Source of the DNA: Polynucleobacter sp. JS-JIR-II-50 | Lineage (GTDB): Bacteria > Pseudomonadota > Gammaproteobacteria > Burkholderiales > Burkholderiaceae | Reading direction: 5' to 3' | DNA length: 64,000 nt | Assembly: GCF_018687895.1 (NCBI RefSeq) | Contig: NZ_CP061307.1 | Span: forward strand, 1,943,948 to 2,007,947 | Shown: positions 1 to 64,000 of the stretch, piece after piece | Layout: each line of letters begins with the position of its first letter | How positions within the stretch are numbered: position 1 is the first letter of the stretch | Position numbers and translations under genes: made by a program | Notes under the pieces: generated by a model | Told to the model about the DNA's origin: nothing | Seen by the model: the letters and a program-made list of their open reading frames with translations, nothing else | Database searches by the model: none

Positions 1-556
1 TTGAATACACCCGCATATTCCCGTGATGGAAAGCGGCCTGCACTACTTCACATAACTTGGGAGATTTGCTAGCAACGGTTAAAGCGCAAGGCATGCCCTC
101 ACCAACCTCACGCGCAAAGCTTGGGCCAGATAAGGCGCCATAAGAATGCGTTATTCCATGAGAATGCATCTTGCTCTCGCGCTCCACTACCTGGTGAGGC
201 AATAAGGCAGTAATAGGCTCAAGACCTTTGCAGAGCCAAATAATATTAAGTGGGCGCTCAGCAATCTTTAAGGCTTGGGCGATTGTTTCTGAAAGTCCCG
301 ACATTGGTGTAGCAATGACCAATAAATCATCGCTAGAAAGTCTTTTGACAGCAGCAGAAAAATCACTCTCAAACTTGAGGCTTGCAGGCAACTGAATCCC
401 TGAAAGATAAGCACGATTTTCAGCGCTCTCTTCGATTTCTTTTAACTGTTGTTTACTACGAGACCATAAAACAACATCGCCCTCTTGGAGAAAGCGAGCT
501 GCTTGTGCAGCCATCGCCGTTCCCCAGGCACCAGCACCAAGCAGTGTCACTTTCAT
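1..556 (-). CDS. gpsA: Glycerol-3-phosphate dehydrogenase [NAD(P)+], partial (C-terminus beyond window)
   Basis: The enzyme reduces dihydroxyacetone phosphate to sn-glycerol-3-phosphate for phospholipid synthesis in the cytoplasm. About 185 codons are visible, running off the left edge of the window, so the C-terminal catalytic helical domain is missing here. The protein begins MKVTLLGAGAWGTA, the glycine-rich Rossmann loop typical of the family. Further on come the segments LSGPSFAREV and GMPCALTVAS, also characteristic of GpsA. The ATG at 554-556 is the natural start because it places the nucleotide-binding loop at residues 7-14. It lies 25 bases downstream of secB on the same strand, and a gpsA-secB-grxC order is common in beta- and gammaproteobacteria. 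The family assignment is secure; only the completeness of the gene cannot be judged. Confidence 0.93.
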   Translation of the reverse strand, partial: MKVTLLGAGAWGTAMAAQAARFLQEGDVVLWSRSKQQLKEIEESAENRAYLSGIQLPASLKFESDFSAAVKRLSSDDLLVIATPMSGLSETIAQALKIAERPLNIIWLCKGLEPITALLPHQVVERESKMHSHGITHSYGALSGPSFAREVGEGMPCALTVASKSPKLCEVVQAAFHHGNMRVYS

Positions 557-580
557 GATCTGTGGGCTTGCTCGTTGAGC

Positions 581-1093
581 TTAGTGAGGCTTGCTCTCAG
601 CCGCGGCACCATCCTTAGCAGCAGCTTCTTGTTGAGCTTGCATCAAACGATGTTCGTACATGCCGTGGAAATTAATCTCATTCAAATGAATTGGCTGAAA
701 GCCTGCGCGACTAATAATATCGGCGATATTTGAACGCAAATACGGATATAAAATCGTTGGGCAAGCAATACCAAGCATTGGATCGATTTGCTCAACAGGA
801 ATGTTGCTAAATTCAAAGATACCGGCTTGTTTTGCCTCTACCAAGAATAGTACTTTGGTATCGACTTTAGCAGTCACAGTAGAGCTGAGGGCTACCTCAA
901 AGATCCCTTCGCTTAAGGGTGCAACGGAGATATCAATCTCAACCTGCACTTGTGGCTCAGACGCAACCAACAAAATCTGCGGAGCATTTGGTTGCTCAAG
1001 GGATACATCTTTTAAGTAAATTCGCTGAATACGAAATCCAGGTTCCTTAACTTGGTCGGCGCTTATCTGCGGTGCTGGAGATTGTTCAGTCAT
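581..1093 (-). CDS. secB: Protein-export chaperone SecB
   Basis: SecB is a cytoplasmic homotetrameric chaperone that keeps preproteins unfolded and hands them to SecA for Sec translocation. The 170-residue protein carries the family hallmark near the N-terminus, [14 protein letters not shown] followed by PNAP, and the mid-protein segments typical of SecB (QAGIFEFSN, then [10 protein letters not shown] and an ISRAGFQP stretch). It is acidic, as expected, and slightly longer than the E. coli protein of about 155 residues because of short polar extensions at both ends (an alanine/lysine-rich C-terminal tail). It sits between grxC and gpsA, all on the minus strand with gaps of about 25 bases, so the three are probably one operon. 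The assignment is certain by motif. Confidence 0.97.
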
Positions 1094-1121
1094 TGCTAAC
1101 TTTCATTGTATGTTTAATCTA

Positions 1122-1376
1122 TTAAGCTAATAAGGGATCAAGCTTTCCAGCGCGATCTAATGCCACTAAGTCGTCATAACCGCCAACATGCGTGTCACCA
1201 ATATAGATTTGTGGAACAGTGCGACGGCCAGTGCGCGTCATCATCACTTCACGCTGCGCTGGATCACGATCAATCAAAATCTTTTCGAGATTGGCAACGC
1301 CTTTTTTAGTCAGCAACTTTTCTGCCATGACGCAGTAAGGGCAAACTTGGGTGCTATACATTGTTACTGGAGGCAT
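1122..1376 (-). CDS. grxC: Glutaredoxin 3
   Basis: A small glutathione-dependent thiol-disulfide oxidoreductase of the cytoplasm. The 84-residue protein has the dithiol active site CPYC at residues 12-15, the cis-proline motif TVPQ at 53-56 and the glycine pair of the glutathione-binding site at 65-66 (HVGGYDD). Length and motifs match GrxC. The gene follows the rhodanese gene by about ten bases on the same strand and precedes secB, so it is likely cotranscribed. The same window also carries the glutathione biosynthesis genes gshA and gshB, which supply its reductant. Confidence is high; grxC is preferred over grxA/grxD on length and on its secB neighbour. Confidence 0.96.
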   Translation of the reverse strand: MPPVTMYSTQVCPYCVMAEKLLTKKGVANLEKILIDRDPAQREVMMTRTGRRTVPQIYIGDTHVGGYDDLVALDRAGKLDPLLA

Positions 1377-1386
1377 CGATTTCTCC

Positions 1387-1803
1387 TTACTTTACTAAGG
1401 GTAGAGCTGCCGCTTTCCAAGCCTGCACGCCACCATCTAAAGTGCCTACTTCGGCAAAGCCCAGCTTTTGAGCTTCGGCCACAAGTTTGCGCGACTGAGA
1501 GCCGGTTTCACAAACCAAGACTACTGGGTGCTTACGGTCTAACTTCAGCTTTTCAATAGCTGCCGTTAAACCAGCAGCATTAGCGAATTTGGCGCCAGGC
1601 AAATGACCCGACTTAAAGGCCTCTTCTGAGCGCAAGTCCAATACATAGGCTTTGCGTCGATTAATCCAAATCGTCGCTTCGGTAGGCGATAAGCCTTTTC
1701 CGCCAATAAGCGTAGATAATGTGGGAAGGAAAAGCGCTATGCCTGAAACCAACAGCAGGGCAATAAGCGCTAAATTATCAATTTGCGTGAGAAAGTTCAT
1801 CAC
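1387..1803 (-). CDS. Membrane-anchored rhodanese-like sulfurtransferase
   Basis: A 138-residue protein with one hydrophobic segment at about residues 10-30 followed by a single rhodanese domain. The domain contains the DLRSEEAFKSGHLPGA motif and an active-site loop CETGSQS (Cys98). The catalytic cysteine is present, so it may carry persulfide sulfur, but the natural acceptor is unknown. The arrangement resembles E. coli YibN, which also sits upstream of grxC and secB. It is the first gene of the minus-strand rhodanese-grxC-secB-gpsA series. Only 19 bases separate its start from the divergent gpmA start, so the promoters of the two directions must overlap each other or extend into the opposite gene. 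Two consecutive Met codons (1803 and 1800) make the exact start uncertain by one codon. Confidence 0.9.
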   Translation of the reverse strand: MMNFLTQIDNLALIALLLVSGIALFLPTLSTLIGGKGLSPTEATIWINRRKAYVLDLRSEEAFKSGHLPGAKFANAAGLTAAIEKLKLDRKHPVVLVCETGSQSRKLVAEAQKLGFAEVGTLDGGVQAWKAAALPLVK

Positions 1804-1822
1804 CGGATTATAGAATGGCTCT

Positions 1823-2512
1823 ATGAAACAACTTGTCCTTATTCGTCATGGCGAATCCGCCTGGAACCTTGAAAACCGCTTTACCGGCTGGGCGGACGTC
1901 GACTTAACCCCTAAAGGCGCAGAACAGGCCACCGCAGCAGGTGAAAGCCTCAAAAAAGCAGGTTATGAATTTGATATTGCCTATACCTCTGTTTTAAGGC
2001 GTGCCATTCGCACTCTTTGGCACGTTCAAGACGCCATGGATTTGATGTGGCTCCCCGTTGTTCATAGCTGGCGTTTAAATGAACGTCACTATGGCGCACT
2101 CACCGGATTGAATAAAGCTGAAACCGCAACTAAATATGGCGACGAACAAGTTCATATTTGGCGTCGTTCCTATGATGTACGTCCACCGCTACTTGAGAAT
2201 GATGATGAACGTCATCCTAAAAATGATCTCCGTTACTCAAAGCTCAATCCTTCCGATATTCCTTTGGGCGAATGCTTAAAAGATAACGTTGAGCGAGTAT
2301 TGCCTTTGTGGAATGAATCTATTGCGCCCGCACTCAAAGCTGGCAAACGCGTTTTACTAGTAGCGCATGGCAACAGCATTCGCTCACTTATTAAGCATTT
2401 AGATCAAATGTCTGACGAAGACATCATGGAAGTGAATGTACCTAATGGTGTGCCACTTGTTTATGAGTTAGATGACAACCTCAAACCTATTCAACACTTT
2501 TATTTGGATTAA
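1823..2512 (+). CDS. gpmA: 2,3-bisphosphoglycerate-dependent phosphoglycerate mutase
   Basis: Interconverts 3- and 2-phosphoglycerate in glycolysis and gluconeogenesis through a phosphohistidine intermediate. The 229-residue protein starts [12 protein letters not shown], placing the phospho-accepting His at residue 9. It continues with the family blocks [28 protein letters not shown] and [10 protein letters not shown], which contains the second active-site histidine. The length is that of the dPGM family. It is divergent from the rhodanese gene and is followed after 12 bases by the ctpA-like protease gene on the same strand, so these two and the downstream E1-like gene may be cotranscribed. 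Identification is secure. Confidence 0.97.
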
Positions 2513-2524
2513 AGCAAAAGAGAT

Positions 2525-3958
2525 ATGCGCCAATTTCTAAAGAATTTCGCCCTGATAGCCGTTGGCCTTATTGCCGGCGTAGCAGCCACGATCCAGCTCT
2601 CTGCGACTGCCCAGCAAAGCGCCCAGCTGCCGCTGGATGAGCTTCGCACGCTCTCCAATGTCTTTGCCCAAATTAAGCGTGAATATGTTGAGCCTATTGA
2701 AGATAAGCAACTGTTAACAGATGCTGTTAAGGGAATGGTGAGCAGTCTTGATCCGCATTCCACCTTCTTAGATAAAAAAGATTTTGCAGAAATGCAAGAG
2801 ATGACTTCTGGAAAGTTTGCTGGTCTTGGTATTGAAATCACTTCTGAAGATGGTGTAGTTAAAGTACTTAATCCAATTGAAGACAGTCCTGCTGCTCGCG
2901 CAGGACTTCAAGCCGGAGACCTCATTACACGTCTTGATGACAAACCGGTACGCGGCATGTCTCTAGACAAAGCTGTACGCACTATGCGCGGCACGCCTGG
3001 AACCAAAATTACTTTAACGGTATTTCGTAAGAGTGAAGAGCGTAGCTTTCCGGTAACCATCACTCGTGCAGAAATTAAAGTTCAATCAGTCAAAACAAAA
3101 ATTCTGGATAACGATATTGCTTGGGTACGAATCACTAGCTTTCAAGAGCGCACTGTTCCTGATCTCGCCAAGAAATTGACTGATATTGCCAATCAAGATC
3201 CAAAGCTCAAAGGCATCATTCTTGATCTGCGCAACAATGGCGGCGGCCTGCTGCAAGGAGCTGTGGGCGTAGCTGCAGCATTTTTACCTGCTGACGCAGT
3301 CATTGTCTCCACTAAAGGTCAGTCTCCAGATTCAAAACAGGTATTTAATGCAACGCCAGCGATGTACCGCCTAAATGAGTCTGGCGACCCTTTGGCGGGT
3401 GTTCCAGCGATATTTAAGAAATTGCCGATGGTGGTATTGGTGAATGCGTACTCTGCCTCTGCCTCTGAAATTGTGGCTGGCGCACTACAAGATTACAAAC
3501 GCGCAACCATTATTGGAAAAACGACCTTTGGTAAGGGCTCCGTACAAACCGTTCGCCCCCTTACCAATGATTCAGCACTGAAGATTACTACCGCTTATTA
3601 CTACACCCCAAGTGGCAAGTCGATTCAGGCCTTTGGTGTGAAACCAGATATCCCGGTAGACCAAAACAAAGATGGTGATCCAGATGATGTATTGATCACT
3701 CGCGAGATCGATAGCGAGAAACACTTGCGCAATAAGCAATCTGCCGAAGATAAGTTAATTAAAGATCGGGAACAGCGTCGCCTCGAAGAGTTGCAGCGCA
3801 TTGAAGAGAAAAATGTCAAGAAGACTCCTGAAGAAAAAGAGAAAGATAAAAATAAGAAGCCACCTGAGCTAGGCAGTGCTGATGACTTCATGCTTTCTCA
3901 GGCAGTGGCTTTTATTAATGGTCAGCCTGTGAAGCGCTCTTCATCTAAACTCGAATAA
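2525..3958 (+). CDS. S41 family C-terminal processing peptidase (CtpA-like)
   Basis: A serine protease of the carboxyl-terminal processing family, expected to act in the periplasm on envelope proteins. The 477-residue protein has an N-terminal hydrophobic signal or anchor (about residues 8-28) and a PDZ domain (about 95-175) with the LGIEI carboxylate-binding loop. The peptidase core contains VNAYSASASE at 307-315 and GKTTFGKGSVQT from 331. By comparison with Prc/CtpA, the Ser-Lys dyad should be near Ser312 and Lys337, whose spacing of 25 matches the family. The C-terminus (about 395-450) is a highly charged Lys/Glu stretch. The gene lies between gpmA and a MoeB/ThiF-type gene on the same strand. 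The family is secure; the substrate is unknown. Confidence 0.95.
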   Translation: MRQFLKNFALIAVGLIAGVAATIQLSATAQQSAQLPLDELRTLSNVFAQIKREYVEPIEDKQLLTDAVKGMVSSLDPHSTFLDKKDFAEMQEMTSGKFAGLGIEITSEDGVVKVLNPIEDSPAARAGLQAGDLITRLDDKPVRGMSLDKAVRTMRGTPGTKITLTVFRKSEERSFPVTITRAEIKVQSVKTKILDNDIAWVRITSFQERTVPDLAKKLTDIANQDPKLKGIILDLRNNGGGLLQGAVGVAAAFLPADAVIVSTKGQSPDSKQVFNATPAMYRLNESGDPLAGVPAIFKKLPMVVLVNAYSASASEIVAGALQDYKRATIIGKTTFGKGSVQTVRPLTNDSALKITTAYYYTPSGKSIQAFGVKPDIPVDQNKDGDPDDVLITREIDSEKHLRNKQSAEDKLIKDREQRRLEELQRIEEKNVKKTPEEKEKDKNKKPPELGSADDFMLSQAVAFINGQPVKRSSSKLE

Positions 3959-3982
3959 TCTTTTTATCTCTGCGGCTGGCAC

Positions 3983-4747
3983 ATGAATGACGAGCAGTTA
4001 CTTCGATACTCCAGGCACTTGCTGCTTGATGAGATTGATGTTGCCGGCCAAGAGAAGCTTCTTCACTCACACGCATTAGTCATCGGCGCTGGCGGCTTAG
4101 GTAGTGCTGCCGCCCCCTATCTAGCTGCTGCCGGAGTCGGGCATATCACCCTGGTAGATCATGATGATGTAGAGCTCACCAATTTGCAGCGCCAAATCAT
4201 GCATGCCGAAAGTAGCGTTGGCAAAAGTAAAGTAGCATCAGGAAAAGAATTTTTACAACGCTTAAACTCCAGCATTCAGATTGAAACCATTCAGGCTAAA
4301 GCCACAGCTTCGCTATTAGATGAAATACTGCCAAGCGTTGATGTTGTTCTCGATTGCACAGATAACTTTTCAACCAGACACCTGATTAATGCTGCCTGCG
4401 TTAAACATCAAATTCCATTGGTTTCAGGCTCAGCTCTCAAGTTCGATGGTCAAGTGAGTGTTTTTGATCCGCGAAATTCAAGCTCACCATGCTATGCCTG
4501 CATCTTTTCTCCAGATGAAGTTTTTGAAGAAGTTAGTTGCTCTAGTATGGGCATCTTCTCGCCTCTAGTAGGGATTATTGGAGCCATGCAAGCTGCTCAA
4601 GCCCTGCAGGTATTAATTGGTTTTGGAGAGCCTTTGGTGGGCCGTATGTTGCTTTGGAATGGGCGTACGACTCAAATCGATGAAATCCGTATGAGCCGTA
4701 ATTCCGAATGCTCAGTATGCGGCTCTTCACACCAGGCAACGCGCTAA
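3983..4747 (+). CDS. moeB: HesA/MoeB/ThiF family E1-like adenylyltransferase
   Basis: Adenylates the C-terminal glycine of a ubiquitin-like sulfur carrier such as MoaD or ThiS, in molybdopterin or thiamine thiazole synthesis. The 254-residue protein has the ATP-binding loop GAGGLGS at 35-41, the VDHDDVELTNLQRQ block, a DCTDNF motif, and two zinc-binding cysteine pairs (C170-x2-C173 and C243-x2-C246). A further Cys186 lies in the mobile catalytic segment. No rhodanese domain is attached. The sequence alone does not separate MoeB from ThiF; in related betaproteobacteria the gene next to ctpA is usually annotated moeB or simply ThiF-family. It converges on ptsI with only four bases between the stop codons. 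Confidence 0.88.
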   Translation: MNDEQLLRYSRHLLLDEIDVAGQEKLLHSHALVIGAGGLGSAAAPYLAAAGVGHITLVDHDDVELTNLQRQIMHAESSVGKSKVASGKEFLQRLNSSIQIETIQAKATASLLDEILPSVDVVLDCTDNFSTRHLINAACVKHQIPLVSGSALKFDGQVSVFDPRNSSSPCYACIFSPDEVFEEVSCSSMGIFSPLVGIIGAMQAAQALQVLIGFGEPLVGRMLLWNGRTTQIDEIRMSRNSECSVCGSSHQATR

Positions 4748-4751
4748 CCAG

Positions 4752-6503
4752 TTAAGAAAGCAGTCGCTCCAGAGCCTTTGCCTGCTCCTCGGGCTCATAT
4801 GCCTTCAAGACCCTAGAAACGCGGGCCTTTAATAAGCCTACATTGGCCTGAAGAATTTCCCGCTTGACCAGCAATAACTGGCTGAAGTGCATTGAGAAAT
4901 CCGTTAAGCCCAAGGCAAGCAATAACTTCGTTAATGCAGGATCACCAGCCATCTCACCACAAACAGCCACAGGCACATTGGCACGTTTAGCTTGCTCAAT
5001 GATATTGGCTAATAAATTCAATATCGCTGGATGTAATGGGTCATATAAATGCGCAACTGCATGATCTGCACGATCAATCGCCAAGGTGTACTGAATTAAA
5101 TCATTCGTTCCAATAGAAAGAAAATCGAATCGATTAATAAACAAAGGCAAGACTAAAGCGGCAGCCGGAATCTCAATCATCGCGCCAACTTGAATATTCG
5201 GATTAAATGCTTTGCCACGCTGATGCAATTGTTGTTTCGCTTTTTCAATCAGCCTAAAAGTTTCATCAATCTCCTTAGCATGCGCCAACATGGGGATCAT
5301 GATGCGCGCTTGACCATGGGCTGATGCACGCAAGATTGCTCTGAGCTGCGTTAAAAAGATTTCAGGCTCTGTTAAAGACCAGCGGATCGCCCGCAAGCCC
5401 AGTGGTGATGTGCCTGTTTGAGAAATATCGCCACCACCACCCAGCGCCTTATCGGCGCCAACATCAATCGTTCTGATATTGACAGGTAAGCCGTGCATTA
5501 GATCGACTACGCGACGATATTCTTGATATTGCTGCTCTTCATCTGGCAAAGCCTGTTTACGGTCCATGAATAAAAATTCAGAACGGAATAAGCCGACCCC
5601 TACAGCTCCTAACTTCACTGCCTGAATGGCATCTTCTGGCAATTCAATATTGGCAAACAACTCAATCTCAACACGGTCGGCCGTTTCTGTTTTTGCATGC
5701 TTTAACTGTTGGAGCTTGCGAGCTTCTTTGAGAACCTGAGTTTGTAACTTGCGATATTCGGCTAGTAGCTGCTCATCTGGAGCAACCACAACAACGCCTC
5801 GATCGCCATCTAACACCAACCAATCACCATGGCGAATCATTTCGCTGGCGTGGCGAACGCCAACTACCGCAGGTATTTCCATACTGCGGGCCACGATAGC
5901 TGTATGAGAGGTTTTACCGCCCAGATCTGTTACAAATCCGGTAAAGGCATGCTCTTTAAAACGCAGCATGTCGTGTGGAGCAATGTCGTGTGCGACGATG
6001 ATTGACTCAACGCCGATATCGCTGGTTGGCAGAAAATCGGAATCGTTTAATGGATCTTTTTTCTGAGCATTTAATGCCTTAATCACGCGTTCAGCAACCT
6101 GCCGAATATCGTTGGCACGCTCCTTTAAATACGCGTCCTCAATATCTGCAAATTGCTCTAACAGATCATTCAACTCAGTGGTTAATGCCCAAGCCGCATT
6201 TAAGCGTTGTGTACGAATGAGTTTAATAGGCTTCTCAGCCAAAGCTGGGTCAGCCAATATCATGCCGTGCACATCTAAGAATGCCGCCATCTCTTGCGGG
6301 GCATCTTTTGGCAATCCTTGGCGCAATTGCTCAAGCTCTAGGCGAACCTGATCAAATGCGTCCAATAGTTTTTGTGCTTCAGCCTCTTCTTTGCCAGCCT
6401 CAATCAGGTGATGGCTGACTTCTAATGCTGCACGAGAAATCAGTACCGCCTTGCCAATGGCAATGCCTTTCGATACTGGAATTCCGTGCAATGCAAAAGT
6501 CAT
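4752..6503 (-). CDS. ptsI: Phosphoenolpyruvate-protein phosphotransferase (PTS enzyme I)
   Basis: Enzyme I takes phosphate from phosphoenolpyruvate and passes it to HPr, the first step of the phosphotransferase system. The 583-residue protein contains the active-site segment GGKTSHTAIVARS with the phosphohistidine at residue 200. The C-terminal PEP-binding barrel carries RSEFLFMD, SIGTNDLIQYTLAIDR and VCGEMAGDP. The length matches classical enzyme I and there is no GAF domain, so it is not the PtsP type. It is read after EIIA and ptsH on the minus strand, with a five-base gap to ptsH. No sugar permease (EIIBC) is nearby, which suggests a regulatory role. Confidence 0.96.
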   Translation of the reverse strand: MTFALHGIPVSKGIAIGKAVLISRAALEVSHHLIEAGKEEAEAQKLLDAFDQVRLELEQLRQGLPKDAPQEMAAFLDVHGMILADPALAEKPIKLIRTQRLNAAWALTTELNDLLEQFADIEDAYLKERANDIRQVAERVIKALNAQKKDPLNDSDFLPTSDIGVESIIVAHDIAPHDMLRFKEHAFTGFVTDLGGKTSHTAIVARSMEIPAVVGVRHASEMIRHGDWLVLDGDRGVVVVAPDEQLLAEYRKLQTQVLKEARKLQQLKHAKTETADRVEIELFANIELPEDAIQAVKLGAVGVGLFRSEFLFMDRKQALPDEEQQYQEYRRVVDLMHGLPVNIRTIDVGADKALGGGGDISQTGTSPLGLRAIRWSLTEPEIFLTQLRAILRASAHGQARIMIPMLAHAKEIDETFRLIEKAKQQLHQRGKAFNPNIQVGAMIEIPAAALVLPLFINRFDFLSIGTNDLIQYTLAIDRADHAVAHLYDPLHPAILNLLANIIEQAKRANVPVAVCGEMAGDPALTKLLLALGLTDFSMHFSQLLLVKREILQANVGLLKARVSRVLKAYEPEEQAKALERLLS

Positions 6504-6508
6504 ACTAT

Positions 6509-6778
6509 CTACTCACCCTCACCAAATCGGTCATTAATTAAAGCAGTGAGTGCCTGCAAAGCTTCATCTGCTTTTTCGCCCACAGTCTCAAGGGTCACAG
6601 TGCTGCCGATACCAGCCGCCAACATCATCACACCCATAATGCTCTTTGCATTAATTTGACGCCCATTACGTGACAACAATATTTCACAAGGAAACTGAGC
6701 AGCTAATTGAGATAGCTTGGCAGATGCGCGCGCATGTAAGCCTAATTTATTGATGATTTCGATTTCTGCCGAAGGCAT
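6509..6778 (-). CDS. ptsH: HPr phosphocarrier protein
   Basis: HPr relays phosphate from enzyme I to EIIA proteins. An open frame extends 41 codons further upstream, but that extension lies inside the EIIA gene in another frame and looks non-natural (tryptophan- and arginine-rich). The ATG at 6776-6778 gives an 89-residue protein beginning MPSAEIEIINKLGLHARAS, which puts the phosphohistidine at the canonical His15. The regulatory serine of the HPr kinase site is also present as Ser46 in AKSIMGV. With this start, ptsH begins 17 bases after the EIIA stop codon. The presence of Ser46 is compatible with HPr kinase control, as known in many betaproteobacteria; hprK is not in this window. Confidence 0.95.
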   Translation of the reverse strand: MPSAEIEIINKLGLHARASAKLSQLAAQFPCEILLSRNGRQINAKSIMGVMMLAAGIGSTVTLETVGEKADEALQALTALINDRFGEGE

Positions 6779-6795
6779 AGTGTGCTGGCCCTTAT

Positions 6796-7218
6796 CTATT
6801 CTTGATTTACTTTTGTACCTAAGCGCAAGATGCCATTCTGTCCACCAGCAAGGGCTTTTTGCGCCAAATCTTCCAGATTTTCTCCACGATGAGAAATGCA
6901 ACGCATCAGCATAGGCAGATTTAATCCCGCCAGCACAATGACGGGCGCATTCAGGCCCGATAAAGGGCCCAAAGCCTCTAACTTGGAGGCCACATTAGCA
7001 GGGGTTGCACCCATAACATCTGTCAGGATCAAGACGCCGTTGCCTGTGTTCACACCATAAGCCGCCTTCATCACGCGATCAAAGCTTGCCTTGGTGTCTT
7101 CATGAGGAGGGATGTCCACTGCCCGAACACGCTCAGGCAAAACACCAAAAGTATGCTCAGCAAACCCCAGCATTGCGCTGGCAACCGGTGTGTGAGCAAC
7201 GATGACAATTCCAGTCAT
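6796..7218 (-). CDS. PTS EIIA component, mannose/fructose family
   Basis: A 140-residue single-domain EIIA of the mannose (PTS-man) superfamily. The chosen ATG at 7216-7218 gives MTGIVIVAHTPVASAM, with the expected phospho-accepting histidine at residue 9 just after the first beta strand. A longer frame starting 12 codons upstream would enter gshB and has no support. Later blocks (ILTDVMGATPANVA, VLAGLNLPML) are typical of EIIA-Man. There is no linked EIIB, EIIC or EIID gene: the neighbours are ptsH downstream and gshB two bases upstream. This is the incomplete PTS seen in many betaproteobacteria, where the phosphorylation state is thought to serve regulation rather than sugar import. Confidence 0.93.
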   Translation of the reverse strand: MTGIVIVAHTPVASAMLGFAEHTFGVLPERVRAVDIPPHEDTKASFDRVMKAAYGVNTGNGVLILTDVMGATPANVASKLEALGPLSGLNAPVIVLAGLNLPMLMRCISHRGENLEDLAQKALAGGQNGILRLGTKVNQE

Positions 7219-7220
7219 AT

Positions 7221-8162
7221 TTATGCCAATGCTTTCTCTAGTGCTGCCAACCAAAATTGCGCAACATTAAAGTTGCTTTGGTCAGTAATTTCAACAAAAC
7301 AAGTGGGGCTTGTCACATTAATTTCAGTGAGATAACCACCGATTAAGTCCAACCCAACTAAGAATAATCCACGCTGATTTAAAACAGGCGCTAATTTTTC
7401 AGCGATTCTTTTTTCGGTCTCGGTTAAGGGCATCGCTACGCCTTTGCCACCAGCAGCCAAATTACCCCGAATTTCGCTACCCTGCGGAATGCGAGCTAGC
7501 GCAAATGGCACTACCTCTCCGCCAATTAAGAGCACCCGTTTATCACCCTGGGCAATTTCTGGAAGAAAGCGTTGAACCATCAGGGTTCTTGCACCATTCT
7601 CACCAAGCGTTTCTACAATGCTCGCAAGGTTAAGGCCATCAGCTCCAACCCTAAATACACCCATGCCGCCCATGCCATCTAAAGGCTTAATCACGATATC
7701 GCGATGTTCCTGATGAAAACGCTCTACTGCAGCCAATTCACGCGTGACCAAGGTAGGCGGAATCAGTTCCGGAAACTCTGTAATGGATAGTTTTTCTGAA
7801 TGATCTCGAACAGCGCTCGGCTCGTTCAATACTTTCGCGCCCTGGCGTACTGCAGCGGATAACAACCAAGTGGTATTGAGGTATTCAATATCGAAAGGAG
7901 GGTCTGTGCGCATGAGCACAGCAGAAAAAGACTTGAGTGTTCGAGACTCAATATCTCCTAACTCAAACCAGTTGGTGGAGCTAGGCTTAATCACTAAAGA
8001 TTGGCAATCAGCCACTACGAAATCATCCCTCCACAACACATTGCGACTTTGACAAAACCACAAATGGTGACCTGCCTCTTGCGCTGCTCGCATCATTGCG
8101 AGTGTGGAATCTTTTTGAACCTTAAAAGATTCAAGGGGGTCTGCAATAAAAAGAAGGTTCAT
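7221..8162 (-). CDS. gshB: Glutathione synthetase
   Basis: Ligates glycine to gamma-glutamylcysteine with ATP hydrolysis to form glutathione. The 313-residue protein has the prokaryotic GSH synthetase N-terminal domain (starting MNLLFIADPLESFK) followed by an ATP-grasp domain. The latter shows IVIKPLDGMGGMGVFRV as the glycine-rich nucleotide loop and DLIGGYLTEINVTSPT as the metal-binding end of the fold. Length and motifs match GshB. It lies 28 bases after gshA on the minus strand and is followed two bases later by the EIIA gene. Glutathione synthesis and the PTS genes therefore probably share a transcript. Confidence 0.96.
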   Translation of the reverse strand: MNLLFIADPLESFKVQKDSTLAMMRAAQEAGHHLWFCQSRNVLWRDDFVVADCQSLVIKPSSTNWFELGDIESRTLKSFSAVLMRTDPPFDIEYLNTTWLLSAAVRQGAKVLNEPSAVRDHSEKLSITEFPELIPPTLVTRELAAVERFHQEHRDIVIKPLDGMGGMGVFRVGADGLNLASIVETLGENGARTLMVQRFLPEIAQGDKRVLLIGGEVVPFALARIPQGSEIRGNLAAGGKGVAMPLTETEKRIAEKLAPVLNQRGLFLVGLDLIGGYLTEINVTSPTCFVEITDQSNFNVAQFWLAALEKALA

Positions 8163-8190
8163 TATTTCTATTGAGAGATTAGTAATTTAT

Positions 8191-9489
8191 TTATGCAGCT
8201 TCAGCATTAGGATCGGTTCGCTCTAGCTCCAATGATGCAGCAAGCAGCGCTAAGCGAGCAACTACGCCATATAGATAGAAGCGATTGGGGGCGGCGCTAC
8301 CTGGCTTAGCCCCTAGATCAGGCATTGAGTTTTGCTCAAAAGCTAGAGGCACAAAGTGCATGCCTGGAGCATTGAGATTCTCATCAGGACCGCGGTCGGT
8401 ATGAACGCGATAGAAGCCGCCAATGACATAACGATCAATCATGTACACCACCGGTTCAGCAACTGCTTCATTGACCTTCTCGAAGGTATAGACACCCTCT
8501 TGAATCAATACATCGCTGACCTCGAGACCTTCCTTGACCACACTCATCTTATTACGGTCTTTACGATTTAAGCCCTTTAACTGCGCGGGATCATTGACCA
8601 CCATCACGCCCATACCGTAAGTACCGGCATCGGCTTTTACTACGACATAAGGCTTCTCTTTAATGCCGTACTCACGATACTTCTTAGCGGTCTTTTTTAA
8701 GACTTGCTCTACAGCAGTTTGAAGTTCGTCTTCGCCCTTACGCTCGTGGAAATTAATGTTGGAGCAGCTTGTAAAGTAAGGATTGATCATCCATGGATCA
8801 ATATCAACTACTTTGGCAAATTTCTTCGCCACTTCTTCATAGGCGGCAAAGTGATTTGATTTACGACGCACATGCCAGCCAGCATGCAAGCCTGGCAGCA
8901 AGTACTGCTCATAGATATTCTCCAGAATCGGAGGAATACCTGCGGATAAGTCGTTATTTAATAGGATCGAACAAGGATCAAAATCTTTTAGACCTAGGCG
9001 TTGCTTCTTGAGACCTAATCGAGAAAGCGGCTCCATCAACAAGCGATTGCCATCAGGCAAATCAATCCAGGTTGGCTTCTTAATTTCTTCGGAGAAAGTA
9101 CCCAGTCGAACATTCAATCCGGCCTGACGCAAAATCGAAGACAAGCGCGCAATATTCTGCAAATAGAAAGTATTGCGTGTATGTCGTTCTGGTATCAGCA
9201 ATAAGTTTTTGGCCTCAGGACAAATCTTCTCAATGGCAGCCATGGCAGCTTGAACAGCGAGCGGCAACATCTGCGGCGAAAGGTTATTAAACCCTCCAGG
9301 GAAAAGATTGGTATCAACTGGAGCTAACTTAAAGCCAGAATTACGTAAATCGACAGAACAGTAAAAAGGCGGAGTATGTTCTTGCCACTCCAGCCTGAAC
9401 CAACGCTCAATGGTTGGGGTCGCTTCTAGAACCTTTGACTCTAATTCGAGCAAAGGGCCGGTGAGTGCAGTAATGAGATGTGGAACCAT
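8191..9489 (-). CDS. gshA: Glutamate-cysteine ligase (proteobacterial GshA type)
   Basis: Catalyses formation of gamma-glutamylcysteine, the first step of glutathione synthesis. The 432-residue protein belongs to the GshA family typical of beta- and some gammaproteobacteria, which is unrelated in length to the E. coli enzyme of about 518 residues. It starts MVPHLITALTGPLLELESKV and contains conserved family segments such as DLRNSGFKLAPVDTNLFPGGFNN and VVKADAGTYGMGVM, which resembles an ATP-grasp nucleotide loop. It is the first gene of the minus-strand gshA-gshB-EIIA-ptsH-ptsI series and is separated from amtB by a strong terminator-like hairpin at 9507-9541. I recognise the family but not every catalytic residue. 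Confidence 0.92.
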   Translation of the reverse strand: MVPHLITALTGPLLELESKVLEATPTIERWFRLEWQEHTPPFYCSVDLRNSGFKLAPVDTNLFPGGFNNLSPQMLPLAVQAAMAAIEKICPEAKNLLLIPERHTRNTFYLQNIARLSSILRQAGLNVRLGTFSEEIKKPTWIDLPDGNRLLMEPLSRLGLKKQRLGLKDFDPCSILLNNDLSAGIPPILENIYEQYLLPGLHAGWHVRRKSNHFAAYEEVAKKFAKVVDIDPWMINPYFTSCSNINFHERKGEDELQTAVEQVLKKTAKKYREYGIKEKPYVVVKADAGTYGMGVMVVNDPAQLKGLNRKDRNKMSVVKEGLEVSDVLIQEGVYTFEKVNEAVAEPVVYMIDRYVIGGFYRVHTDRGPDENLNAPGMHFVPLAFEQNSMPDLGAKPGSAAPNRFYLYGVVARLALLAASLELERTDPNAEAA

Positions 9490-9506
9490 TCCACCATTGT
9501 AAGATT

Positions 9507-9541
9507 ATTAAAAGAAAGACGCGGGATCCGAGGATCCCGCG
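9507..9541 (-). terminator. Intrinsic terminator downstream of amtB
   Basis: CGCGGGATCC at 9520-9529 and GGATCCCGCG at 9532-9541 form a perfect ten-base inverted repeat with a two-base centre. Read on the minus strand, the stem is followed by TCTTTCTTTT, a U-rich tail. It lies about 50 bases beyond the amtB stop codon, so it would end the torF-glnK-amtB transcript before gshA. Confidence 0.8.
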
Positions 9542-9593
9542 CTTAAAACTAGGCAGCCAACCAAGGCCGCCCAGTGAGGGGTAAATCTACTGA

Positions 9594-11078
9594 TTAAGAC
9601 TCGTAAGCAGTCTCACCGTGTGAGCTGATATCCAAGCCTTCGCGCTCTTCTTCTTCCTTAACGCGCAAACCAATCACGATATCGATCAATTTGAAGGCTA
9701 CGAAAGAAACTACGCCAGACCAAATTACAGTGGTAATTACGCCTTGAGCTTGGATCCACAATTGGCTAGCAATTGAGTAATCAGGAGCAACAGCGTTAGC
9801 CACATAATCCCAAATACCAGAGCCGCCTAATGCTGGGTCAGCAAATACACCAGTCAACAATGCACCAGTAATACCGCCTACGCCGTGAACACCAAATACG
9901 TCCAAGCTGTCGTCTGAGCCCAAAATCTTCTTGAGACCAGTAACACCCCAGAGGCAAACTACACCAGCAACCAAGCCAATGATGATTGAACCCATTGGGC
10001 CAGCAAATCCAGCCGCAGGAGTAATTGCAACTAAACCTGCTACGCAACCAGATGCAGCACCCAACATGGAAGGCTTACCTTTGAGAACCCACTCAGCAAC
10101 TGACCAACCCAATACAGCAGCAGCAGTAGCTAAATAAGTATTCACGAATGCCAAGGCAGCACTACCGTTTGCTTCAAGAGCTGAACCAGCATTGAAACCA
10201 AACCAGCCGAACCACAAGAGAGCAGCGCCAGCCATTACATAAACTAAGTTATGTGGCTTCATTGCTTCTTTACCGTAGCCCAAACGCTTGCCGATTACAA
10301 AGGAACCAACCAAACCAGCGATCGCAGCATTGATATGCACAACAGTTCCACCAGCAAAGTCGAGAACACCTTTTTGCCACAACCAACCAGCACGAGCAGT
10401 AATTGCTTCGAGTGATGCAGCATCTTTGATGTCATCTGGACCAGGCCAGAACCAAACCATGTGAGCGATTGGCAGGTAGCTCAAAGTGAACCAAATCACC
10501 ATGAATACCAAAATTGCAGAGAACTTAGCACGCTCAGCAAAAGAACCAATGATCAAGCAGCAAGTGATTGTTGCGAACACTGCTTGGAAAGCCATAAATA
10601 CATACTCAGGAATCACAACACCCTTACTAAAGGTTGCCGCTACTGAGTCTGGATTCATACCAGCCAAGAAGAGACGATCTAATCCACCGATGAATGCTCC
10701 GCCTTCCGTGAATGCAAAGCTATAGCCATAAATCGCCCATAGCACTGAAATCAATGAGAAGACCATGAAACATTGCATACAGATAGACAAGATGTTCTTG
10801 CTACGTGTCAAACCGCCGTAGAACAACGCCAAGCCAGGAAGAGTCATCAATAGCACTAATGCTGTACAGACCATCATCCAAGCAGTGTCACCTTTATTGC
10901 ACTTTTCAGAGCAAAGAACAGGAGCAGGTTCTGCAGCAGCAGGAGTAGCAGCAGGAGCTGTTACAGCTGGTTTTTTTACTTCATCAGCATGCGCTGGCGA
11001 AGTAACGATTACACCAGTAGCACCAATAGCCAAGGCCATAGCACCACCAGCAACGAGTCGTTTCATCCAAGTTAACAT
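9594..11078 (-). CDS. amtB: Ammonium transporter
   Basis: An inner-membrane ammonium/ammonia channel of the Amt/Rh family. The open frame extends 57 codons upstream, but the ATG at 11076-11078 is preceded by an AGAGAGG ribosome-binding site and begins a proper signal peptide (MLTWMKRLVAGG to AHA at residue 31), giving 494 residues. After the signal comes an Ala/Pro-rich linker and a CSEKC pair, then DTAWMMVCTALVLLMT, which begins the first core helix of Amt proteins. Conserved blocks DFAGGTVVHINA and FGVHGVGGITGA carry the pore histidines. It starts 13 bases after glnK, and GlnK is the known partner that plugs AmtB. Nitrogen control is expected. Confidence 0.95.
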   Translation of the reverse strand: MLTWMKRLVAGGAMALAIGATGVIVTSPAHADEVKKPAVTAPAATPAAAEPAPVLCSEKCNKGDTAWMMVCTALVLLMTLPGLALFYGGLTRSKNILSICMQCFMVFSLISVLWAIYGYSFAFTEGGAFIGGLDRLFLAGMNPDSVAATFSKGVVIPEYVFMAFQAVFATITCCLIIGSFAERAKFSAILVFMVIWFTLSYLPIAHMVWFWPGPDDIKDAASLEAITARAGWLWQKGVLDFAGGTVVHINAAIAGLVGSFVIGKRLGYGKEAMKPHNLVYVMAGAALLWFGWFGFNAGSALEANGSAALAFVNTYLATAAAVLGWSVAEWVLKGKPSMLGAASGCVAGLVAITPAAGFAGPMGSIIIGLVAGVVCLWGVTGLKKILGSDDSLDVFGVHGVGGITGALLTGVFADPALGGSGIWDYVANAVAPDYSIASQLWIQAQGVITTVIWSGVVSFVAFKLIDIVIGLRVKEEEEREGLDISSHGETAYES

Positions 11079-11091
11079 TTTGAACCTCTCT

Positions 11092-11442
<351 letters not shown>

Positions 11443-11454
11443 TCAGAGTGGAAA

Positions 11455-12384
11455 TTAGAAAGTTTTTGTCAAAGCTACAACTGCGTTACCACGACCTTGG
11501 TTACCGCCGTTAGGTGTTGTGTACATGTAGTTGTTACCAACTTTTTGCACGCTAGTACCTGTGTAGTAAGCAGTACCTGACAAACCACCGCCAAAGTCCT
11601 TAGTTAAGCCAAATTTCCAGTCTGCATAGCTCAGGTTATAAGTACCGCCCATACCAGTACCAGCGATTGCTGAAGTAGTAACGATGTTATTCGGAACATA
11701 CTGATAACCAACGTGACCATTCAAGGTAATTCCGTAGAAACCTGTGTCATAGTTTGCTGTCAAGTCTGGGTAGAAAGCACCTTTAGAGTTATAGATACCG
11801 AAGAGGTTGCTCAACGCATAAGAAACTTTCAAGAAACCAGTTACTGGACCTGCTGTAAAGTTTTGTGCAGCATAGATCTCAGTAGTACTAGGAGATGCGC
11901 CAGAAGACTGACGGCCAGTTGGATTGGCTTGTAACTGATTTGCAGTTGGGGCGTTAGCCATCATTCCAGAAACTGGGTAGTAGTACTGCAATACACCAAA
12001 GTCAGAGGCAAAACCTTCGCCGATCAACTCTTTCTTGAAACCAGCGTAGAAGTCCATTTCGATTGGGGCAGTAACAGAACCTGTGCCGCTACCAGGCTTA
12101 CCATTGCCACCGCCGTAGCTATCGCTGATCCAGCTGATGTTTGAGTTCCAGTTACCTACATAGAAACCGCTCTCATGCGCGTAGTCAAAGCCGCCTTGAA
12201 TCGCTGGCTTGTTATTGGTTTGTGTCAAACCACGATAGATATAGTTGCTTGCAACAGTTACGTTTGCAGTGATTGGACTTACTTCTGGTGCTGCTGGTTC
12301 GTCAGCCGCGAATGCTGCTGTTGAAAGGCCTGCCAACAAAGCTACTGCTGCCGCAGAGATTGCTGTCTTTTGCAAAGTTTTCAT
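11455..12384 (-). CDS. TorF family putative outer-membrane porin
   Basis: A 309-residue secreted protein with a signal peptide (MKTLQKTAISAAAVALLAG, cleavage near AFA at 26). It is rich in alternating aromatic beta strands (NVTVASNYIYRGLTQTN, GFYVGNWNSNISW) and ends in a terminal Phe (ALTKTF), typical of outer-membrane beta-barrels. The N-terminal SNYIYRG motif followed by an FDY block is characteristic of the TorF/Gcw_chp family. The function is not established; a nitrogen-related nutrient pore is inferred because the gene is the first of a probable torF-glnK-amtB operon (24 and 13 base gaps). A good AAGGAG ribosome-binding site precedes the ATG. Confidence 0.88.
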   Translation of the reverse strand: MKTLQKTAISAAAVALLAGLSTAAFAADEPAAPEVSPITANVTVASNYIYRGLTQTNNKPAIQGGFDYAHESGFYVGNWNSNISWISDSYGGGNGKPGSGTGSVTAPIEMDFYAGFKKELIGEGFASDFGVLQYYYPVSGMMANAPTANQLQANPTGRQSSGASPSTTEIYAAQNFTAGPVTGFLKVSYALSNLFGIYNSKGAFYPDLTANYDTGFYGITLNGHVGYQYVPNNIVTTSAIAGTGMGGTYNLSYADWKFGLTKDFGGGLSGTAYYTGTSVQKVGNNYMYTTPNGGNQGRGNAVVALTKTF

Positions 12385-12648
12385 GAACTACTCCTTACTG
12401 GTTGTAATAAAAAAATGGGTTGAATGCTTATTGCATGGGGTGATATTGAATCCCCAGGGGTTCATGGCTTTGTCACAAATCCCCTAAATAAGGCAAATGC
12501 TCTTTTTTGGTGCTAAATATTGCACCGAATGAGTGAACATGGGGCATTTTTTGGGTTTTAACCCCTTTTTGGGTAGTTTTACGCATACAACTTAAAATAC
12601 GAATGTGTATCTTTTCTGCAACTCTCAATAGAACTGCGAACCCTCATC
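12385..12648. promoter_or_regulatory. Divergent intergenic region between torF-glnK-amtB and ubiK
   Basis: This 264-base gap is the longest in the window and must hold promoters for both directions. It contains a near-palindrome TGAACCCCTGGGGATTCA (minus strand, around 12447-12464), an NtrC-like dyad at 12521-12537, and a small GGGTT-TT-AACCC hairpin near 12553-12564 followed by five Ts. For ubiK a possible sigma-70 promoter is TTGGGT near 12569 with TAAAAT at 12593-12598. I looked for a GG-N10-GC sigma-54 element toward torF and found no convincing one. No RNA gene is recognised. Confidence 0.5.
12521..12537. promoter_or_regulatory. Possible NtrC binding site upstream of torF-glnK-amtB
   Basis: TGCACC-N5-AGTGAA resembles the NtrC consensus TGCACC-N5-GGTGCA, with one half perfect and the other matching at four of six positions. 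A further GGTGC at 12509-12513 forms an inverted repeat with GCACC at 12522-12526. The position, about 140 bases upstream of the torF start, suits an enhancer. Support is by pattern and context only. Confidence 0.4.
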
Positions 12649-12903
12649 ATGCAAAAACCAGGCGAAATTCTCGGGCAAATCCAACGTATCGCTAACGATA
12701 TGCAGAACAAAGTTGGTGATGCAATCCGCAATTCTCCAGCTCAAGAAATTGAAAAGAATGTACGCGCCATGATGAATCAAGGATTTCAGAAAATGGATTT
12801 GGTAACACGCGAGGAATTCGAGCTGCAAACTAAAGTGCTGGCCAAGACACGTGAAAAGTTAGAAGCGCTTGAAGCTAAAGTTGCCGCACTAGAAAAACAA
12901 TAA
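12649..12903 (+). CDS. ubiK: UbiK/YqiC family ubiquinone biosynthesis accessory factor (BMFP)
   Basis: A small 84-residue protein that is nearly all alpha-helical, with a C-terminal coiled coil (about residues 50-83, rich in Glu, Lys and Leu). The BMFP/UbiK family pattern is clear: an N-terminal amphipathic segment GEILGQIQRIANDM, then the VTREEFELQTKVLAKTREKL block. UbiK proteins bind UbiJ and help assemble the ubiquinone biosynthesis complex under aerobic conditions. Older descriptions call the fold membrane-fusogenic. The gene is monocistronic on the plus strand, in front of the convergent lipoprotein gene. The family assignment is good; the role in this organism is inferred from E. coli and Salmonella. 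Confidence 0.88.
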   Translation: MQKPGEILGQIQRIANDMQNKVGDAIRNSPAQEIEKNVRAMMNQGFQKMDLVTREEFELQTKVLAKTREKLEALEAKVAALEKQ

Positions 12904-12924
12904 TTAAATAATCTTCTCTTCAGA

Positions 12925-13509
12925 CTACTCTGGAGAAAAATCACTAAAGAAGTTTTCGTACTCTTCTTTAGACAATAAAGTTTTTGCACTCTCCGTACCT
13001 GCATTGGTATGCAAGACTGAGATCTGATAAATCCAGATATCGCCATTCTGTGCAACTCGATTAATCCAACGAACGCGCATGAGTTGCTGTGATTTACCGT
13101 TGGATTTCAAATCCAGAAAATAATCTTTGATCGGTAAACGCTGTCGATCTGCTGTTTTATAAAAAGCATCCTCAACAATGACATCACCACCAGATGCTTT
13201 TGTCCTATCAATTAAATTAGTCTGTAATTGCGAAAGTAACTTACTTAGTGAGGCACTTTGATTGGCTGGCAACTGGATAGTGCTAACCGAGTAAATATCA
13301 TCATCAATTTTTACCGCTTCAAGTGTCTGTAAGAGCTCTTGATCAAGATAAGGAATGCGGCGCTCTAATTTATCTGGCTTCCCAGGAAATAAAGCGGTAT
13401 ATCTTTCTTGCGGCGCTTGGACTGTGCGCCAATCTAATTTAGGACTGCATGCAATGAGAAAAATGAAAGCCGCTAGTAAGGTAGCGGCCTTAGAAGCCCA
13501 TCTAAACAA
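12925..13509 (-). CDS. Hypothetical lipoprotein
   Basis: A protein of about 194 residues with a lipoprotein signal ending in the lipobox LIAC. I favour the TTG at 13507-13509: it is preceded by GGAGCTGGGG and yields a 20-residue signal [20 protein letters not shown] before the cysteine. An upstream ATG at 13537-13539 in frame would give 204 residues and overlap lipA by 38 bases. With the TTG start the overlap is eight bases. The mature part is soluble and mixed alpha/beta, with no catalytic motif I recognise (it begins [22 protein letters not shown]). It probably sits in the envelope and is translationally coupled to lipA. Function unknown. Confidence 0.8.
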
Positions 13510-14512
13510 CCCCAGCTCCGTGCGCCTGTTGATCTGCATGATAGCTTGAGCGCACCATGGCGCCTACAGCTGCATGGGAGAAGCCCATTTCATATGCCTT
13601 TTCCTCAAACATCTTAAAGACGTCGGGATGAACGTAACGCGTAACAGGCAGATGATGTCCAGACGGGGCGAGATACTGACCGATAGTGAGCATGTCGATA
13701 TTGTGCTCACGCATATCGCGCATCACTTCCAAAATCTCTTCGTCTGTTTCACCAAGACCCACCATCAAACCACTTTTAGTAGGAATATGAGGGAAACGTT
13801 CTTTAAAGTCCTTCAAGAGCTTCAAAGAATGCAAGTAATCCGCACCCGGTCTAGCTTGTTTGTATAAACGAGGCACTGTTTCGAGGTTGTGATTCATCAC
13901 ATCAGGCAAACCACTAGGCGCATGCTCAGCAAAAATATCCAACGCTTTATCTAGGCGGCCACGGAAATCTGGCACCAACACTTCAATACGGGTATTCGGG
14001 GAGAGTCTACGTGATTGAGAAATGCAATCGACATAGTGCATTGCGCCACCATCGCGAAGATCGTCACGATCTACGCTCGTAATCACCACATAGTTCAGTT
14101 TGAGTGCAGCAATAGTACGTGCTAAGTTAGCAGGCTCTTTTGTATCAAGAGGATCTGGTCTACCGTGACCTACATCACAGAAAGGGCAGCGACGGGTGCA
14201 CTTGTCACCCATGATCATGAATGTGGCAGTTCCTTTGCCAAAGCATTCGCCAATATTGGGGCAGCTGGCTTCTTCGCAAACGGTTACCAACTCGTTCTCG
14301 CGCAAAATCTTTTTAATTTCAGAAAAGCGGGAGTTATTAGAGGCTGCCTTTACCCGAATCCAGTCAGGCTTTTTCAATACCTCTGTTAAAGGAATAATTT
14401 TGATCGGAATGCGCGCAGTCTTCTCGCTCGATTTTTGTTTACGTGATGCGTCGTAATTGAGATCTTGGCGCGCCTCAATAGCTGGGTTGGTGTCAGGCTT
14501 ATTCGTTGTCAT
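13502..14512 (-). CDS. lipA: Lipoyl synthase
   Basis: A radical SAM enzyme that inserts two sulfur atoms into octanoyl groups carried on lipoyl domains of 2-oxoacid dehydrogenases and GcvH. The 336-residue protein has both iron-sulfur motifs: the auxiliary cluster cysteines 79, 84 and 90 ([12 protein letters not shown]) and the radical SAM cysteines 105, 109 and 112 (CTRRCPFC). Further blocks [11 protein letters not shown] and the terminal VRSSYHAD match LipA, including the C-terminal serine ligand region. The start codon overlaps the lipB stop by four bases, so the pair is translationally coupled, matching their consecutive roles. Confidence 0.97.
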
Positions 14513-15153
14513 GATGGCATCAGTTGCTTTTGTAAGTGCTGCAAAAGCCTTTGGCTAATAGTAGCTATATTGTCCTTGATCCCAAGGGTTTGCATGTCGA
14601 CCGTCCTTAAACCCTCATACCCACAGGGGTGGATACGCTGAAATGCCCCTAAGTCGGTAGCGACATTCAGGGCTAGGCCATGATAGGAGCAGCTTTTGGA
14701 GACTTTGAGGCCCAAGGCAGCTACCTTTGCACCAATCCATTCTGGGGGCACTCCTGACTGCTGAGAGACATAAATTCCAGGGGCTCCCGGATGCCTTTCC
14801 ACCTTAATCCCAAAATCTGCCAGCGTATCTATCAGCGCTTGCTCTATACGAGAGACCAATTCTTTTACAAAGATCCCTAGACGCTTTAGATCTAGCAAAA
14901 GATAAACCACGATTTGGCCTGGCCCGTGATACGTAATTTCTCCACCCCGATCTACTTGAACGAGTGGAATTTGATTGCTGGGTGAATGTAAGTTACCTGC
15001 ATCGCCTGCCAAACCTAAAGTGAAAACAGGGGGATGTTCTAAGACCCAAATTTCATCGGGCGTTTCGTTAGTGCGTACTTTAGTAAAGAGCTTCATCGCC
15101 TCATAAGTAGAAGCGTAATCGGCTACACCCAGTTGTTTTACTAAAGCTGCCAT
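14509..15153 (-). CDS. lipB: Octanoyl-[acyl-carrier-protein]:protein N-octanoyltransferase
   Basis: Transfers octanoyl from ACP to apo lipoyl domains, the step before LipA. The 214-residue protein contains the family motif [13 protein letters not shown], the catalytic lysine region [12 protein letters not shown], the SYHGLALNV block, and the HPCGYEG motif that bears the catalytic cysteine. The length is normal for the bacterial enzyme. It is read between the DUF493 gene (seven-base gap) and lipA (four-base overlap) on the minus strand. This is the ybeD-lipB-lipA order known from E. coli and its relatives. The assignment is secure. Confidence 0.96.
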
Positions 15154-15160
15154 GAATTAA

Positions 15161-15427
15161 TTACAGAACAATACTAACCAATGGATGGGTGGACAAGGTT
15201 CTGTACAACTCATCTAACTGTTCACGACTAGTAGCAGTAATTGGCAAAGTAATGCCGAGGTAATTTCCATCCTTAGAAGGACGCTGCTCGACCTTACTCT
15301 CATCAAACGTAGGATCAAATTGTTTGGCAATATGCACTATCGCTGGAAGATATTCTGGATTTGCTTTACCCATGACCTTGATTGGAAATAATGATGGGTA
15401 CTCGATTAATGATTTTTCTTCGGCCAT
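15161..15427 (-). CDS. ybeD: YbeD/DUF493 family protein
   Basis: An 88-residue protein of the DUF493 (UPF0250) family. It starts MAEEKSLIEYPSLFPIKVMG and contains the GNYLGITLPITATSREQLDELYRTL segment that ends in LVSIVL. The fold is a small ferredoxin-like alpha/beta domain resembling ACT regulatory domains. Its biochemical role is not established; genetic neighbourhood with lipB and lipA is widely conserved and suggests a role connected to lipoylation. Here it lies seven bases upstream of lipB on the same strand. Confidence 0.88.
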   Translation of the reverse strand: MAEEKSLIEYPSLFPIKVMGKANPEYLPAIVHIAKQFDPTFDESKVEQRPSKDGNYLGITLPITATSREQLDELYRTLSTHPLVSIVL

Positions 15428-15446
15428 ATAGTCTTTCTATTTCTAA

Positions 15447-16160
15447 TTACTTACGATGATCTGGCATACCTAACCACGCGCCAGTAATGATGTTGCGAAT
15501 GCAATGTAAGCGGCGATGAAAGAAATGATCTGCGCCAGGTACTACTTGCACAGTTAACTCTTGGGGCCGCGCCCAATCTAAAACATCAAGCAAGGGAATG
15601 GTTTCATCCAACTCCCCATGAATCAAAATCGTATCGGCTGGAACTGGGGCCAGAGTCCATTTGCCTGCAGCGCTACCCACCATTACCAGGCGCTCAGCTG
15701 GACGACCTAAGTCTGAAAGCCTTTGCACTAAGTGACTGCCAACAAAGCTTCCAAAAGAAAAACCTGAAACTACTAGCGGCAAAGTATTCGCATCTCCTAT
15801 CCAGGAGTGACTCGCAGTTGCTTCAAGCTGACTCCAACTTGATGGTGTACGCATCCAATCGGTTACATGAAGTAAATCCTCAAGCTCACCAACACCGTCG
15901 TCATGAACACCCTCAGTTCCACCTACACCGCGAAAGTTTGGGCGCACACTGACGTAACCCAATTGGTTAAAAGCACGCGCCATGGTTTGAGCTACCTTGT
16001 TATCCATCGTACCGCCCATCAAAGGATGGGGGTGAGCAACGAGGGCCAAGCCACGCACTGCAAATGCAGGATCATTTTTTAATTCATCTGGCAGATCGAT
16101 GGACATCTCCATTGATCCAACAATGCCTTCAATCTGAATTACTTTTGTACGGCTATTCAT
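15447..16160 (-). CDS. Alpha/beta hydrolase
   Basis: A 237-residue cytoplasmic hydrolase of the family often annotated as CocE/NonD or YbeD-adjacent alpha/beta hydrolase. It shows the early HPHPLMGGTMDNKV segment that forms the oxyanion region, the nucleophile elbow SGFSFGSF with the catalytic serine, an ILIHGELDETIPL strand carrying the acidic residue, and a PGADHFFHRRL segment with the catalytic histidine. All triad elements are therefore visible. No signal peptide is present. The substrate is unknown. It precedes the lipoylation genes by about 20 bases and may share their transcript. Confidence 0.87.
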   Translation of the reverse strand: MNSRTKVIQIEGIVGSMEMSIDLPDELKNDPAFAVRGLALVAHPHPLMGGTMDNKVAQTMARAFNQLGYVSVRPNFRGVGGTEGVHDDGVGELEDLLHVTDWMRTPSSWSQLEATASHSWIGDANTLPLVVSGFSFGSFVGSHLVQRLSDLGRPAERLVMVGSAAGKWTLAPVPADTILIHGELDETIPLLDVLDWARPQELTVQVVPGADHFFHRRLHCIRNIITGAWLGMPDHRK

Positions 16161-16186
16161 AAAAAACTTTCAACTCTCTGAAATAA

Positions 16187-16495
16187 CTAAGCTAATTGCA
16201 AGCGCTCTACTGGGAGCCCTGCGATTAAATGGGACTGGATAATTTCTTCAACATCATCTACATCAACCATGGTGTACCAAATACCCTCTGGGTAGACAAC
16301 CATGACAGGACCGTCAGCACAGCGATCTAGGCATCCCGCCTTATTCACCCGAATTTTTCCTGGGCCCGCAAGACCAAGCTCTTTCACTCTTTTCTTGGCA
16401 TAGTCAAACAAGGCAAAAGCATTGTGCTGATCACAACAATCCTCACCATTGGCGCGCTGATTGAGGCAAAAAAATAGGTGATGTGAAAAACTCAT
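16187..16495 (-). CDS. [2Fe-2S] ferredoxin-like domain protein
   Basis: A 102-residue thioredoxin-fold [2Fe-2S] protein. The start chosen is the ATG at 16493-16495, giving MSFSHHLFFCLNQR; a longer frame upstream would overlap the VanZ gene. The cysteines at 10, 20/21, 55 and 59 (FFCLNQ, EDCC, GCLDRC) are arranged as in the NuoE-like thioredoxin-type ferredoxins. The motif GCLDRCADGPVMVVYPEG is the hallmark of this group. The partner is unknown. It lies between the hydrolase and VanZ genes on the minus strand. Confidence 0.86.
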   Translation of the reverse strand: MSFSHHLFFCLNQRANGEDCCDQHNAFALFDYAKKRVKELGLAGPGKIRVNKAGCLDRCADGPVMVVYPEGIWYTMVDVDDVEEIIQSHLIAGLPVERLQLA

Positions 16496-16511
16496 AGAAA
16501 AATTATATTCA

Positions 16512-17606
16512 TCAATGTTTCGGTTTAAATTCAACAGCACTTCGAACCATCCAAATCAGTGCCAGAGGTAACCATACTACGGAAACCCATTGCATTAACT
16601 CATTAAAGTGCAATAGGCGTCCTTGATACCAGTGTCTGAGCGTCAGAATGAAATATGGATTGTCTGGCAAAACATTGACCGCTATTGTGGTTCCCAGCAA
16701 GCAAATCAAAGCCAACCAAAACTTAGTTGCCTGCTTAAATCGCAAGGCCCATCTTAATAAGATGCTACCTAATACCATTCCCCAGAGAGCGCCGGCTGTA
16801 AGCCAGATCAAACTAAACTCAGCGCCAAATTGAAGGGCGGTAAATAAAGTCTTCACCATCACTGTTAGGCCAAGCAATCCATTGAGAATACGCCACTGGG
16901 GGGCTTTAGTGCGCAACCCCAGAGAGAGCAACAAGGCCACTCCAAGCCAGCATAGCGAGGTAATTACCGCCTCTTGAATAACCTGATTGATCACCACAGT
17001 ACCCCAATCAACGGAGCCAAATATGGCATGCCCCCATACGCCCGTACCAAGCCAAGAGCTTTGAGGATAAATTTGTGACCAGGGAAACAATAAGAACAAG
17101 GCACACGCTGCCCAATTAAGGCCAAACCATTGATCAAAACGTCGACGAATTGCGCTTCCAGAAAGCCATTGTGGTCCTAGAGGAATCGCCAATAAGCCAC
17201 CTAACAGTCCTCCCAATATATTGGCCCACCAGTCCATCTGGCTCGGTATGCGAGTGGGCAGCCAAGACTGCAAAGTTTCCACTCCTAGCGCTAGGCCAGC
17301 ACTCAAGCCAAGAGCAATTCCAAGGGCTACATAGTTACGCCAACGAGGGTAGGTAGCAAACATCACCAAAAACCCAAATGGAATGTAAGCCAAGATATTG
17401 ACCGATACATCAAATAGGGTCATAAAGCGAGGTAGTGGAGCGTCCAACCACGCCCAAGCAGAGATCCCATTCTGAAAATCAAAGTCAAAGGGGTTCAGGC
17501 TTACATAGATGATCAAAAGCGCGTAGCTTAAGCTCATGGCCCTCGCCAATGGCATAGCCTGTAGTGGCCATACCAGCTTCCGAGGTCGTTGATCTTTTTG
17601 ATCCAT
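16512..17606 (-). CDS. VanZ family membrane protein
   Basis: A 364-residue integral membrane protein with about nine hydrophobic segments. The N-terminal half contains the VanZ-type pattern VSLNPFDF, then FDVSVNILAYIPFGFLV, and later VETLQSWLPTRIPSQMDWWANILGGLLG. VanZ itself gives low-level teicoplanin resistance in enterococci, but most proteobacterial homologues have no known function and no glycopeptide link. The C-terminal half is a second membrane region without a recognised domain. It is divergent from birA, 37 bases away, and may form an operon with the [2Fe-2S] gene. Confidence 0.88.
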   Translation of the reverse strand: MDQKDQRPRKLVWPLQAMPLARAMSLSYALLIIYVSLNPFDFDFQNGISAWAWLDAPLPRFMTLFDVSVNILAYIPFGFLVMFATYPRWRNYVALGIALGLSAGLALGVETLQSWLPTRIPSQMDWWANILGGLLGGLLAIPLGPQWLSGSAIRRRFDQWFGLNWAACALFLLFPWSQIYPQSSWLGTGVWGHAIFGSVDWGTVVINQVIQEAVITSLCWLGVALLLSLGLRTKAPQWRILNGLLGLTVMVKTLFTALQFGAEFSLIWLTAGALWGMVLGSILLRWALRFKQATKFWLALICLLGTTIAVNVLPDNPYFILTLRHWYQGRLLHFNELMQWVSVVWLPLALIWMVRSAVEFKPKH

Positions 17607-17643
17607 CCCACAATTCTAGGTCAGACCTTTCTACAATGGCGGA

Positions 17644-18429
17644 ATGACTGCAAATTGCATCCTTGAGCGCGTTACCGAGACTAGATCCACCAATGATGAT
17701 CTTATGAGTCGCTGGCGTGCCGGGGAACTCATTGATCCGGTGGCTCGGATTGCCCACAAACAAACTGCTGGCAAAGGCAGGGCAGGTCGAGCGTGGCTAG
17801 CCAACCCCGAAGACTCTCTTTGTTTTTCTTTGGCTTTTCCATTTACAAGAAGTCCTGCCCAACTCAGCGGACTGAGTTTGTTGGTTGGTCTGGCAGTAAT
17901 AGAAGGTATTGCACAGGCTTGTAACCTGAGTGAATCAGAGCTTCAACAGGCTGGTCTCCGCCTGAAGTGGCCAAATGATGTAGTACTGAACAATGCCAAA
18001 CTTGCTGGCATCCTCATTGAAGGCGGTCAAGCAAAAGCGGGGGATCCTACTTGGATGATTATTGGGGTTGGCATTAACTTGCGCAATGCGGAAGCAATTG
18101 AAGTAAATCTGAACACTGGACTGAAAGTGGGTTCTCTTGCTCAGCTGACAAAATCACTTCCCGATCCCGAATATCTCTGGCTCAAACTGATCGCTTCACT
18201 CGAACACAATCTTGCCGCATTTGACCTGCATGGATTTGAGACTTGTAAAGAACGTTGGATGGGCTGGGATGCGTATCGAGATCAAGCGGTGTGTATTTCA
18301 GGCGCTGGTCAGGAGCCTATTCATGGCATTGCAAAAGGTGTGGATGGGGCAGGGGCATTACTATTACAACAAGAAAACAAAATCATCGCCATTCATGCGG
18401 GTGATGTTTCATTGCGGATTCAATCATGA
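17644..18429 (+). CDS. birA: Biotin-[acetyl-CoA-carboxylase] ligase
   Basis: Forms biotinyl-AMP and transfers biotin to the carboxyl carrier protein of acetyl-CoA carboxylase. The 261-residue protein begins directly with the catalytic domain (RVTETRSTNDDL) and contains the biotinyl-AMP loop KGRAGRAW at residues 44-51 and the LRLKWPNDVVLN block. The N-terminal DNA-binding domain of E. coli BirA is absent, so it should not repress biotin genes. It overlaps coaX by four bases (ATGA). The birA-coaX pair is a common arrangement. Confidence 0.95.
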   Translation: MTANCILERVTETRSTNDDLMSRWRAGELIDPVARIAHKQTAGKGRAGRAWLANPEDSLCFSLAFPFTRSPAQLSGLSLLVGLAVIEGIAQACNLSESELQQAGLRLKWPNDVVLNNAKLAGILIEGGQAKAGDPTWMIIGVGINLRNAEAIEVNLNTGLKVGSLAQLTKSLPDPEYLWLKLIASLEHNLAAFDLHGFETCKERWMGWDAYRDQAVCISGAGQEPIHGIAKGVDGAGALLLQQENKIIAIHAGDVSLRIQS

Positions 18430-19235
18430 GCCTTTATTTATTTTTTGATGTTGGTAATACGCGCCTGAAGTGGGCGGCTGTGGAATCAACACAAAATCCT
18501 AGCGCTCAACAAAAAAAGTTATGGGCATACTCAGGCTCTATTAGCAGTAAGTCTTTGCAATCAGCAGAACATCGAGCTGAGTTGGCTGACTATATTGCTA
18601 AAACCTTACCGAAGCCTACAGCTATTGGCTTTGCCTGCGTTGCTGGTCAAGAGGCAATGACTAATCTCAAATCACTATTCCCACAATGGAGTGATTTGGA
18701 CTGGAAGCAACTTAAGGGGGATAGCGCTTACCCAGGAATGCGTAGCCTGTATCAAGATCCCAGCAAGCTCGGCGCTGACCGCTGGGCTGCACTCATTGGA
18801 GCGCGCGTCTTATCGAATAAAAATACCTTGCTTGTGAATGCCGGTACTGCCACTACCATTGATTTACTGGGTTCTAACGGCGTGCATTACGGCGGATGGA
18901 TTTTGCCCGGCCTTGGATTAATGCAAGAAAGTCTGGCAAACAATACTGCGCAGCTAGGCTTGGCTACACGCGCAGAACATCATGGATTTGGATCCTCCAC
19001 TAATGACGCAATCATTGGAGGTTGTGATGCGGCGCAAGTTGGCGCAATCCTGTATGGCATACAGCATGCAAAAGAGTTAAATCTTCCCATCGAAAAAATT
19101 TGGCTTGATGGCGGTAACGCCAAAGTCCTAGAGCAAGAGATTACAAAAACTAATTTACCAATCAAGCAAGCCGTGGAAGTAAGCGAAGGATTGGTGCTGC
19201 GCGGTATCTGGGCGTGGTTACTGCAAAACCTTTAA
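18426..19235 (+). CDS. coaX: Type III pantothenate kinase
   Basis: Phosphorylates pantothenate, the first step of coenzyme A synthesis; the type III enzyme needs a monovalent cation and is not inhibited by CoA. The 269-residue protein has the phosphate-binding loop DVGNTRLKWA near the N-terminus, the DRWAAL block and the NAGTATTIDLL motif of the ASKHA fold. It also has GGWILPGL and the C-terminal WLDGGNA. It is translationally coupled to birA and converges on rfaE2 with a four-base overlap of the ends. Confidence 0.95.
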   Translation: MSLYLFFDVGNTRLKWAAVESTQNPSAQQKKLWAYSGSISSKSLQSAEHRAELADYIAKTLPKPTAIGFACVAGQEAMTNLKSLFPQWSDLDWKQLKGDSAYPGMRSLYQDPSKLGADRWAALIGARVLSNKNTLLVNAGTATTIDLLGSNGVHYGGWILPGLGLMQESLANNTAQLGLATRAEHHGFGSSTNDAIIGGCDAAQVGAILYGIQHAKELNLPIEKIWLDGGNAKVLEQEITKTNLPIKQAVEVSEGLVLRGIWAWLLQNL

Positions 19236-19720
19236 GAGCGGATCTTACCCAACAGGCTTGTAGTTGAACGTTCATATAGGAAAGGTATAGCAACTGCTTT
19301 ACCACCCCAACTCTTTACCAGATGGGTTTCTGCCAAAGTGTCGATATCGTAATCACCCCCCTTGACGTAAATATCAGGACGAATTTTTTCAATCAAATTG
19401 ACTGGTGTTTGTTCGGTAAACAACACAGTCATATCAACGCTTTCCAATGCAGCCAATAAAGCTTGGCGATCAGCTTCTGAATTAATAGGTCTGTCATCGC
19501 CTTTACCCAACATCTTCACTGAGGCATCAGAATTCACACCCACCACCAAGCTAGCCCCCAGGGCACGGGCCTGTGCCAAATAACTGGCATGACCCCGGTG
19601 CAGGATATCGAAGACTCCATTAGTAAATACCAGTGGTCTAGGAAGATTTTCCAGGCGAGCAGCAAGCTGTTCTGGTGGGCAGACTTTTGCTTCAAAAGAG
19701 GGAGGTGGCAAATGGCGCAT
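19232..19720 (-). CDS. rfaE2: D-glycero-beta-D-manno-heptose 1-phosphate adenylyltransferase
   Basis: Makes ADP-heptose from heptose 1-phosphate for the inner core of lipopolysaccharide. The 162-residue protein is the stand-alone nucleotidyltransferase half of HldE, with FTNGVFDILHRGH bearing the HxGH-type signature, GVNSDASVKMLGKG, and the ISTTS-like terminal RSTTSLLGKI. The kinase half (rfaE1) is a separate gene outside this window, as is usual in betaproteobacteria. Transcription is divergent from the glutathione peroxidase operon, with 92 bases between them. Confidence 0.94.
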   Translation of the reverse strand: MRHLPPPSFEAKVCPPEQLAARLENLPRPLVFTNGVFDILHRGHASYLAQARALGASLVVGVNSDASVKMLGKGDDRPINSEADRQALLAALESVDMTVLFTEQTPVNLIEKIRPDIYVKGGDYDIDTLAETHLVKSWGGKAVAIPFLYERSTTSLLGKIRS

Positions 19721-19745
19721 AACCCAATATTAATGGCAATCTTAC

Positions 19746-19786
19746 GAGGCCAGCGATATTGGCCAGAATGTCTTAGACTTGGCCTC
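19746..19786. repeat. Inverted repeat in the rfaE2/glutathione peroxidase divergent promoter region
   Basis: GAGGCCA at 19746-19752 is repeated in reverse complement as TGGCCTC at 19780-19786. An internal palindrome TGGCCA lies at 19770-19775. It occupies the middle of the 92-base divergent region and could be an operator or chance; no consensus is recognised. Confidence 0.3.
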
Positions 19787-19812
19787 TCACTCGCGAATAA
19801 AAAAGGTGCGAT

Positions 19813-20382
19813 ATGCCCCGTTTTGTAATGAACTGCCTATTTGGGCTATTTGCATTCTTGTCTGGATTTCAGCTAGCCAATGCTGCACCCACTTGCAGCC
19901 CCCTCCTCTCCCATACTTTTCCTCGCTTGCAGGATGAGGCGCCACAGAGCCTTTGCCAATATCAAGGCAAAGTCATATTGGTAGTAAACACGGCCAGCTT
20001 TTGCGGCTTTACAAGCCAATATGAGGGGCTTGAGAAGATTTACGCTAAATACAAAGATCAAGGCTTTGTCATTCTGGGATTTCCCTCCAATGACTTTGGA
20101 CAACAGGAACCTGGTAGCAACAAAGAAATTGCCGATTTCTGCAAGAACACCTATGACGTGAAATTTCCGATGTTTTCTAAGAGCACGGTTTCCGGCAGTA
20201 ACCCAAACCCCCTATTTAAGATGTTGATTGCTAAAACTGGCACAAGTCCAAAATGGAATTTTTATAAATATTTAATCGATCGAAATGGTAATGTGGTTGA
20301 TTCGTTTGGAAGCGTTACCAAACCCACCAGTAGCAGCATTACAAATGAAATTGAAAAGCTTTTAGGAGAAAAAGCTCAGTGA
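19813..20382 (+). CDS. Exported glutathione peroxidase family protein
   Basis: A 189-residue thiol peroxidase of the glutathione peroxidase family, predicted to act outside the cytoplasm. The first 25 residues (MPRFVMNCLFGLFAFLSG to ANAA) form a signal peptide. The catalytic core has the peroxidatic Cys64 in VNTASFCGFT, a Gln in GFPSNDFGQQEPGSN (about 98-99), and the tryptophan in KWNFYKYLIDR, completing the classic triad. It is the cysteine rather than selenocysteine type, and such enzymes often use thioredoxin-like reductants. It is the first gene of a five-gene operon; the next gene starts with a GTG inside its stop region (four-base overlap), so they are translationally coupled. Confidence 0.92.
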   Translation: MPRFVMNCLFGLFAFLSGFQLANAAPTCSPLLSHTFPRLQDEAPQSLCQYQGKVILVVNTASFCGFTSQYEGLEKIYAKYKDQGFVILGFPSNDFGQQEPGSNKEIADFCKNTYDVKFPMFSKSTVSGSNPNPLFKMLIAKTGTSPKWNFYKYLIDRNGNVVDSFGSVTKPTSSSITNEIEKLLGEKAQ

Positions 20383-21755
20383 GTAAAAAAAGAATTGCCA
20401 TTATTGGCGCAGGCATCTCTGGATTAGGCTGCGCCTATGCCTTAAGACAACATCCTGAATTTGAAATTACCTTATATGAAGCTGGCGATCACATTGGCGG
20501 CCATAGTAATACCGTTGATGTCACTTGCAATATCGATGGAAAAGAAATCACACACGGTGTAGATACTGGCTTCCTGGTATTTAACCGCAAGACTTATCCA
20601 CGTCTCGTTCGTTTATTCGAAGAAATTCAAGCACCAGTAGCCCCTTCGGAAATGTCTTTTTCTGTATCGATTGATACCGCCAGTAAATCTGGGGCAGGGA
20701 AAAAGATTGAATGGGCTGGTAACGACATCAATTCTTTTTTTGGACAAAGATCTAATCTTCTCTCTCCATCATTTTGGAGAATGGCCTATGACATCATGCG
20801 CTTTAATCGTTTGGCTACTCAGTTAGCGCATGACCAAATTGACGCCGGTCATCAATACAAAGAACCTGATGAAAAAATTGCCGATTTTTTAAAACGTCAT
20901 CGCTTCAGCCAAAGCTTTAAAGAGAATTACTTTCTCCCCATGATTGGCGCCATCTGGTCTTGTTCCGTCGAGCAGATGCTAGAGTTCCCCATTCAAACCA
21001 TGGTGCGCTTCTGCCATAACCATGGGCTGCTGCAAATTCAAAATCGCCCGCAATGGTTGACTATTAAGGGCGGTTCACGAGAATATGTAAAGCGCCTTGT
21101 AGCAGTAATAGAAAAGCATGGGGTGGCCATTAAAAGGGAATGTGTCCTGAGAGTGAATACAGGTCATGATGGCGGGCCAGTTGAGGTTATCAGTCAGGCT
21201 GGCTCGGCCCATTTTGATGAAGTCATCATGGCTTGTCATAGCGACCAAACATTAGATCTGGTTCATGGCATTGACCAACAATCAAGAAATATCCTGGCAT
21301 CAGTTCCATACCAAAAGAATCGAGCAATATTACATACCGATATTCGTTTCTTGCCAGATGCAAAACGTTGCTGGGCTGCCTGGAATTACACCGCTAAATC
21401 TGGCGCCAAACCCAATACAAAACAACATGTCAGCGTTAACTACTTAATTAATCGCCTACAACCACTACCAAATCAACTCCAAGACACTCAAATTATTGTG
21501 AGCTTAAATCCCTCGGAAGAGCCAGATCCAAAACTTGTGCATCAAGAGATTCACTATTCACATCCTGTCTTTGATATGAATGCGATACAAGCGCAGAAAG
21601 AGTTACCCTTAATTCAGGGTACATCATCCATTTGGTATTGCGGCGCCTGGACGGGATTTGGATTTCATGAGGATGGTTTGCGCTCCGGAGAATTAGTGGC
21701 AGAAGCTTTAATTGAAAGCATTCGTCAACCGATCAAAACCAAACAAGATGTGTAG
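20379..21755 (+). CDS. FAD-dependent oxidoreductase (amine-oxidase fold)
   Basis: A 458-residue flavoprotein starting with GTG, four bases before the upstream stop. The dinucleotide-binding loop IIGAGISGLGCAYAL is at residues 8-22, followed by an acidic residue after the second strand and an IGGHSNTVDV arginine-free variant of the amine-oxidase GG motif. The C-terminal FAD block reads IWYCGAWTGFGFHEDGLRSG. This subgroup is found beside DUF1365 and CFA-synthase-like genes in many proteobacteria. In Rhodobacter the equivalent protein is reported to act on fatty acyl chains as a desaturase in furan fatty acid synthesis (UfaD, from memory). The function here is inferred. Confidence 0.88.
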   Translation: MSKKRIAIIGAGISGLGCAYALRQHPEFEITLYEAGDHIGGHSNTVDVTCNIDGKEITHGVDTGFLVFNRKTYPRLVRLFEEIQAPVAPSEMSFSVSIDTASKSGAGKKIEWAGNDINSFFGQRSNLLSPSFWRMAYDIMRFNRLATQLAHDQIDAGHQYKEPDEKIADFLKRHRFSQSFKENYFLPMIGAIWSCSVEQMLEFPIQTMVRFCHNHGLLQIQNRPQWLTIKGGSREYVKRLVAVIEKHGVAIKRECVLRVNTGHDGGPVEVISQAGSAHFDEVIMACHSDQTLDLVHGIDQQSRNILASVPYQKNRAILHTDIRFLPDAKRCWAAWNYTAKSGAKPNTKQHVSVNYLINRLQPLPNQLQDTQIIVSLNPSEEPDPKLVHQEIHYSHPVFDMNAIQAQKELPLIQGTSSIWYCGAWTGFGFHEDGLRSGELVAEALIESIRQPIKTKQDV

Positions 21756-21758
21756 TTG

Positions 21759-22544
21759 ATGTCAGATGCCAAGATTAACTTTGGAGTAGTAAAACACCAG
21801 CGCTTGCGGCCGGCTAAGAATGCTTTTGGTTATGGAGTATTTACTATCTCCATCCCTATGCGCGGTCGTAGCGCTAATCCGAATTTACTGAGTCAAAACG
21901 GCTTAAGCGATAACCGTTGGGGTCTTTGTGCATTTTTTGATAAGGACCATGGCCTGGGAGAATCGAATAGCCTTGCTTGGATCGAAAAGATTCTTGCAGA
22001 CAATCATGTGCAACATGTCGATGGAGAAATTTGGCTTCAGACTTTTCCAAGGGTATTGGGTTACGTCTTTAATCCCGTGAGCTTTTGGATCTGTACGCGC
22101 GCTGATGGCAAAGTACAAGCAGTGTTGGCTGAGGTCAACAATACCTTTGGTGAGCGTCATTGCTATTTACTGCACAAAGATTCGGGCGAGGTGTTGCACT
22201 CCGGTGAAACACTCAGTAGCAAAAAGGTATTTCACGTTTCACCATTTTGTGCGGTACGTGGCGATTACCATTTCCGCTTCTTATTTCCGCAAGATAGTAG
22301 TAGTGGCAAGAATAATGTCTGTCGCATTGAACTTCATGAGGACGGCCAACCCCTCATCAACACCAGCATTAGTGGCACCAGCCGCCCACTTAGTCGCGCC
22401 AATATCATTCTGGCGCTACTACGCTACCCATTAATGAGCTTGGGTGTCATTTTCCGAATACATTGGCAAGCATTGAAATTGTGGGTAAAAGGTGTACCCT
22501 TTCATTCAAAGCCTAAACCACCAGAACTTGAAGTTAGCAGATGA
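21759..22544 (+). CDS. DUF1365 family protein
   Basis: A 261-residue DUF1365 protein. The ATG at 21759-21761 is preferred over an in-frame TTG one codon earlier. Conserved features include the opening GVVKHQRLRPAKNAFGYGVF, the LGYVFNPVSFW and ADGKVQAVLAEVNNTFGERHCY blocks and the KVFHVSPFC segment. The family has no fully settled biochemistry, but it always co-occurs with the FAD oxidoreductase and CFA-like methyltransferase seen here. A Rhodobacter homologue is reported to take part in furan fatty acid formation (recalled, not checked). It overlaps the next gene by four bases (ATGA). Confidence 0.88.
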   Translation: MSDAKINFGVVKHQRLRPAKNAFGYGVFTISIPMRGRSANPNLLSQNGLSDNRWGLCAFFDKDHGLGESNSLAWIEKILADNHVQHVDGEIWLQTFPRVLGYVFNPVSFWICTRADGKVQAVLAEVNNTFGERHCYLLHKDSGEVLHSGETLSSKKVFHVSPFCAVRGDYHFRFLFPQDSSSGKNNVCRIELHEDGQPLINTSISGTSRPLSRANIILALLRYPLMSLGVIFRIHWQALKLWVKGVPFHSKPKPPELEVSR

Positions 22545-23836
22545 ACCGCCCAGGACAAACCCTTCTCTCCAGACTCAATTTTTCTCGCCCACATGAGCGG
22601 GATAACGCTTCGCCGCAACACCAACTTAAGGCTAAGGCACTCCTCACCCTCCTGACGAAGCTAAGTAGTGGTCATTTAAAACTCACCCTTCCCAATGGCG
22701 AGAGGCGCGAGTTTGGTATTCAAAGTGATCATTTGCATGCTGAAATTCATATCTTGGAGTGGTCTGTCTTTAAAGAGATCATGTCTCATGGAGATATTGG
22801 CTTTGCTGAGAGCTACATTCAAGGCAAATGGAACACGCCCGACCTCAAAGCGCTGCTTGAGCTAGCCATACGCAACCGAACTATTTTGGAAAAAGCCATC
22901 TACGGCAATTGGTATGGTTCGATCTTTTATCGCCTAAAACATTGGTTGCGAGATAACAGCAAAGCGGGAAGCCGCAAAAATATCCATGCGCACTATGATC
23001 TAGGTAATGCTTTTTATACGCTGTGGCTCGATCCGACGATGAGCTACTCTAGCGCCTGGTTTTCTGAAGGAGATAAGCAAGCTTTAGCTGATGCACAGCG
23101 GGCAAAGATTGGGCGCATTCTAGAATCCTTGAAGACTGCACCAGGGGATCACATACTAGAAATTGGCTGTGGCTGGGGCGGAGTCATGGAAGAATCTCTT
23201 CGCCTCAATAGAGCCATTACTGGCCTAACTCTATCTACAGAGCAAAAAGCGTTTGCAGAGAAGCGTTTGCTAGGAGCGCAAACTCAAATAGTCAATCCTC
23301 TTGGATTTGAAGTGCGCCTTCAAGACTATCGTGATTGCCAAGAAAAATTTGATGGCATTGCTTCCGTCGAAATGTTTGAGGCAGTTGGTGAGAAACATTG
23401 GCCGGAGTATTTTGAAACAATTGCCCATTGTCTAAAAGCAGGTGGCAAAGCTTGCATCCAGACGATTGTGATAGCAGAAGATCTTTTTGATCGCTACAGA
23501 CGCAACACTGACTTTATTCAACAGTATGTATTTCCTGGTGGCATGCTGCCCTCCAGGGCAAGCTTTAAAGCAAGCGCAGCTAAGGCTGGATTACAAATTG
23601 ATGATGAATTCGCATTTGGCGGAGATTACGCAAGAACCCTTTGCTTGTGGCGTGATAGCTTTAATCAAAAACTGCAAGAAGTTCGCCAACTTGGCTTTGA
23701 TGAAGCATTCATACGCCTTTGGAACTTCTATCTCATGTATTGTGCCGCTGGCTTTACTGAGCGTAATATCGACGTAGTGCAATTCACATTGAGCCATCAA
23801 CCATCACCAGCATCTTCTGATGCACTAGGCGCATGA
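22541..23836 (+). CDS. Cyclopropane-fatty-acid synthase-like SAM methyltransferase
   Basis: A 431-residue SAM-dependent methyltransferase of the cyclopropane fatty acid synthase superfamily. An N-terminal lipid-binding-like region (about 30-125) precedes the catalytic domain, which has HYDLGNAFYTLWLDPTMSYS at 151-170 and motif I LEIGCGWGG at 206-214. The FFPGG-type segment appears as QQYVFPGGMLPS. Members act on unsaturated acyl chains of membrane phospholipids, either forming cyclopropane rings or, in the paralogue grouped with DUF1365 and FAD oxidoreductases, adding a methyl group. The operon context favours the second type. It is coupled to both neighbours by four-base overlaps. Confidence 0.92.
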   Translation: MNRPGQTLLSRLNFSRPHERDNASPQHQLKAKALLTLLTKLSSGHLKLTLPNGERREFGIQSDHLHAEIHILEWSVFKEIMSHGDIGFAESYIQGKWNTPDLKALLELAIRNRTILEKAIYGNWYGSIFYRLKHWLRDNSKAGSRKNIHAHYDLGNAFYTLWLDPTMSYSSAWFSEGDKQALADAQRAKIGRILESLKTAPGDHILEIGCGWGGVMEESLRLNRAITGLTLSTEQKAFAEKRLLGAQTQIVNPLGFEVRLQDYRDCQEKFDGIASVEMFEAVGEKHWPEYFETIAHCLKAGGKACIQTIVIAEDLFDRYRRNTDFIQQYVFPGGMLPSRASFKASAAKAGLQIDDEFAFGGDYARTLCLWRDSFNQKLQEVRQLGFDEAFIRLWNFYLMYCAAGFTERNIDVVQFTLSHQPSPASSDALGA

Positions 23837-24609
23837 AACAACAAGGCATCGATCACTTTTCAGGAAAAAGAGTTTGGGTCATTGGTGCATCGAGTGGTAT
23901 TGGCGAAGCTTGTGCGAAAGCGCTTCTTCTCAAAGGCGCGAAGGTAGCCCTTTCCAGTCGTAGAGCTGAACGATTAAATGTTATTGCCAGTACTGCAGGA
24001 GCTGATCAAACCCTCGTTACTCCATTAGACGTCACAAACAATACCCAACTGCAGGATGGCTATAAAACCCTTGTGAGTGCCTGGGGTGGGCTTGATCTAC
24101 TGCTTTTTGTATCAGGAACGTATGTACCGCTTCGCGCAGATAATTTTGATATCAAGGTTGCAGAGAAAACCATTGATGCAAACCTTCTAGGTCCAATGAG
24201 AGCGGTAGCATTGGTAATTCCGGAAATGCTCAAGGCTCACTCTGGACATATTGCTATTGTTGGTAGTGTTGCGGGGTATAGCGGCCTGCCAAAAGCCTTG
24301 GCGTATGGCCCTAGTAAGGCCGCCATCATCAATTTTTGTGAGAATTTATATTACGACTTACTGCCAACTGGAGTCAGCGTACATATGATTTCCCCCGGGT
24401 TTGTAGCTACTGAGGCTACTGCACAAAATGATTTTGAAATGCCGGCGCTCATTAGCGCAGAAGAAGCCGCTAGCGAAATTTTGGCTGGCATTCAGAAGGG
24501 GGAATTCGATATTCACTTCCCTAAGCGATTCACAAGATTCTTAAAGTTTCTGAGAATCTTGCCTTACCCAATCTACTTTTGGATTGTGCGCCGCTTCGTC
24601 AAAATTTAA
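23833..24609 (+). CDS. SDR family oxidoreductase
   Basis: A 258-residue classical short-chain dehydrogenase. The cofactor loop IGASSGIG starts near residue 17, an SSRR segment after the second strand suggests NADPH preference, and the catalytic residues appear as Ser145, Tyr158 and Lys162 (YGPSK). The C-terminus has a hydrophobic, basic stretch (FLRILPYPIYFWIVRRF) that could associate with the membrane. It is the last gene of the lipid-modification operon and overlaps the methyltransferase gene by four bases. The substrate is unknown; the context suggests a fatty acyl or oxidised-lipid derivative. It converges on dsbA. Confidence 0.88.
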   Translation: MKQQGIDHFSGKRVWVIGASSGIGEACAKALLLKGAKVALSSRRAERLNVIASTAGADQTLVTPLDVTNNTQLQDGYKTLVSAWGGLDLLLFVSGTYVPLRADNFDIKVAEKTIDANLLGPMRAVALVIPEMLKAHSGHIAIVGSVAGYSGLPKALAYGPSKAAIINFCENLYYDLLPTGVSVHMISPGFVATEATAQNDFEMPALISAEEAASEILAGIQKGEFDIHFPKRFTRFLKFLRILPYPIYFWIVRRFVKI

Positions 24610-24646
24610 GCGGCGTTAAAGTTTTACGCAGCTACCTATTTTGAAG

Positions 24647-25294
24647 TTACTGCTTGTACTTGTCTTTACGAATCTTCTCTTCTAGATAATCCATTACTGC
24701 GATTGCTTTAGCTTTAGACCCAGCTATAGATGGTGATGTCACATACTTACCTTGCATCACAATCGTCGGCACCCCATCAATACGATAGGCTTCGGTTAAT
24801 TGCTTAGCGGCACGAGCCTTAGAAACTACTGCAAAAGAGCGATAGGTTGCCAAGAAGGTATTGCGATCAACTCCTTGAGATGCGACCCAATCCGCGATCT
24901 CAGTCTCCGTTAAGAGGCGCTTATTTTCCTTATGCATCGCATACATTACTTTTTCATTTAAGGCATCAGCTTTGCCCATCGATTCGAGCGCGTAATACAT
25001 TTGGCTATGGGGCAAGAAGTCATCGCGGAAGGCTACGGGGACTCTTTTGAAGACAACATCCTTAGGTTGGCGCTTTACCCAGCTACTGAGCTCTGGCTCA
25101 AAGTCATAGCAATGTGGGCAACCATACCAAAAGAATTCAATAACTTCTACTTTACCCTTGGTCTCTACTGGCTGCGCAACAGGCAATATGCGGTAATCAA
25201 AACCCTCTTCGATTTTTTGAGCTTGTGCGCTAGCAAAGCCACTTAAAGAAAGCAGTGCTAATAAAGTAATGAATCTTTTGCTGAATGAAATCAT
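24647..25294 (-). CDS. dsbA: Thiol:disulfide interchange protein DsbA
   Basis: A periplasmic oxidase that introduces disulfide bonds into exported proteins. The 215-residue protein has a signal peptide (MISFSKRFITLLALLSLSG, cleavage near ASA at 23), the active site CPHC at residues 59-62 in FFWYGCPHCYDFEP, and the cis-proline motif GVPTIV. Length and motifs match the DsbA/DsbL family. Its start overlaps the upstream SPOR gene by four bases, so their translation is coupled. A DsbB partner is not in the window. Confidence 0.95.
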   Translation of the reverse strand: MISFSKRFITLLALLSLSGFASAQAQKIEEGFDYRILPVAQPVETKGKVEVIEFFWYGCPHCYDFEPELSSWVKRQPKDVVFKRVPVAFRDDFLPHSQMYYALESMGKADALNEKVMYAMHKENKRLLTETEIADWVASQGVDRNTFLATYRSFAVVSKARAAKQLTEAYRIDGVPTIVMQGKYVTSPSIAGSKAKAIAVMDYLEEKIRKDKYKQ

Positions 25295-25878
25295 GATTTA
25301 CTGGATTTGATTAAAGTTGGTTTAATGCCCATGCCACTTAATTTATCTCGCACTGAGTTGCTCTCATCAACACTGTTGTACGGACCTACACGTACGCGCC
25401 AAAGAGTATTGCCGTCACTCGTGACTTCACTTAACTGGGCTTGAATTCCCTGAATAGCTAAATTCGCTTTTTGCGCATCCGCATCGGCACGCTTCGTAAA
25501 CGCACCTACTTGTAAGAAATAAATGGCGTCTGATTTACTTGCAGGGACTGCATCTGCTGGCTTATCAGTAGTTTTCTTGCCGTTTACCAAATCACCAATC
25601 GGATCGGCTGATACAGGGGCAGGTGATTTACCTTGGAGCGGCTTATTTAAATCTACCGGCTCAGCAGGGGCGCCCGCTTCACCCTCCGCAGGTGCTGTAG
25701 AAGGCTTAATCGTCAAAGGCAAACTAGGGGCGCGCATCCCCGGTCTTTCTTGAGGGGTATTTTTAGAAAGATAAAAGGCGATAACAAAGGCGATTCCAAG
25801 ACCGACGCCTAAACCCAAAATAAAGCCGAGAATAGTGCCGCCGTATTGGGAGTTTTGTTGATTCGGTGTTTTCATCAT
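25291..25878 (-). CDS. SPOR domain-containing membrane protein
   Basis: A 195-residue protein with a short cytoplasmic start, one transmembrane helix (about 15-37, GTILGFILGLGVGLGIAF), a proline- and alanine-rich periplasmic linker, and a C-terminal SPOR domain (about 115-190). The domain is recognisable by FLQVGAFTKRADADAQKANL and LWRVRVGPYNS. SPOR domains bind peptidoglycan lacking stem peptides at the division septum; the layout is that of FtsN-like proteins. It lies between argS and dsbA on the minus strand, about 35 bases after argS, an arrangement common in Burkholderiales. Its role in division is inferred. Confidence 0.9.
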   Translation of the reverse strand: MMKTPNQQNSQYGGTILGFILGLGVGLGIAFVIAFYLSKNTPQERPGMRAPSLPLTIKPSTAPAEGEAGAPAEPVDLNKPLQGKSPAPVSADPIGDLVNGKKTTDKPADAVPASKSDAIYFLQVGAFTKRADADAQKANLAIQGIQAQLSEVTSDGNTLWRVRVGPYNSVDESNSVRDKLSGMGIKPTLIKSSKS

Positions 25879-25913
25879 TTCCTCATCTTACATCTTCACT
25901 TCATCCCTCGCCA

Positions 25914-27641
25914 TTACATCTTTATTGGCGCAGATACCCCGAGAACTTTTAAGCCATTTTGCAGAACCTGGCGGGTTGCCAATAGCAATGCAAGACGCGC
26001 TTGCTTCAAGTTTTGATCGTCAACCAAGACGCGATCGGCGTTATAGAAGGTATGGAAATCGCCTGCTAAGTCACGCAGGTAAAAAGCCAAGGCATGTGGC
26101 GCCAATTCTTCGGTAGCAGCGGTCAGAACTTCTGGGTATTCTGCCAAACGACGCAATAAATGATCCGATGCTTTGCTTTGCAAAAGCGATAAATCGGCAG
26201 TAGCCAACTCTGGTACTTGTCCACCCCACTGTTGCAAGATTGAATTAATTCTTGCGTGCGCATACTGAACGTAGAACACTGGATTCTCATCGTTTTGCTG
26301 TAAAGCTAAATCAATATCAAAAACAAATTCGGTATCTGCTTTACGCGAGATCAAGAAAAAGCGCACAGCATCGCGACCACGCTGCAAAGCTAACTCCCGC
26401 TCTTCAGGCGTCATCTCTGGAGTAACGCCACCAGACCATTCCACCAAATCACGCACAGTGACATATGAGCCCGCACGCTTAGAAATTTTGACTTCTTCAC
26501 CATGGCGCATAACCGTCACCATCTTATGCAGCACATACTCCGGATAGGTTTTAGGAATATCCCAGCCGCGCTTCTGCGCTACGCCTTGGAGGCCTGAACG
26601 CACACGGGCAATGGTGCCGTGGTGATCGCTACCCTGCACATTAATCACCTTCTGAAAACCACGATTCCACTTGCTGGTGTGATACGCCACATCCGGTACA
26701 AAGTAGGTAAAGCTACCATCAGACTTACGCATCACGCGATCTTTATCGTCACCATCATCCGTACTCTTCAACCAGAGTGCGCCTTCGGATTCATAGGTCT
26801 TTCCAATGCTTTGTAAGTCGCCGACGATTTGTGCAACGCTACCGTCGGTATATAAAGAAGACTCTAAGTAATAGCAATCAAATTTCACACCAAAAGTTTT
26901 TAAATCAATGTCTTGTTCATTACGCAAATAAGCAACCGCAAATTGGCGAATGGCCTCAAGATCATCTTTAAATTCTGGAGAGGCTTTAAATGCGCTAGCA
27001 ATCTCCGCAATATATTCACCGTTATATGCCTGCTCAGGCCACTTGGCATCACCAGGCTTTAATCCCTGTAAGCGAGCTTGAACAGATAAGGCTAAATTCG
27101 CAATCTGTACACCGGCATCGTTGTAATAAAACTCACGATGAACTTTGATTCCTTGAGTCGCCAATAAATTGGCTAAGGCATCGCCCAGCGCCGCCTGTCT
27201 ACCGTGGCCCACATGCAATGGCCCGGTTGGATTAGCAGAGACAAACTCAATCATGGCGCTTGGCACAGACTGACCGTCCTGTACAGACTCACCAAAATGG
27301 GTGCCAGCGGAAAGTATCTCCTGAACTACAGCAGTTTTAGCAGCATTGCTGAGGCGGAAATTAATAAAGCCAGGGCCAGCGATGTCACAGGATGCAATCA
27401 GATCATTAAAGCCTGCTTGCTGCTGTAAGCGCTCCACCAAGGCCTGCGCCAACTCACGCGGGTTCAGCTTCCAAGCCTTTGCTAGCTGGAGGGCGATATT
27501 ACAAGCAACATCCCCATGATCAACAGCCTTGGGACGCTCTAGACGGGGGGCAGGAGCCTCTCCCAGGCCGCGCTCCTGAGCCAAGCCTGCAAGGGCAGCA
27601 CTCAGCATTTCAATTAAACGATTTTTATTGGTTAACAACAT
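25914..27641 (-). CDS. argS: Arginyl-tRNA synthetase
   Basis: Charges tRNA-Arg. The 575-residue class I synthetase has an N-terminal Add1-like domain, the HIGH-type signature as [15 protein letters not shown], and [13 protein letters not shown] in the position of the KMSKS loop, which in ArgS is typically degenerate. The DALR anticodon-binding domain occupies the C-terminus, with [12 protein letters not shown] near its start. The length is normal. It is divergent from the DUF1840 gene, 35 bases away, and is followed by the SPOR and dsbA genes on the same strand. Confidence 0.96.
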
Positions 27642-27676
27642 AGATAAGCGAGTTTATCAGGTGGTAAGCTATCGAA

Positions 27677-27994
27677 ATGATCTATCAATTTCGCTCAAAG
27701 GCTGGTCCAGATGTCATCATGCTGGCGGATCTGACTAAACGAATCTTTGAGATTTTAGGGCGCCCCCTAGAGCCCCGTGGCATTTTGACCGTTGAGCAAC
27801 TGCCAGACCTCATCACCGCACTGGAAACTGCCATCCTCAAAGATCTGGAGGAGCGGGCTAAAGCGAATGACGAGTCCGAGAAAGGTACTCAGAAGCCTAA
27901 GCTAGCTGACCGCCTTGGACAGCGAGCCTACCCATTTTTAGAGCTCATGAAGCAGTCCAAAGCCAAAGACGAACCTGTTATGTGGGGCGTTTAA
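27677..27994 (+). CDS. DUF1840 domain-containing protein
   Basis: A 105-residue protein of the DUF1840 family, common in betaproteobacteria. It starts [19 protein letters not shown], contains the family segment [25 protein letters not shown] and ends in [23 protein letters not shown]. No catalytic motif, signal or membrane segment is visible and the function is unknown. It is divergent from argS and its end overlaps the convergent metH gene by four bases. Confidence 0.85.
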
Positions 27995-30741
27995 TCTAGC
28001 AAGCTCGCTAGCTGACGACGGGTATCTTCAATACTTTGACCGCGGCGTTTGGCTAAGTCCTCAACCTGGTCATCCGATAGCTTGCCCACATTAAAGTAGC
28101 GCGCATCCGGATGAGCCAGATAGAAACCACTCACGCTAGAAGCTGGATTCATGGCCATCGACTCTGTCAGAGTCATGCCAATATCTTCAGAGCCAATGAC
28201 CCGTAATAAATCTTCTTTAACTTCATGTGCAGGGCAGGCTGGGTAACCAGGTGCCGGACGAATACCGCGGTATTCCTCATTAATCATCTGATCATTAGTC
28301 AAAATCTCGTTGGTTGCATAGCCCCACAGATCAGTGCGCACACGATGGTGCATGAGTTCAGCAAACGCTTCTGCCAATCTGTCAGCTAGGGCCTTCAACA
28401 TAATGGCGCTGTAGTCATCATGCTTCGCCTGAAATTCAGCCACTTTCTTTTCAACACCGTGGCCAGTAGTCACTGCAAAACAACCCAGGTAATCAGTAAC
28501 GCCAGAGCCTTTTGGCGCAACATAGTCAGCCAAACAACGATTAGGTCTGCGTACACCCTCTACAACTGGACGCTCGGATTGTTGACGCAAGTTATGCCAG
28601 ACAAATAAAGGGTGCTCGCGTGCTTCATCGCTATACAAAACGATATCGTCGCCAATAGTATTAGCAGGATAAAAAGCCACCACCGCATCGGCTTGTAGCC
28701 ATTGGCCTTTAATCAACTTATCGAGTAATGCTTGAGCATCTGCAAATACCTTGCGAGCCTCAACGCCAACAACTTCATCATCCAGAATTGCAGGGAATTT
28801 GCCTGCTAAATCCCAAGTCTGAAAGAACGGTGTCCAGTCAATATATTTAGCGATATCGCTCAGTGCAAAGTTTTTAAATACACGACGGCCAATAAACTTC
28901 GGCTTCTCTGGAACATAAGCAGACCAGTCGATCATCTCGCGATTCTTACGTGCTGCCTCTAAAGAAATGGTTGGCGCCGCTTTCTTATTGGCGTGCTGTT
29001 CACGAATACGCACATAGTCATCACGCAAATCTTGAATAAATTTCTTGGCACTTTCATCAGACAGCAGGCTGGAAGCTACTGAAACTGAACGAGATGCATC
29101 AGGTACATACACCACCGGACCATCGTAATGCGGGGCAATCTTCACGGCCGTATGAACGCGTGAAGTCGTTGCACCACCAATCATTAATGGGATTTGACGC
29201 TCACGGAACCAATCATCGCGTTGCATCTCTTGCGCAACATAAGTCATTTCTTCTAGCGAAGGTGTAATCAATCCAGATAAACCAACAATATCTGCATTCT
29301 CTTCTTTGGCACGCTTGAGAATCTCTGCGCAAGGAACCATTACACCCATATTGGCTACTTCAAAGTTATTACATTGCAGAACAACGGTAACAATATTTTT
29401 ACCAATATCGTGTACGTCACCCTTCACGGTAGCCATCACAATCTTGCCCTTAGCCTTGGCTTCACCGCCTGCCGCAATATGTAGACGTTTTTCTTCTTCG
29501 ATATACGGAATCAAGATGGCAACCGCTTGTTTCATCACCCGCGCACTCTTAACCACTTGAGGCAAGAACATCTTGCCGGCGCCAAACAAGTCGCCAACGA
29601 CGTTCATACCGTCCATGAGCGGGCCTTCAATCACCTCAATTGGTCTGCCACCAGCGCCCATAATTTCAGCGCGCAACTCTTCGGTATCTTCTTCAATAAA
29701 AGTAGTAATGCCATGCACTAGAGCATGCGTTAGACGCTCACGCACGGGGGCTTCACGCCACACTAGGTTCTCGACCTGCTTAGCGCCGCCACCCTTAAAT
29801 TGATCGGCAATATCGAGCAAACGCTCGGTAGGTGTTTTGCCATCTTTTTCTTTAAAACGATTGAGGACAACATCCTCAACACGCTCACGTAACTCAGGAT
29901 CCAAATCAGCGTAAACGCCCAACTGACCAGCATTCACAATGCCCATGTCCATGCCAGCCTGAATGGCGTGATATAGAAACACAGTATGGATCGCTTCGCG
30001 GACACGATCATTACCGCGGAACGAGAAGCTCACATTAGAAACGCCACCGCTAACCTTGGCGCCCGGCAGATTTTCTTTAATCCAGCGGGTGGCATTAATA
30101 AAGTCAACCGCGTAGTTGTCATGCTCTTCAATACCGGTAGCAATTGCAAAAATATTCGGATCAAAAATAATGTCTTCTGCTGGGAAGCCAATCTCGTTTA
30201 CCAAGATCTCATAGCAGCGCTGACAGATTTCTGTCTTACGCTTAAAGGTATCGGCTTGTCCTACCTCGTCAAAAGCCATCACTACAGAAGCGGCGCCATA
30301 ACGACGAATTAAACGTGCTTGTTTTCTGAAGGACTCCTCGCCCTCTTTCAAGGAGATCGAGTTAACGATAGGCTTACCTTGAATACACTTCAAGCCCGCT
30401 TCGATAACACTCCACTTGGAGGAGTCGATCATGATAGGAACGCGTGCAATATCAGGCTCAGAGGCGATCAAATTGAGGAAGCGTGTCATCGCCGCCTCAG
30501 AATCTAACATCGCCTCATCCATATTGATGTCGATAACTTGTGCGCCATTCTCAACCTGTTGACGCGCCACAACAAGCGCCTCATCAAATTGATTATTCAA
30601 AATCATTCTGGAAAATGCTTTTGAGCCTGTGACATTGGTACGCTCACCAATATTGACGAAGCCAACATCAGCAGTAACGTTAAATGGCTCAAGACCAGAA
30701 AGCTTCATTGCTGGCATCGCTTTTTTCTCTATCTTGCTCAT
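27991..30741 (-). CDS. metH: Methionine synthase, B12-dependent, C-terminal part (folate, cobalamin and activation domains)
   Basis: Together with the upstream gene this makes cobalamin-dependent methionine synthase, which transfers methyl from 5-methyltetrahydrofolate to homocysteine. The 916 residues cover the pterin-binding domain ([14 protein letters not shown] near the start), the cobalamin cap and binding domains with the cobalt-ligand motif [10 protein letters not shown], and the C-terminal SAM-activation domain with [14 protein letters not shown]. The homocysteine-binding domain is encoded separately just upstream, overlapping by four bases. The two genes sum to about 1270 residues, close to the single-chain E. 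coli enzyme, so the split is clean and not a frameshift ruin. Confidence 0.95.
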
Positions 30742-31802
30742 ACTGATACCTCCGCATTCTCGCGATAGAAAGCGCGTGGCTTCCGCTTGGAAACCGCATC
30801 AGCAATTGCACGAATGTGCTCAGGTGTTGTGCCGCAGCAGCCACCAACCAAATTGACTAAACCGTCTTTAGCAAAACCATCTACTAGGCTAGAGGTAATT
30901 TCTGGGGTCTCATCAAAGCCCGTATCACTCATCGGATTAGGCAATCCCGCATTCGGGTAACAAGACACTGCCGCATCGCAAATTCTTGCCAGCTCTGCAA
31001 TATAAGGGCGCATTAAAGCGGCACCTAATGCACAGTTCAAGCCAAAAGTGAGCGGCTTGATGTGACGCAAACTATTCCAGAACGCCTCGACTGTTTGGCC
31101 TGACAAAATACGGCCAGATGCATCTGTCACCGTTCCAGAAATCATTACCGGCAAACGCTCACCGGTCTCTTCAAAAAATTCATCGAGGGCAAAGAGTGCA
31201 GCTTTGGCATTAAGCGTATCGAAAATAGTTTCAACCAAAAATAAGTCGACGCCGCCTGCAAATAAACCTTCAATCTGCTCACGATACGAAGCACGTAACG
31301 CATCAAAGGTCACATTGCGTGCACCTGGGTCATTAACATCCGGTGAAATACTTGCCGTCTTTGGTGTAGGCCCAATCGCGCCCGCAGCAAAACGCGGTCT
31401 TTCTGGGGTGCTGTATTTTTCACAAGCTGCGCGCGCTAATTTAGCAGAGACTTCATTCATCTCACGTGCTAAGCCAGCCATTTTGTAATCTTCTTGGGCA
31501 ACTGAAGTTGCGCCAAAAGTATTGGTTTCAATAATGTCCGCGCCAGCATCTAAGTACTGCTCATGAATCTTGCTAATAATTTGTGGCTGGGTCAAAACCA
31601 AAAGCTCATTGTTGCCTTTGATATCTCCAGGGTGATCAGCAAAACGGGTATTTCCTGGTAAGCCGCGATAGTCGGCTTCGGTTAACTTGTATTGCTGAAT
31701 CATGGTGCCCATGGCGCCATCCAAAATGAGGATGCGCTGCTTCAAAAGCTCGGGGAGCTTTTGACCACGGGTATAGAGCTGGGACAAACCATTAGATTGC
31801 AT
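30738..31802 (-). CDS. metH: Methionine synthase N-terminal part: homocysteine S-methyltransferase domain
   Basis: A 354-residue homocysteine-binding barrel. It opens with the family block [15 protein letters not shown] and has the zinc-ligand cysteines in LNCALGA and in [12 protein letters not shown]. These are the features of the first domain of MetH or of BHMT-like enzymes. The four-base overlap with the downstream gene for the other three domains means the two polypeptides are made together and must assemble. No cobalamin riboswitch is seen: only 74 bases separate it from the divergent phaM start, too short for one. It could also be described as a stand-alone homocysteine S-methyltransferase, but the context argues against that. 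Confidence 0.93.
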
Positions 31803-31876
31803 TGTTAAACCGGGATTAATCTCTAGAATCCCTTATTCTATTGGAAAAGCCACTTTTCATTTACCCCGGAGCCCCT

Positions 31877-32335
31877 ATGTTTGGAACCATTCCAGAATTC
31901 AATCAAAGCCTAGATATGTTTAAAACCATGTGGGGGCAAGGTGCTGCAGGTCAGGCTGGGCAGTTCCCCTTTACGGCAGATGCCTCTAAGGCTGCTGGTG
32001 GCTTTGCTTCAGCTTTTCCTGGCTTGGATGTAGATGAGCTTGAAAAGCGCATCAAGGACCTGAAAAGTGTTGAAAACTGGCTCAATTTGAACCTCAACAT
32101 CCTCAAGTCGACTATTCAGGGTCTTGAAGTTCAGCATGCCACCATGATGGCACTCAAATCCTTTGGTGATGCGGTATCAGCAGCCAGCTCAGCAGCTAGC
32201 TCAACAAGCGCCCCAAAGGAAGAATCTAAGACTAAAACAACTAGTGCTAAACCAAGGAAAACCGCAACACGCCGTCCTCGCAAAGCTGGCGACGCAACTT
32301 TCCTCGACGAAGTAGGTAATTCAGATGAGCAATAG
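31877..32335 (+). CDS. phaM: PhaM-like polyhydroxyalkanoate granule protein
   Basis: A protein of about 152 residues resembling PhaM of Cupriavidus, which binds PHB granules, activates PHB synthase and tethers granules to the nucleoid. The ATG at 31877-31879 is preferred because GGAG lies six bases ahead; the frame itself opens at a TTG at 31841. The N-terminal part contains MFGTIPEFNQSLDMFKTMWGQ, then an Ala/Gly-rich region and a helical segment LKSVENWLNLNLNILKSTIQGLEVQ typical of PhaM and phasin-like proteins. The C-terminus is a basic histone-like tail (KPRKTATRRPRKAG). The last 89 bases overlap the convergent hydrolase gene. Confidence 0.8.
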   Translation: MFGTIPEFNQSLDMFKTMWGQGAAGQAGQFPFTADASKAAGGFASAFPGLDVDELEKRIKDLKSVENWLNLNLNILKSTIQGLEVQHATMMALKSFGDAVSAASSAASSTSAPKEESKTKTTSAKPRKTATRRPRKAGDATFLDEVGNSDEQ

Positions 32336-33332
32336 CCTCACCCATTGCAAACGTAAGTTGATGAATATCTAATTCACGTTTAAACAAGACCGGCACAATC
32401 TCCCTAGCATGTGCCGGTTTTTTACATGCGCTCAAGGTATCGACCAAGCGATCATCATGATGGGCTTTCAGTTGCGCAACGCGTGGCCTGATTCCGGTAA
32501 ATGGTTTGCCGTGCGAAGGAAGCACCAATGTGCCCTCAGGCAATGCTAAATATTTTTCGATAGAGTCTAAATACAATCCCAGAGGATCCGCATCCGGATC
32601 AGCGTCATAAACACTCACATTAGTAGAAATGCGAGGCAACAACATATCTCCAGAAATCAACACTCCAAGATCTTTACAAAACAGAGAAGCATGCTCAGGC
32701 GCATGCCCATAACCCATGATGACTTGCCACGTATGACCACCAATCAAAATAGACTCGCCATCAATAATGCGGCGGTATTGACGTGGTACTCCAGGAACCA
32801 TATTGCTGTAGTAATTGGAGCGCCCTCGAATTTTTTCTAAATCTTCAGCAGTTGTTAAACCATGTCTTTGAAAATGATCTGCAGAACCACCACTGCCAGC
32901 GCGTGAACCAACTGCAGCGCCACCCTCTTTGCAACTTAACCATTGAGCAGTTAAGTAATCTGTCATGGAAATCCACATCGGGACATGCCATTTTTCACAG
33001 AGCCATTGGGATAGTCCTACATGGTCAGGATGCATATGAGTCACTATCACACGCAAGACTGGTAAGCCTTCAAGCTGAGTTGCAAACACTTGCTCCCATG
33101 AGGCTCTTGTCTCATCATTAGCAATACCGCAGTCCACAATCGTCCAACCCGCAACACCATCAATTTCATCGCGCAGCAGCCAAAGATTGATGTGATCTAA
33201 AGCAAAGGGCAGGCGCATTCTGATCCAGCGAACACCTGGCGCAACCTCTATGCTGCTACCCACTTCCGGAAGGGCGTCTCCTAAGGGATAATGAATTGCA
33301 GGTTCAGTACTTGCTTTATTTTGAGTATTCAT
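32247..33332 (-). CDS. MBL fold metallohydrolase
   Basis: A 361-residue metallo-beta-lactamase-fold hydrolase. The dinuclear metal site motif THMHPDHVGLS is present, with later ligands in YGHAPEHASLF, ISGDMLLP and LPSHGKPF. After the catalytic domain comes a C-terminal winged-helix-like region (about 290-361, ending LRRQLCEDGVLRFSLV) of the kind found in LACTB2-type proteins. No signal peptide is visible. The substrate is unknown. The gene's 3' end overlaps phaM on the opposite strand by 89 bases, so both C-termini are encoded by the same DNA. Confidence 0.88.
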   Translation of the reverse strand: MNTQNKASTEPAIHYPLGDALPEVGSSIEVAPGVRWIRMRLPFALDHINLWLLRDEIDGVAGWTIVDCGIANDETRASWEQVFATQLEGLPVLRVIVTHMHPDHVGLSQWLCEKWHVPMWISMTDYLTAQWLSCKEGGAAVGSRAGSGGSADHFQRHGLTTAEDLEKIRGRSNYYSNMVPGVPRQYRRIIDGESILIGGHTWQVIMGYGHAPEHASLFCKDLGVLISGDMLLPRISTNVSVYDADPDADPLGLYLDSIEKYLALPEGTLVLPSHGKPFTGIRPRVAQLKAHHDDRLVDTLSACKKPAHAREIVPVLFKRELDIHQLTFAMGEAIAHLNYLLRRGKLRRQLCEDGVLRFSLV

Positions 33333-33373
33333 GGCTTAGTGTTATTGATTGATTTTTTACTTCTAGGTTTGCT

Positions 33374-33550
33374 TTGACAACAGTTCCATCGCCTTGCATT
33401 AATTGGTGTGACATTAATCCTGAAAATGGTTACTGTCGTGGCTGCTATCGCACCTTGACTGAAATTGCTGATTGGTCAGATCTCACGAATCCTGAGAAGC
33501 TTGAGGTTTGGTCACAACTTCCGAGTCGCAAACCCCAAGCACCTCAGTAA
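33374..33550 (+). CDS. DUF1289 domain-containing protein
   Basis: A short gene of 58 codons, easily missed. It starts with TTG at 33374-33376, with AGG six bases upstream, and is preceded in frame by a stop codon at 33350-33352. The translation begins MTTVPSPCINWCDINPENGY and continues CRGCYRTLTEIADWSDL. The pattern PCI-x2-C followed by CRGC-x-RT-x2-EI-x2-W is the DUF1289 signature: four cysteines, likely a small metal-binding or Fe-S fold. The family is widespread in proteobacteria without a proven role. It lies alone between the MBL hydrolase and acuI genes, both on the opposite strand. Confidence 0.85.
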   Translation: MTTVPSPCINWCDINPENGYCRGCYRTLTEIADWSDLTNPEKLEVWSQLPSRKPQAPQ

Positions 33551-33566
33551 TACCAATCTTTATTTT

Positions 33567-34550
33567 TTATTTATTGACGTCGACAATCAATCGTCCACGT
33601 ACATTGCCCGCCATTAATTCTTGCGCGTATTTGATCGACTCCTCAAGCGTAATTTCATGAGAGATTTCATCTAAGGTTTTCAAATCTACCAACTTACTCA
33701 ACTGCTCATAGGCAGCAATGCGTTTTGCACGTGGCACTGTCACACTATTAATGCCATACAAAGTAACGCCGCGCAAAATAAATGGTGCAACACTTGAAGG
33801 AAAATCCATGCCCTGAGCTAAGCCACAAGCAGCTACTGCACCATCGCTCTTGGTCTGTGCACAAGCGTTAGCTAAAGTATGGCTACCTACGCTATCAACC
33901 ACAGCAGCCCAACGCTCTTTTGCCAATGGCTTACCAGGAGCAGATAAAGTAGCGCGCTCAATCACTTCAGTTGCACCCAATTTCTTCAGGTAATCCGCTT
34001 CAGCCATACGGCCAGTACTCGCGACAACAGTAAAGCCCAGCTTACTAAGAAGCGTGATGGCAAAGCTACCAACACCGCCTGCAGCACCGGTAACCAAAAC
34101 CTCACCATCACCTGGCTTAAGCCCATGCTTTTGTAGTGCCATAACGCAGAGCATGGCGGTATAACCTGCCGTGCCAATGGCTAATGCTTGTTTAGCAGTA
34201 AACCCCTTGGGCAGCGGAATCAACCAATCGGCCTTCACACGGGCCTGCTGACCTAAGCCACCCCAATGCCCCTCGCCAACTCCCCAGCCATTGAGAAGCA
34301 CCATATCGCCAGCCTTGAAGTCGGAGCTGGTGCTCTCCATTACTTCTCCAGCAAAATCGATTCCCGGCACCATTGGAAAGCTGCGAACCACTGGACCTTT
34401 ACCAGTGATAGCCAGACCATCCTTGTAATTGAGGGTGGAATACAGGACCTTTACGCGAACATCCCCCTCTGGGAGCCTAGCCTCATCCACTTGGGCTAAT
34501 TCTGCGCGATACCCTTGATCATCCTTATTTACCAATATTGCTTTAAACAT
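33567..34550 (-). CDS. acuI: AcuI/YhdH family NADPH-dependent oxidoreductase
   Basis: A 327-residue medium-chain dehydrogenase of the YhdH/AcuI group, which reduces acryloyl-CoA to propionyl-CoA. The opening MFKAILVNKDDQGY, the YSTLNYKDGLAITGKGPVVR block, GIDFAGEV, and the cofactor loop VTGAAGGVGSFAI followed by STGRMAEADYL are characteristic. The zinc-binding residues of alcohol dehydrogenases are absent, as in all quinone-oxidoreductase-like members. In aquatic bacteria the enzyme is linked to acrylate detoxification and DMSP breakdown. No dmd or prp genes are in the window, so the metabolic role here is inferred. Confidence 0.85.
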   Translation of the reverse strand: MFKAILVNKDDQGYRAELAQVDEARLPEGDVRVKVLYSTLNYKDGLAITGKGPVVRSFPMVPGIDFAGEVMESTSSDFKAGDMVLLNGWGVGEGHWGGLGQQARVKADWLIPLPKGFTAKQALAIGTAGYTAMLCVMALQKHGLKPGDGEVLVTGAAGGVGSFAITLLSKLGFTVVASTGRMAEADYLKKLGATEVIERATLSAPGKPLAKERWAAVVDSVGSHTLANACAQTKSDGAVAACGLAQGMDFPSSVAPFILRGVTLYGINSVTVPRAKRIAAYEQLSKLVDLKTLDEISHEITLEESIKYAQELMAGNVRGRLIVDVNK

Positions 34551-34637
34551 GTCTCTTCCTTTTAGAACGAGGTATTTCCCCGCAGCAATTGCTTAATAGG
34601 TTTATCCTAACGAGCATTGCTGATTATGGAGGTTTCC

Positions 34638-34934
34638 ATGAAAAAAATTCTACTATTAACTACGATTTCTGGCTTGGCGCTATCTGGCTGCTATTCCACC
34701 CAAATTAATATGTCTATGGGCAATATGCGTCTGATTACTTCTAGCGCTGCACCACAGGATGTTATGGATTTCGCCACCAAGACCTGTAAAGATGATTTCT
34801 ATGAAGGCGCTAGCTTTCTATCCAAGGCAGGCAAAGAATATCGCTTCAAATGCGTAAAAGCCGATGAGAATGAAATTTTGAACCCTATTCCTGGCACAAC
34901 ACTGACCGCTACAGCAAAAGCTGAAGCCAAATAA
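34638..34934 (+). CDS. Small hypothetical lipoprotein
   Basis: A 98-residue lipoprotein. The start is the ATG at 34638, six bases after a strong GGAGG site; the open frame itself extends seven codons further. The signal MKKILLLTTISGLALSGC ends in a canonical lipobox with Cys18. The mature 80 residues contain two more cysteines (KTCKDDFY, FKCVKAD) that could form a disulfide, and end in an Ala/Lys-rich tail. No domain is recognised and the function is unknown. It lies ten bases upstream of the flavin reductase gene on the same strand, so may be cotranscribed. Confidence 0.8.
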   Translation: MKKILLLTTISGLALSGCYSTQINMSMGNMRLITSSAAPQDVMDFATKTCKDDFYEGASFLSKAGKEYRFKCVKADENEILNPIPGTTLTATAKAEAK

Positions 34935-34944
34935 GCAAAGACTA

Positions 34945-35445
34945 ATGACCCCGTTTACTTCACAAGAGCTGCGCAAAGGTTTCGCATCATTTGCAACAGG
35001 GGTCACTGTTATCACTTGCCTAGATGAGGAAAATAATTCTCATGGCATTACGATTAGCTCTTTCAACACGGTCTCACTTGAGCCGCCACTCATTCTTTGG
35101 AGCCTCAAGAAGCATTCGCGTCTGATGCCCTGGGTTGAGCTTGGCAAGAAACATCTGATTCATGTTTTAGAACGCTCGCAAGAGAATCTGGCAATGCATT
35201 TCGCTACCGTGAAGACTGATCAATTCAAGGGAATTGATCACAAGCTAGCGGCTAGTGGACTAACCCAAATCGATCATTGCGTCGCTTATTACGAATGTGA
35301 AACCGTTTGTGTTCACATAGGCGGCGATCACAACATCATTGTTGCCAAAGTAATTAACTTAAAAAATCACCCTGAACGAGAGCCGCTCATTTTTGCGCGT
35401 AGCCAATTTGTAGGTCTCGATTTCACAGAAACTAAAGCCAGCTAA
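34945..35445 (+). CDS. Flavin reductase family protein
   Basis: A 166-residue flavoprotein with the split-barrel flavin reductase fold. The opening RKGFASFATGVTVITC, then HGITISSFNTVSLEPPLILWSL, is the standard flavin-binding pattern of the DIM6/HpaC family. It would supply reduced FMN or FAD to a monooxygenase partner, or act as a stand-alone reductase; no monooxygenase is adjacent. It lies between a lipoprotein gene and a glutathione S-transferase gene on the plus strand with 10- and 28-base gaps. Confidence 0.88.
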   Translation: MTPFTSQELRKGFASFATGVTVITCLDEENNSHGITISSFNTVSLEPPLILWSLKKHSRLMPWVELGKKHLIHVLERSQENLAMHFATVKTDQFKGIDHKLAASGLTQIDHCVAYYECETVCVHIGGDHNIIVAKVINLKNHPEREPLIFARSQFVGLDFTETKAS

Positions 35446-35473
35446 TACCTATTCATCTTTGTAAGGAAATGCC

Positions 35474-36136
35474 ATGATGCGTTTATGGGGTCGCAAAAGT
35501 TCTATTAACGTTCAAAAAGTATTGTGGTGCCTTGCTGAGCTTGGACTAAAAGAAGGCAAAGACTTTGAACGGATCGATGCTGGTCTGCAATTTGGAATCA
35601 ATAACACTCCAGAGTTTTTAAATCTCAACCCAAATGGCTTAGTACCTACATTAGAAGACGGTGAAGTAGTGCTTTGGGAATCCAATACCATCATGCGTTA
35701 CCTAGCCCGTCAGCGTGATCAGGCTGGACGTTTTGCCGCAGACATTCAGACTCAGTACGAATCCGAGAAATGGATGGATTGGCAATTGGGTACGATGTGG
35801 CCAGCGCTACGGATTGCATTTCTGGGCCTCACCAGAACACCCGAGGCAGAACGTCAATACGAATCGATTCTCAAGGGATACCAGGAAACCAATCGGCTAC
35901 TTGGATTACTAGATCAAACATTGTCTAAGCAAAGCTATTGCGCGGGCAATCAATTTCAGATTGGAGATATTGTTTTAGCTCTTTGTGTCAGTCGCTGGAT
36001 TCTTTTAAATCAGGCCTTTCCACAACATACTGGCGAGCGTGCAGCTCTTAAGAATATTGACGATTGGATGAAGCGCTTAGAAACAGAAACCTGCTTTAAC
36101 GATATTGTTGAAAAAGAACTCAATATCGTTAAATAG
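35474..36136 (+). CDS. Glutathione S-transferase
   Basis: A 220-residue cytosolic-type glutathione S-transferase. The thioredoxin-fold N-terminal domain contains WGRKSSINVQKVLWCLAELGL, in which the early Ser or Tyr-like position would activate glutathione. It also has the cis-proline LNPNGLVPTLED and the Glu-Ser pair WESNTIMRYLA that binds glutathione. The helical C-terminal domain follows, with YCAGNQFQIGDIVLAL as the N-capping box region. AAGGA precedes the first ATG; a second Met follows immediately. The substrate is unknown; it resembles the theta/beta-like enzymes common in this group. Confidence 0.9.
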   Translation: MMRLWGRKSSINVQKVLWCLAELGLKEGKDFERIDAGLQFGINNTPEFLNLNPNGLVPTLEDGEVVLWESNTIMRYLARQRDQAGRFAADIQTQYESEKWMDWQLGTMWPALRIAFLGLTRTPEAERQYESILKGYQETNRLLGLLDQTLSKQSYCAGNQFQIGDIVLALCVSRWILLNQAFPQHTGERAALKNIDDWMKRLETETCFNDIVEKELNIVK

Positions 36137-36154
36137 TTTTTCTGCTTCTGTTTT

Positions 36155-39100
36155 TCACTGCTGTTTAAATTTCTTGGTGTGGTGATCGGCGCCAATAAAT
36201 AAGTACATTGCCGGCACCACAAAGAGTGTAAACAGCGTACCAATTGATAGGCCAGTAAAAATCACGATACCCATGGATTTGCGTCCTGCGGCACCCGCCC
36301 CAGAAGCAATCACCAAGGGCAATACGCCCAAAACCATTGCTGCAGTTGTCATCAAAATCGGGCGCAAACGAACGCTACTTGCTTCAACGATGGCATCGAG
36401 CTTACTGCGCCCTGCTTCTTGCAGCTCATTCGCAAACTCCACGATCAAAATACCGTGCTTACTAATCAAGCCCATGAGTGTGACTAAGCCAACTTGGGTA
36501 TAGACGTTTAGAGTCGTGAAGCCCAAATTAATAAAGATCAGAGCGCCGAATAAGGCTAGCGGCACAGAAACCAAAATTACAATCGGATCACGGAAACTTT
36601 CAAACTGCGCTGCAAGCACCAAGAACACAATCAAGATCGCAAAGAACATGGTGACTAAGAATCCACCGGATTCAGCCATAAATTGGCGTGACGGGCCTGC
36701 GTAGTCCATGGTGTATCCATTAGGCGCAACCTCTTTCAGAGTTTGGCGCATGTACTCCAATAAATCGGCTTGCGAAATAAATGGCGTGCTCACTCCCGAG
36801 ATCGTTGCTGAATTTAATTGCTGGAAGTGATTAATAGACTGTGGCACCACTCTTTGTTTAATCGTTGCGATCGTGCGCGCTTGAATCATTGCGCCACTTG
36901 GCGTGCGAATGTAGTAATCCAATATTTGATCTGGATTGAGACGGTCCACTTGCTTCACTTGTGGAATCACACGATAAGAGCGTCCAGCCACCGAGAAGTA
37001 ATTCACATACCCACCACCTAAAGCGGCAGACAAAGCAGCGCCAACTTGTTGCTGAGTCATTCCTAAGGCAGCGACTTTTTCTCGATCAATCTCTAATACA
37101 TCTTGTGGCTTATCAATCTTAAGATCAGAATCCACGAAAAAGAAATTACCACTACGGCGCGCCTTATCCAGCACCGCTTGCGAGACTTCGTTTAATGCCG
37201 CATAAGATTCTGTTGTATTAATGACTACCTGCACAGGTAAGCCTTGTGCGCCCGGTAAGGCCGGAAATTGGAAGGCGGCAACGCGTGCACCTGCAATGGA
37301 ATTCCACTTTTGCTGCATATCCTCTTGGAACTGAGTTGCGTTACGACTGCGTTCACCCCAGTCTTTCAACAAGATACCGCCAAAACTAGAAGTAGGACTC
37401 GTGATCTGAAAGGCCTGTTCGTATTCTGGTTCTGCAGCTGCAATTGCATAAATTTGATCTGCATAAGTCTGCATTTGCGTCACCGTACTATTAGGGGGTC
37501 CTGATGCTTGCATCAAAACAATACCCTGGTCTTCAGTTGGCGCTAATTCAGCACGCGCAGTTGAGTACAAATAGGCTACGCCCCCTAGCAAGATAACTCC
37601 CATCATGATGATGACCTGCCAAGTACTTAGCAAATCACGCAAAGTAGTTTGATAGCTGTGATGCACCTTCTCAAATACGCGATCAATCTTTTGTACAAAC
37701 GGTGAGGCTTCTTGCTCTTCGGTAAAGATGCGAGAGCACATCATCGGAGAAAGCGTCAAAGCAATCAATCCTGAAACAGCCACCGCGCTCGCCAAAGTGA
37801 AGGCAAATTCAGTAAATAAAGCCCCCGTCAGGCCGCCCTGAAAGCCAATCGGGATATACACCGCAATCAGCACCACTGTCATTGCCAAAATAGGGCCACC
37901 TAATTCGCGGGCAGCAATTAAAGATGCCTCTAGTGGTGACTTGCCTTCTTTCATATGACGGTCAACGTTTTCCACGACGATGATGGCGTCGTCCACCACC
38001 AATCCAATTGCCAACACTAGAGCCAAGAGGGTGAGCAGATTAATAGAGTAGCCCAGCACTTGCATGAGGAAGAAAGTGCCAATAAGCGACAAGGGCATTG
38101 CAATCACTGGCACAGCAACTGCACGAGCGCTGCCCAAGAAGAGGTAGATCACCACAGTCACGATCACCAAGGCCTCTATTAAAGTAGAAACCACTTCATC
38201 AATAGAGCTAGTAATAAATTTAGTGGAGTCGTAAACAATCTTGCCCGTCATGCCAATAGGTAATTGCTTCTGAATATCTGGCACCACATCCCGAACACGT
38301 TGCGCTACATCCAATAGGTTAGCCTGCGGCGCAACCTTAATAGCAATAAACACTGACCTCTTACCGCTAAAGGCAACGTTCGTGTTGTAGTCCTCAGAAC
38401 CCATAGTGACATTGGCCACTTGGTCTAGATAAACAATATTCACGCCATCTTTTTTAATGACCAACTTGCGAAACTCATCCAGAGTATGCAAGTCGGTGCC
38501 GGCAACCAAATCAACCGAGACCATCTCGCCTTTAGTGCTTCCAACTGCAGACAAGTAATTGTTTGCTGACATGGCGCTGTAAACATCATCAGCGCCCACA
38601 CCAAGCCCGGCCATCTTCTCGCGATCCAACCAGGCGCGTAAGGCGAATTTACGTCCACCAGTGATCTCTGCGTTTTGAACACCCTCAACAGCGTCTAACT
38701 TTGGCTTTACAACACGCAAAAGGTAGTCGGTAATAGCGTTGTTAGGGATGTCATCACTATAGAAACCCATATACATTGCAGCAGTAGATTGCCCTACCTG
38801 CACTGTCAATATAGGTTGCTGCGCCTGAGGTGGTAACTGATTCTTTACCGCGCTAATTTGAGTTTGTATCTGCGTTAATGCCGCGTTTGAGTCATAGTTC
38901 AGCTTCAGCGTTGCAGTAATAGTGGAGACCCCGCTCACGCTAGCAGAAGATAAGTAATCAATACCTTGAGCCTGAGCTATAGATGCCTCAAGAGGCTGAG
39001 TAATAAAGCCTGCAATCGTTTCAGGATCGGCACCATAGTAGGCCGTAGTGATGGTCACAATCGCATTTTGCGTTTGCGGATATTGATTTACAGGTAAAGA

Positions 39101-39190
39101 ACCAATTGCCTTCAAACCAAAAATCAATACAAGAGCACTCACCACCATGGAGAGCACTGGCCTACGGATGAATATGTCAGTCCAATTCAT
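36155..39190 (-). CDS. RND efflux transporter, inner-membrane subunit (HAE1 family)
   Basis: A 1011-residue proton-driven multidrug pump subunit. It shows the RND opening MNWTDIFIRRPVLSMVVS, twelve predicted membrane helices with two large periplasmic loops, the LALVLAIGLVVDDAIIVVENVDRH block carrying the paired aspartates of the proton relay in helix 4, and the FLVLAAQFESFRDP motif. It is the last gene of an outer-membrane factor, adaptor, pump operon on the minus strand and starts seven bases after the adaptor stop. The drug specificity cannot be told. In length and sequence style it resembles the MexF/MuxB-VexF type more than AcrB. Confidence 0.95.
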   Translation of the reverse strand: MNWTDIFIRRPVLSMVVSALVLIFGLKAIGSLPVNQYPQTQNAIVTITTAYYGADPETIAGFITQPLEASIAQAQGIDYLSSASVSGVSTITATLKLNYDSNAALTQIQTQISAVKNQLPPQAQQPILTVQVGQSTAAMYMGFYSDDIPNNAITDYLLRVVKPKLDAVEGVQNAEITGGRKFALRAWLDREKMAGLGVGADDVYSAMSANNYLSAVGSTKGEMVSVDLVAGTDLHTLDEFRKLVIKKDGVNIVYLDQVANVTMGSEDYNTNVAFSGKRSVFIAIKVAPQANLLDVAQRVRDVVPDIQKQLPIGMTGKIVYDSTKFITSSIDEVVSTLIEALVIVTVVIYLFLGSARAVAVPVIAMPLSLIGTFFLMQVLGYSINLLTLLALVLAIGLVVDDAIIVVENVDRHMKEGKSPLEASLIAARELGGPILAMTVVLIAVYIPIGFQGGLTGALFTEFAFTLASAVAVSGLIALTLSPMMCSRIFTEEQEASPFVQKIDRVFEKVHHSYQTTLRDLLSTWQVIIMMGVILLGGVAYLYSTARAELAPTEDQGIVLMQASGPPNSTVTQMQTYADQIYAIAAAEPEYEQAFQITSPTSSFGGILLKDWGERSRNATQFQEDMQQKWNSIAGARVAAFQFPALPGAQGLPVQVVINTTESYAALNEVSQAVLDKARRSGNFFFVDSDLKIDKPQDVLEIDREKVAALGMTQQQVGAALSAALGGGYVNYFSVAGRSYRVIPQVKQVDRLNPDQILDYYIRTPSGAMIQARTIATIKQRVVPQSINHFQQLNSATISGVSTPFISQADLLEYMRQTLKEVAPNGYTMDYAGPSRQFMAESGGFLVTMFFAILIVFLVLAAQFESFRDPIVILVSVPLALFGALIFINLGFTTLNVYTQVGLVTLMGLISKHGILIVEFANELQEAGRSKLDAIVEASSVRLRPILMTTAAMVLGVLPLVIASGAGAAGRKSMGIVIFTGLSIGTLFTLFVVPAMYLFIGADHHTKKFKQQ

Positions 39191-39197
39191 CTGCTAT

Positions 39198-40529
39198 TTA
39201 TTCCTGCGGCTTTGGATCAGGTGAGTTAGCTGGCTGCACTTTGTTGTTAATAATCAGCGGCGTGCCATTCTTAAGTTTAAGCTGGCCACTGGTAACAACG
39301 GTTGCGCCTTCATCAACGCCCTTCAAAATGGCGACTTGATCGCCGCGAGTTAACCCAGTCGTTACAAATACCTGTTGCGCTTCAAGGGCTGGATTACCTT
39401 GCTTATCTTTCTTCCCGGTAGGTTTGGCAATAAAGATGGTCGAGCCATACGGGTTGTAAGTAACCGCTGTCTGAGGCAGGGTCAGGTATTTAACTTGATC
39501 ACCCAACTTGATATTCACATTAGCAAACATACCCGGCAAAATTTTCTTATCCGGATTGGCAAGCTGCGCTTCAACTTGAATATTGCGCGTATTGGTATCG
39601 ACCTTTGGACTCACAGCAGTAATCTTGCCTGTGAAGCTCGCATCCTTAAATGCATCGGTAGTCACTTCAACCTCTTGACCAACCTGAATGAGCTCAGCAT
39701 TGTTTTGCGGTAAGTTGAAATCCACAAAAATGGGATCCAGGGTTTGTAACGTTAGCAACTTATCGCCAGGGTTTACATACTGTCCTGGATTGATAGAAAC
39801 AATACCTAAACGACCACTAAATGGCGCTTTGAGGTTTTTCTTAGCCACTAAAGCAGTTTGCTGTTCAACCTGCGCTTGTTTTGATTTGGAGTCAGCGGCG
39901 CTGGTATCAAAAACGTTCTTACTAATTGCCTGAATTGCTAACTGCTGTCTATCGCGCTCATTAATGACTTTAGCTAGATCAGACATTGCTTTTAAAGAAT
40001 TCAATTGAGCTACATCAGATGCATCATTTAATTTAATGAGGAGCTCACCCTCTTTAACATCTTGGCCTGACTTAATCGGCACAGTCTGCACTAAGCCGCC
40101 AATCTCGGTGCTGAGTTCAACACCCCTAAATGCACGGACATTACCTACGCTGGTTAACTTTGGCTGCCATTCTGCATTAGCAATCACCATGGTAGATACC
40201 GTTGCAGGAGGCAATCCCATGCCCGCAATGAAATGCTTAATCATGAAAGTCTTCAGCTGATTGAAAGCGAAGATCAGACCCAACAATAAAAATACGCCGC
40301 AAAGCATGATGGTCATACGACGCTGCAGGGGCTCCATCGCCATGAGCTTTTCATGGGCCTTAGTACCACGCCATTTCTGACCCATACGCGCCCAAAAGGC
40401 TTTCGCCTTTTCCCGCAGAGCAATTGCTCTCTCACGCAATTTCCATTCAATTGCTTTACCTTGCGTCCATGCCCACAAGGTAAGGACCAAAACAACGAGC
40501 TTGTTCTTAATTAGTTCCAGAAGTTTCAT
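39198..40529 (-). CDS. RND efflux periplasmic adaptor subunit
   Basis: A 443-residue membrane fusion protein linking the RND pump to the outer-membrane factor. The canonical adaptor part begins near residue 105 with VSTMVIANAEWQPKLTSVG, followed by the lipoyl half-motif VRAFRGVELSTEIGG, a coiled-coil hairpin (about 165-225), LKAPFSGRLGIVSINPGQYV as the second lipoyl half, and a beta-barrel domain. Unusually, the first about 70 residues are an extra, strongly basic amphipathic segment in front of the anchor helix (about 73-95). The start overlaps the outer-membrane factor gene by 23 bases, so the N-terminus may be shorter; a Met near residue 63 is one alternative. Confidence 0.9.
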   Translation of the reverse strand: MKLLELIKNKLVVLVLTLWAWTQGKAIEWKLRERAIALREKAKAFWARMGQKWRGTKAHEKLMAMEPLQRRMTIMLCGVFLLLGLIFAFNQLKTFMIKHFIAGMGLPPATVSTMVIANAEWQPKLTSVGNVRAFRGVELSTEIGGLVQTVPIKSGQDVKEGELLIKLNDASDVAQLNSLKAMSDLAKVINERDRQQLAIQAISKNVFDTSAADSKSKQAQVEQQTALVAKKNLKAPFSGRLGIVSINPGQYVNPGDKLLTLQTLDPIFVDFNLPQNNAELIQVGQEVEVTTDAFKDASFTGKITAVSPKVDTNTRNIQVEAQLANPDKKILPGMFANVNIKLGDQVKYLTLPQTAVTYNPYGSTIFIAKPTGKKDKQGNPALEAQQVFVTTGLTRGDQVAILKGVDEGATVVTSGQLKLKNGTPLIINNKVQPANSPDPKPQE

Positions 40530-42054
40530 TTTGATCTTTGTTCGCTATGTCTTTTGGTTTAAAGGCAGGGCCTTCACGATTCCACCAGCCGCCGCCTAAT
40601 GCTGCAAATAAAGCTGCCGTATCTGAGAAGCGAGTTGCTTGTGCTGCAACTGATTTCACTTTTGCTTGCTGATACTGGTTTTGGTAATAGAGCACTGCTA
40701 AATAACTGGCTGTACCGAGTTTGTACTGTTGCTGCACTAAGTCCAGAGTTTCGTAGGCATAACGCTCTGCATCCGATGCGGCCTTGAGTGCTTGAGCACC
40801 CGTCTCAAGAGCGCGTAATGCATTGGCTACTTCTTGGAATGCATTGAGGACTGTTGCTTGATATTGAAATGCTGCTAGCTCATAGTTAGCGATAGCTCCG
40901 CGACGCTGCGCCAAAAGCTGACCACCCTGAAACAGCGGCTGTAAGATGCCGCCACCCAAACTCCATAACGCAGAGTTCGGCCCAAACAGTCCGTTGGATG
41001 TCAGTGCGGCTGCGCCAATAGATCCCGTGATATTAAATTGCGGCAATAAATTGGCTGTTGCAACACCCACGAAGGCATTCTGTGCTTTTAACTGGGCTTC
41101 AGCTGCCCTTACATCAGGGCGCTGACGCACTAAGCTGGAAGGCACTGATAGAGGTAGCTTCTCTGGCAAATGCAAATTGGCCAAATCAAACTTTGCGATA
41201 TTGGCATTGCTCGGAATCTCACCTACTAGCACTGCTAATTGATTGCGCGCAAATGCAAGATTTCTTTCGTAATTAAAGAGATCCACTTGAGAGTTGGATA
41301 CCAAGGTTCGCTGGGATGTGACGTCTACCTTAGAAACTGTGCCAATGATTAACTGCTTCTCAGTGACTTCAGCCAGATTGGTTTGGGCCTTGAGGATTTC
41401 TTCTGTGGCCTGCATTTGTGCACGAAGCGCGGCCTCCTTAACGGCGCTTGTTACTACGTTAGCCGTTAGCGAAAGATAAGCGCCCTCCAATTGAAACTGC
41501 GCAACCTCAGCTTGTGCGCGCGCACCTTCAACCGCTCTCCGAGCTCCGCCAAACACATCCAACCTGTAAGTCACATTGACTGTGGTGTTGTAGAGGTTAT
41601 AAGTATCAGAACCGTAATTCATGCCATACACAGCTGAAGGTTGTTTTTGTCTTATTGCATTCGCGCCAAGACCAATCGCTGGAAAGTATTGGCCACCAAT
41701 TTGTGCGTTGACATTTTCTTGAGCGGCGCGCAATGCTGCATCGGCTGCACCTAAATTTGGATTTTGCTCAAGCGCTCTTTTAATGAGGGCATCTAGCTCA
41801 GGAGATTTATAAAGCTCCCACCATTGCGCCTCTATATCTGCGCCCTCAACAAACTCTTGATCTGTACCGCCTGGCACTCCAGGCGCAGTAGTGAGTTTCT
41901 TAGCTATAGGGGTTTCTGTATAAGAAGAGGTCTTGGGCGCCTCGGGTTGCTTAAAGTCTGGGCCGACTGCGCATGCAGAGAGAGCTAGCGCACAAATTAG
42001 CGGAAGCAATTTCAAACCTGAAAAATGGGGCATCGACAGAAACATGGGTTGCAA
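40507..42054 (-). CDS. RND efflux outer-membrane factor (NodT family)
   Basis: A TolC-like outer-membrane channel of about 515 residues with a lipoprotein signal ending in LALSAC. The mature N-terminus AVGPDFKQPEAP is typical of NodT-family factors (OprM group), and the protein contains the expected repeated helical/beta segments (RRPDVRAAEAQLKAQNAFVGVATANLLPQ). The start is a TTG: of two adjacent TTG codons, the second (42054) is seven bases after GAGG. ATG codons at 42045 and 42033 are also possible. It is the first gene of the pump operon. The promoter must lie in the 117-base gap upstream. Confidence 0.93.
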   Translation of the reverse strand: MQPMFLSMPHFSGLKLLPLICALALSACAVGPDFKQPEAPKTSSYTETPIAKKLTTAPGVPGGTDQEFVEGADIEAQWWELYKSPELDALIKRALEQNPNLGAADAALRAAQENVNAQIGGQYFPAIGLGANAIRQKQPSAVYGMNYGSDTYNLYNTTVNVTYRLDVFGGARRAVEGARAQAEVAQFQLEGAYLSLTANVVTSAVKEAALRAQMQATEEILKAQTNLAEVTEKQLIIGTVSKVDVTSQRTLVSNSQVDLFNYERNLAFARNQLAVLVGEIPSNANIAKFDLANLHLPEKLPLSVPSSLVRQRPDVRAAEAQLKAQNAFVGVATANLLPQFNITGSIGAAALTSNGLFGPNSALWSLGGGILQPLFQGGQLLAQRRGAIANYELAAFQYQATVLNAFQEVANALRALETGAQALKAASDAERYAYETLDLVQQQYKLGTASYLAVLYYQNQYQQAKVKSVAAQATRFSDTAALFAALGGGWWNREGPAFKPKDIANKDQNETSGTN

Positions 42055-42096
42055 CAAATATCCTCTTTTACAAGAGTTATTTGAACACAGAAATGC

Positions 42097-42122
42097 AATC
42101 AGGGCTTCGTAAAGCCCTGATT
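42097..42122 (-). terminator. Hairpin terminator downstream of glmS
   Basis: AATCAGGGCTT at 42097-42107 and AAGCCCTGATT at 42112-42122 form a perfect 11-base stem with a four-base loop. On the minus strand, the stem is followed by a moderately U-rich sequence (TTGCATTTCTG). It lies about 50 bases after the glmS stop and before the efflux operon, so it likely ends the ttcA-glmU-glmS transcript. Confidence 0.7.
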
Positions 42123-42174
42123 TATCTACTGAATTTTGTTCACAACTTTAGTTGAATGTCAAACGGGCGAAAAA

Positions 42175-44007
42175 TTATTCAACCGTCACGCTCTTGGCTA
42201 GATTTCTGGGTTTATCAACATCAGTGCCGCGTGCGCAAGCTGTGTGATAAGCCAATAGCTGTAGGGGAACTACATGCAATATTGGTGAGAGGTTGCCATA
42301 GTGCTCTGGCAGCTTGATGACATTGATGCCGTCGCTGCTAGAGATATGGGTATCTTGATCAGCAAAAACATATAGCTTGCCACCGCGTGCCTTGACTTCT
42401 TGCATATTGGATTTGAGTTTTTCCAATAAGACGTCATTAGGCGCAACAGTGACAACCGGCATCTTGTCTGTAACTAGGGCAAGCGGCCCATGCTTTAACT
42501 CACCTGCTGGATAAGCTTCAGCATGAATATAAGAAATTTCTTTGAGCTTTAGTGCACCCTCGAGTGCAATTGGATAGTGCATTCCACGACCAAGGAATAA
42601 TGCATTTTCACATTTAGAAAATGTATCGCTCCAGGCAATGATTTGTGGCTCAAGCGCTAATACTGCATGTAGCGCTTTCGGTAGGTGACGCAAGTCACGA
42701 AGCAACTCTTTTTCTTTTTCAGCAAAAATTTTGCCATCGCGTTTAGCAATCGAAACTGCCAAGATATAGAGCGCTAAAAGCTGTGTCGTAAATGCTTTTG
42801 TAGAAGCAACACCAATTTCAGCACCAGCCTTAGTCAAGAAATGCCAATCGGTTTCACGAACCATGGCGCTGCTAGCCACGTTGCATATAGCTAATGTAAA
42901 GCGGTGACCCAAACTCTTGGCATGACGCAATGCCGCCAAAGTATCTGCTGTCTCACCAGATTGTGAAACCACCACAATGAGTGTTTTTGGATTAGGCACA
43001 GTGGTGCGATAGCGATACTCACTCGCAATTTCCACTTGAGTCGGAATGCCCGCAATATCTTCTAACCAATATTTAGCAACACATGCTGAGTAATAACTTG
43101 TGCCACATGCCAATATTAGAATCTGCTCAAAAGCTTTCCAATCTTCTGGCTTAGCCTCAAATAGTTCAGGACCAAAGTCAGTGATATTGGCAAGCGTGTC
43201 ACCAATTGCTCTAGGCTGCTCAAAGATTTCTTTTTGCATGTAATGCTGATAAGGGCCAAGATCAACTGAGTCAGCTTGAGCAGGCATAGGCTTGAGCTCT
43301 CTTTGAGCGACCTTACCAGTTTGATCAATTACCCCAACGGAATCAGCCTTGAGAACAGCAACATCGCCCTCTTCTAAATACATCATAGAATGAGCACGTC
43401 CTGCTAATGCCAAAGCATCAGAAGCCAAGAAGTGCTCATGATCCCCAATGGCAACCACTAAAGGAGATCCAACACGAGCGCCTACTAAGGTGCTTGGATT
43501 ATCTTGTGCGATCACACCAATAGCGTATGCACCGTGCAACTGAGGAAGCACTGCTCTTACTGATACCGCAATATCTTTTTGGCCACTAGCCACATATTGC
43601 TGGTGAATTAAATGGGCGATAACTTCAGTATCTGTTTCAGAGGTAAATACATATCCAGCAGCTTTTAAATCTGAACGCAGAACTTCATAGTTCTCAATAA
43701 TGCCGTTATGTACAACTGCAATTAAATCGTTTGAAGTATGTGGATGTGCATTTTGGGTATCTGGCTTACCGTGGGTAGCCCAACGTGTGTGTGCAATCCC
43801 TAAGGTACCGAAAAAATCTTTACCCTGTTCACCTAATTCAGAAACACGTGCAGTAGTTCGAGCTCTTTTGATGGGGTGCTTAGCATCCTCACCATTAATG
43901 ACCGCAAAACCACAAGAGTCATAACCACGGTACTCTAGGCGGCGTAAACCCTCAACCAAAACATCAACAATATTTTTATGGGAGGCCGCACCAACAATAC
44001 CGCACAT
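42175..44007 (-). CDS. glmS: Glutamine-fructose-6-phosphate aminotransferase (isomerizing)
   Basis: Makes glucosamine-6-phosphate, the first step toward UDP-GlcNAc. The 610-residue protein starts MCGIVGA with the N-terminal catalytic Cys2 exposed after Met removal. It has the glutaminase blocks [11 protein letters not shown] and [10 protein letters not shown], then the two SIS domains with CGTSYYSA and [17 protein letters not shown], and ends with the conserved KSVTVE. The length equals that of E. coli GlmS. It begins at the base where glmU ends (one-base overlap), so the two consecutive pathway enzymes are coupled. No glmS ribozyme is seen, as expected for a proteobacterium. Confidence 0.97.
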
Positions 44008-45500
44008 TATTTTTTACCCTTTGCAGTTTTCTTAACCGTCTTCTTGACGATCTTCTTCACAACCGTCTTTGCTGCCGCTTTTTTCACTGGTTTCTTTTCT
44101 TGTTTCACAGGGCGCTGCCACTGTAAGGAAATTTGTTTTGCTCGGGATACGGTCAGTTGATAGGCGGGAGCATCTTTAGTCAGGGTTGTGCCAGCGCCCA
44201 ATGTGGCACCACGGCCAACACGTACTGGTGCAACCAATTGAGTATCCGAACCAATGAAGACATCATCCTCAATAATCGTCTGGTGTTTGTTAACGCCATC
44301 ATAGTTACAAGTAATAGTGCCAGCACCAATATTGACTCTTGAACCAACAATGGAGTCACCAACATAAGCCAAATGATTGGCCTTGCTATTAGCAGCAATT
44401 TTGCTGTTCTTCACCTCTACGAAATTACCAATATGCACATCATTTGATAAATCTGCGCCAGGACGCAAACGAGCATAGGGACCAATTAATGATTGATTAC
44501 CTACTTTGGCGCCATCTACATGACTATATGCATGAATGGATACGCCTTTACCGATCACGCTATTGCGAATCACGCAATATGGTCCAACCTTTGTGCCAGC
44601 ACCTAAAGTGACGCAACCTTCAAATACGCACCCCACATCAATTGATACATCAGTGCCGCACTCTAAGGTGCCACGTACATCAATACGCGCAGGGTCAGCA
44701 AGCGATACGCCTGCATCCATTAATTGATTGGCAATATTAAGTTGGTTTACGCGCTCTAATGCAGCGAGTTGATCACGACTATTAACACCAATCGTCTCAA
44801 ACTCATCATCAGCTTGTGTTGTACGAATCGGCACGCCGTCTTTAACAGCCATGGCAATCACATCAGTCAAGTAGTACTCGCCTTGTGCATTGCTGGCGCG
44901 TAAAGACTTGAGCCACTTCTTTAGTGAGTTTGTTGGCAACACCATGATGCCAGTATTGATTTCTTGAATTGATTTTTGCGCTGGCGTTGCATCTTTCTCT
45001 TCAACAATCTCTTTTACAGAGCCGTCAGCATCGCGCACGATGCGGCCATAGCCAGTGGGGTTGCTGAGGTTCTGTGTCAGCAAAGCTAATGCAGAGTCTT
45101 GTCCTCTGACGCCATCAGCTAACTTTGCTAATTTAGCCAGCGTCTTTTTTGTAGTGAGCGGCACATCGCCATATAAAACTAAAGTTGGTTCTTGAACATC
45201 CAATTTAGGTAAGGCTTGCAATAGCGCATGGCCTGTTCCTTTTTGTTCAGCTTGCAGCGCAGTGCTTACCTTGCCAAAGCTTGGGTCTTCCTTGCTTATA
45301 TTTAGCAAGAATGTTTTTACATCTGCTGCGCCATGACCAATCACTACAACGGGGCCAGATTTAGCCTTCTTATCCTGTAGTGAAAGAGCGGTATTGAGAA
45401 CGTGTTGGAGCAGGGGTTTGCCTGCGAGAGATTGCAGGACCTTGGGCAGAGCAGATTTCATCCGCTTTCCTTGCCCAGCAGCCAAAATGACGATATTCAT
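44007..45500 (-). CDS. glmU: Bifunctional UDP-N-acetylglucosamine pyrophosphorylase / glucosamine-1-phosphate N-acetyltransferase
   Basis: Acetylates glucosamine-1-phosphate and couples it to UTP. The 497-residue protein has the pyrophosphorylase signature [17 protein letters not shown] at residues 6-22 and GYGRIVRD. The left-handed beta-helix acetyltransferase domain has [32 protein letters not shown] and the catalytic [10 protein letters not shown]. coli GlmU has about 456 residues; the excess here is a tail (about 466-497) with 15 lysines in 32 residues, resembling histone-like repeats (KKxVKK). It overlaps ttcA by four bases and glmS by one. Confidence 0.96.
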
Positions 45501-46405
45501 AAAGGGGGATTATAAGTCCCCTGAATCATGGTTCCACAGGCTAATTCATCCAATTCAGCCTCATCAATTGCCCTGTCGCCAGAAGATCTAGCGGCAATAC
45601 CCGCTAACTCGGTGGAAATCTCCAGATTTTTGAAATCAAAGGCTTCGCCATCCATCAAATGGGATGGAACGATGTGATGCATAGAGCGGAATAAGTTCTC
45701 TACCCGACCAGGATGTTTCTTTTCCCAATCGCGCAGCATTTCTTTCATAACCTGACGCTGCAAATTGGGCTGACTTCCACACAAATCACACGGAATAATC
45801 GGGAAGCTCATATCTGCTGCATAACGTTCAAGCAATTTCTCAGGAACATAAGCCAAGGGGCGAATCACCATATGCTTGCCATCATCTGAGCGCAACTTGG
45901 GCGGCATCCCTTTTAGTTTGCCTGCATAAAACATATTGAGCATCAAAGTTTCTAGAATGTCATCACGATGATGGCCTAAGGCAATCTTTGTTGCGCCCAA
46001 CTCATCTGCAACACGATACAAAATTCCGCGACGCAAGCGTGAGCACAATCCACAAGTAGTTTTACCCTCAGGAATCACACGCTTCACAATGCTGTAAGTA
46101 TCTTGTTCTTCAATGTGATACTGAACACCTAAACTCTTCAAATAATTGGGTAAGATTTCAGCGGGGAAATTAGGCTGCTTCTGATCTAAGTTCACCGCAA
46201 TAATTTCAAAATTGATCGGTGCGCGCTCACGCAGCTTCATCAGAATATCGAGCATGGCGTAACTATCTTTGCCGCCCGAAACACATACCATGACCTTATC
46301 GCCCTCTTCGATCATGCCAAAGTCACCAATGGCCTGACCTACCAAGCGGCAGAGTTTCTTCTCTAGCTTGTTTTCTTCGAAGACAACTTTACGAATATCG
46401 CCCAT
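45497..46405 (-). CDS. ttcA: tRNA 2-thiocytidine biosynthesis protein TtcA
   Basis: Thiolates cytidine 32 of certain tRNAs using a [4Fe-4S] cluster and ATP. The 302-residue protein has the PP-loop SGGKDS at 43-48, the [14 protein letters not shown] motif with a CxxC, and [11 protein letters not shown] near residue 213, the cluster and sulfur-transfer cysteines of the family. It lies 23 bases after folB on the minus strand and is coupled to glmU by a four-base overlap. Confidence 0.95.
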
Positions 46406-46428
46406 AAAAGTTCTTTTCTAAATTCTAT

Positions 46429-46824
46429 CTAAGAAGTCTTGATACGAAACACTTCAACACCTACCGAGTGACAATCTGGATAGACATCTGGCTTAGCAGT
46501 GCTTACGCGCGCAGCCAATACCTTTGGGTGCAGCAACATTGCTGCCACGATGTCATCGCAAAAGGTTTCCTGCAAATGAATATGTCCCTGGGAGGCCCGG
46601 GCCTTAATAGTTTCACGCATGAAGTCGTAATCCACCACTTCATCCAACTGATCATTCGTTGGCGTATTCATTCCAAGGGGAATATATAAGTCCACATTAA
46701 GGATGACACGTTGTTCTGCTTTTTTCTCAAAGTCATGAACGCCGATATTGATATAAATCTCATAGTCGCGGAGAAATAAACGGCGACAGTCAACAAGAGC
46801 GGGATGAGAAAGAATGGCGTGCAT
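46429..46824 (-). CDS. folB: Dihydroneopterin aldolase
   Basis: Cleaves dihydroneopterin to 6-hydroxymethyldihydropterin in folate synthesis. The 131-residue protein contains LFLRDYEIYINIGVHDFEKKAEQRVILNVDLYI, in which the IGVHxFEK motif is the FolB hallmark, and DYDFMRETIK with the active-site Tyr. The later HLQETFCDDIVAAML bears the catalytic glutamate, and the end resembles KPDVYPDCHSVGVEV. It follows the pteridine-reductase-like SDR gene by 23 bases, so two pterin genes are adjacent. Confidence 0.94.
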   Translation of the reverse strand: MHAILSHPALVDCRRLFLRDYEIYINIGVHDFEKKAEQRVILNVDLYIPLGMNTPTNDQLDEVVDYDFMRETIKARASQGHIHLQETFCDDIVAAMLLHPKVLAARVSTAKPDVYPDCHSVGVEVFRIKTS

Positions 46825-46847
46825 GTATATTTACTTTTTAAAAATAC

Positions 46848-47657
46848 TTAATTGGTTTTGAACATCACATCGCGTGATGATGGCAATAAATGTTGCCCAC
46901 CGTCTACATATAAGGTAGTTCCGGTGATGGCGCTAGAGTCAGCCAAAAATACCGCTGCTTTTGCAATATCTGCAGGCGTTGAAGACCTTCCTAGCGGTGT
47001 CATTTGATGTACTTTGGAAAAACCATCCATTGTTTGATCGCCTGATGGCAAAGAGATTCCTGGCGCTAATCCGACTACACGCAGATGAGGTGCAAAATCT
47101 ATTGCCAATAATTCAACCGAAGAAAGTAATGCTGCTTTAGACAATGTGTAAGACAAATAATCTGGATTGAGATTAATCAATTTTTGGTCTAGCAATTGAA
47201 TTGCCGCTGGAATTACACCAGATGTATTTGGCTTACTTTTTTGCAACTCAAACATCAGCTGAGATAGCAAAATTGGGGCAGTTAAATTGACCTGCATATG
47301 GTCTTGCAAACTTTTCCCACTTAATGGGGTGCTGGAATTTGCGCGGTCATATTCAAAGATAGACGCGCTATTTACTAAGCAGGCCAAACTAGGGAATGCC
47401 TTGCTGACAGCCAGAAAAAGATCTTTAGTGGCAGCCTCATCAGCCAAGTCCGCCTGGAAAGCTTGGACTTTCACACCCATCATTTCGATTTCTCTGATGG
47501 TTTCTTGGGCCTCTTGCTCAGATCGCCCATAATGAACGGCAACATCCCAGCCCTGACGGGCAAACTGCAAGGCAATTTCTCGACCCAGGCGCTTTGCGGC
47601 GCCAGTCACTAAAACTGCTTTTCCTTGCTGGGATGGGGGCGTTGAACTAGGGTTCAA
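46848..47657 (-). CDS. SDR family oxidoreductase, pteridine reductase-like (FolM/PTR1 type)
   Basis: A 269-residue short-chain dehydrogenase with the cofactor loop VLVTGAAKRLGREIAL. The TGxxKRLG form, with Arg in place of the second Gly, is typical of pteridine reductase PTR1 and FolM. It also has VNSASIFEYDRANSSTPLSG and the catalytic Tyr-Lys pair as YTLSKAAL. The neighbour folB supports a pterin substrate. In other betaproteobacteria the same gene sits beside folB, and it may reduce dihydropterins or monapterin. It is divergent from the MidA gene, 25 bases away. Confidence 0.85.
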   Translation of the reverse strand: MNPSSTPPSQQGKAVLVTGAAKRLGREIALQFARQGWDVAVHYGRSEQEAQETIREIEMMGVKVQAFQADLADEAATKDLFLAVSKAFPSLACLVNSASIFEYDRANSSTPLSGKSLQDHMQVNLTAPILLSQLMFELQKSKPNTSGVIPAAIQLLDQKLINLNPDYLSYTLSKAALLSSVELLAIDFAPHLRVVGLAPGISLPSGDQTMDGFSKVHQMTPLGRSSTPADIAKAAVFLADSSAITGTTLYVDGGQHLLPSSRDVMFKTN

Positions 47658-47682
47658 TTAAATTCTCTTAGACTAGCGAGCT

Positions 47683-48870
47683 ATGGATATTACCTTGACC
47701 AGCCTTGAAACGGAGCATAGCGCGCTTCTAAAGGCCAAAATAGCCTCTCAAATCGCCTTAAAGGGTGGCTGGCTGCCATTCTCTCGCTATATGGAGATGG
47801 CTTTATATGAGCCAGGAATGGGCTATTACAGCGCTGGCGCTCACAAACTCGGGGCTGGTGGCGACTTTACTACCGCCCCTGAATTAAGCCCTCTCTTTGG
47901 TGCAGCCATTTGCTCTACTCTCCTACCGGTACTTGAGGGGCTCAAGGAAAAAGGTCTGCCCACTCAAATCTTGGAGTTTGGCGCTGGGACCGGCAAGCTT
48001 GCCGCTTCAATACTTACCCGCCTGAATGACCTTGGCTTTCATTTGGATCGTTACGACATTATCGAAATTTCGCCAGACTTAGCCCAGCGCCAACAAGAAA
48101 GAATGGGAAACACGATTGGGCAACTCAATCTTAAGACGCAATGCAACTGGTTAACGGAGTTGCCTACAAATTTCAAAGGCATCATTCTGGCTAATGAAGT
48201 GATTGATGCCATTCCTTGTGATGCCATCATTTATCAAAATGGATTTTGGTATTGGTACGGCGTTGTATTTGAGAACGAAAAGCTCGTTTGGAAGACAGGT
48301 TTGCCAATGGAGCAAAAATTGCTTCCTGAAAGCCTTCTTGGCGGCGCTTTCTCAGAAGGCTATGTCACTGAACTACACGCGCCAGCAAATGCATGGATGC
48401 AACAGGTTGCCAAACATTTAGACACCGGCCTATTCCTCACGTTTGACTATGGATTTCCTGAGAGCGAGTACTATCACCCGCAAAGGCTTGAGGGCACCCT
48501 CATGGCCCATCATCGCCACCATGCAATTCAAGATCCATTTCATCTACCTGGTCTTTGTGATTTAACAACGCACGTTGAATGGTCACAAATTGCTCGTAGC
48601 GCGTTGGCTGAAAATGTAGATGATGTATACCTTACCAACCAGGCTGCGTATCTATTAGATGCTGGCATTGGTGACATTGCTTTAGAAATTGGCGACCCAA
48701 GTGATCCAGAAACCTTCCTGCCGATCTCCAATTCTTTGCAAAAATTATTGTCTGAAGCGGAGATGGGCGAACTCTTTAAAGCTTTTGCATTTTCAAAGAA
48801 ATTAGAAAGTCTACTGCCGGGATATGTACTCGAAGATTTGCCTGGCCTACGTGGCAGAAATAGGCTGTAG
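47683..48870 (+). CDS. MidA/NDUFAF7 family SAM-dependent methyltransferase
   Basis: A 395-residue class I methyltransferase of the DUF185/MidA family. It shows the FSRYMEMALYEPGMGYYSAGAHKLG block, the GDFTTAPELSPLFGAAI segment and the SAM motif LEFGAGTGKLAASIL. NDUFAF7, the mitochondrial homologue, methylates an arginine in a complex I subunit; the bacterial substrate is not established. It stands alone on the plus strand and converges on cca with a nine-base gap. An NDUFA9-like complex I protein is encoded nearby, which may be chance. Confidence 0.93.
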   Translation: MDITLTSLETEHSALLKAKIASQIALKGGWLPFSRYMEMALYEPGMGYYSAGAHKLGAGGDFTTAPELSPLFGAAICSTLLPVLEGLKEKGLPTQILEFGAGTGKLAASILTRLNDLGFHLDRYDIIEISPDLAQRQQERMGNTIGQLNLKTQCNWLTELPTNFKGIILANEVIDAIPCDAIIYQNGFWYWYGVVFENEKLVWKTGLPMEQKLLPESLLGGAFSEGYVTELHAPANAWMQQVAKHLDTGLFLTFDYGFPESEYYHPQRLEGTLMAHHRHHAIQDPFHLPGLCDLTTHVEWSQIARSALAENVDDVYLTNQAAYLLDAGIGDIALEIGDPSDPETFLPISNSLQKLLSEAEMGELFKAFAFSKKLESLLPGYVLEDLPGLRGRNRL

Positions 48871-48879
48871 ACGCTTGTT

Positions 48880-50010
48880 TTAAGAAGCTAGAGCCCTAGT
48901 AATTGCAGACAACCTGGCAGACTCAAATGCGCTGCCAATCCGCTCTCCGTTGGATCGATCTTCTGCAGCTACACCAGCAATAATTTCGGCTGTATTGATG
49001 GCTTGAGTAGTACGCATTGCATTGATCAAAGGGGAAACAGGCATTCCCAATTTATCCGCAAGATTCAAAAGTGCTTGTGCTCGATCTGGCTTACGCCAAA
49101 AATCTGCACGGTTGAACCAATTCAAAACGTCTACCGCCTGATAAGAGGCATTGGGATACTTGTTTACTAAGATCCTAAGATCACTAAATATCTCGCTGAA
49201 ATCTCGCACATCAATTGGCATGCGTACACTTTCAGCCCATGAACGAATTTCATTTGCAGGTAAATGCATCAAGGTAATTGCACAGCGCTCTTCAAGGCTA
49301 TTTCCAGCTAAGGAAAAATACGCGATGAGCTCTTCACGGAACAACTCTTCAGATAGTTGAGCAGTCAATGTAGGTGCCAATATTGTTTTGGCTGCGCCGG
49401 CATCTAATAAGACTTGAAACAAGCGCATCGGCCTAACAGCAACCAAGCCCCTAGCCAGCTCCTGCCAAATACGCTCTGCGGATAAAGCGTTTAACTCGCC
49501 TGATTGAGCGATCGCTTTTAAAGCAACGAGTGTTTCAGCAGCAACACTAAATTCGGGGAAGCGCGCAGCAAAACGAGCAATACGCAAGAGACGCAATGGA
49601 TCTTCTGCAAATGCATCCGACACGTGACGAAATACTTTGGCAGCTAAATCTTCTTGGCCGTTATAAGGATCAATAATCGGCCCAAATGGCTTTCCATCAG
49701 CACCCACTTCTTGCGCCATCGCATTGATTGTTAAATCACGACGCTCTAAGTCTTGCTCTAAAGTGACAGAGGGATCGGCATGGAAGTTAAAGCCTTTATA
49801 GCCCTTGCCAGTCTTGCGCTCAGTACGCGCCAGCGCATATTCAGCCTGTGTCTCTGGATGCAAAAATACCGGGAAATCTTTGCCTACCGGACGAAAGCCC
49901 TTAGCAGCCATCTCTTCTACGCTGGAGCCCACCACAACATAATCAATGTCGTGCATAGGTAAACCCATAAGGGTGTCCCTAATGGCCCCGCCTACTGCGT
50001 AGATTTTCAT
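48880..50010 (-). CDS. cca: CCA tRNA nucleotidyltransferase
   Basis: Adds or repairs the 3' CCA end of tRNAs without a template. The 376-residue protein has the nucleotidyltransferase motif [11 protein letters not shown] at 6-16 with DIDYV providing the catalytic aspartates at 21 and 23. It also has the [10 protein letters not shown] block and the [15 protein letters not shown] stretch that follows. The bacterial long form carries a C-terminal HD phosphohydrolase domain; here the equivalent region lacks the expected His and His-Asp signature and the protein is shorter than E. coli Cca (about 412). It starts at the base where the NDUFA9-like gene ends (one-base overlap). Confidence 0.93.
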
Positions 50011-50918
50011 TACTGCATACCCTCCAGGGTACGACGACTCATTTTGAATACTTCCGTCAACGCATCAACACCATTCACTGGCAAAGTATTAGGCGCTTGC
50101 ATAGATGCAATATTGTCACGCGACATTAATGTTGGGCCCGGCAGAAATTCAAATGCCAATGCCTGTAAATAACCCACAAAGGCCGGTACAGGGATGATGA
50201 GACACGAGGTTTTAGCCTTACGTGCAGCAAACTCAACAATCTCTTTCATGGTGTAAACCGTTGGGCCAACCAAGTCATAGGACTGATGAATCGTTTGAGG
50301 CATCGATAAAGATTTAACAAATGCACTTGCAACATCATCTACGCTCACCGGCTGAAACTGCGCCTGATAATTTGCTAAAGGCATAGCCGGAAACAACTTA
50401 GTCAACTTAGAAAACAAATTAATAAATTGATCTTGAGCGCCAAAGATAACCGATGGCCTAAAGATGGTCCAATCTAAATTGCTGGCCTTCACTGCAGCTT
50501 CGCCAACACCTTTGCTACGCTGATACATCGATGGGCCATGAGAGTCAGCACCCAATGCGCTCATATGTAAATAGCGCTTTAAGCCATGGAGCTGCATTGC
50601 CGTAATAATGTTTTTAGGGAGCTCCACATGCGCAGCTTTAAATACCTTTCCATAAGGCTTGGCCGGCTTATCGTGAAGCACTCCGACTAAATTGATCACA
50701 GCACCATTTGACTTAATACGCCCACAAAGATTCTGTAGTTCATCAAACTCATGAACATCAGCCTCTTCGACATGCACCTTGGGCAACATGCGCAATTCAC
50801 GCGCAGCACCTAAGTGGCTTGTTGGAACCAATACGGAATAACCTGCTAGTTGAAGCTGCGCAGCAATCGCTCGCCCCACAAATCCATTGCCACCGATTAG
50901 AAGGATGTCATATTTCAT
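50010..50918 (-). CDS. Complex I NDUFA9 subunit family protein (atypical SDR)
   Basis: A 302-residue NAD(P)-binding epimerase-like protein with the N-terminal Rossmann loop [16 protein letters not shown] (GxxGxxG). It also has [12 protein letters not shown] and [10 protein letters not shown] blocks and a [12 protein letters not shown] segment with the Tyr-x3-Lys-like arrangement. It resembles mitochondrial NDUFA9 and bacterial NAD-dependent epimerases of unknown substrate. It is read between slt (about 36 bases upstream) and cca (one-base overlap) on the minus strand. The role is unproven; ubiquinone or lipid-related functions have been suggested for relatives. Confidence 0.87.
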
Positions 50919-50954
50919 AGGAAGCTTTCTTTGCTTAGCTCGGTGATTGATTGT

Positions 50955-52913
50955 TTAAGGAAGCTCAGATTGAGTGGCAGCCTTAGGTGTAATAACACCT
51001 AAGCGTTGTTTTAAAGATTGTGGCTGACCGTTCATCACCGATGAATAGTAATTTGCGTTAGAGAGTACGTTCTTCACGTATACACGTGTCTCAGTAAATG
51101 GGATGGTTTCAGCAAAAATAGCGCCCTCTGTAGGGCCGGATAATTTTTCCCGCCAAGCCTTTGAGCGTGAAGGGCCTGCGTTATAGGCTGCAGAAGCCAA
51201 AACCCAAGATCCATCCAAGTCGATCAAAACCATATTTAGATAATTACTTCCTAAAGTTAAATTGGTATTTGTATCGCTTAATTTGTCATTGGTGTAATTG
51301 GCCATTCCAATTTTTTTAGCCACGTACTTTGCAGTATTTGGCATCACCTGCATTAATCCAGAAGCGCCTACAGAAGAGGCGGCATTCATAATGAAGCGTG
51401 ACTCTTGACGAATCAAGCCATAAGCCCAAGCAAGATTGAGATCGATTTGGCGCGCAATCGGAGACAGCTCTTCTTTGTAAGGAGTTGGGTAACGCAAACT
51501 AAAGTCGTGCTCTTGCTTGGTACGATCAGCAGTGTTGACAACGCGGTCATACAAATTGATTCGCTTTGCGTACTCGGCAGCAGCCAACAATTGCTTGTCG
51601 GTCATATTGCGTAGCTCCCAATTCCATTCGCGATTACCCTCAAAGCGAAGATTCATGGCATACAAGCGCTCGCCACGAATAAAGCCCTTGCGGCTCGCCA
51701 TCGCATCTATCTCCTGTTCAGTCACTTTCGTTTTAGCAGGTGCATTATTAGATTTACCTAATTCTTCGCGCGCAAGCTGGCCATAAAAATTGTATTGATC
51801 GGCAATCATTTCAAAACTGTCTTTGGCCTTTACATCTTGCCCTTCGGCTTTGAGCGCACGACCATACCAATAGGTCCATGCAGGATCTTTAGCACGCACC
51901 GCTGGGTTCATACCATCAATCGCATTTTTAACTAGAACCCAATCTTTAGCACGCAAGCCTGCGCGCACTTTCCATTCTTGTGACTCGACTGAAAGAAGAT
52001 CGTTATAGCCCAGCTCTTGTTGTAAGCGGTAGGCATCATCCGCATTGGGATCTAATTTCTTGGCTAAAAATTGTCCGATCACACCCCAAGCAATGGCTTG
52101 GTTTTCTTTGCTATAGCGTGAAGCGTTTTGAGAAAAGTCACGATAGGCCTTTGCTGGATCAGCCTTTGCAGCCTTAACAATATCTGCAATCGGATCTTCA
52201 CCGCCAAGGCGACGCGCCATCGTGTCATAACCCCTCTCGCTAGCCGCACGCCCAATAGCCTTGGCTTCACTCGGAGACATGCCGCCTGCGGCAACCAATG
52301 ATGGAACCAATTCTTGACAGGCTTGCCCAAAATAGCTTGGATCCAATAACACTGCTCGTGAATCAATGGCTAATTTAGTTGGGTTCTCACCTTGTGATAA
52401 TTTTGATAGCAAGGAATAGCACTTCACTTGTGTGTCGTCATCCAACACAAACTTAGCGTACTCCACATCAAAGCGTGCCCAGTCCTTGCGCTTGCCTAAT
52501 ACCAACAACCAATCATTGCGCATACGGTCAGCCAGGGCAGTGCCTTGGTATTGATTTAAGAATGCAACCACCTGGGCATCTGCGCCATAGTCATTACGTG
52601 CCCCACCAGCGCTATCAAATAATTGCGGCTTGATGCGGAAATAGGCTACATAGTCATCCATTGGGTAATTAACTAAATTAGATGAAAGTTGCTGAGTTCG
52701 AAATACATCATTCTTTTTTGCAGCTTCGCGCAAATCAATAAACATCCGATCGGTATCGGTAATTTCAGCTGGGGCTGCCTTGCTTTCATAAGACTTGGGT
52801 AGGCTTGGCTTCTTCAGCTTTTCAGCATAAGAATTGGACGCGCACAGTGCTAGACCCAAAACCAGAATTTTGGCCCAGTGAAGGTATTTGCTGTTTACTA
52901 TTACAAACTTCAT
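50955..52913 (-). CDS. slt: Soluble lytic murein transglycosylase (Slt family)
   Basis: Cleaves peptidoglycan glycosidic bonds to form 1,6-anhydro muropeptides. The 652-residue periplasmic protein has a signal peptide (MKFVIVNSKYLHWAKILVLGLALCASNSYA), a long alpha-helical ring domain like E. coli Slt70, and a C-terminal SLT domain. The latter contains GLIRQESRFIMNAAS with the catalytic Glu, SGLMQVMPNTAKY and the LASAAYNAGPSR block. The overall length matches Slt70. Its products could feed the AmpG-like permease encoded further along. It is divergent from the 5-formyl-THF cyclo-ligase gene with 84 bases between the chosen starts. Confidence 0.94.
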   Translation of the reverse strand: MKFVIVNSKYLHWAKILVLGLALCASNSYAEKLKKPSLPKSYESKAAPAEITDTDRMFIDLREAAKKNDVFRTQQLSSNLVNYPMDDYVAYFRIKPQLFDSAGGARNDYGADAQVVAFLNQYQGTALADRMRNDWLLVLGKRKDWARFDVEYAKFVLDDDTQVKCYSLLSKLSQGENPTKLAIDSRAVLLDPSYFGQACQELVPSLVAAGGMSPSEAKAIGRAASERGYDTMARRLGGEDPIADIVKAAKADPAKAYRDFSQNASRYSKENQAIAWGVIGQFLAKKLDPNADDAYRLQQELGYNDLLSVESQEWKVRAGLRAKDWVLVKNAIDGMNPAVRAKDPAWTYWYGRALKAEGQDVKAKDSFEMIADQYNFYGQLAREELGKSNNAPAKTKVTEQEIDAMASRKGFIRGERLYAMNLRFEGNREWNWELRNMTDKQLLAAAEYAKRINLYDRVVNTADRTKQEHDFSLRYPTPYKEELSPIARQIDLNLAWAYGLIRQESRFIMNAASSVGASGLMQVMPNTAKYVAKKIGMANYTNDKLSDTNTNLTLGSNYLNMVLIDLDGSWVLASAAYNAGPSRSKAWREKLSGPTEGAIFAETIPFTETRVYVKNVLSNANYYSSVMNGQPQSLKQRLGVITPKAATQSELP

Positions 52914-52997
52914 TATTACGATCCAACCCTATCTCTAATAGCAAGGCTAGAGGCCCTGCAGCACTTGATTACTATATCCTTTAATTTTCGCCTGATA

Positions 52998-53624
52998 ATG
53001 GTCGATATGCACGGTAATTCACCAAAAACTCTTCGCCAAGATTTATTAAAACAACGCAAAGAATTTGCTTCTGGGAGTGGCTTTGCGTCTACAAAAACTA
53101 GCTTGATTGCAGGCCTCAATCATTTTTTAGCTAATGAAGACCGAACCATTCGCTCAATTGCCCTTTATTGGCCCATTCAGGATGAAATTGATTTACGCCC
53201 AACCCTATTACGCTGGATGAGAAGTGATGCTCAGCGTCGCTTAGCACTGCCCTATGCGCGCCCGGATAAGCATCTTGATTTCTACGAGTGGCAAGAGGGA
53301 GATGCATTAATTCCAAGCGCGCACGGCGTTCCTGAGCCCAGCCCAGAAAATACTGCCAGGCCACAACTCATTCCTGACTGCATCCTGATTCCGTGCGTAG
53401 GCTGGTCTAGCTCTGTTGTGAGCGGTAAAGCACACTACTGGCGACTAGGCTATGGCGGCGGGTATTTTGATCGAACCCTAGCGCAGCTGCGAAAAAACAA
53501 TCCAAACCTCATTTGCATGGGGATTGGATTTGATTGGCAAAAATTAGATGATTCACAATGGGCCGCTCAAACACATGACGAGCCCTTGGATATGCTGTTG
53601 ACCGAGTCTGGCTTACTGAGTTGA
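52998..53624 (+). CDS. 5-formyltetrahydrofolate cyclo-ligase
   Basis: Converts 5-formyl-THF to 5,10-methenyl-THF with ATP. The protein has about 208 residues from the ATG at 52998. The open frame extends further upstream into the slt start but that part has no family resemblance. A second Met at 53007 is an alternative, and no strong ribosome-binding site separates them. The signature GYGGGYFDRTLAQL is present, as are LRQDLLKQRKEF at the start and ILIPCVGWSS. The gene converges on metF with one base between the stops, and both act on one-carbon folates. Confidence 0.93.
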   Translation: MVDMHGNSPKTLRQDLLKQRKEFASGSGFASTKTSLIAGLNHFLANEDRTIRSIALYWPIQDEIDLRPTLLRWMRSDAQRRLALPYARPDKHLDFYEWQEGDALIPSAHGVPEPSPENTARPQLIPDCILIPCVGWSSSVVSGKAHYWRLGYGGGYFDRTLAQLRKNNPNLICMGIGFDWQKLDDSQWAAQTHDEPLDMLLTESGLLS

Positions 53625-53625
53625 T

Positions 53626-54456
53626 TTACCTTGTTAAATCTAAGTTATCCGCAATTGCTAAAACTGCATCAGCCTGATTCAGGGAATAGAAATGGATTCC
53701 AGGTGCACCAGCAGTTAACAACTGATCACACAAGTCGGTCACTACTTCTTCACCAAATGCGCGAATAGATGCAATGTCATCGCCATAGGATTGAAGACGT
53801 AAACGAATCCAACGCGGAATTTCTGCGCCACAGGCATCAGAGAATCGCAGTAATTGGCTGCTATTGGTAATCGGCATAATGCCGGCAATGATCGGCTGTG
53901 TAACACCCAACTCATAAGCCTCGTCCACAAAGCGAAAGTACGCATCGCTATTGTAAAAATACTGAGTGACAGCAGAGTTTGCGCCCGCTTTCATCTTTTG
54001 GACAAAGAAATCGATATCACTAGCAGGCGACTTCGCCTGTGGATGCGTCTCTGGATAAGCGGCTACATCGATATGAAACCAATCGCCCGTTTCTGTACGA
54101 ATAAATTCTACCAATTCATTGGCATGATGAAACTCGCCATACTGACCCATGCCAGAAGGTAAATCACCGCGCAAAGCCACAATGCGTTTCACACCTAAAG
54201 CTTGATATTGCTTGAGCATCTCGCGCACGCTTTCACGTGAGCTGCCAACACAAGATAAATGGGGGGCCACTGCTGCACCAGCAGCATGAATGTCGCTCAC
54301 CACCTTTAATGTGCCAGACTGAGTAGAGCCACCGGCACCAAAAGTCACGGAATAAAAGGCGGGCTTGAGCGTTTCAGAAAAACGCTCGCGCACCAGATGC
54401 AACTTACTCTCACCTTCAGGTGTTTTTGGAGGGAAGAATTCGACGCTTAATTCCAT
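53626..54456 (-). CDS. metF: 5,10-methylenetetrahydrofolate reductase
   Basis: Reduces methylene-THF to 5-methyl-THF, the methyl donor for methionine synthase. The 276-residue FAD-binding barrel starts MELSVEFFPPKTPEGE, with the FFPPK motif of MetF, and contains SVTFGAGGST, HLSCVGSS, ALRGDLP and the QYFYNSDAYFRF segment. The length fits the bacterial enzyme. It lies 35 bases after ahcY on the same strand, so the ahcY riboswitch may also influence it. The window holds its downstream enzyme MetH as well. Confidence 0.96.
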   Translation of the reverse strand: MELSVEFFPPKTPEGESKLHLVRERFSETLKPAFYSVTFGAGGSTQSGTLKVVSDIHAAGAAVAPHLSCVGSSRESVREMLKQYQALGVKRIVALRGDLPSGMGQYGEFHHANELVEFIRTETGDWFHIDVAAYPETHPQAKSPASDIDFFVQKMKAGANSAVTQYFYNSDAYFRFVDEAYELGVTQPIIAGIMPITNSSQLLRFSDACGAEIPRWIRLRLQSYGDDIASIRAFGEEVVTDLCDQLLTAGAPGIHFYSLNQADAVLAIADNLDLTR

Positions 54457-54491
54457 GATTTTGGGCCTAGTTATCTATTGAACAGTTTGGA

Positions 54492-55937
54492 TTAATAACG
54501 ATAGTGGTCGGCCTTGTATGGGCCTTCCTTCGTTACGCCAATGTAAGAAGCTTGCTGATCAGATAACACTGTTAACTCTGCATTCAGAGTCTTGAGCTGT
54601 AATCGGGCAACCTTCTCATCCAAATGCTTGGGCAATGTGTAAACACCGACCGGGTATTTATCTGTGCCTACTGCATTCCACAGTTCAATCTGGGCAATCA
54701 CTTGGTTTGCAAATGAAGAGCTCATGACGTATGAAGGATGTCCTGTGCCGCAACCCAGGTTTACCAAGCGTCCTTTAGCCAAAATAATGATGCGCTTTTC
54801 AGGCTTACCATTAGCGGCTGGGAAAATCACGTGATCAACTTGTGGTTTGATTTCTTCCCACTTGTATTTCTCAATACCAGCAACATCAATCTCATTATCA
54901 AAGTGACCGATGTTACAAACGATGGCTTGATTCTTCATCTTAGCCATGTGGTCATGAGTAATCACGTGGTAGTTGCCTGTTGCAGAAACAAAGATATCGG
55001 CCTTATCAGCAGCGTAATCCATTGTTACAACGCGGTAGCCCTCCATCGCAGCTTGCAATGCGCAGATTGGATCAACTTCAGTTACCCAAACTTGAGCAGA
55101 CAAAGCGCGCAATGCTTGCGCAGAACCCTTACCCACATCGCCGTAGCCGCAAACTACGGCAACCTTACCGGCAACCATTACGTCCGTCGCGCGCTTAATC
55201 GCATCCACTAAAGATTCACGGCAACCATAGAGATTGTCGAATTTGCTCTTAGTAACAGAGTCATTGACGTTGATTGCAGGAAACTTCAAGTCGCCCTTAG
55301 CAAACATTTGATACAGGCGATGTACGCCAGTAGTCGTTTCTTCTGTAACGCCCTTAACTTTTTCTAAGCGCGTTGAATACCAAGTTGGATCTTGTGCCAA
55401 TTTTTTCTTGATAGCAGCAAACAAAATAGTTTCTTCTTCGCTAGTTGAATGATTCAAGCAAGCTTGATCTTTCTCAGCGCGTGCACCAAGGTGCAACAAC
55501 AAAGTAGCATCGCCACCATCATCCAAAATCATATTGGTGTAGCCGCCATCAGCCCATTCAAAAATACGATGGGTGAAGTCCCAATATTGCTCAAGGGTTT
55601 CACCCTTGATTGCAAACACTGGTGTGCCATTCGCAGCAATGGCTGCAGCAGCATGGTCTTGTGTAGAGAAAATATTGCAAGATGCCCACTGCACTTCAGC
55701 ACCGAGTGCCTCTAGCGTCTCGATCAATACTGCAGTTTGAATGGTCATGTGCAATGAACCAGTGATGCGTGCGCCACGCAATGGCTGTTGTGCAGCAAAT
55801 TCATCACGAATGGCGATCAGGCCAGGCATTTCAGTTTCAGCAATAGCAATTTCTTTGCGGCCAAAGTCAGCCAAAGAGATATCAGCAATTGCGCAACGAG
55901 TTGCTACAAAGTTATTTAAATCAGAAACGGTATTCAT
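54492..55937 (-). CDS. ahcY: S-adenosylhomocysteine hydrolase
   Basis: Splits S-adenosylhomocysteine to adenosine and homocysteine, removing the inhibitor of methyltransferases. The start is the ATG at 55935-55937 with GGAG eight bases ahead, giving 481 residues; the frame extends 20 codons upstream into the leader. Motifs are [21 protein letters not shown], the NAD-binding loop [15 protein letters not shown], and the terminal [10 protein letters not shown]. It contains the extra internal segment typical of proteobacterial enzymes near residues 165-205. It is preceded by an SAH riboswitch (56003-56109) and followed by metF. Confidence 0.97.
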
Positions 55938-56002
55938 TAATGCTCCAGCTAAATACGATCCAATGCTGGAGTAGAAACTCGCTAGCCATTGAATCATGGG
56001 TT

Positions 56003-56109
56003 AGCGAGCGCGGTTGCAATTAGCAAACTCCGGGGTTACCTTAGAGCCCGCTCCCTTCAAGCCTGGGGAAGTGCTGGGTCTCAGCATTCCTTGCAACGCT
56101 CCTTGAAGG
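56003..56109 (-). ncRNA. SAH riboswitch in the ahcY leader
   Basis: On the minus strand, AGGAGCG (56103-56097) pairs with CGCUC (56010-56006) as P1. GGAAUGCUG and CAGCACUUCC form the hairpin P2, and the 5' CCUUCAAG (56109-56102) is perfectly complementary to CUUGAAGG (56061-56054). The last pairing is the expected pseudoknot P4 of the SAH riboswitch. The conserved UUGCAA next to P1 and the CCAGGCU sequence are also present. It lies 66 bases upstream of ahcY, the usual target; SAH binding should raise ahcY expression. The match is by eye against the consensus as I remember it. Confidence 0.88.
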
Positions 56110-56139
56110 TATGCCGTAATTGTAAACAATTACGGCATA
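56110..56139. promoter_or_regulatory. 13-bp perfect palindrome upstream of the ahcY riboswitch
   Basis: TATGCCGTAATTG at 56110-56122 and CAATTACGGCATA at 56127-56139 are exact reverse complements separated by TAAA. It directly abuts the riboswitch and lies 39 bases after metK. A TACAAT element (minus strand) sits in the centre and could be the -10 box. There is no U-run after the stem, so an operator is more likely than a terminator. Confidence 0.55.
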
Positions 56140-56177
56140 TTTCGCCTCAATACACCTACAAACTGCGTATTTTCTAC

Positions 56178-57344
56178 TTACAGACCTGCTGCCGCACGTA
56201 ATGCAGCCGCTTTATCTGTTTGCTCCCAAGTAAATTCTGGCTCTTCACGGCCAAAGTGGCCATAAGCAGCAGTCTTGCGATAAATTGGGCGCAAGAGGTT
56301 CAACATCTTCACAATACCTTTTGGACGCAAGTCAAAGTGCTCAGAAACCAATTGAGCAATCTTCTCATCCGAAATCTTGCCCGTACCGAAAGTGCTTACC
56401 ATCACTGAAGTTGGTTTAGCAACACCAATCGCGTAAGAGATCTGAATCAAGCACTTACTTGCCAAACCAGCAGCAACTACGTTCTTCGCAACATAACGAC
56501 CAGCGTATGCAGCAGAGCGGTCAACCTTAGATGGATCCTTACCAGAGAAAGCACCGCCACCGTGAGGAGCTGCGCCACCGTAGGTATCCACAATAATTTT
56601 GCGACCAGTTAAGCCGCAATCACCTTGTGGGCCGCCGATAACAAAGCGACCTGTTGGGTTTACCAAGAAGTTAATAGCGCCTTTGATCAAATGCTTAGGC
56701 AATACTGGTTTGATGATTTCTTCAATAACTGCTTCGCGCAATTTTTCGAGAGAAATTTCTTCATCGTGTTGAGTAGACAGCACAACGGTATCGATGGAGT
56801 CAGGCTTGCCATCCACATAACGCAAGGTCACTTGTGACTTCGCATCAGGGCGCAACCAGTTCAAACGGCCATCGCGACGCAACTGTGATTGACGCTCAAC
56901 CAAACGGTGTGACAAGTGAATTGGCAAAGGCATGAGCTCTGCAGTTTCATCACAAGCGTAACCAAACATGAGGCCTTGGTCGCCGGCGCCTTGATCCAAG
57001 CCATCGTCATGGGCCTTATCGACGCCTTGAGCGATATCAGGACTTTGCTTGTCATAAGCAACCAATACTGCACAACCTTTGTAATCGATACCGTAGTCAG
57101 TGTTGTCGTAGCCAATTTCACGCAAGGTATTGCGTGCAACTTGAATGTAATCAACGTTAGCGTTAGTAGTAATTTCACCAGCTAAAACTACTAAGCCGGT
57201 GTTGCACAAAGTTTCCGCTGCAACGCGTGCAGTTGGATCTTGAGCCAGGATGGCGTCTAAGATCGAATCAGAGATTTGGTCTGCTACTTTATCGGGATGG
57301 CCTTCAGAAACGGATTCTGAGGTGAAGAAGTAATCATTTGCCAT
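56178..57344 (-). CDS. metK: S-adenosylmethionine synthetase
   Basis: Makes S-adenosylmethionine from methionine and ATP. The 388-residue protein begins [26 protein letters not shown], with the methionine- and magnesium-binding HPDK segment. It contains [13 protein letters not shown] and [19 protein letters not shown], the P-loop-like motif for polyphosphate. It is the first gene of metK-(riboswitch)-ahcY-metF on the minus strand, but the ahcY leader probably has its own promoter. Upstream is a 203-base divergent gap toward the lpxL-type genes, in which I recognise no SAM riboswitch. Confidence 0.97.
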
Positions 57345-57547
57345 TGCATATTCCTTTAATAATTAACACGATCATAGGGACAACTCGACGTGCCAGGAAC
57401 TACAACGGCGACGCTTTAGCAGAATTTATGAATCGCCCTGCAAGTTGCCTTAACTCAGCGATTCGGTGATTTTATCCGAAAAATGCCTAATTCAGTCATT
57501 CATACTGAAATCCACACACCGAGAGCGGCATTGAATATCATTAGGGG
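57345..57547. promoter_or_regulatory. Divergent intergenic region between metK and the LpxL-type genes
   Basis: A 203-base gap that must contain promoters for both metK (minus) and the acyltransferase operon (plus). The metK side has AAGGAAT ahead of its ATG. I looked for SAM-binding riboswitch patterns in the metK leader and saw none I could defend, nor any RNA gene. No strong terminator or repeat is visible. Confidence 0.5.
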
Positions 57548-58408
57548 GTGCTAAAACCCCTTCTAAAGCTCTGCCTTAATGCGATTGCCGTACTCCCCCT
57601 TGCGCTTGTGCAAGTGATTGGGGTCTTTTTAGGCATGCTGGCTTACCTTGGCTCCAAACAATATCGTTTGCTCTTTAGACCGCAATATGCAGCGGTAGTG
57701 AACGCACGGGGCCTACCATTTAAGCTTTGGGATGCGGTACGGGCCTCTGGAATGCTGTTTTCAGACAGCTTGTGGATTTGGCGCAACCCTGCGAAAGCAC
57801 TGAAATTAGTGGAAGTGCAAAACTGGGATGTAGTTGAGGCGGCTATCGGCGAAGGGCATGGCTTGGTGATGCTGACCCCGCACCTCGGTGGCTTTGAAAT
57901 CATTCCACGTGTACTCGCTCAGCATTTCCCAGCAACGATTCTTTATCGACCCTCCCGCCAAGAATGGCTCAATGAAGTAGTAGAAGAAGGTCGCGCCTAT
58001 CCAAATATGCATTTCGTACCGACCAACCTCAATGGCGTGCGCCAAATGACTAGAGCGCTCACACGAGGTGAGGCGATTGGCATTCTTCCGGATCAAGTGC
58101 CTAGTGGAGGTGAAGGTGTTTGGGTCCCATTCTTTGGGCGTCCAGCCTACACAACGCCATTACCAGCGCGTCTCGCCAATCGGAATAAAACACCAGTAGT
58201 CATGTTTACCGCCAAGCGGAAAGGTATTGGCCAAGGATGGCTCATGCAGGCTACTCGTCTTGCGCCTTTATCTGAAGATGCCAATCTTGCCGCCGCAGAA
58301 CTTAACGTTGCAATTGAAAATGCAGTTATGGTCGCGCCAGAACAATTCATTTGGTCATACAACCGCTATAAGCATCCTGCCGGTGCAGAATTGCCCCCGA
58401 GCAATTAA
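57548..58408 (+). CDS. LpxL/HtrB family lipid A lauroyl-type acyltransferase (first copy)
   Basis: A 286-residue inner-membrane acyltransferase that adds a secondary acyl chain to the lipid A precursor. It has one N-terminal hydrophobic helix (LNAIAVLPLALVQVIGVFLG), the catalytic HX4E motif as TPHLGGFE near residue 105, and the GILPDQVPSGGEGVWVPFFGRPAYT block with LARLANRN. The start is a GTG at 57548, because an in-frame stop lies two codons upstream. GGGG directly abuts it, which is closer than ideal. It is followed by a second homologue, and both precede dapF, an order common in betaproteobacteria. Confidence 0.9.
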   Translation: MLKPLLKLCLNAIAVLPLALVQVIGVFLGMLAYLGSKQYRLLFRPQYAAVVNARGLPFKLWDAVRASGMLFSDSLWIWRNPAKALKLVEVQNWDVVEAAIGEGHGLVMLTPHLGGFEIIPRVLAQHFPATILYRPSRQEWLNEVVEEGRAYPNMHFVPTNLNGVRQMTRALTRGEAIGILPDQVPSGGEGVWVPFFGRPAYTTPLPARLANRNKTPVVMFTAKRKGIGQGWLMQATRLAPLSEDANLAAAELNVAIENAVMVAPEQFIWSYNRYKHPAGAELPPSN

Positions 58409-58431
58409 ATAAATTCGTTATCATTTTTGAA

Positions 58432-59331
58432 ATGACCTGGTTACAAAACCTCTTCAATTTCTTGGCGCTCAGTCTTTTGCGCCTCTTTGCCTTTCTCCCG
58501 TATACGATTACTGTCAATGTGGGTTATGGCCTGGGCTGGCTTGCCGCCCATATTCCTAACAGCCGCACCCACGTAGTAAAGACTAATTTACGTTTGTGCT
58601 TTCCCAATCTCAGCGAAAAAGAACTTGAAAATCTAGCGCTTGAGCACTGGAAATTATTTGGCCGCAGCGTATTAGAGAGAAGCCGTATTTGGTTAGGTAG
58701 TGGCAAACAAATTACCGATATCGTCACCATTGAATCAGCGATTACCTTGGGAGATCGCAAGCCACGCCTACTGATCAATCCACACTTTGTTGGGCTTGAA
58801 GGCGGCTTCATGGCGCTTTCAGTATTGGCGAACCAACATGACTGGCCACGCGGTGCGGGTCTTTATCAAAATATGAAGAATCCATTCTTTAATCAAAAAA
58901 TGATTGAGTGGAGAAATCGCTTTGGCGGAAAGTCCATTGAGCGACAGAGCCGCTTACGTGACTTGATTCGTGAAATTCAAACAGGTAACTTTATTTTCAT
59001 TGCCCCCGATATTGACTTGGGCCCACGTGACTCCGTCTTTGTGCCCTTCTTTGGCATACAGACCAACACTATTACCTCTGTGTCCCGCCTAGCAAGACTC
59101 AGCGGCGCCGAAGTATGTTTGATGACAACTACCCTAAACAAAGACCGTAAAGGCTATACCTGCCATATCAGCGAGCCATTACCAAACTTTCCTAGTGATG
59201 ATGTTGAAAAAGATACTGCTCGCCTAAATCAATATATCGAGGAACTTGTTCGAGAAAGACCAGCAGAGTACTATTGGGTTCATAAGCGTTTTAAACACAG
59301 GCCCGAGGGCGAACCCAGTCTTTACGATTAA
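58432..59331 (+). CDS. LpxL/HtrB family lipid A acyltransferase (second copy)
   Basis: A 299-residue paralogue of the preceding gene product. It has an N-terminal hydrophobic anchor ([19 protein letters not shown]), the HX4E motif as [30 protein letters not shown] and a C-terminal [15 protein letters not shown] typical of LpxL/LpxM. The two copies differ substantially, so they presumably add different acyl chains or act at different positions. It starts 23 bases after the first copy and ends 11 bases before dapF. Exact acyl specificity cannot be read from the sequence. Confidence 0.92.
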
Positions 59332-59342
59332 ACGGAAATATT

Positions 59343-60245
59343 TTGAGCACCAATACAAACAATCCAGCACGCAAGCTACGATTCACCAAAATGCATGGTG
59401 CTGGCAATGATTTTATTGTGCTCAATGGTATCGACCAAGACTTAAACGGTATCACCAAGGATCAATGGCAAGCCTTAGCCCATCGTCAATTTGGCGTTGG
59501 TGCCGACCAAATTCTCCTGGTTGAAAAAACTACCCGCCCAGATGCTGATTTTCGGTACCGCATTTTTAATTCGGATGGCAGTGAAGTTGAGCAATGCGGT
59601 AATGGCTCACGCTGCTTTGTACGCTTTGTGCAAGACCAGGGCCTATCCAATAAGAATCCTTTGCGCGTGGAAGTGTCACACACCGTTCTGACTCTCAAGT
59701 CCCATCCGGATGGCCAGGTGGAAGTGGATATGGGCGCGCCTATTTTTGAGCACAGCCACATTCCATTTAATGCAACTGGGTTAGCAAGCGTTCAAGAGTT
59801 TCAAGAAACTCTCTATGCGCTTCCTTTGAATTACCCAGCTACTCACGATAGTTTGGTGGGCGTCATCTCAATGGGGAATCCACATGCCGTCCAAGTAGTT
59901 GGTGATGTCGATAGCGCACCCGTTCTAGAGGAAGGCCCTGAAATTGAAAAGTTTGTTGCGTTTCCAAAAAAAGTAAACGTGGGTTACCTGCAGGCGCTTA
60001 ATCGCCATGAAATCAAACTACGCGTCTTTGAGCGTGGCGCCGGAGAAACTTTAGCTTGCGGTACTGGCGCTTGCGCAGCCGTGGTTTCAGGCATTCGCAG
60101 AGGCTTATTAGATTCACCCGTAAAAGTGCATACTCGCGGTGGAGATTTGCAGATTACCTGGGGTGGGGTAATTGACGGTGTTGCTCAGCCCGTCATCATG
60201 ACCGGGCCTGCCGTTACTGTCTTTGAAGGTGAAACATCAATCTAA
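59343..60245 (+). CDS. dapF: Diaminopimelate epimerase
   Basis: Converts LL- to meso-diaminopimelate for lysine and peptidoglycan synthesis. The 300-residue protein starts with TTG and contains [14 protein letters not shown] and [17 protein letters not shown]. Its second half has [16 protein letters not shown], giving the two catalytic cysteines. It follows the second acyltransferase by 11 bases on the plus strand and converges on pyrE with a 12-base gap. The family assignment is certain. Confidence 0.96.
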
Positions 60246-60257
60246 AAGCAGCCGCTC

Positions 60258-60926
60258 TTAGATTCCGTATTTATCGCGGTAGGCTTTAACTGCGGGTAAG
60301 TAATGAGTGAGCTGAGCATCACTAGAGGAGGTTAGGAAAGACATTAACCCAGCCAAGTTAGCAATCGTAACGACTGGCAAGCCAAACTCTTGTTCTACAG
60401 CCTGCACCGCAGACTTGTCTCCAATTTCAACGGCATTACCTGAGCGCTCCATACGATCCAAAGCGATCAATACCGCTGCAGGCTCTCCCCCCGCTTTACG
60501 AATAAGATCTACTGATTCCCTAACTGAAGTGCCAGCAGAAATCACATCATCAATGATGACCACTTTGCCTTTTACGGGCGCACCAACCAGCATGCCACCT
60601 TCACCATGATCCTTAGCTTCTTTGCGGTTGTAAGCATATGGAACGTTAATGCCATCATCTGCCAATGCAATCGCTGTTGCCGCTGCAAGTGTGATTCCCT
60701 TATATGCCGGCCCATAAAGCATATCGAACTGAATGCCTGATTCTTGCAAGGCTTTGGCGTAATAACGACCTAATGCGCTTAGACGAGCTCCATCATTAAA
60801 CTCACCAGCATTAAAGAAATAAGGTGAGAGTCTTCCTGCTTTGGTTTTAAACTCCCCGAAGGACAAAACCTTTGCCTCTAAGGCAAAACGAATAAAGTTA
60901 TCTTGATTTGAATTATTTGAGCTCAT
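60258..60926 (-). CDS. pyrE: Orotate phosphoribosyltransferase
   Basis: Joins orotate to PRPP in pyrimidine synthesis. The 222-residue protein has [20 protein letters not shown] and [19 protein letters not shown], the [11 protein letters not shown] loop and the PRPP-binding motif [17 protein letters not shown]. The length fits the proteobacterial enzyme. It is divergent from xth with eight bases between the starts, so the promoters overlap each other's coding regions. Confidence 0.96.
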
Positions 60927-60934
60927 AGGCCTAC

Positions 60935-61717
60935 ATGTTACGCATCATTTCCGCGAACCTCAACGGTATCCGTTCCGCAGTCAAAAAAGGCTTTCTGCCA
61001 TGGGCTGTTAAGCAAAAGGCAGATTTCATTTGCATGCAAGAGCTCAAAGCTCAGCGCGACGATCTAGAGGATGCCATCCTCAATCCCGATGGTATGCATG
61101 GCTTTTTCCATCACGCAGAGAAGAAAGGCTATAGCGGTTGCGGTATTTATACGCCCCATAAGCCGGATGAGGTCTTGTACGGCTATGGCAATGAAGAATT
61201 TGATGCGGAGGGACGATATGTAGAGGCGCGCTTTAAGGGGCTCTCTGTTATTTCGGTCTATATGCCGTCGGGCTCAAGCTCTCCCGAGCGCCAAGAGGCC
61301 AAATATCGTTACCTCGACAGCTTCCTGCCACATCTCGTCTCTCTCAAAAAATCAGGTCGTGAAATCGTCCTATGCGGTGATGTCAATATTGCCCATCAAG
61401 AAATTGACCTGAAGAACTGGAAAGGGAATCTCAAAAATTCTGGCTTCTTACCGGAAGAGCGCGCGTGGCTTACCAACTTATTTAGCAAAGTGGGTTACGT
61501 CGATGTTTATCGACATCTTGAACCAGAGGCAACTGAAACTTGCTACACCTGGTGGAGTAACCGAGGTCAAGCCTACGCCAAGAATGTTGGCTGGCGTATT
61601 GACTATCACATCACTACCCCTGGTATTGCTGCTACAGCCAAGAAAACTGCGGTGTACAAGGAGGAGAAATTCTCAGACCACGCACCACTTACCGTGGATT
61701 ACGACTGGAAGATTTAA
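60935..61717 (+). CDS. xth: Exodeoxyribonuclease III
   Basis: A DNA repair enzyme with apurinic/apyrimidinic endonuclease and 3' exonuclease activity. The 260-residue protein of the endonuclease/exonuclease/phosphatase fold has [22 protein letters not shown] with the metal-binding Glu, [14 protein letters not shown] and the terminal [12 protein letters not shown] catalytic His-Asp. All family motifs are intact. It stands alone on the plus strand and converges on the AmpG-like gene with a 40-base gap that contains a small GGGGAGA/TCTCCC hairpin (61728-61745). Confidence 0.95.
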
Positions 61718-61757
61718 TAAATAACGGGGAGAATTTAATCTCCCGAGTACTCCACTT

Positions 61758-63065
61758 TTACTCCCCCTCTTTTTTGATCTGCACGATCTTGAAATGAATC
61801 GTTGCCCAAATAAGAAGTAGGACTGGGGCCCCAATAATGGCGGTGCCGTAGAAGAATGCTTGGTACCCAAAGTTATCAACAAACACTCCGGAAAAGCCCG
61901 CCAACCATTTGGGCAAGAGCAGCATCATCGAACTAAACAAGGCGTACTGGGTCGCTGAGTAACGGATATTAGTAAGTGATGACAAGAAAGCTATAAAGGC
62001 TGCACTAGCGATACCAGAACTTAAATTGTCTGCTGAGATCACCCAAATCAAACCGTGTAAATCATGTCCTTGAGTAGCCAGCCAAGCAAACAATATATTG
62101 CTGACCGCCGAGAGAACCGCGCCCACAAAGAGAATTCGCAACACGCCAAAACGCAATGTGAGCACACCGCCTACAAAAGCACCGACCAAGGTCATCACTA
62201 CACCGAATACCTTACTAACAGCTGCAACTTCATCTTTGGTGTAGCCCATATCCACATAAAACGGGTTTGCCATAATGCCCATCACGACATCACTAATGCG
62301 ATAGATGGCAATTAAAGACAAAATCAAAATGGCATGCCAGCGATAACGCGTAATAAATTCCGCAAATGGCTCAACCAAGGTTTGATACAACCAAGCTTTA
62401 GCAGTGCGGACTTTAGCCAACTCATATCTTGCTGGCTCTTTACTCAAGAGCGTTGTAATCACACCTACCCCAATAGAAGCGGCCATACAGAGATAGGCAA
62501 ACTGCCATGCATTTGCGTCATAGCCACTGCCAGTTTCAGCCCGCGCAGCAAGCCAAAGCACGCCGGCACCAGCCCAGATTAAGGCAAGGCGATAACCGGT
62601 TTGATATGTAGCAGCAAGGGCTGCTTGATGGTCACTATTAGCCGACTCAATACGGAAAGCATCCAATGCGATATCTTGAGTGGCAGATCCAAATGCTACC
62701 AATAGCGCACACCAAACTATGGAATTGAGTGCCAGCTTAGGATCTAAAGTCGACATGCCAACAAGACCCAGAATGATGAGCGCTTGCGCAAAGAGCAGCC
62801 AGCTGCGGCGGCGGCCAAATAGTTTAGCAAGGAGGGGGATTTGTAGGCGGTCCACAAGAGGAGCCCAAACCCACTTAAAAGCGTAGATCAAACCAACCCA
62901 AGTTAAGTAACCGATGGTGCTGCGATCAATGCCGGCTTCACGTAACCAAAAGCTCAGCGTTCCCAAAATAAGCAATAGAGGAAGGCCTGCAGAGAAGCCC
63001 AAGAACAGCATACGCAAACAAGGCCATTCGAGATAAACCCGAAAGTCTTCAAGCCAGGACTTCAC
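61758..63065 (-). CDS. ampG: AmpG family muropeptide MFS transporter
   Basis: A 12-helix major facilitator predicted to import 1,6-anhydro-muropeptides for peptidoglycan recycling. The protein of about 435 residues has LRMLFLGFSAGLPLLLILGTLSFWLREAGI and DRSTIGYLTWVGLIYAFKWVWAPLVDR, the AmpG hallmark, plus GSATQDIALDAFRIE. The start is unclear: the frame opens at TTG (63119) inside metW, and GTG codons at 63089 and 63065 are alternatives, none with a good ribosome-binding site. I use 63065, which suits the family N-terminus. It follows metW on the minus strand. Confidence 0.87.
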   Translation of the reverse strand: MKSWLEDFRVYLEWPCLRMLFLGFSAGLPLLLILGTLSFWLREAGIDRSTIGYLTWVGLIYAFKWVWAPLVDRLQIPLLAKLFGRRRSWLLFAQALIILGLVGMSTLDPKLALNSIVWCALLVAFGSATQDIALDAFRIESANSDHQAALAATYQTGYRLALIWAGAGVLWLAARAETGSGYDANAWQFAYLCMAASIGVGVITTLLSKEPARYELAKVRTAKAWLYQTLVEPFAEFITRYRWHAILILSLIAIYRISDVVMGIMANPFYVDMGYTKDEVAAVSKVFGVVMTLVGAFVGGVLTLRFGVLRILFVGAVLSAVSNILFAWLATQGHDLHGLIWVISADNLSSGIASAAFIAFLSSLTNIRYSATQYALFSSMMLLLPKWLAGFSGVFVDNFGYQAFFYGTAIIGAPVLLLIWATIHFKIVQIKKEGE

Positions 63066-63081
63066 TACATTAAGTTGTTTG

Positions 63082-63675
63082 TTAGGCACGACGAATGCGG
63101 AATAAAGCAAGGCTACCAAATAAATTTGGCATCAAAGTCACTTGGCGACCCTCATGCAAGATACATTGATCGATTACCTTCAGGCCAAGACTTGAGGCTA
63201 ACCTCTCAAAGTCGGCGACCGTGAGCACGCGTACGTTAGGCGTGTTGTACCACTGATAAGGCAAGCTCTTAGAAACTGGCATGCGGCCCAAGCCAACAGC
63301 TAGACGATGTGACCAGTGGCCGAAGTTTGGAAAGGAGATCACCGACTCTTTACCCACACGCACTACCTCACGCAAAATCTTTTCAGTTTGATGAATAGTT
63401 TGCAGAGTTTGTGACAACACAACCGTGTCAAAACTGCTGTCCTCAAAGAGTGCTAAGCCGCCCTCTAAATCCTGCTGAATGACATTCAACCCCTTTTGCA
63501 CACAAGAGAGTACGCGTGAATCATCAATCTCAACGCCATAAGCGTGAACCGGTTTTTGTTTCTGTAAAAACTCTAAGAAACTACCATCCCCACAACCGAG
63601 ATCCAAGACTTGAGTATTGGGTGCAATCCAATTGGCTATGGCAGCAAAGTCGGCACGCTTATTAAAATTGCTCAT
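63082..63675 (-). CDS. metW: Methionine biosynthesis protein MetW
   Basis: A 197-residue protein of the SAM-methyltransferase fold that is found with MetX and is required for full homoserine acetyltransferase activity in some bacteria. It has the SAM motif [16 protein letters not shown] near residue 25 and the [15 protein letters not shown] and [15 protein letters not shown] segments typical of MetW. It overlaps metX by four bases and is read after it on the minus strand. Its end may overlap the AmpG-like gene, depending on that start. Confidence 0.95.
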
Positions 63676-64000
63676 GGTTGCGCCTCACGCATTTGCTTAA
63701 AGTAAGAGCGGATCAGGTTGTGATAACGCTCGTCATCCAACAGGAAAGCATCATGTCCATGGGGCGCATCGATCTCGGCATAAGTCACTTCACTCTTATT
63801 GCTCAACAAAGATTGCACAATCTCGCGACTGCGATCAGGCGGGAAGCGCCAGTCGGTTGAAAAGCTGACAACCAAAAACTTGGCTTGCACTTCCGCTAAA
63901 GCGCGATTCAGACTGCCATCGTAACGACGTGCGGGATCAAAATAATCGAGTGCACGCGTAATCAATAAATAAGTATTGGCGTCAAAGTAGGTTGAAAACT
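63672..64000 (-). CDS. metX: Homoserine O-acetyltransferase, partial (N-terminus beyond window)
   Basis: Acetylates homoserine for methionine synthesis. Only the C-terminal part of about 109 residues is present, the coding frame continuing off the right edge as [17 protein letters not shown] followed by DYFDP. Two catalytic residues of the alpha/beta-hydrolase triad are visible: the Asp in [14 protein letters not shown] and the His in [12 protein letters not shown]. The nucleophilic Ser lies outside the window. It forms a metX-metW unit with a four-base overlap, as in most betaproteobacteria. An internal start inside this part has no meaning. Confidence 0.93.

What the first reader, a model, noticed from the sequence alone, without database searches (positions are those of the whole stretch)
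19813..24609. Five-gene operon: exported glutathione peroxidase coupled to a probable methyl/furan fatty acid module
Five plus-strand genes are coupled by four-base overlaps or a three-base gap: exported GPx, FAD oxidoreductase (GTG start), DUF1365, CFA-synthase-like methyltransferase, SDR. From family knowledge, FAD oxidoreductase, DUF1365 and CFA-like proteins correspond in type to UfaD/UfaO/UfaM, reported to make furan fatty acids in Rhodobacter, where related genes fall under the singlet-oxygen sigma-E/ChrR response (recalled). What seems unusual here is the coupling to a periplasmic GPx and an SDR with a basic hydrophobic tail, and the absence of the photolyase and ChrR genes seen with it elsewhere. 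It may be a membrane-lipid oxidation or photoprotection module in a sunlit-water bacterium.
Basis: partly seen in the sequence, partly recalled or inferred. Interest (0 to 1): 0.72.

Follow-up and report, generated by a model that had tools for sequence, protein, structure and literature searches.

The report
Freshwater bacterium's furan-lipid and peroxidase operon
Nearly all Polynucleobacter loci examined, from an abundant freshwater bacterium, carry one operon that joins the probable genes for light-protective furan fatty acids to a probably exported lipid peroxidase, a candidate reason why these bacteria withstand singlet oxygen in sunlit brown water.

Summary
The five-gene operon is real and under purifying selection. 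The genome is a Polynucleobacter. The FAD protein, DUF1365 protein and methyltransferase are the conserved core of the UfaD/UfaO/UfaM furan fatty acid pathway. The methyltransferase is not a cyclopropane synthase: trees separate the two groups, and the bicarbonate-binding His266 of E. coli Cfa is Gln here and in every UfaM-type row that covers the site. Published fatty acids of P. yangtzensis MWH-JaK3, whose operon is intact, include 8.1% '11-methyl C18:1w7c', the kind of acid UfaM makes. The furan itself is unreported.

The leading GPx is the lineage-specific part: 59 of 64 named Polynucleobacter-like loci hold all five genes, while 1 of 20 long loci from other genera of the family and 0 of 20 more distant loci have GPx there. 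Another subclade keeps a LitR light regulator and a photolyase beside it; the window's genome lacks LitR and ChrR but retains a conserved box before GPx. Polynucleobacter withstands singlet oxygen in humic lakes, yet a published genome analysis saw no unusual adaptation; this operon is a testable candidate. New variant of a known kind.

The parts
19769..19779 (+). Conserved box TGTCTTAGACT, 33 bases between its end and the GPx start codon; probable operator or promoter element
   Evidence: 13 of 13 LitR-bearing loci carry two related boxes 62-63 bp apart between LitR and GPx; 40 of 68 LitR-less loci have a copy with at most 1 mismatch in the 330 bp scanned (strains fetched twice are counted twice); the only exact TGTCYTAGACW in the 2.07 Mb genome (backwards control 5), so its conservation, not its count, is notable. 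Function inferred.
19813..20382 (+). Cys-type glutathione peroxidase with a signal-like N-terminus, PHGPx/PgpD-like
   Evidence: Pfam GSHPx; Cys64, Gln98, Cys110 in 79 of 79 and Trp148, Asn149 in 78 of 79 aligned rows, the other being a gap
20379..21755 (+). UfaD-type FAD oxidoreductase (predicted methyl-fatty-acyl desaturase), GTG start
   Evidence: Pfam; next to DUF1365 in relatives; 289-303 bits against the FAD protein of the five f54 (RSP1091-1087-like) loci L141-L145
21759..22544 (+). UfaO-type DUF1365 protein (predicted oxygen insertion / furan closure); alternative TTG start at 21756
   Evidence: Pfam DUF1365; 19 invariant columns in 37 rows; confident beta-barrel model, pLDDT 93; no solved homologue by sequence at E<=1 or by Foldseek at E<=0.001
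22541..23836 (+). UfaM-type SAM-dependent fatty acyl methyltransferase
   Evidence: Pfam CMAS; signature S-E-E-A-Q-I-Y at E. coli Cfa 139/236/239/240/266/268/317; trees
23833..24609 (+). SDR of the operon family (RSP1087-like position); role unknown, probably dispensable for the furan acid
   Evidence: adh_short; 282 bits to the operon SDR of another genus of the family (L084); RSP1087 deletion had no detectable effect on the fatty acids (PMC7380195, passages)

Best explanation
This is a furan fatty acid operon of the UfaM/UfaD/UfaO kind, led by a probably exported glutathione peroxidase. Proposed mechanism: UfaM methylates cis-vaccenoyl chains on membrane phospholipid to 11-methyl-12-trans-18:1; UfaD desaturates that to the methyl diene; UfaO (DUF1365) inserts an oxygen atom from O2 to give a methyl-furan fatty acid, an intramembrane sink for singlet oxygen. 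The GPx, on the periplasmic side, reduces the lipid hydroperoxides that photo-oxidation leaves. The SDR is an accessory of unknown step. Shown here: operon, gene families, conservation of the core, methyltransferase clade, selection. Supported by print: an acid named like the first product, in a strain with the operon. Inferred: the furan product, the GPx site and role, the link to singlet-oxygen resistance, the regulator.
For: Core FAD-DUF1365-MT order recurs across the phylum. MT falls with UfaM-type proteins, separate from Cfa: SH-aLRT 99, 98/98 with five signature columns removed. Of 132 operon MT rows (116 distinct sequences), 129 read SEEAQIY or AEEAQIY and 3 are fragments, one of which covers the His266 column and reads Gln; 12 Cfa-type proteins from 12 genomes plus E. 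coli K-12 Cfa read CGEHHIY, as does L267, which the score limit had left out. Glu239, His266 and Tyr317 bind the catalytic bicarbonate in Cfa (PMC11387697, passages). Only one strong CMAS protein in the whole genome (265 bits; the next are 31 and 24). P. yangtzensis MWH-JaK3 (locus L171, full operon; SEEAQIY) has 8.1% 11-methyl C18:1w7c; three other type strains 3.1, 1.1 and 4.2% (PMC5018217 Table 4). A Halomonas ufaM in E. coli gave a new 11-methyl-18:1 peak (PMC12089945, passages). Pathway and dispensability of RSP1087-1089: PMC7380195 (abstract and passages). Light link: LitR, DPRP photolyase and FolE2 beside the operon in another subclade; P. mendocina ufaM, in a cluster with SDR and FAD genes, is induced 25-33 fold by blue light (PMC9758184, passages). 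Polynucleobacter PnecC rises or is unaffected under photosensitised singlet oxygen (PMC3965437, abstract and passages).
Against: No furan fatty acid is reported for Polynucleobacter in the passages I read; the fatty acid table stops at the methyl acid. That acid was named by a fatty-acid library as w7c, which on paper is not the 12-trans isomer, so identity with the UfaM product is assumed. 'Summed feature 7' in the same table (0.4, 2.0, 0.3, none) is ambiguous, so a trace cyclopropane acid is not excluded. The module is separable: two MAG loci keep GPx without the lipid genes (L209, L223) and two genomes have the lipid genes without GPx at the locus (L065, L074), so GPx is not required for the pathway. 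The same PnecC phylotype falls after H2O2, which an extra peroxidase does not explain. No named R. sphaeroides or R. palustris protein was compared. The DUF1365 fold gave no mechanism.
Confidence: 0.77

Rival explanations
1. The methyltransferase is an ordinary cyclopropane fatty acid synthase and the operon modifies membranes by ring formation.
For: Pfam CMAS and NCBIfam name the protein after Cfa, but below each equivalog cut-off. Solved Cfa structures are its nearest solved relatives by sequence.
Against: Both trees place it outside the Cfa group; His266->Gln and Cys139->Ser; no cyclopropane acid is named in the fatty acid table of four type strains ('cyclo' 0 occurrences).
Confidence: 0.04
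2. The pathway stops at methyl-branched unsaturated acids (11-methyl-18:1 and perhaps its diene); UfaD and UfaO homologues act on something else.
For: Only 11-methyl C18:1w7c is in the published table. DUF1365 of more distant class members is far from that of the window (66-91 bits for L149-L155), so the family may be mixed in function.
Against: All three genes are kept in fixed order with dN/dS of 0.02-0.07. The window DUF1365 scores higher against that of the R. sphaeroides-like f54 operons (147-162 bits, L141-L145) than against L149-L156 (66-122 bits). Furan acids are outside routine fatty acid libraries (recalled).
Confidence: 0.15
3. GPx is a co-transcribed neighbour without a functional tie to the lipid genes.
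For: GPx and the lipid genes are each found without the other at this locus in a few genus members (L209, L223; L065, L074).
Against: GPx leads the operon in 59 of 64 named loci and, with LitR and FolE2, in a genome of another genus (L084). In S. oneidensis the periplasmic GPx belongs to the RpoE2/ChrR regulon that also holds cfa and phrB (PMC4336711).
Confidence: 0.25

Closest known systems
UfaM/UfaD/UfaO furan fatty acid pathway of Rhodobacter sphaeroides and Rhodopseudomonas palustris (PMC7380195)
   Same: Same three protein families; FAD and DUF1365 genes adjacent; an SDR gene at the place of RSP1087 in the look-alike operon L141.
   Different: All three genes plus a GPx in one operon; no sigmaE-ChrR; in R. 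sphaeroides ufaM lies far from ufaD and ufaO (PMC12089945) and the operon also holds RSP1088 and RSP1089 (DUF3833 and MFS in L141).
LitR/PplR light-inducible ufaM cluster of Pseudomonas putida and P. mendocina (PMC9758184)
   Same: SDR, FAD oxidoreductase and UfaM in one operon; LitR regulator, photolyase and a GTP cyclohydrolase in the regulon, as in the LitR-bearing Polynucleobacter loci.
   Different: No GPx named there in the passages read; FolE rather than FolE2; site TGTACA-N12-TGTACA rather than TGTCYTAGACA; LitR is missing from the window's genome.
RpoE2/ChrR regulon of Shewanella oneidensis with periplasmic glutathione peroxidase PgpD (PMC4336711)
   Same: Exported GPx and a cfa/photolyase operon under one photo-oxidative control.
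   Different: GPx sits in a separate operon with hemH2, not fused to the lipid genes; ChrR present.
Cyclopropane fatty acid synthase (E. coli Cfa, L276; PDB 6bqc, 5z9o, 7qos)
   Same: CMAS family; Glu239, Ile268 and Tyr317 kept.
   Different: Cys139->Ser, Gly236->Glu, His240->Ala, His266->Gln; separate clade.

Membership tests
UfaM/UfaD/UfaO furan fatty acid operon | SAM methyltransferase of the UfaM clade, not Cfa | tested here: met
   the UfaM side is anchored by operon context, not by a named UfaM
UfaM/UfaD/UfaO furan fatty acid operon | DUF1365 protein (UfaO) next to an FAD oxidoreductase (UfaD) | tested here: met
UfaM/UfaD/UfaO furan fatty acid operon | Direct orthology to the named R. 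sphaeroides / R. palustris proteins | not tested
   No named sequence was fetched.
UfaM/UfaD/UfaO furan fatty acid operon | Makes 11-methyl-18:1 (UfaM product) | tested here: inconclusive
   Published for a strain whose locus I hold with the operon (P. yangtzensis MWH-JaK3, 8.1%; PMC5018217 Table 4; L171); double-bond isomer not settled, the window's own strain not analysed, cause not tested
UfaM/UfaD/UfaO furan fatty acid operon | Makes a furan fatty acid | not testable with these tools
   Needs GC-MS
sigmaE-ChrR (ECF11) regulon | ChrR anti-sigma factor in the genome | tested here: not met
   TIGR02451: best G000 match 27.3 bits against a cut-off of 124.5; 4 of 4 f47/f54 genomes searched with it pass
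LitR/CarH light regulon | MerR + B12-binding regulator beside the operon | tested here: not met
   No match at E<=0.001 in G000; beside the operon in 7 of 22 genus genomes searched
Cyclopropane fatty acid synthase | Bicarbonate ligands Glu239, His266, Tyr317 | tested here: not met
   His266 is Gln (ligands from PMC11387697); the other two are kept
Glutathione peroxidase (GPx/PHGPx) | Catalytic Cys-Gln-Trp-Asn (set recalled) | tested here: met
Glutathione peroxidase (GPx/PHGPx) | Export to the periplasm | tested here: inconclusive
   Signal-like N-terminus by eye only; PgpD export shown by PhoA fusion in another species

The most novel reading that the evidence does not exclude
The unexplained singlet-oxygen resistance of Polynucleobacter in humic lakes rests on this operon: furan fatty acids trap singlet oxygen in the membrane and the coupled exported peroxidase clears the hydroperoxides, run without ChrR by a light circuit whose LitR part was later lost in the window's lineage. 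UfaM works by a re-tooled Cfa active site in which the bicarbonate-binding His is Gln, so that the carbocation loses a proton from the chain and not from the methyl group.
Probability: 0.35. Interest if true: 0.76.

Novelty: new variant of a known kind. Interest (0 to 1): 0.6.

Why it matters
P. necessarius subsp. [quoted passage not shown] A genus-wide operon joining a GPx to the furan-lipid genes is a concrete, deletable candidate. The UfaM/Cfa signature also gives a simple sequence test to re-annotate 'cfa' genes and a mutational route into how one fold makes either a cyclopropane or a methyl alkene.

Tried and rejected
Rejected: cyclopropane synthase; SDR as the novel part; control by ChrR in this genome.

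Led nowhere: sigma-70 promoter scan (5 found against 7.3 in shuffles, none before GPx). Box count in seven LitR genomes: 10 of 20 hits lie in the LitR-GPx gap, the other 10 are no more than the backwards control (17), so no wider regulon was found. Foldseek of the DUF1365 model gave only weak matches, mostly lipocalin- or fatty-acid-binding-like (none at E<=0.001, TM by query length 0.27 or less among the 50 rows shown), so no cofactor or mechanism could be read from the fold. Literature: a search for a UfaM active-site study (19 papers, 8 listed) and searches joining Polynucleobacter with furan, UfaM, LitR or photolyase terms (42 papers, 20 listed, 170 papers, 10 listed) showed no listed title or abstract start that reports the operon or the signature; unlisted papers were not seen.

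Considered but confounded: three small single-contig genus genomes have a broken or missing lipid module (G017: MT in pieces; G102: FAD in pieces, DUF1365 frameshifted, no MT found at the locus; G105: no DUF1365), and none of the three has an intact DPRP photolyase. This fits a light function, but such genomes may be pseudogene-rich ciliate endosymbionts (PMC5018217 describes P. necessarius so), and DPRP is also absent or in pieces in 2 of 19 other genus genomes (G015, G062), so it proves nothing. Two more genus genomes show two DUF1365 matches each (G410, G443), possibly broken copies, and were not examined.

A first catalytic-Gln column was mis-picked (Gln97) and corrected (Gln98). Rows dropped: in the methyltransferase set, ORFs under 150 bits to the window protein, and one search hits without a locus, were not used; of the 30 loci only L267 was lost this way, and it reads like Cfa. 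The tree used 67 of 155 rows, one search used 42. In both trees the groups were named by the signature. Residue numbers Cys139, Gly236, His240 and Ile268 of Cfa come from the alignment and recall; only Glu239, His266 and Tyr317 are named.
Full report
WHAT IS THERE. The five genes stand exactly as described. The genome is one 2.07 Mb contig. Its ArgS protein is 97% identical to that of two named Polynucleobacter strains, so the window is a Polynucleobacter.

CONSERVATION. DUF1365 is in 147 of 151 genomes of the genus (116 of 117 of good quality), 200 of 398 of the family and 135 of 299 of the phylum. I read gene order in 20 genus loci chosen towards divergent members, 27 family loci (20 of about 16 kb, 7 of 3.7 kb) and 20 loci from other families, and in 80 named loci drawn by ArgS, independent of the operon. 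Of the 80, 16 are titled Pandoraea, Caballeronia, Burkholderia, Trinickia or Cupriavidus. Of the other 64, 59 have all five genes, 3 are cut by contig ends (L174, L201, L208), and 2 have GPx but no lipid genes (L209, L223; both MAGs). Of the 38 titled Polynucleobacter, 37 have all five; L223 is the exception. None of the 16 other-genus loci shows the operon beside ArgS, but L227 ends 0.6 kb past ArgS and says nothing. In the 20 unnamed genus loci GPx is present in 18; L065 and L074 have the lipid genes without it; L064 and L076 have broken lipid genes. All five genes of the window are under purifying selection (dN/dS 0.02-0.08 against nine relatives).

WHAT IS SHARED AND WHAT IS SPECIAL. The core FAD-DUF1365-MT recurs across the phylum. 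In 8 of 9 loci from other orders of the class (L149-L156) the order is SnoaL-like, SDR, FAD, DUF1365, MT; in L157 SDR lies nearby on the other strand. In L141, from another class (Rhodobacteraceae-like by layout, not by name), it is FAD, DUF1365, MFS, DUF3833 (186 aa), SDR (243 aa), beside a sigma-like gene and ChrR. That is the layout of RSP1091-1087, whose RSP1088 has 186 and RSP1087 245 residues (PMC7380195, passages). The SDR is thus ordinary, and its R. sphaeroides counterpart was dispensable for the fatty acids. GPx before the core was found in 1 of 20 long family loci outside the genus (L084) and in one of the 7 short ones (L105; the other 6 begin or end at the FAD gene, so a GPx could not be seen), and in 0 of 20 loci from other families. 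The GPx lead is the lineage-specific part.

ORIGIN AND CONTROL. In another subclade of the genus the order is LitR (divergent), GPx, FolE2, FAD, DUF1365, MT, SDR, SnoaL-like (L067, L068, L071-L073, L075 and named L216, L218, L220, L221; L066 and L219, one contig, lack FolE2). LitR is MerR plus B12-binding. L084, from another genus, shares LitR-GPx-FolE2, so I infer that this is the older state and that the window's lineage lost LitR and FolE2. Next to LitR lies a DPRP photolyase in L223, and its homologue adjoins LitR in 7 of the 7 genus genomes searched that have LitR (positions). In G010, without LitR, the photolyase faces GPx directly. The window's genome has no LitR match and no ChrR over the cut-off, but keeps a DPRP photolyase and a second photolyase elsewhere. 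Between LitR and GPx, 13 of 13 LitR loci carry two boxes like TGTCCTAGACA, 62-63 bp apart; 40 of 68 LitR-less loci keep one with at most 1 mismatch, TGTCTTAGACT, often about 45 bp before GPx (chance level 2 of 193 blocks of the window, one of which may hold this site). The regulator that would use it in the window's lineage is unknown.

THE METHYLTRANSFERASE. Aligned to E. coli K-12 Cfa (L276), the window protein has Ser, Glu, Glu, Ala, Gln, Ile, Tyr where Cfa has Cys139, Gly236, Glu239, His240, His266, Ile268, Tyr317. Of 132 operon rows 120 read SEEAQIY, 9 AEEAQIY and 3 are fragments (116 distinct sequences: 106, 7 and 3). Eight unlinked or contig-cut rows read SEEAQIY; 12 proteins from 12 other genomes plus E. 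coli Cfa read CGEHHIY, and so does L267. Glu239, His266 and Tyr317 hold the catalytic bicarbonate (PMC11387697, passages). Trees split the two groups: SH-aLRT 99 with 67 rows; bootstrap 98 and SH-aLRT 98 with 42 rows after removing columns 139, 236, 239, 240 and 266. The own genome has only one strong CMAS protein. That the Gln re-directs proton loss is my inference.

PRODUCT IN PRINT. PMC5018217 (passages and Table 4) lists 11-methyl C18:1w7c at 3.1, 8.1, 1.1 and 4.2% in four Polynucleobacter type strains and names no cyclopropane acid. The 8.1% strain, MWH-JaK3 (P. yangtzensis), is locus L171 here, with the operon intact. UfaM of R. sphaeroides makes 11-methyl-12-trans-18:1; that the library name w7c stands for it is assumed. 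A Halomonas ufaM expressed in E. coli gave a new 11-methyl-18:1 peak (PMC12089945, passages; cyclic acids were seen there too, in a host with its own cfa). No furan acid is mentioned for Polynucleobacter ('furan' 0 occurrences), but routine libraries would not name it (recalled). 'Summed feature 7' is ambiguous.

MECHANISM. Methylation, desaturation and oxygen insertion on phospholipid chains follow PMC7380195 (abstract and passages). GPx has the catalytic Cys, Gln, Trp, Asn and a second conserved Cys. Clearing lipid hydroperoxides outside the inner membrane is inferred from family knowledge and from PgpD of S. oneidensis (PMC4336711, passages). UfaO remains the least understood step: a confident beta-barrel model with no solved relative.

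ECOLOGY. PMC3965437 (abstract and passages): the PnecC phylotype, 99% 16S identity to strain QLW-P1DMWA-1, rises or is unaffected after photosensitised singlet oxygen and falls after H2O2. PMC3308952 (passages): the genome of that strain showed 'no unusual adaptations' to oxidative stress; a putative GPx, Pnuc_1970, is listed. The 2,159,490-base genome G026 (a size I recall for that strain; identity not proven) has the same five-gene operon and the box. The operon therefore makes an open ecological question testable. H2O2 sensitivity of the same phylotype shows that the GPx is no general peroxide shield.

VERDICT. A real, nearly genus-wide furan-lipid operon of a known kind with a lineage-specific GPx lead and probable light-regulated ancestry; the furan and the resistance are still to be shown.

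Noticed in passing
window 27991-31802 (-): Methionine synthase appears as two adjoining genes (354 aa and 916 aa) instead of one MetH; read from the translations only.
   Followed up: no
window 53626-57344 (-): Genes that look like methylenetetrahydrofolate reductase, S-adenosylhomocysteine hydrolase and SAM synthetase follow one another, a methyl-cycle cluster in the same window as a SAM-dependent lipid methyltransferase; named from the translations only.
   Followed up: no
L236: A contig titled as a MAG of Thermoflexus hugenholtzii carries the Polynucleobacter-type ArgS/DsbA/GPx-FAD-DUF1365-MT-SDR locus; probably mislabelled or contaminated.
   Followed up: no
L209:13118-13130 and L223:7166-7377: GPx (L209) or FolE2 (L223) now lies next to DsbA: the lipid genes are missing while GPx stays, a natural loss (if the MAGs are right) that could serve as a comparison.
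   Followed up: partly
L076 (G102), L064 (G017): The lipid genes are decaying in small genus genomes (FAD in pieces and MT not found in L076; MT in pieces in L064).
   Followed up: partly
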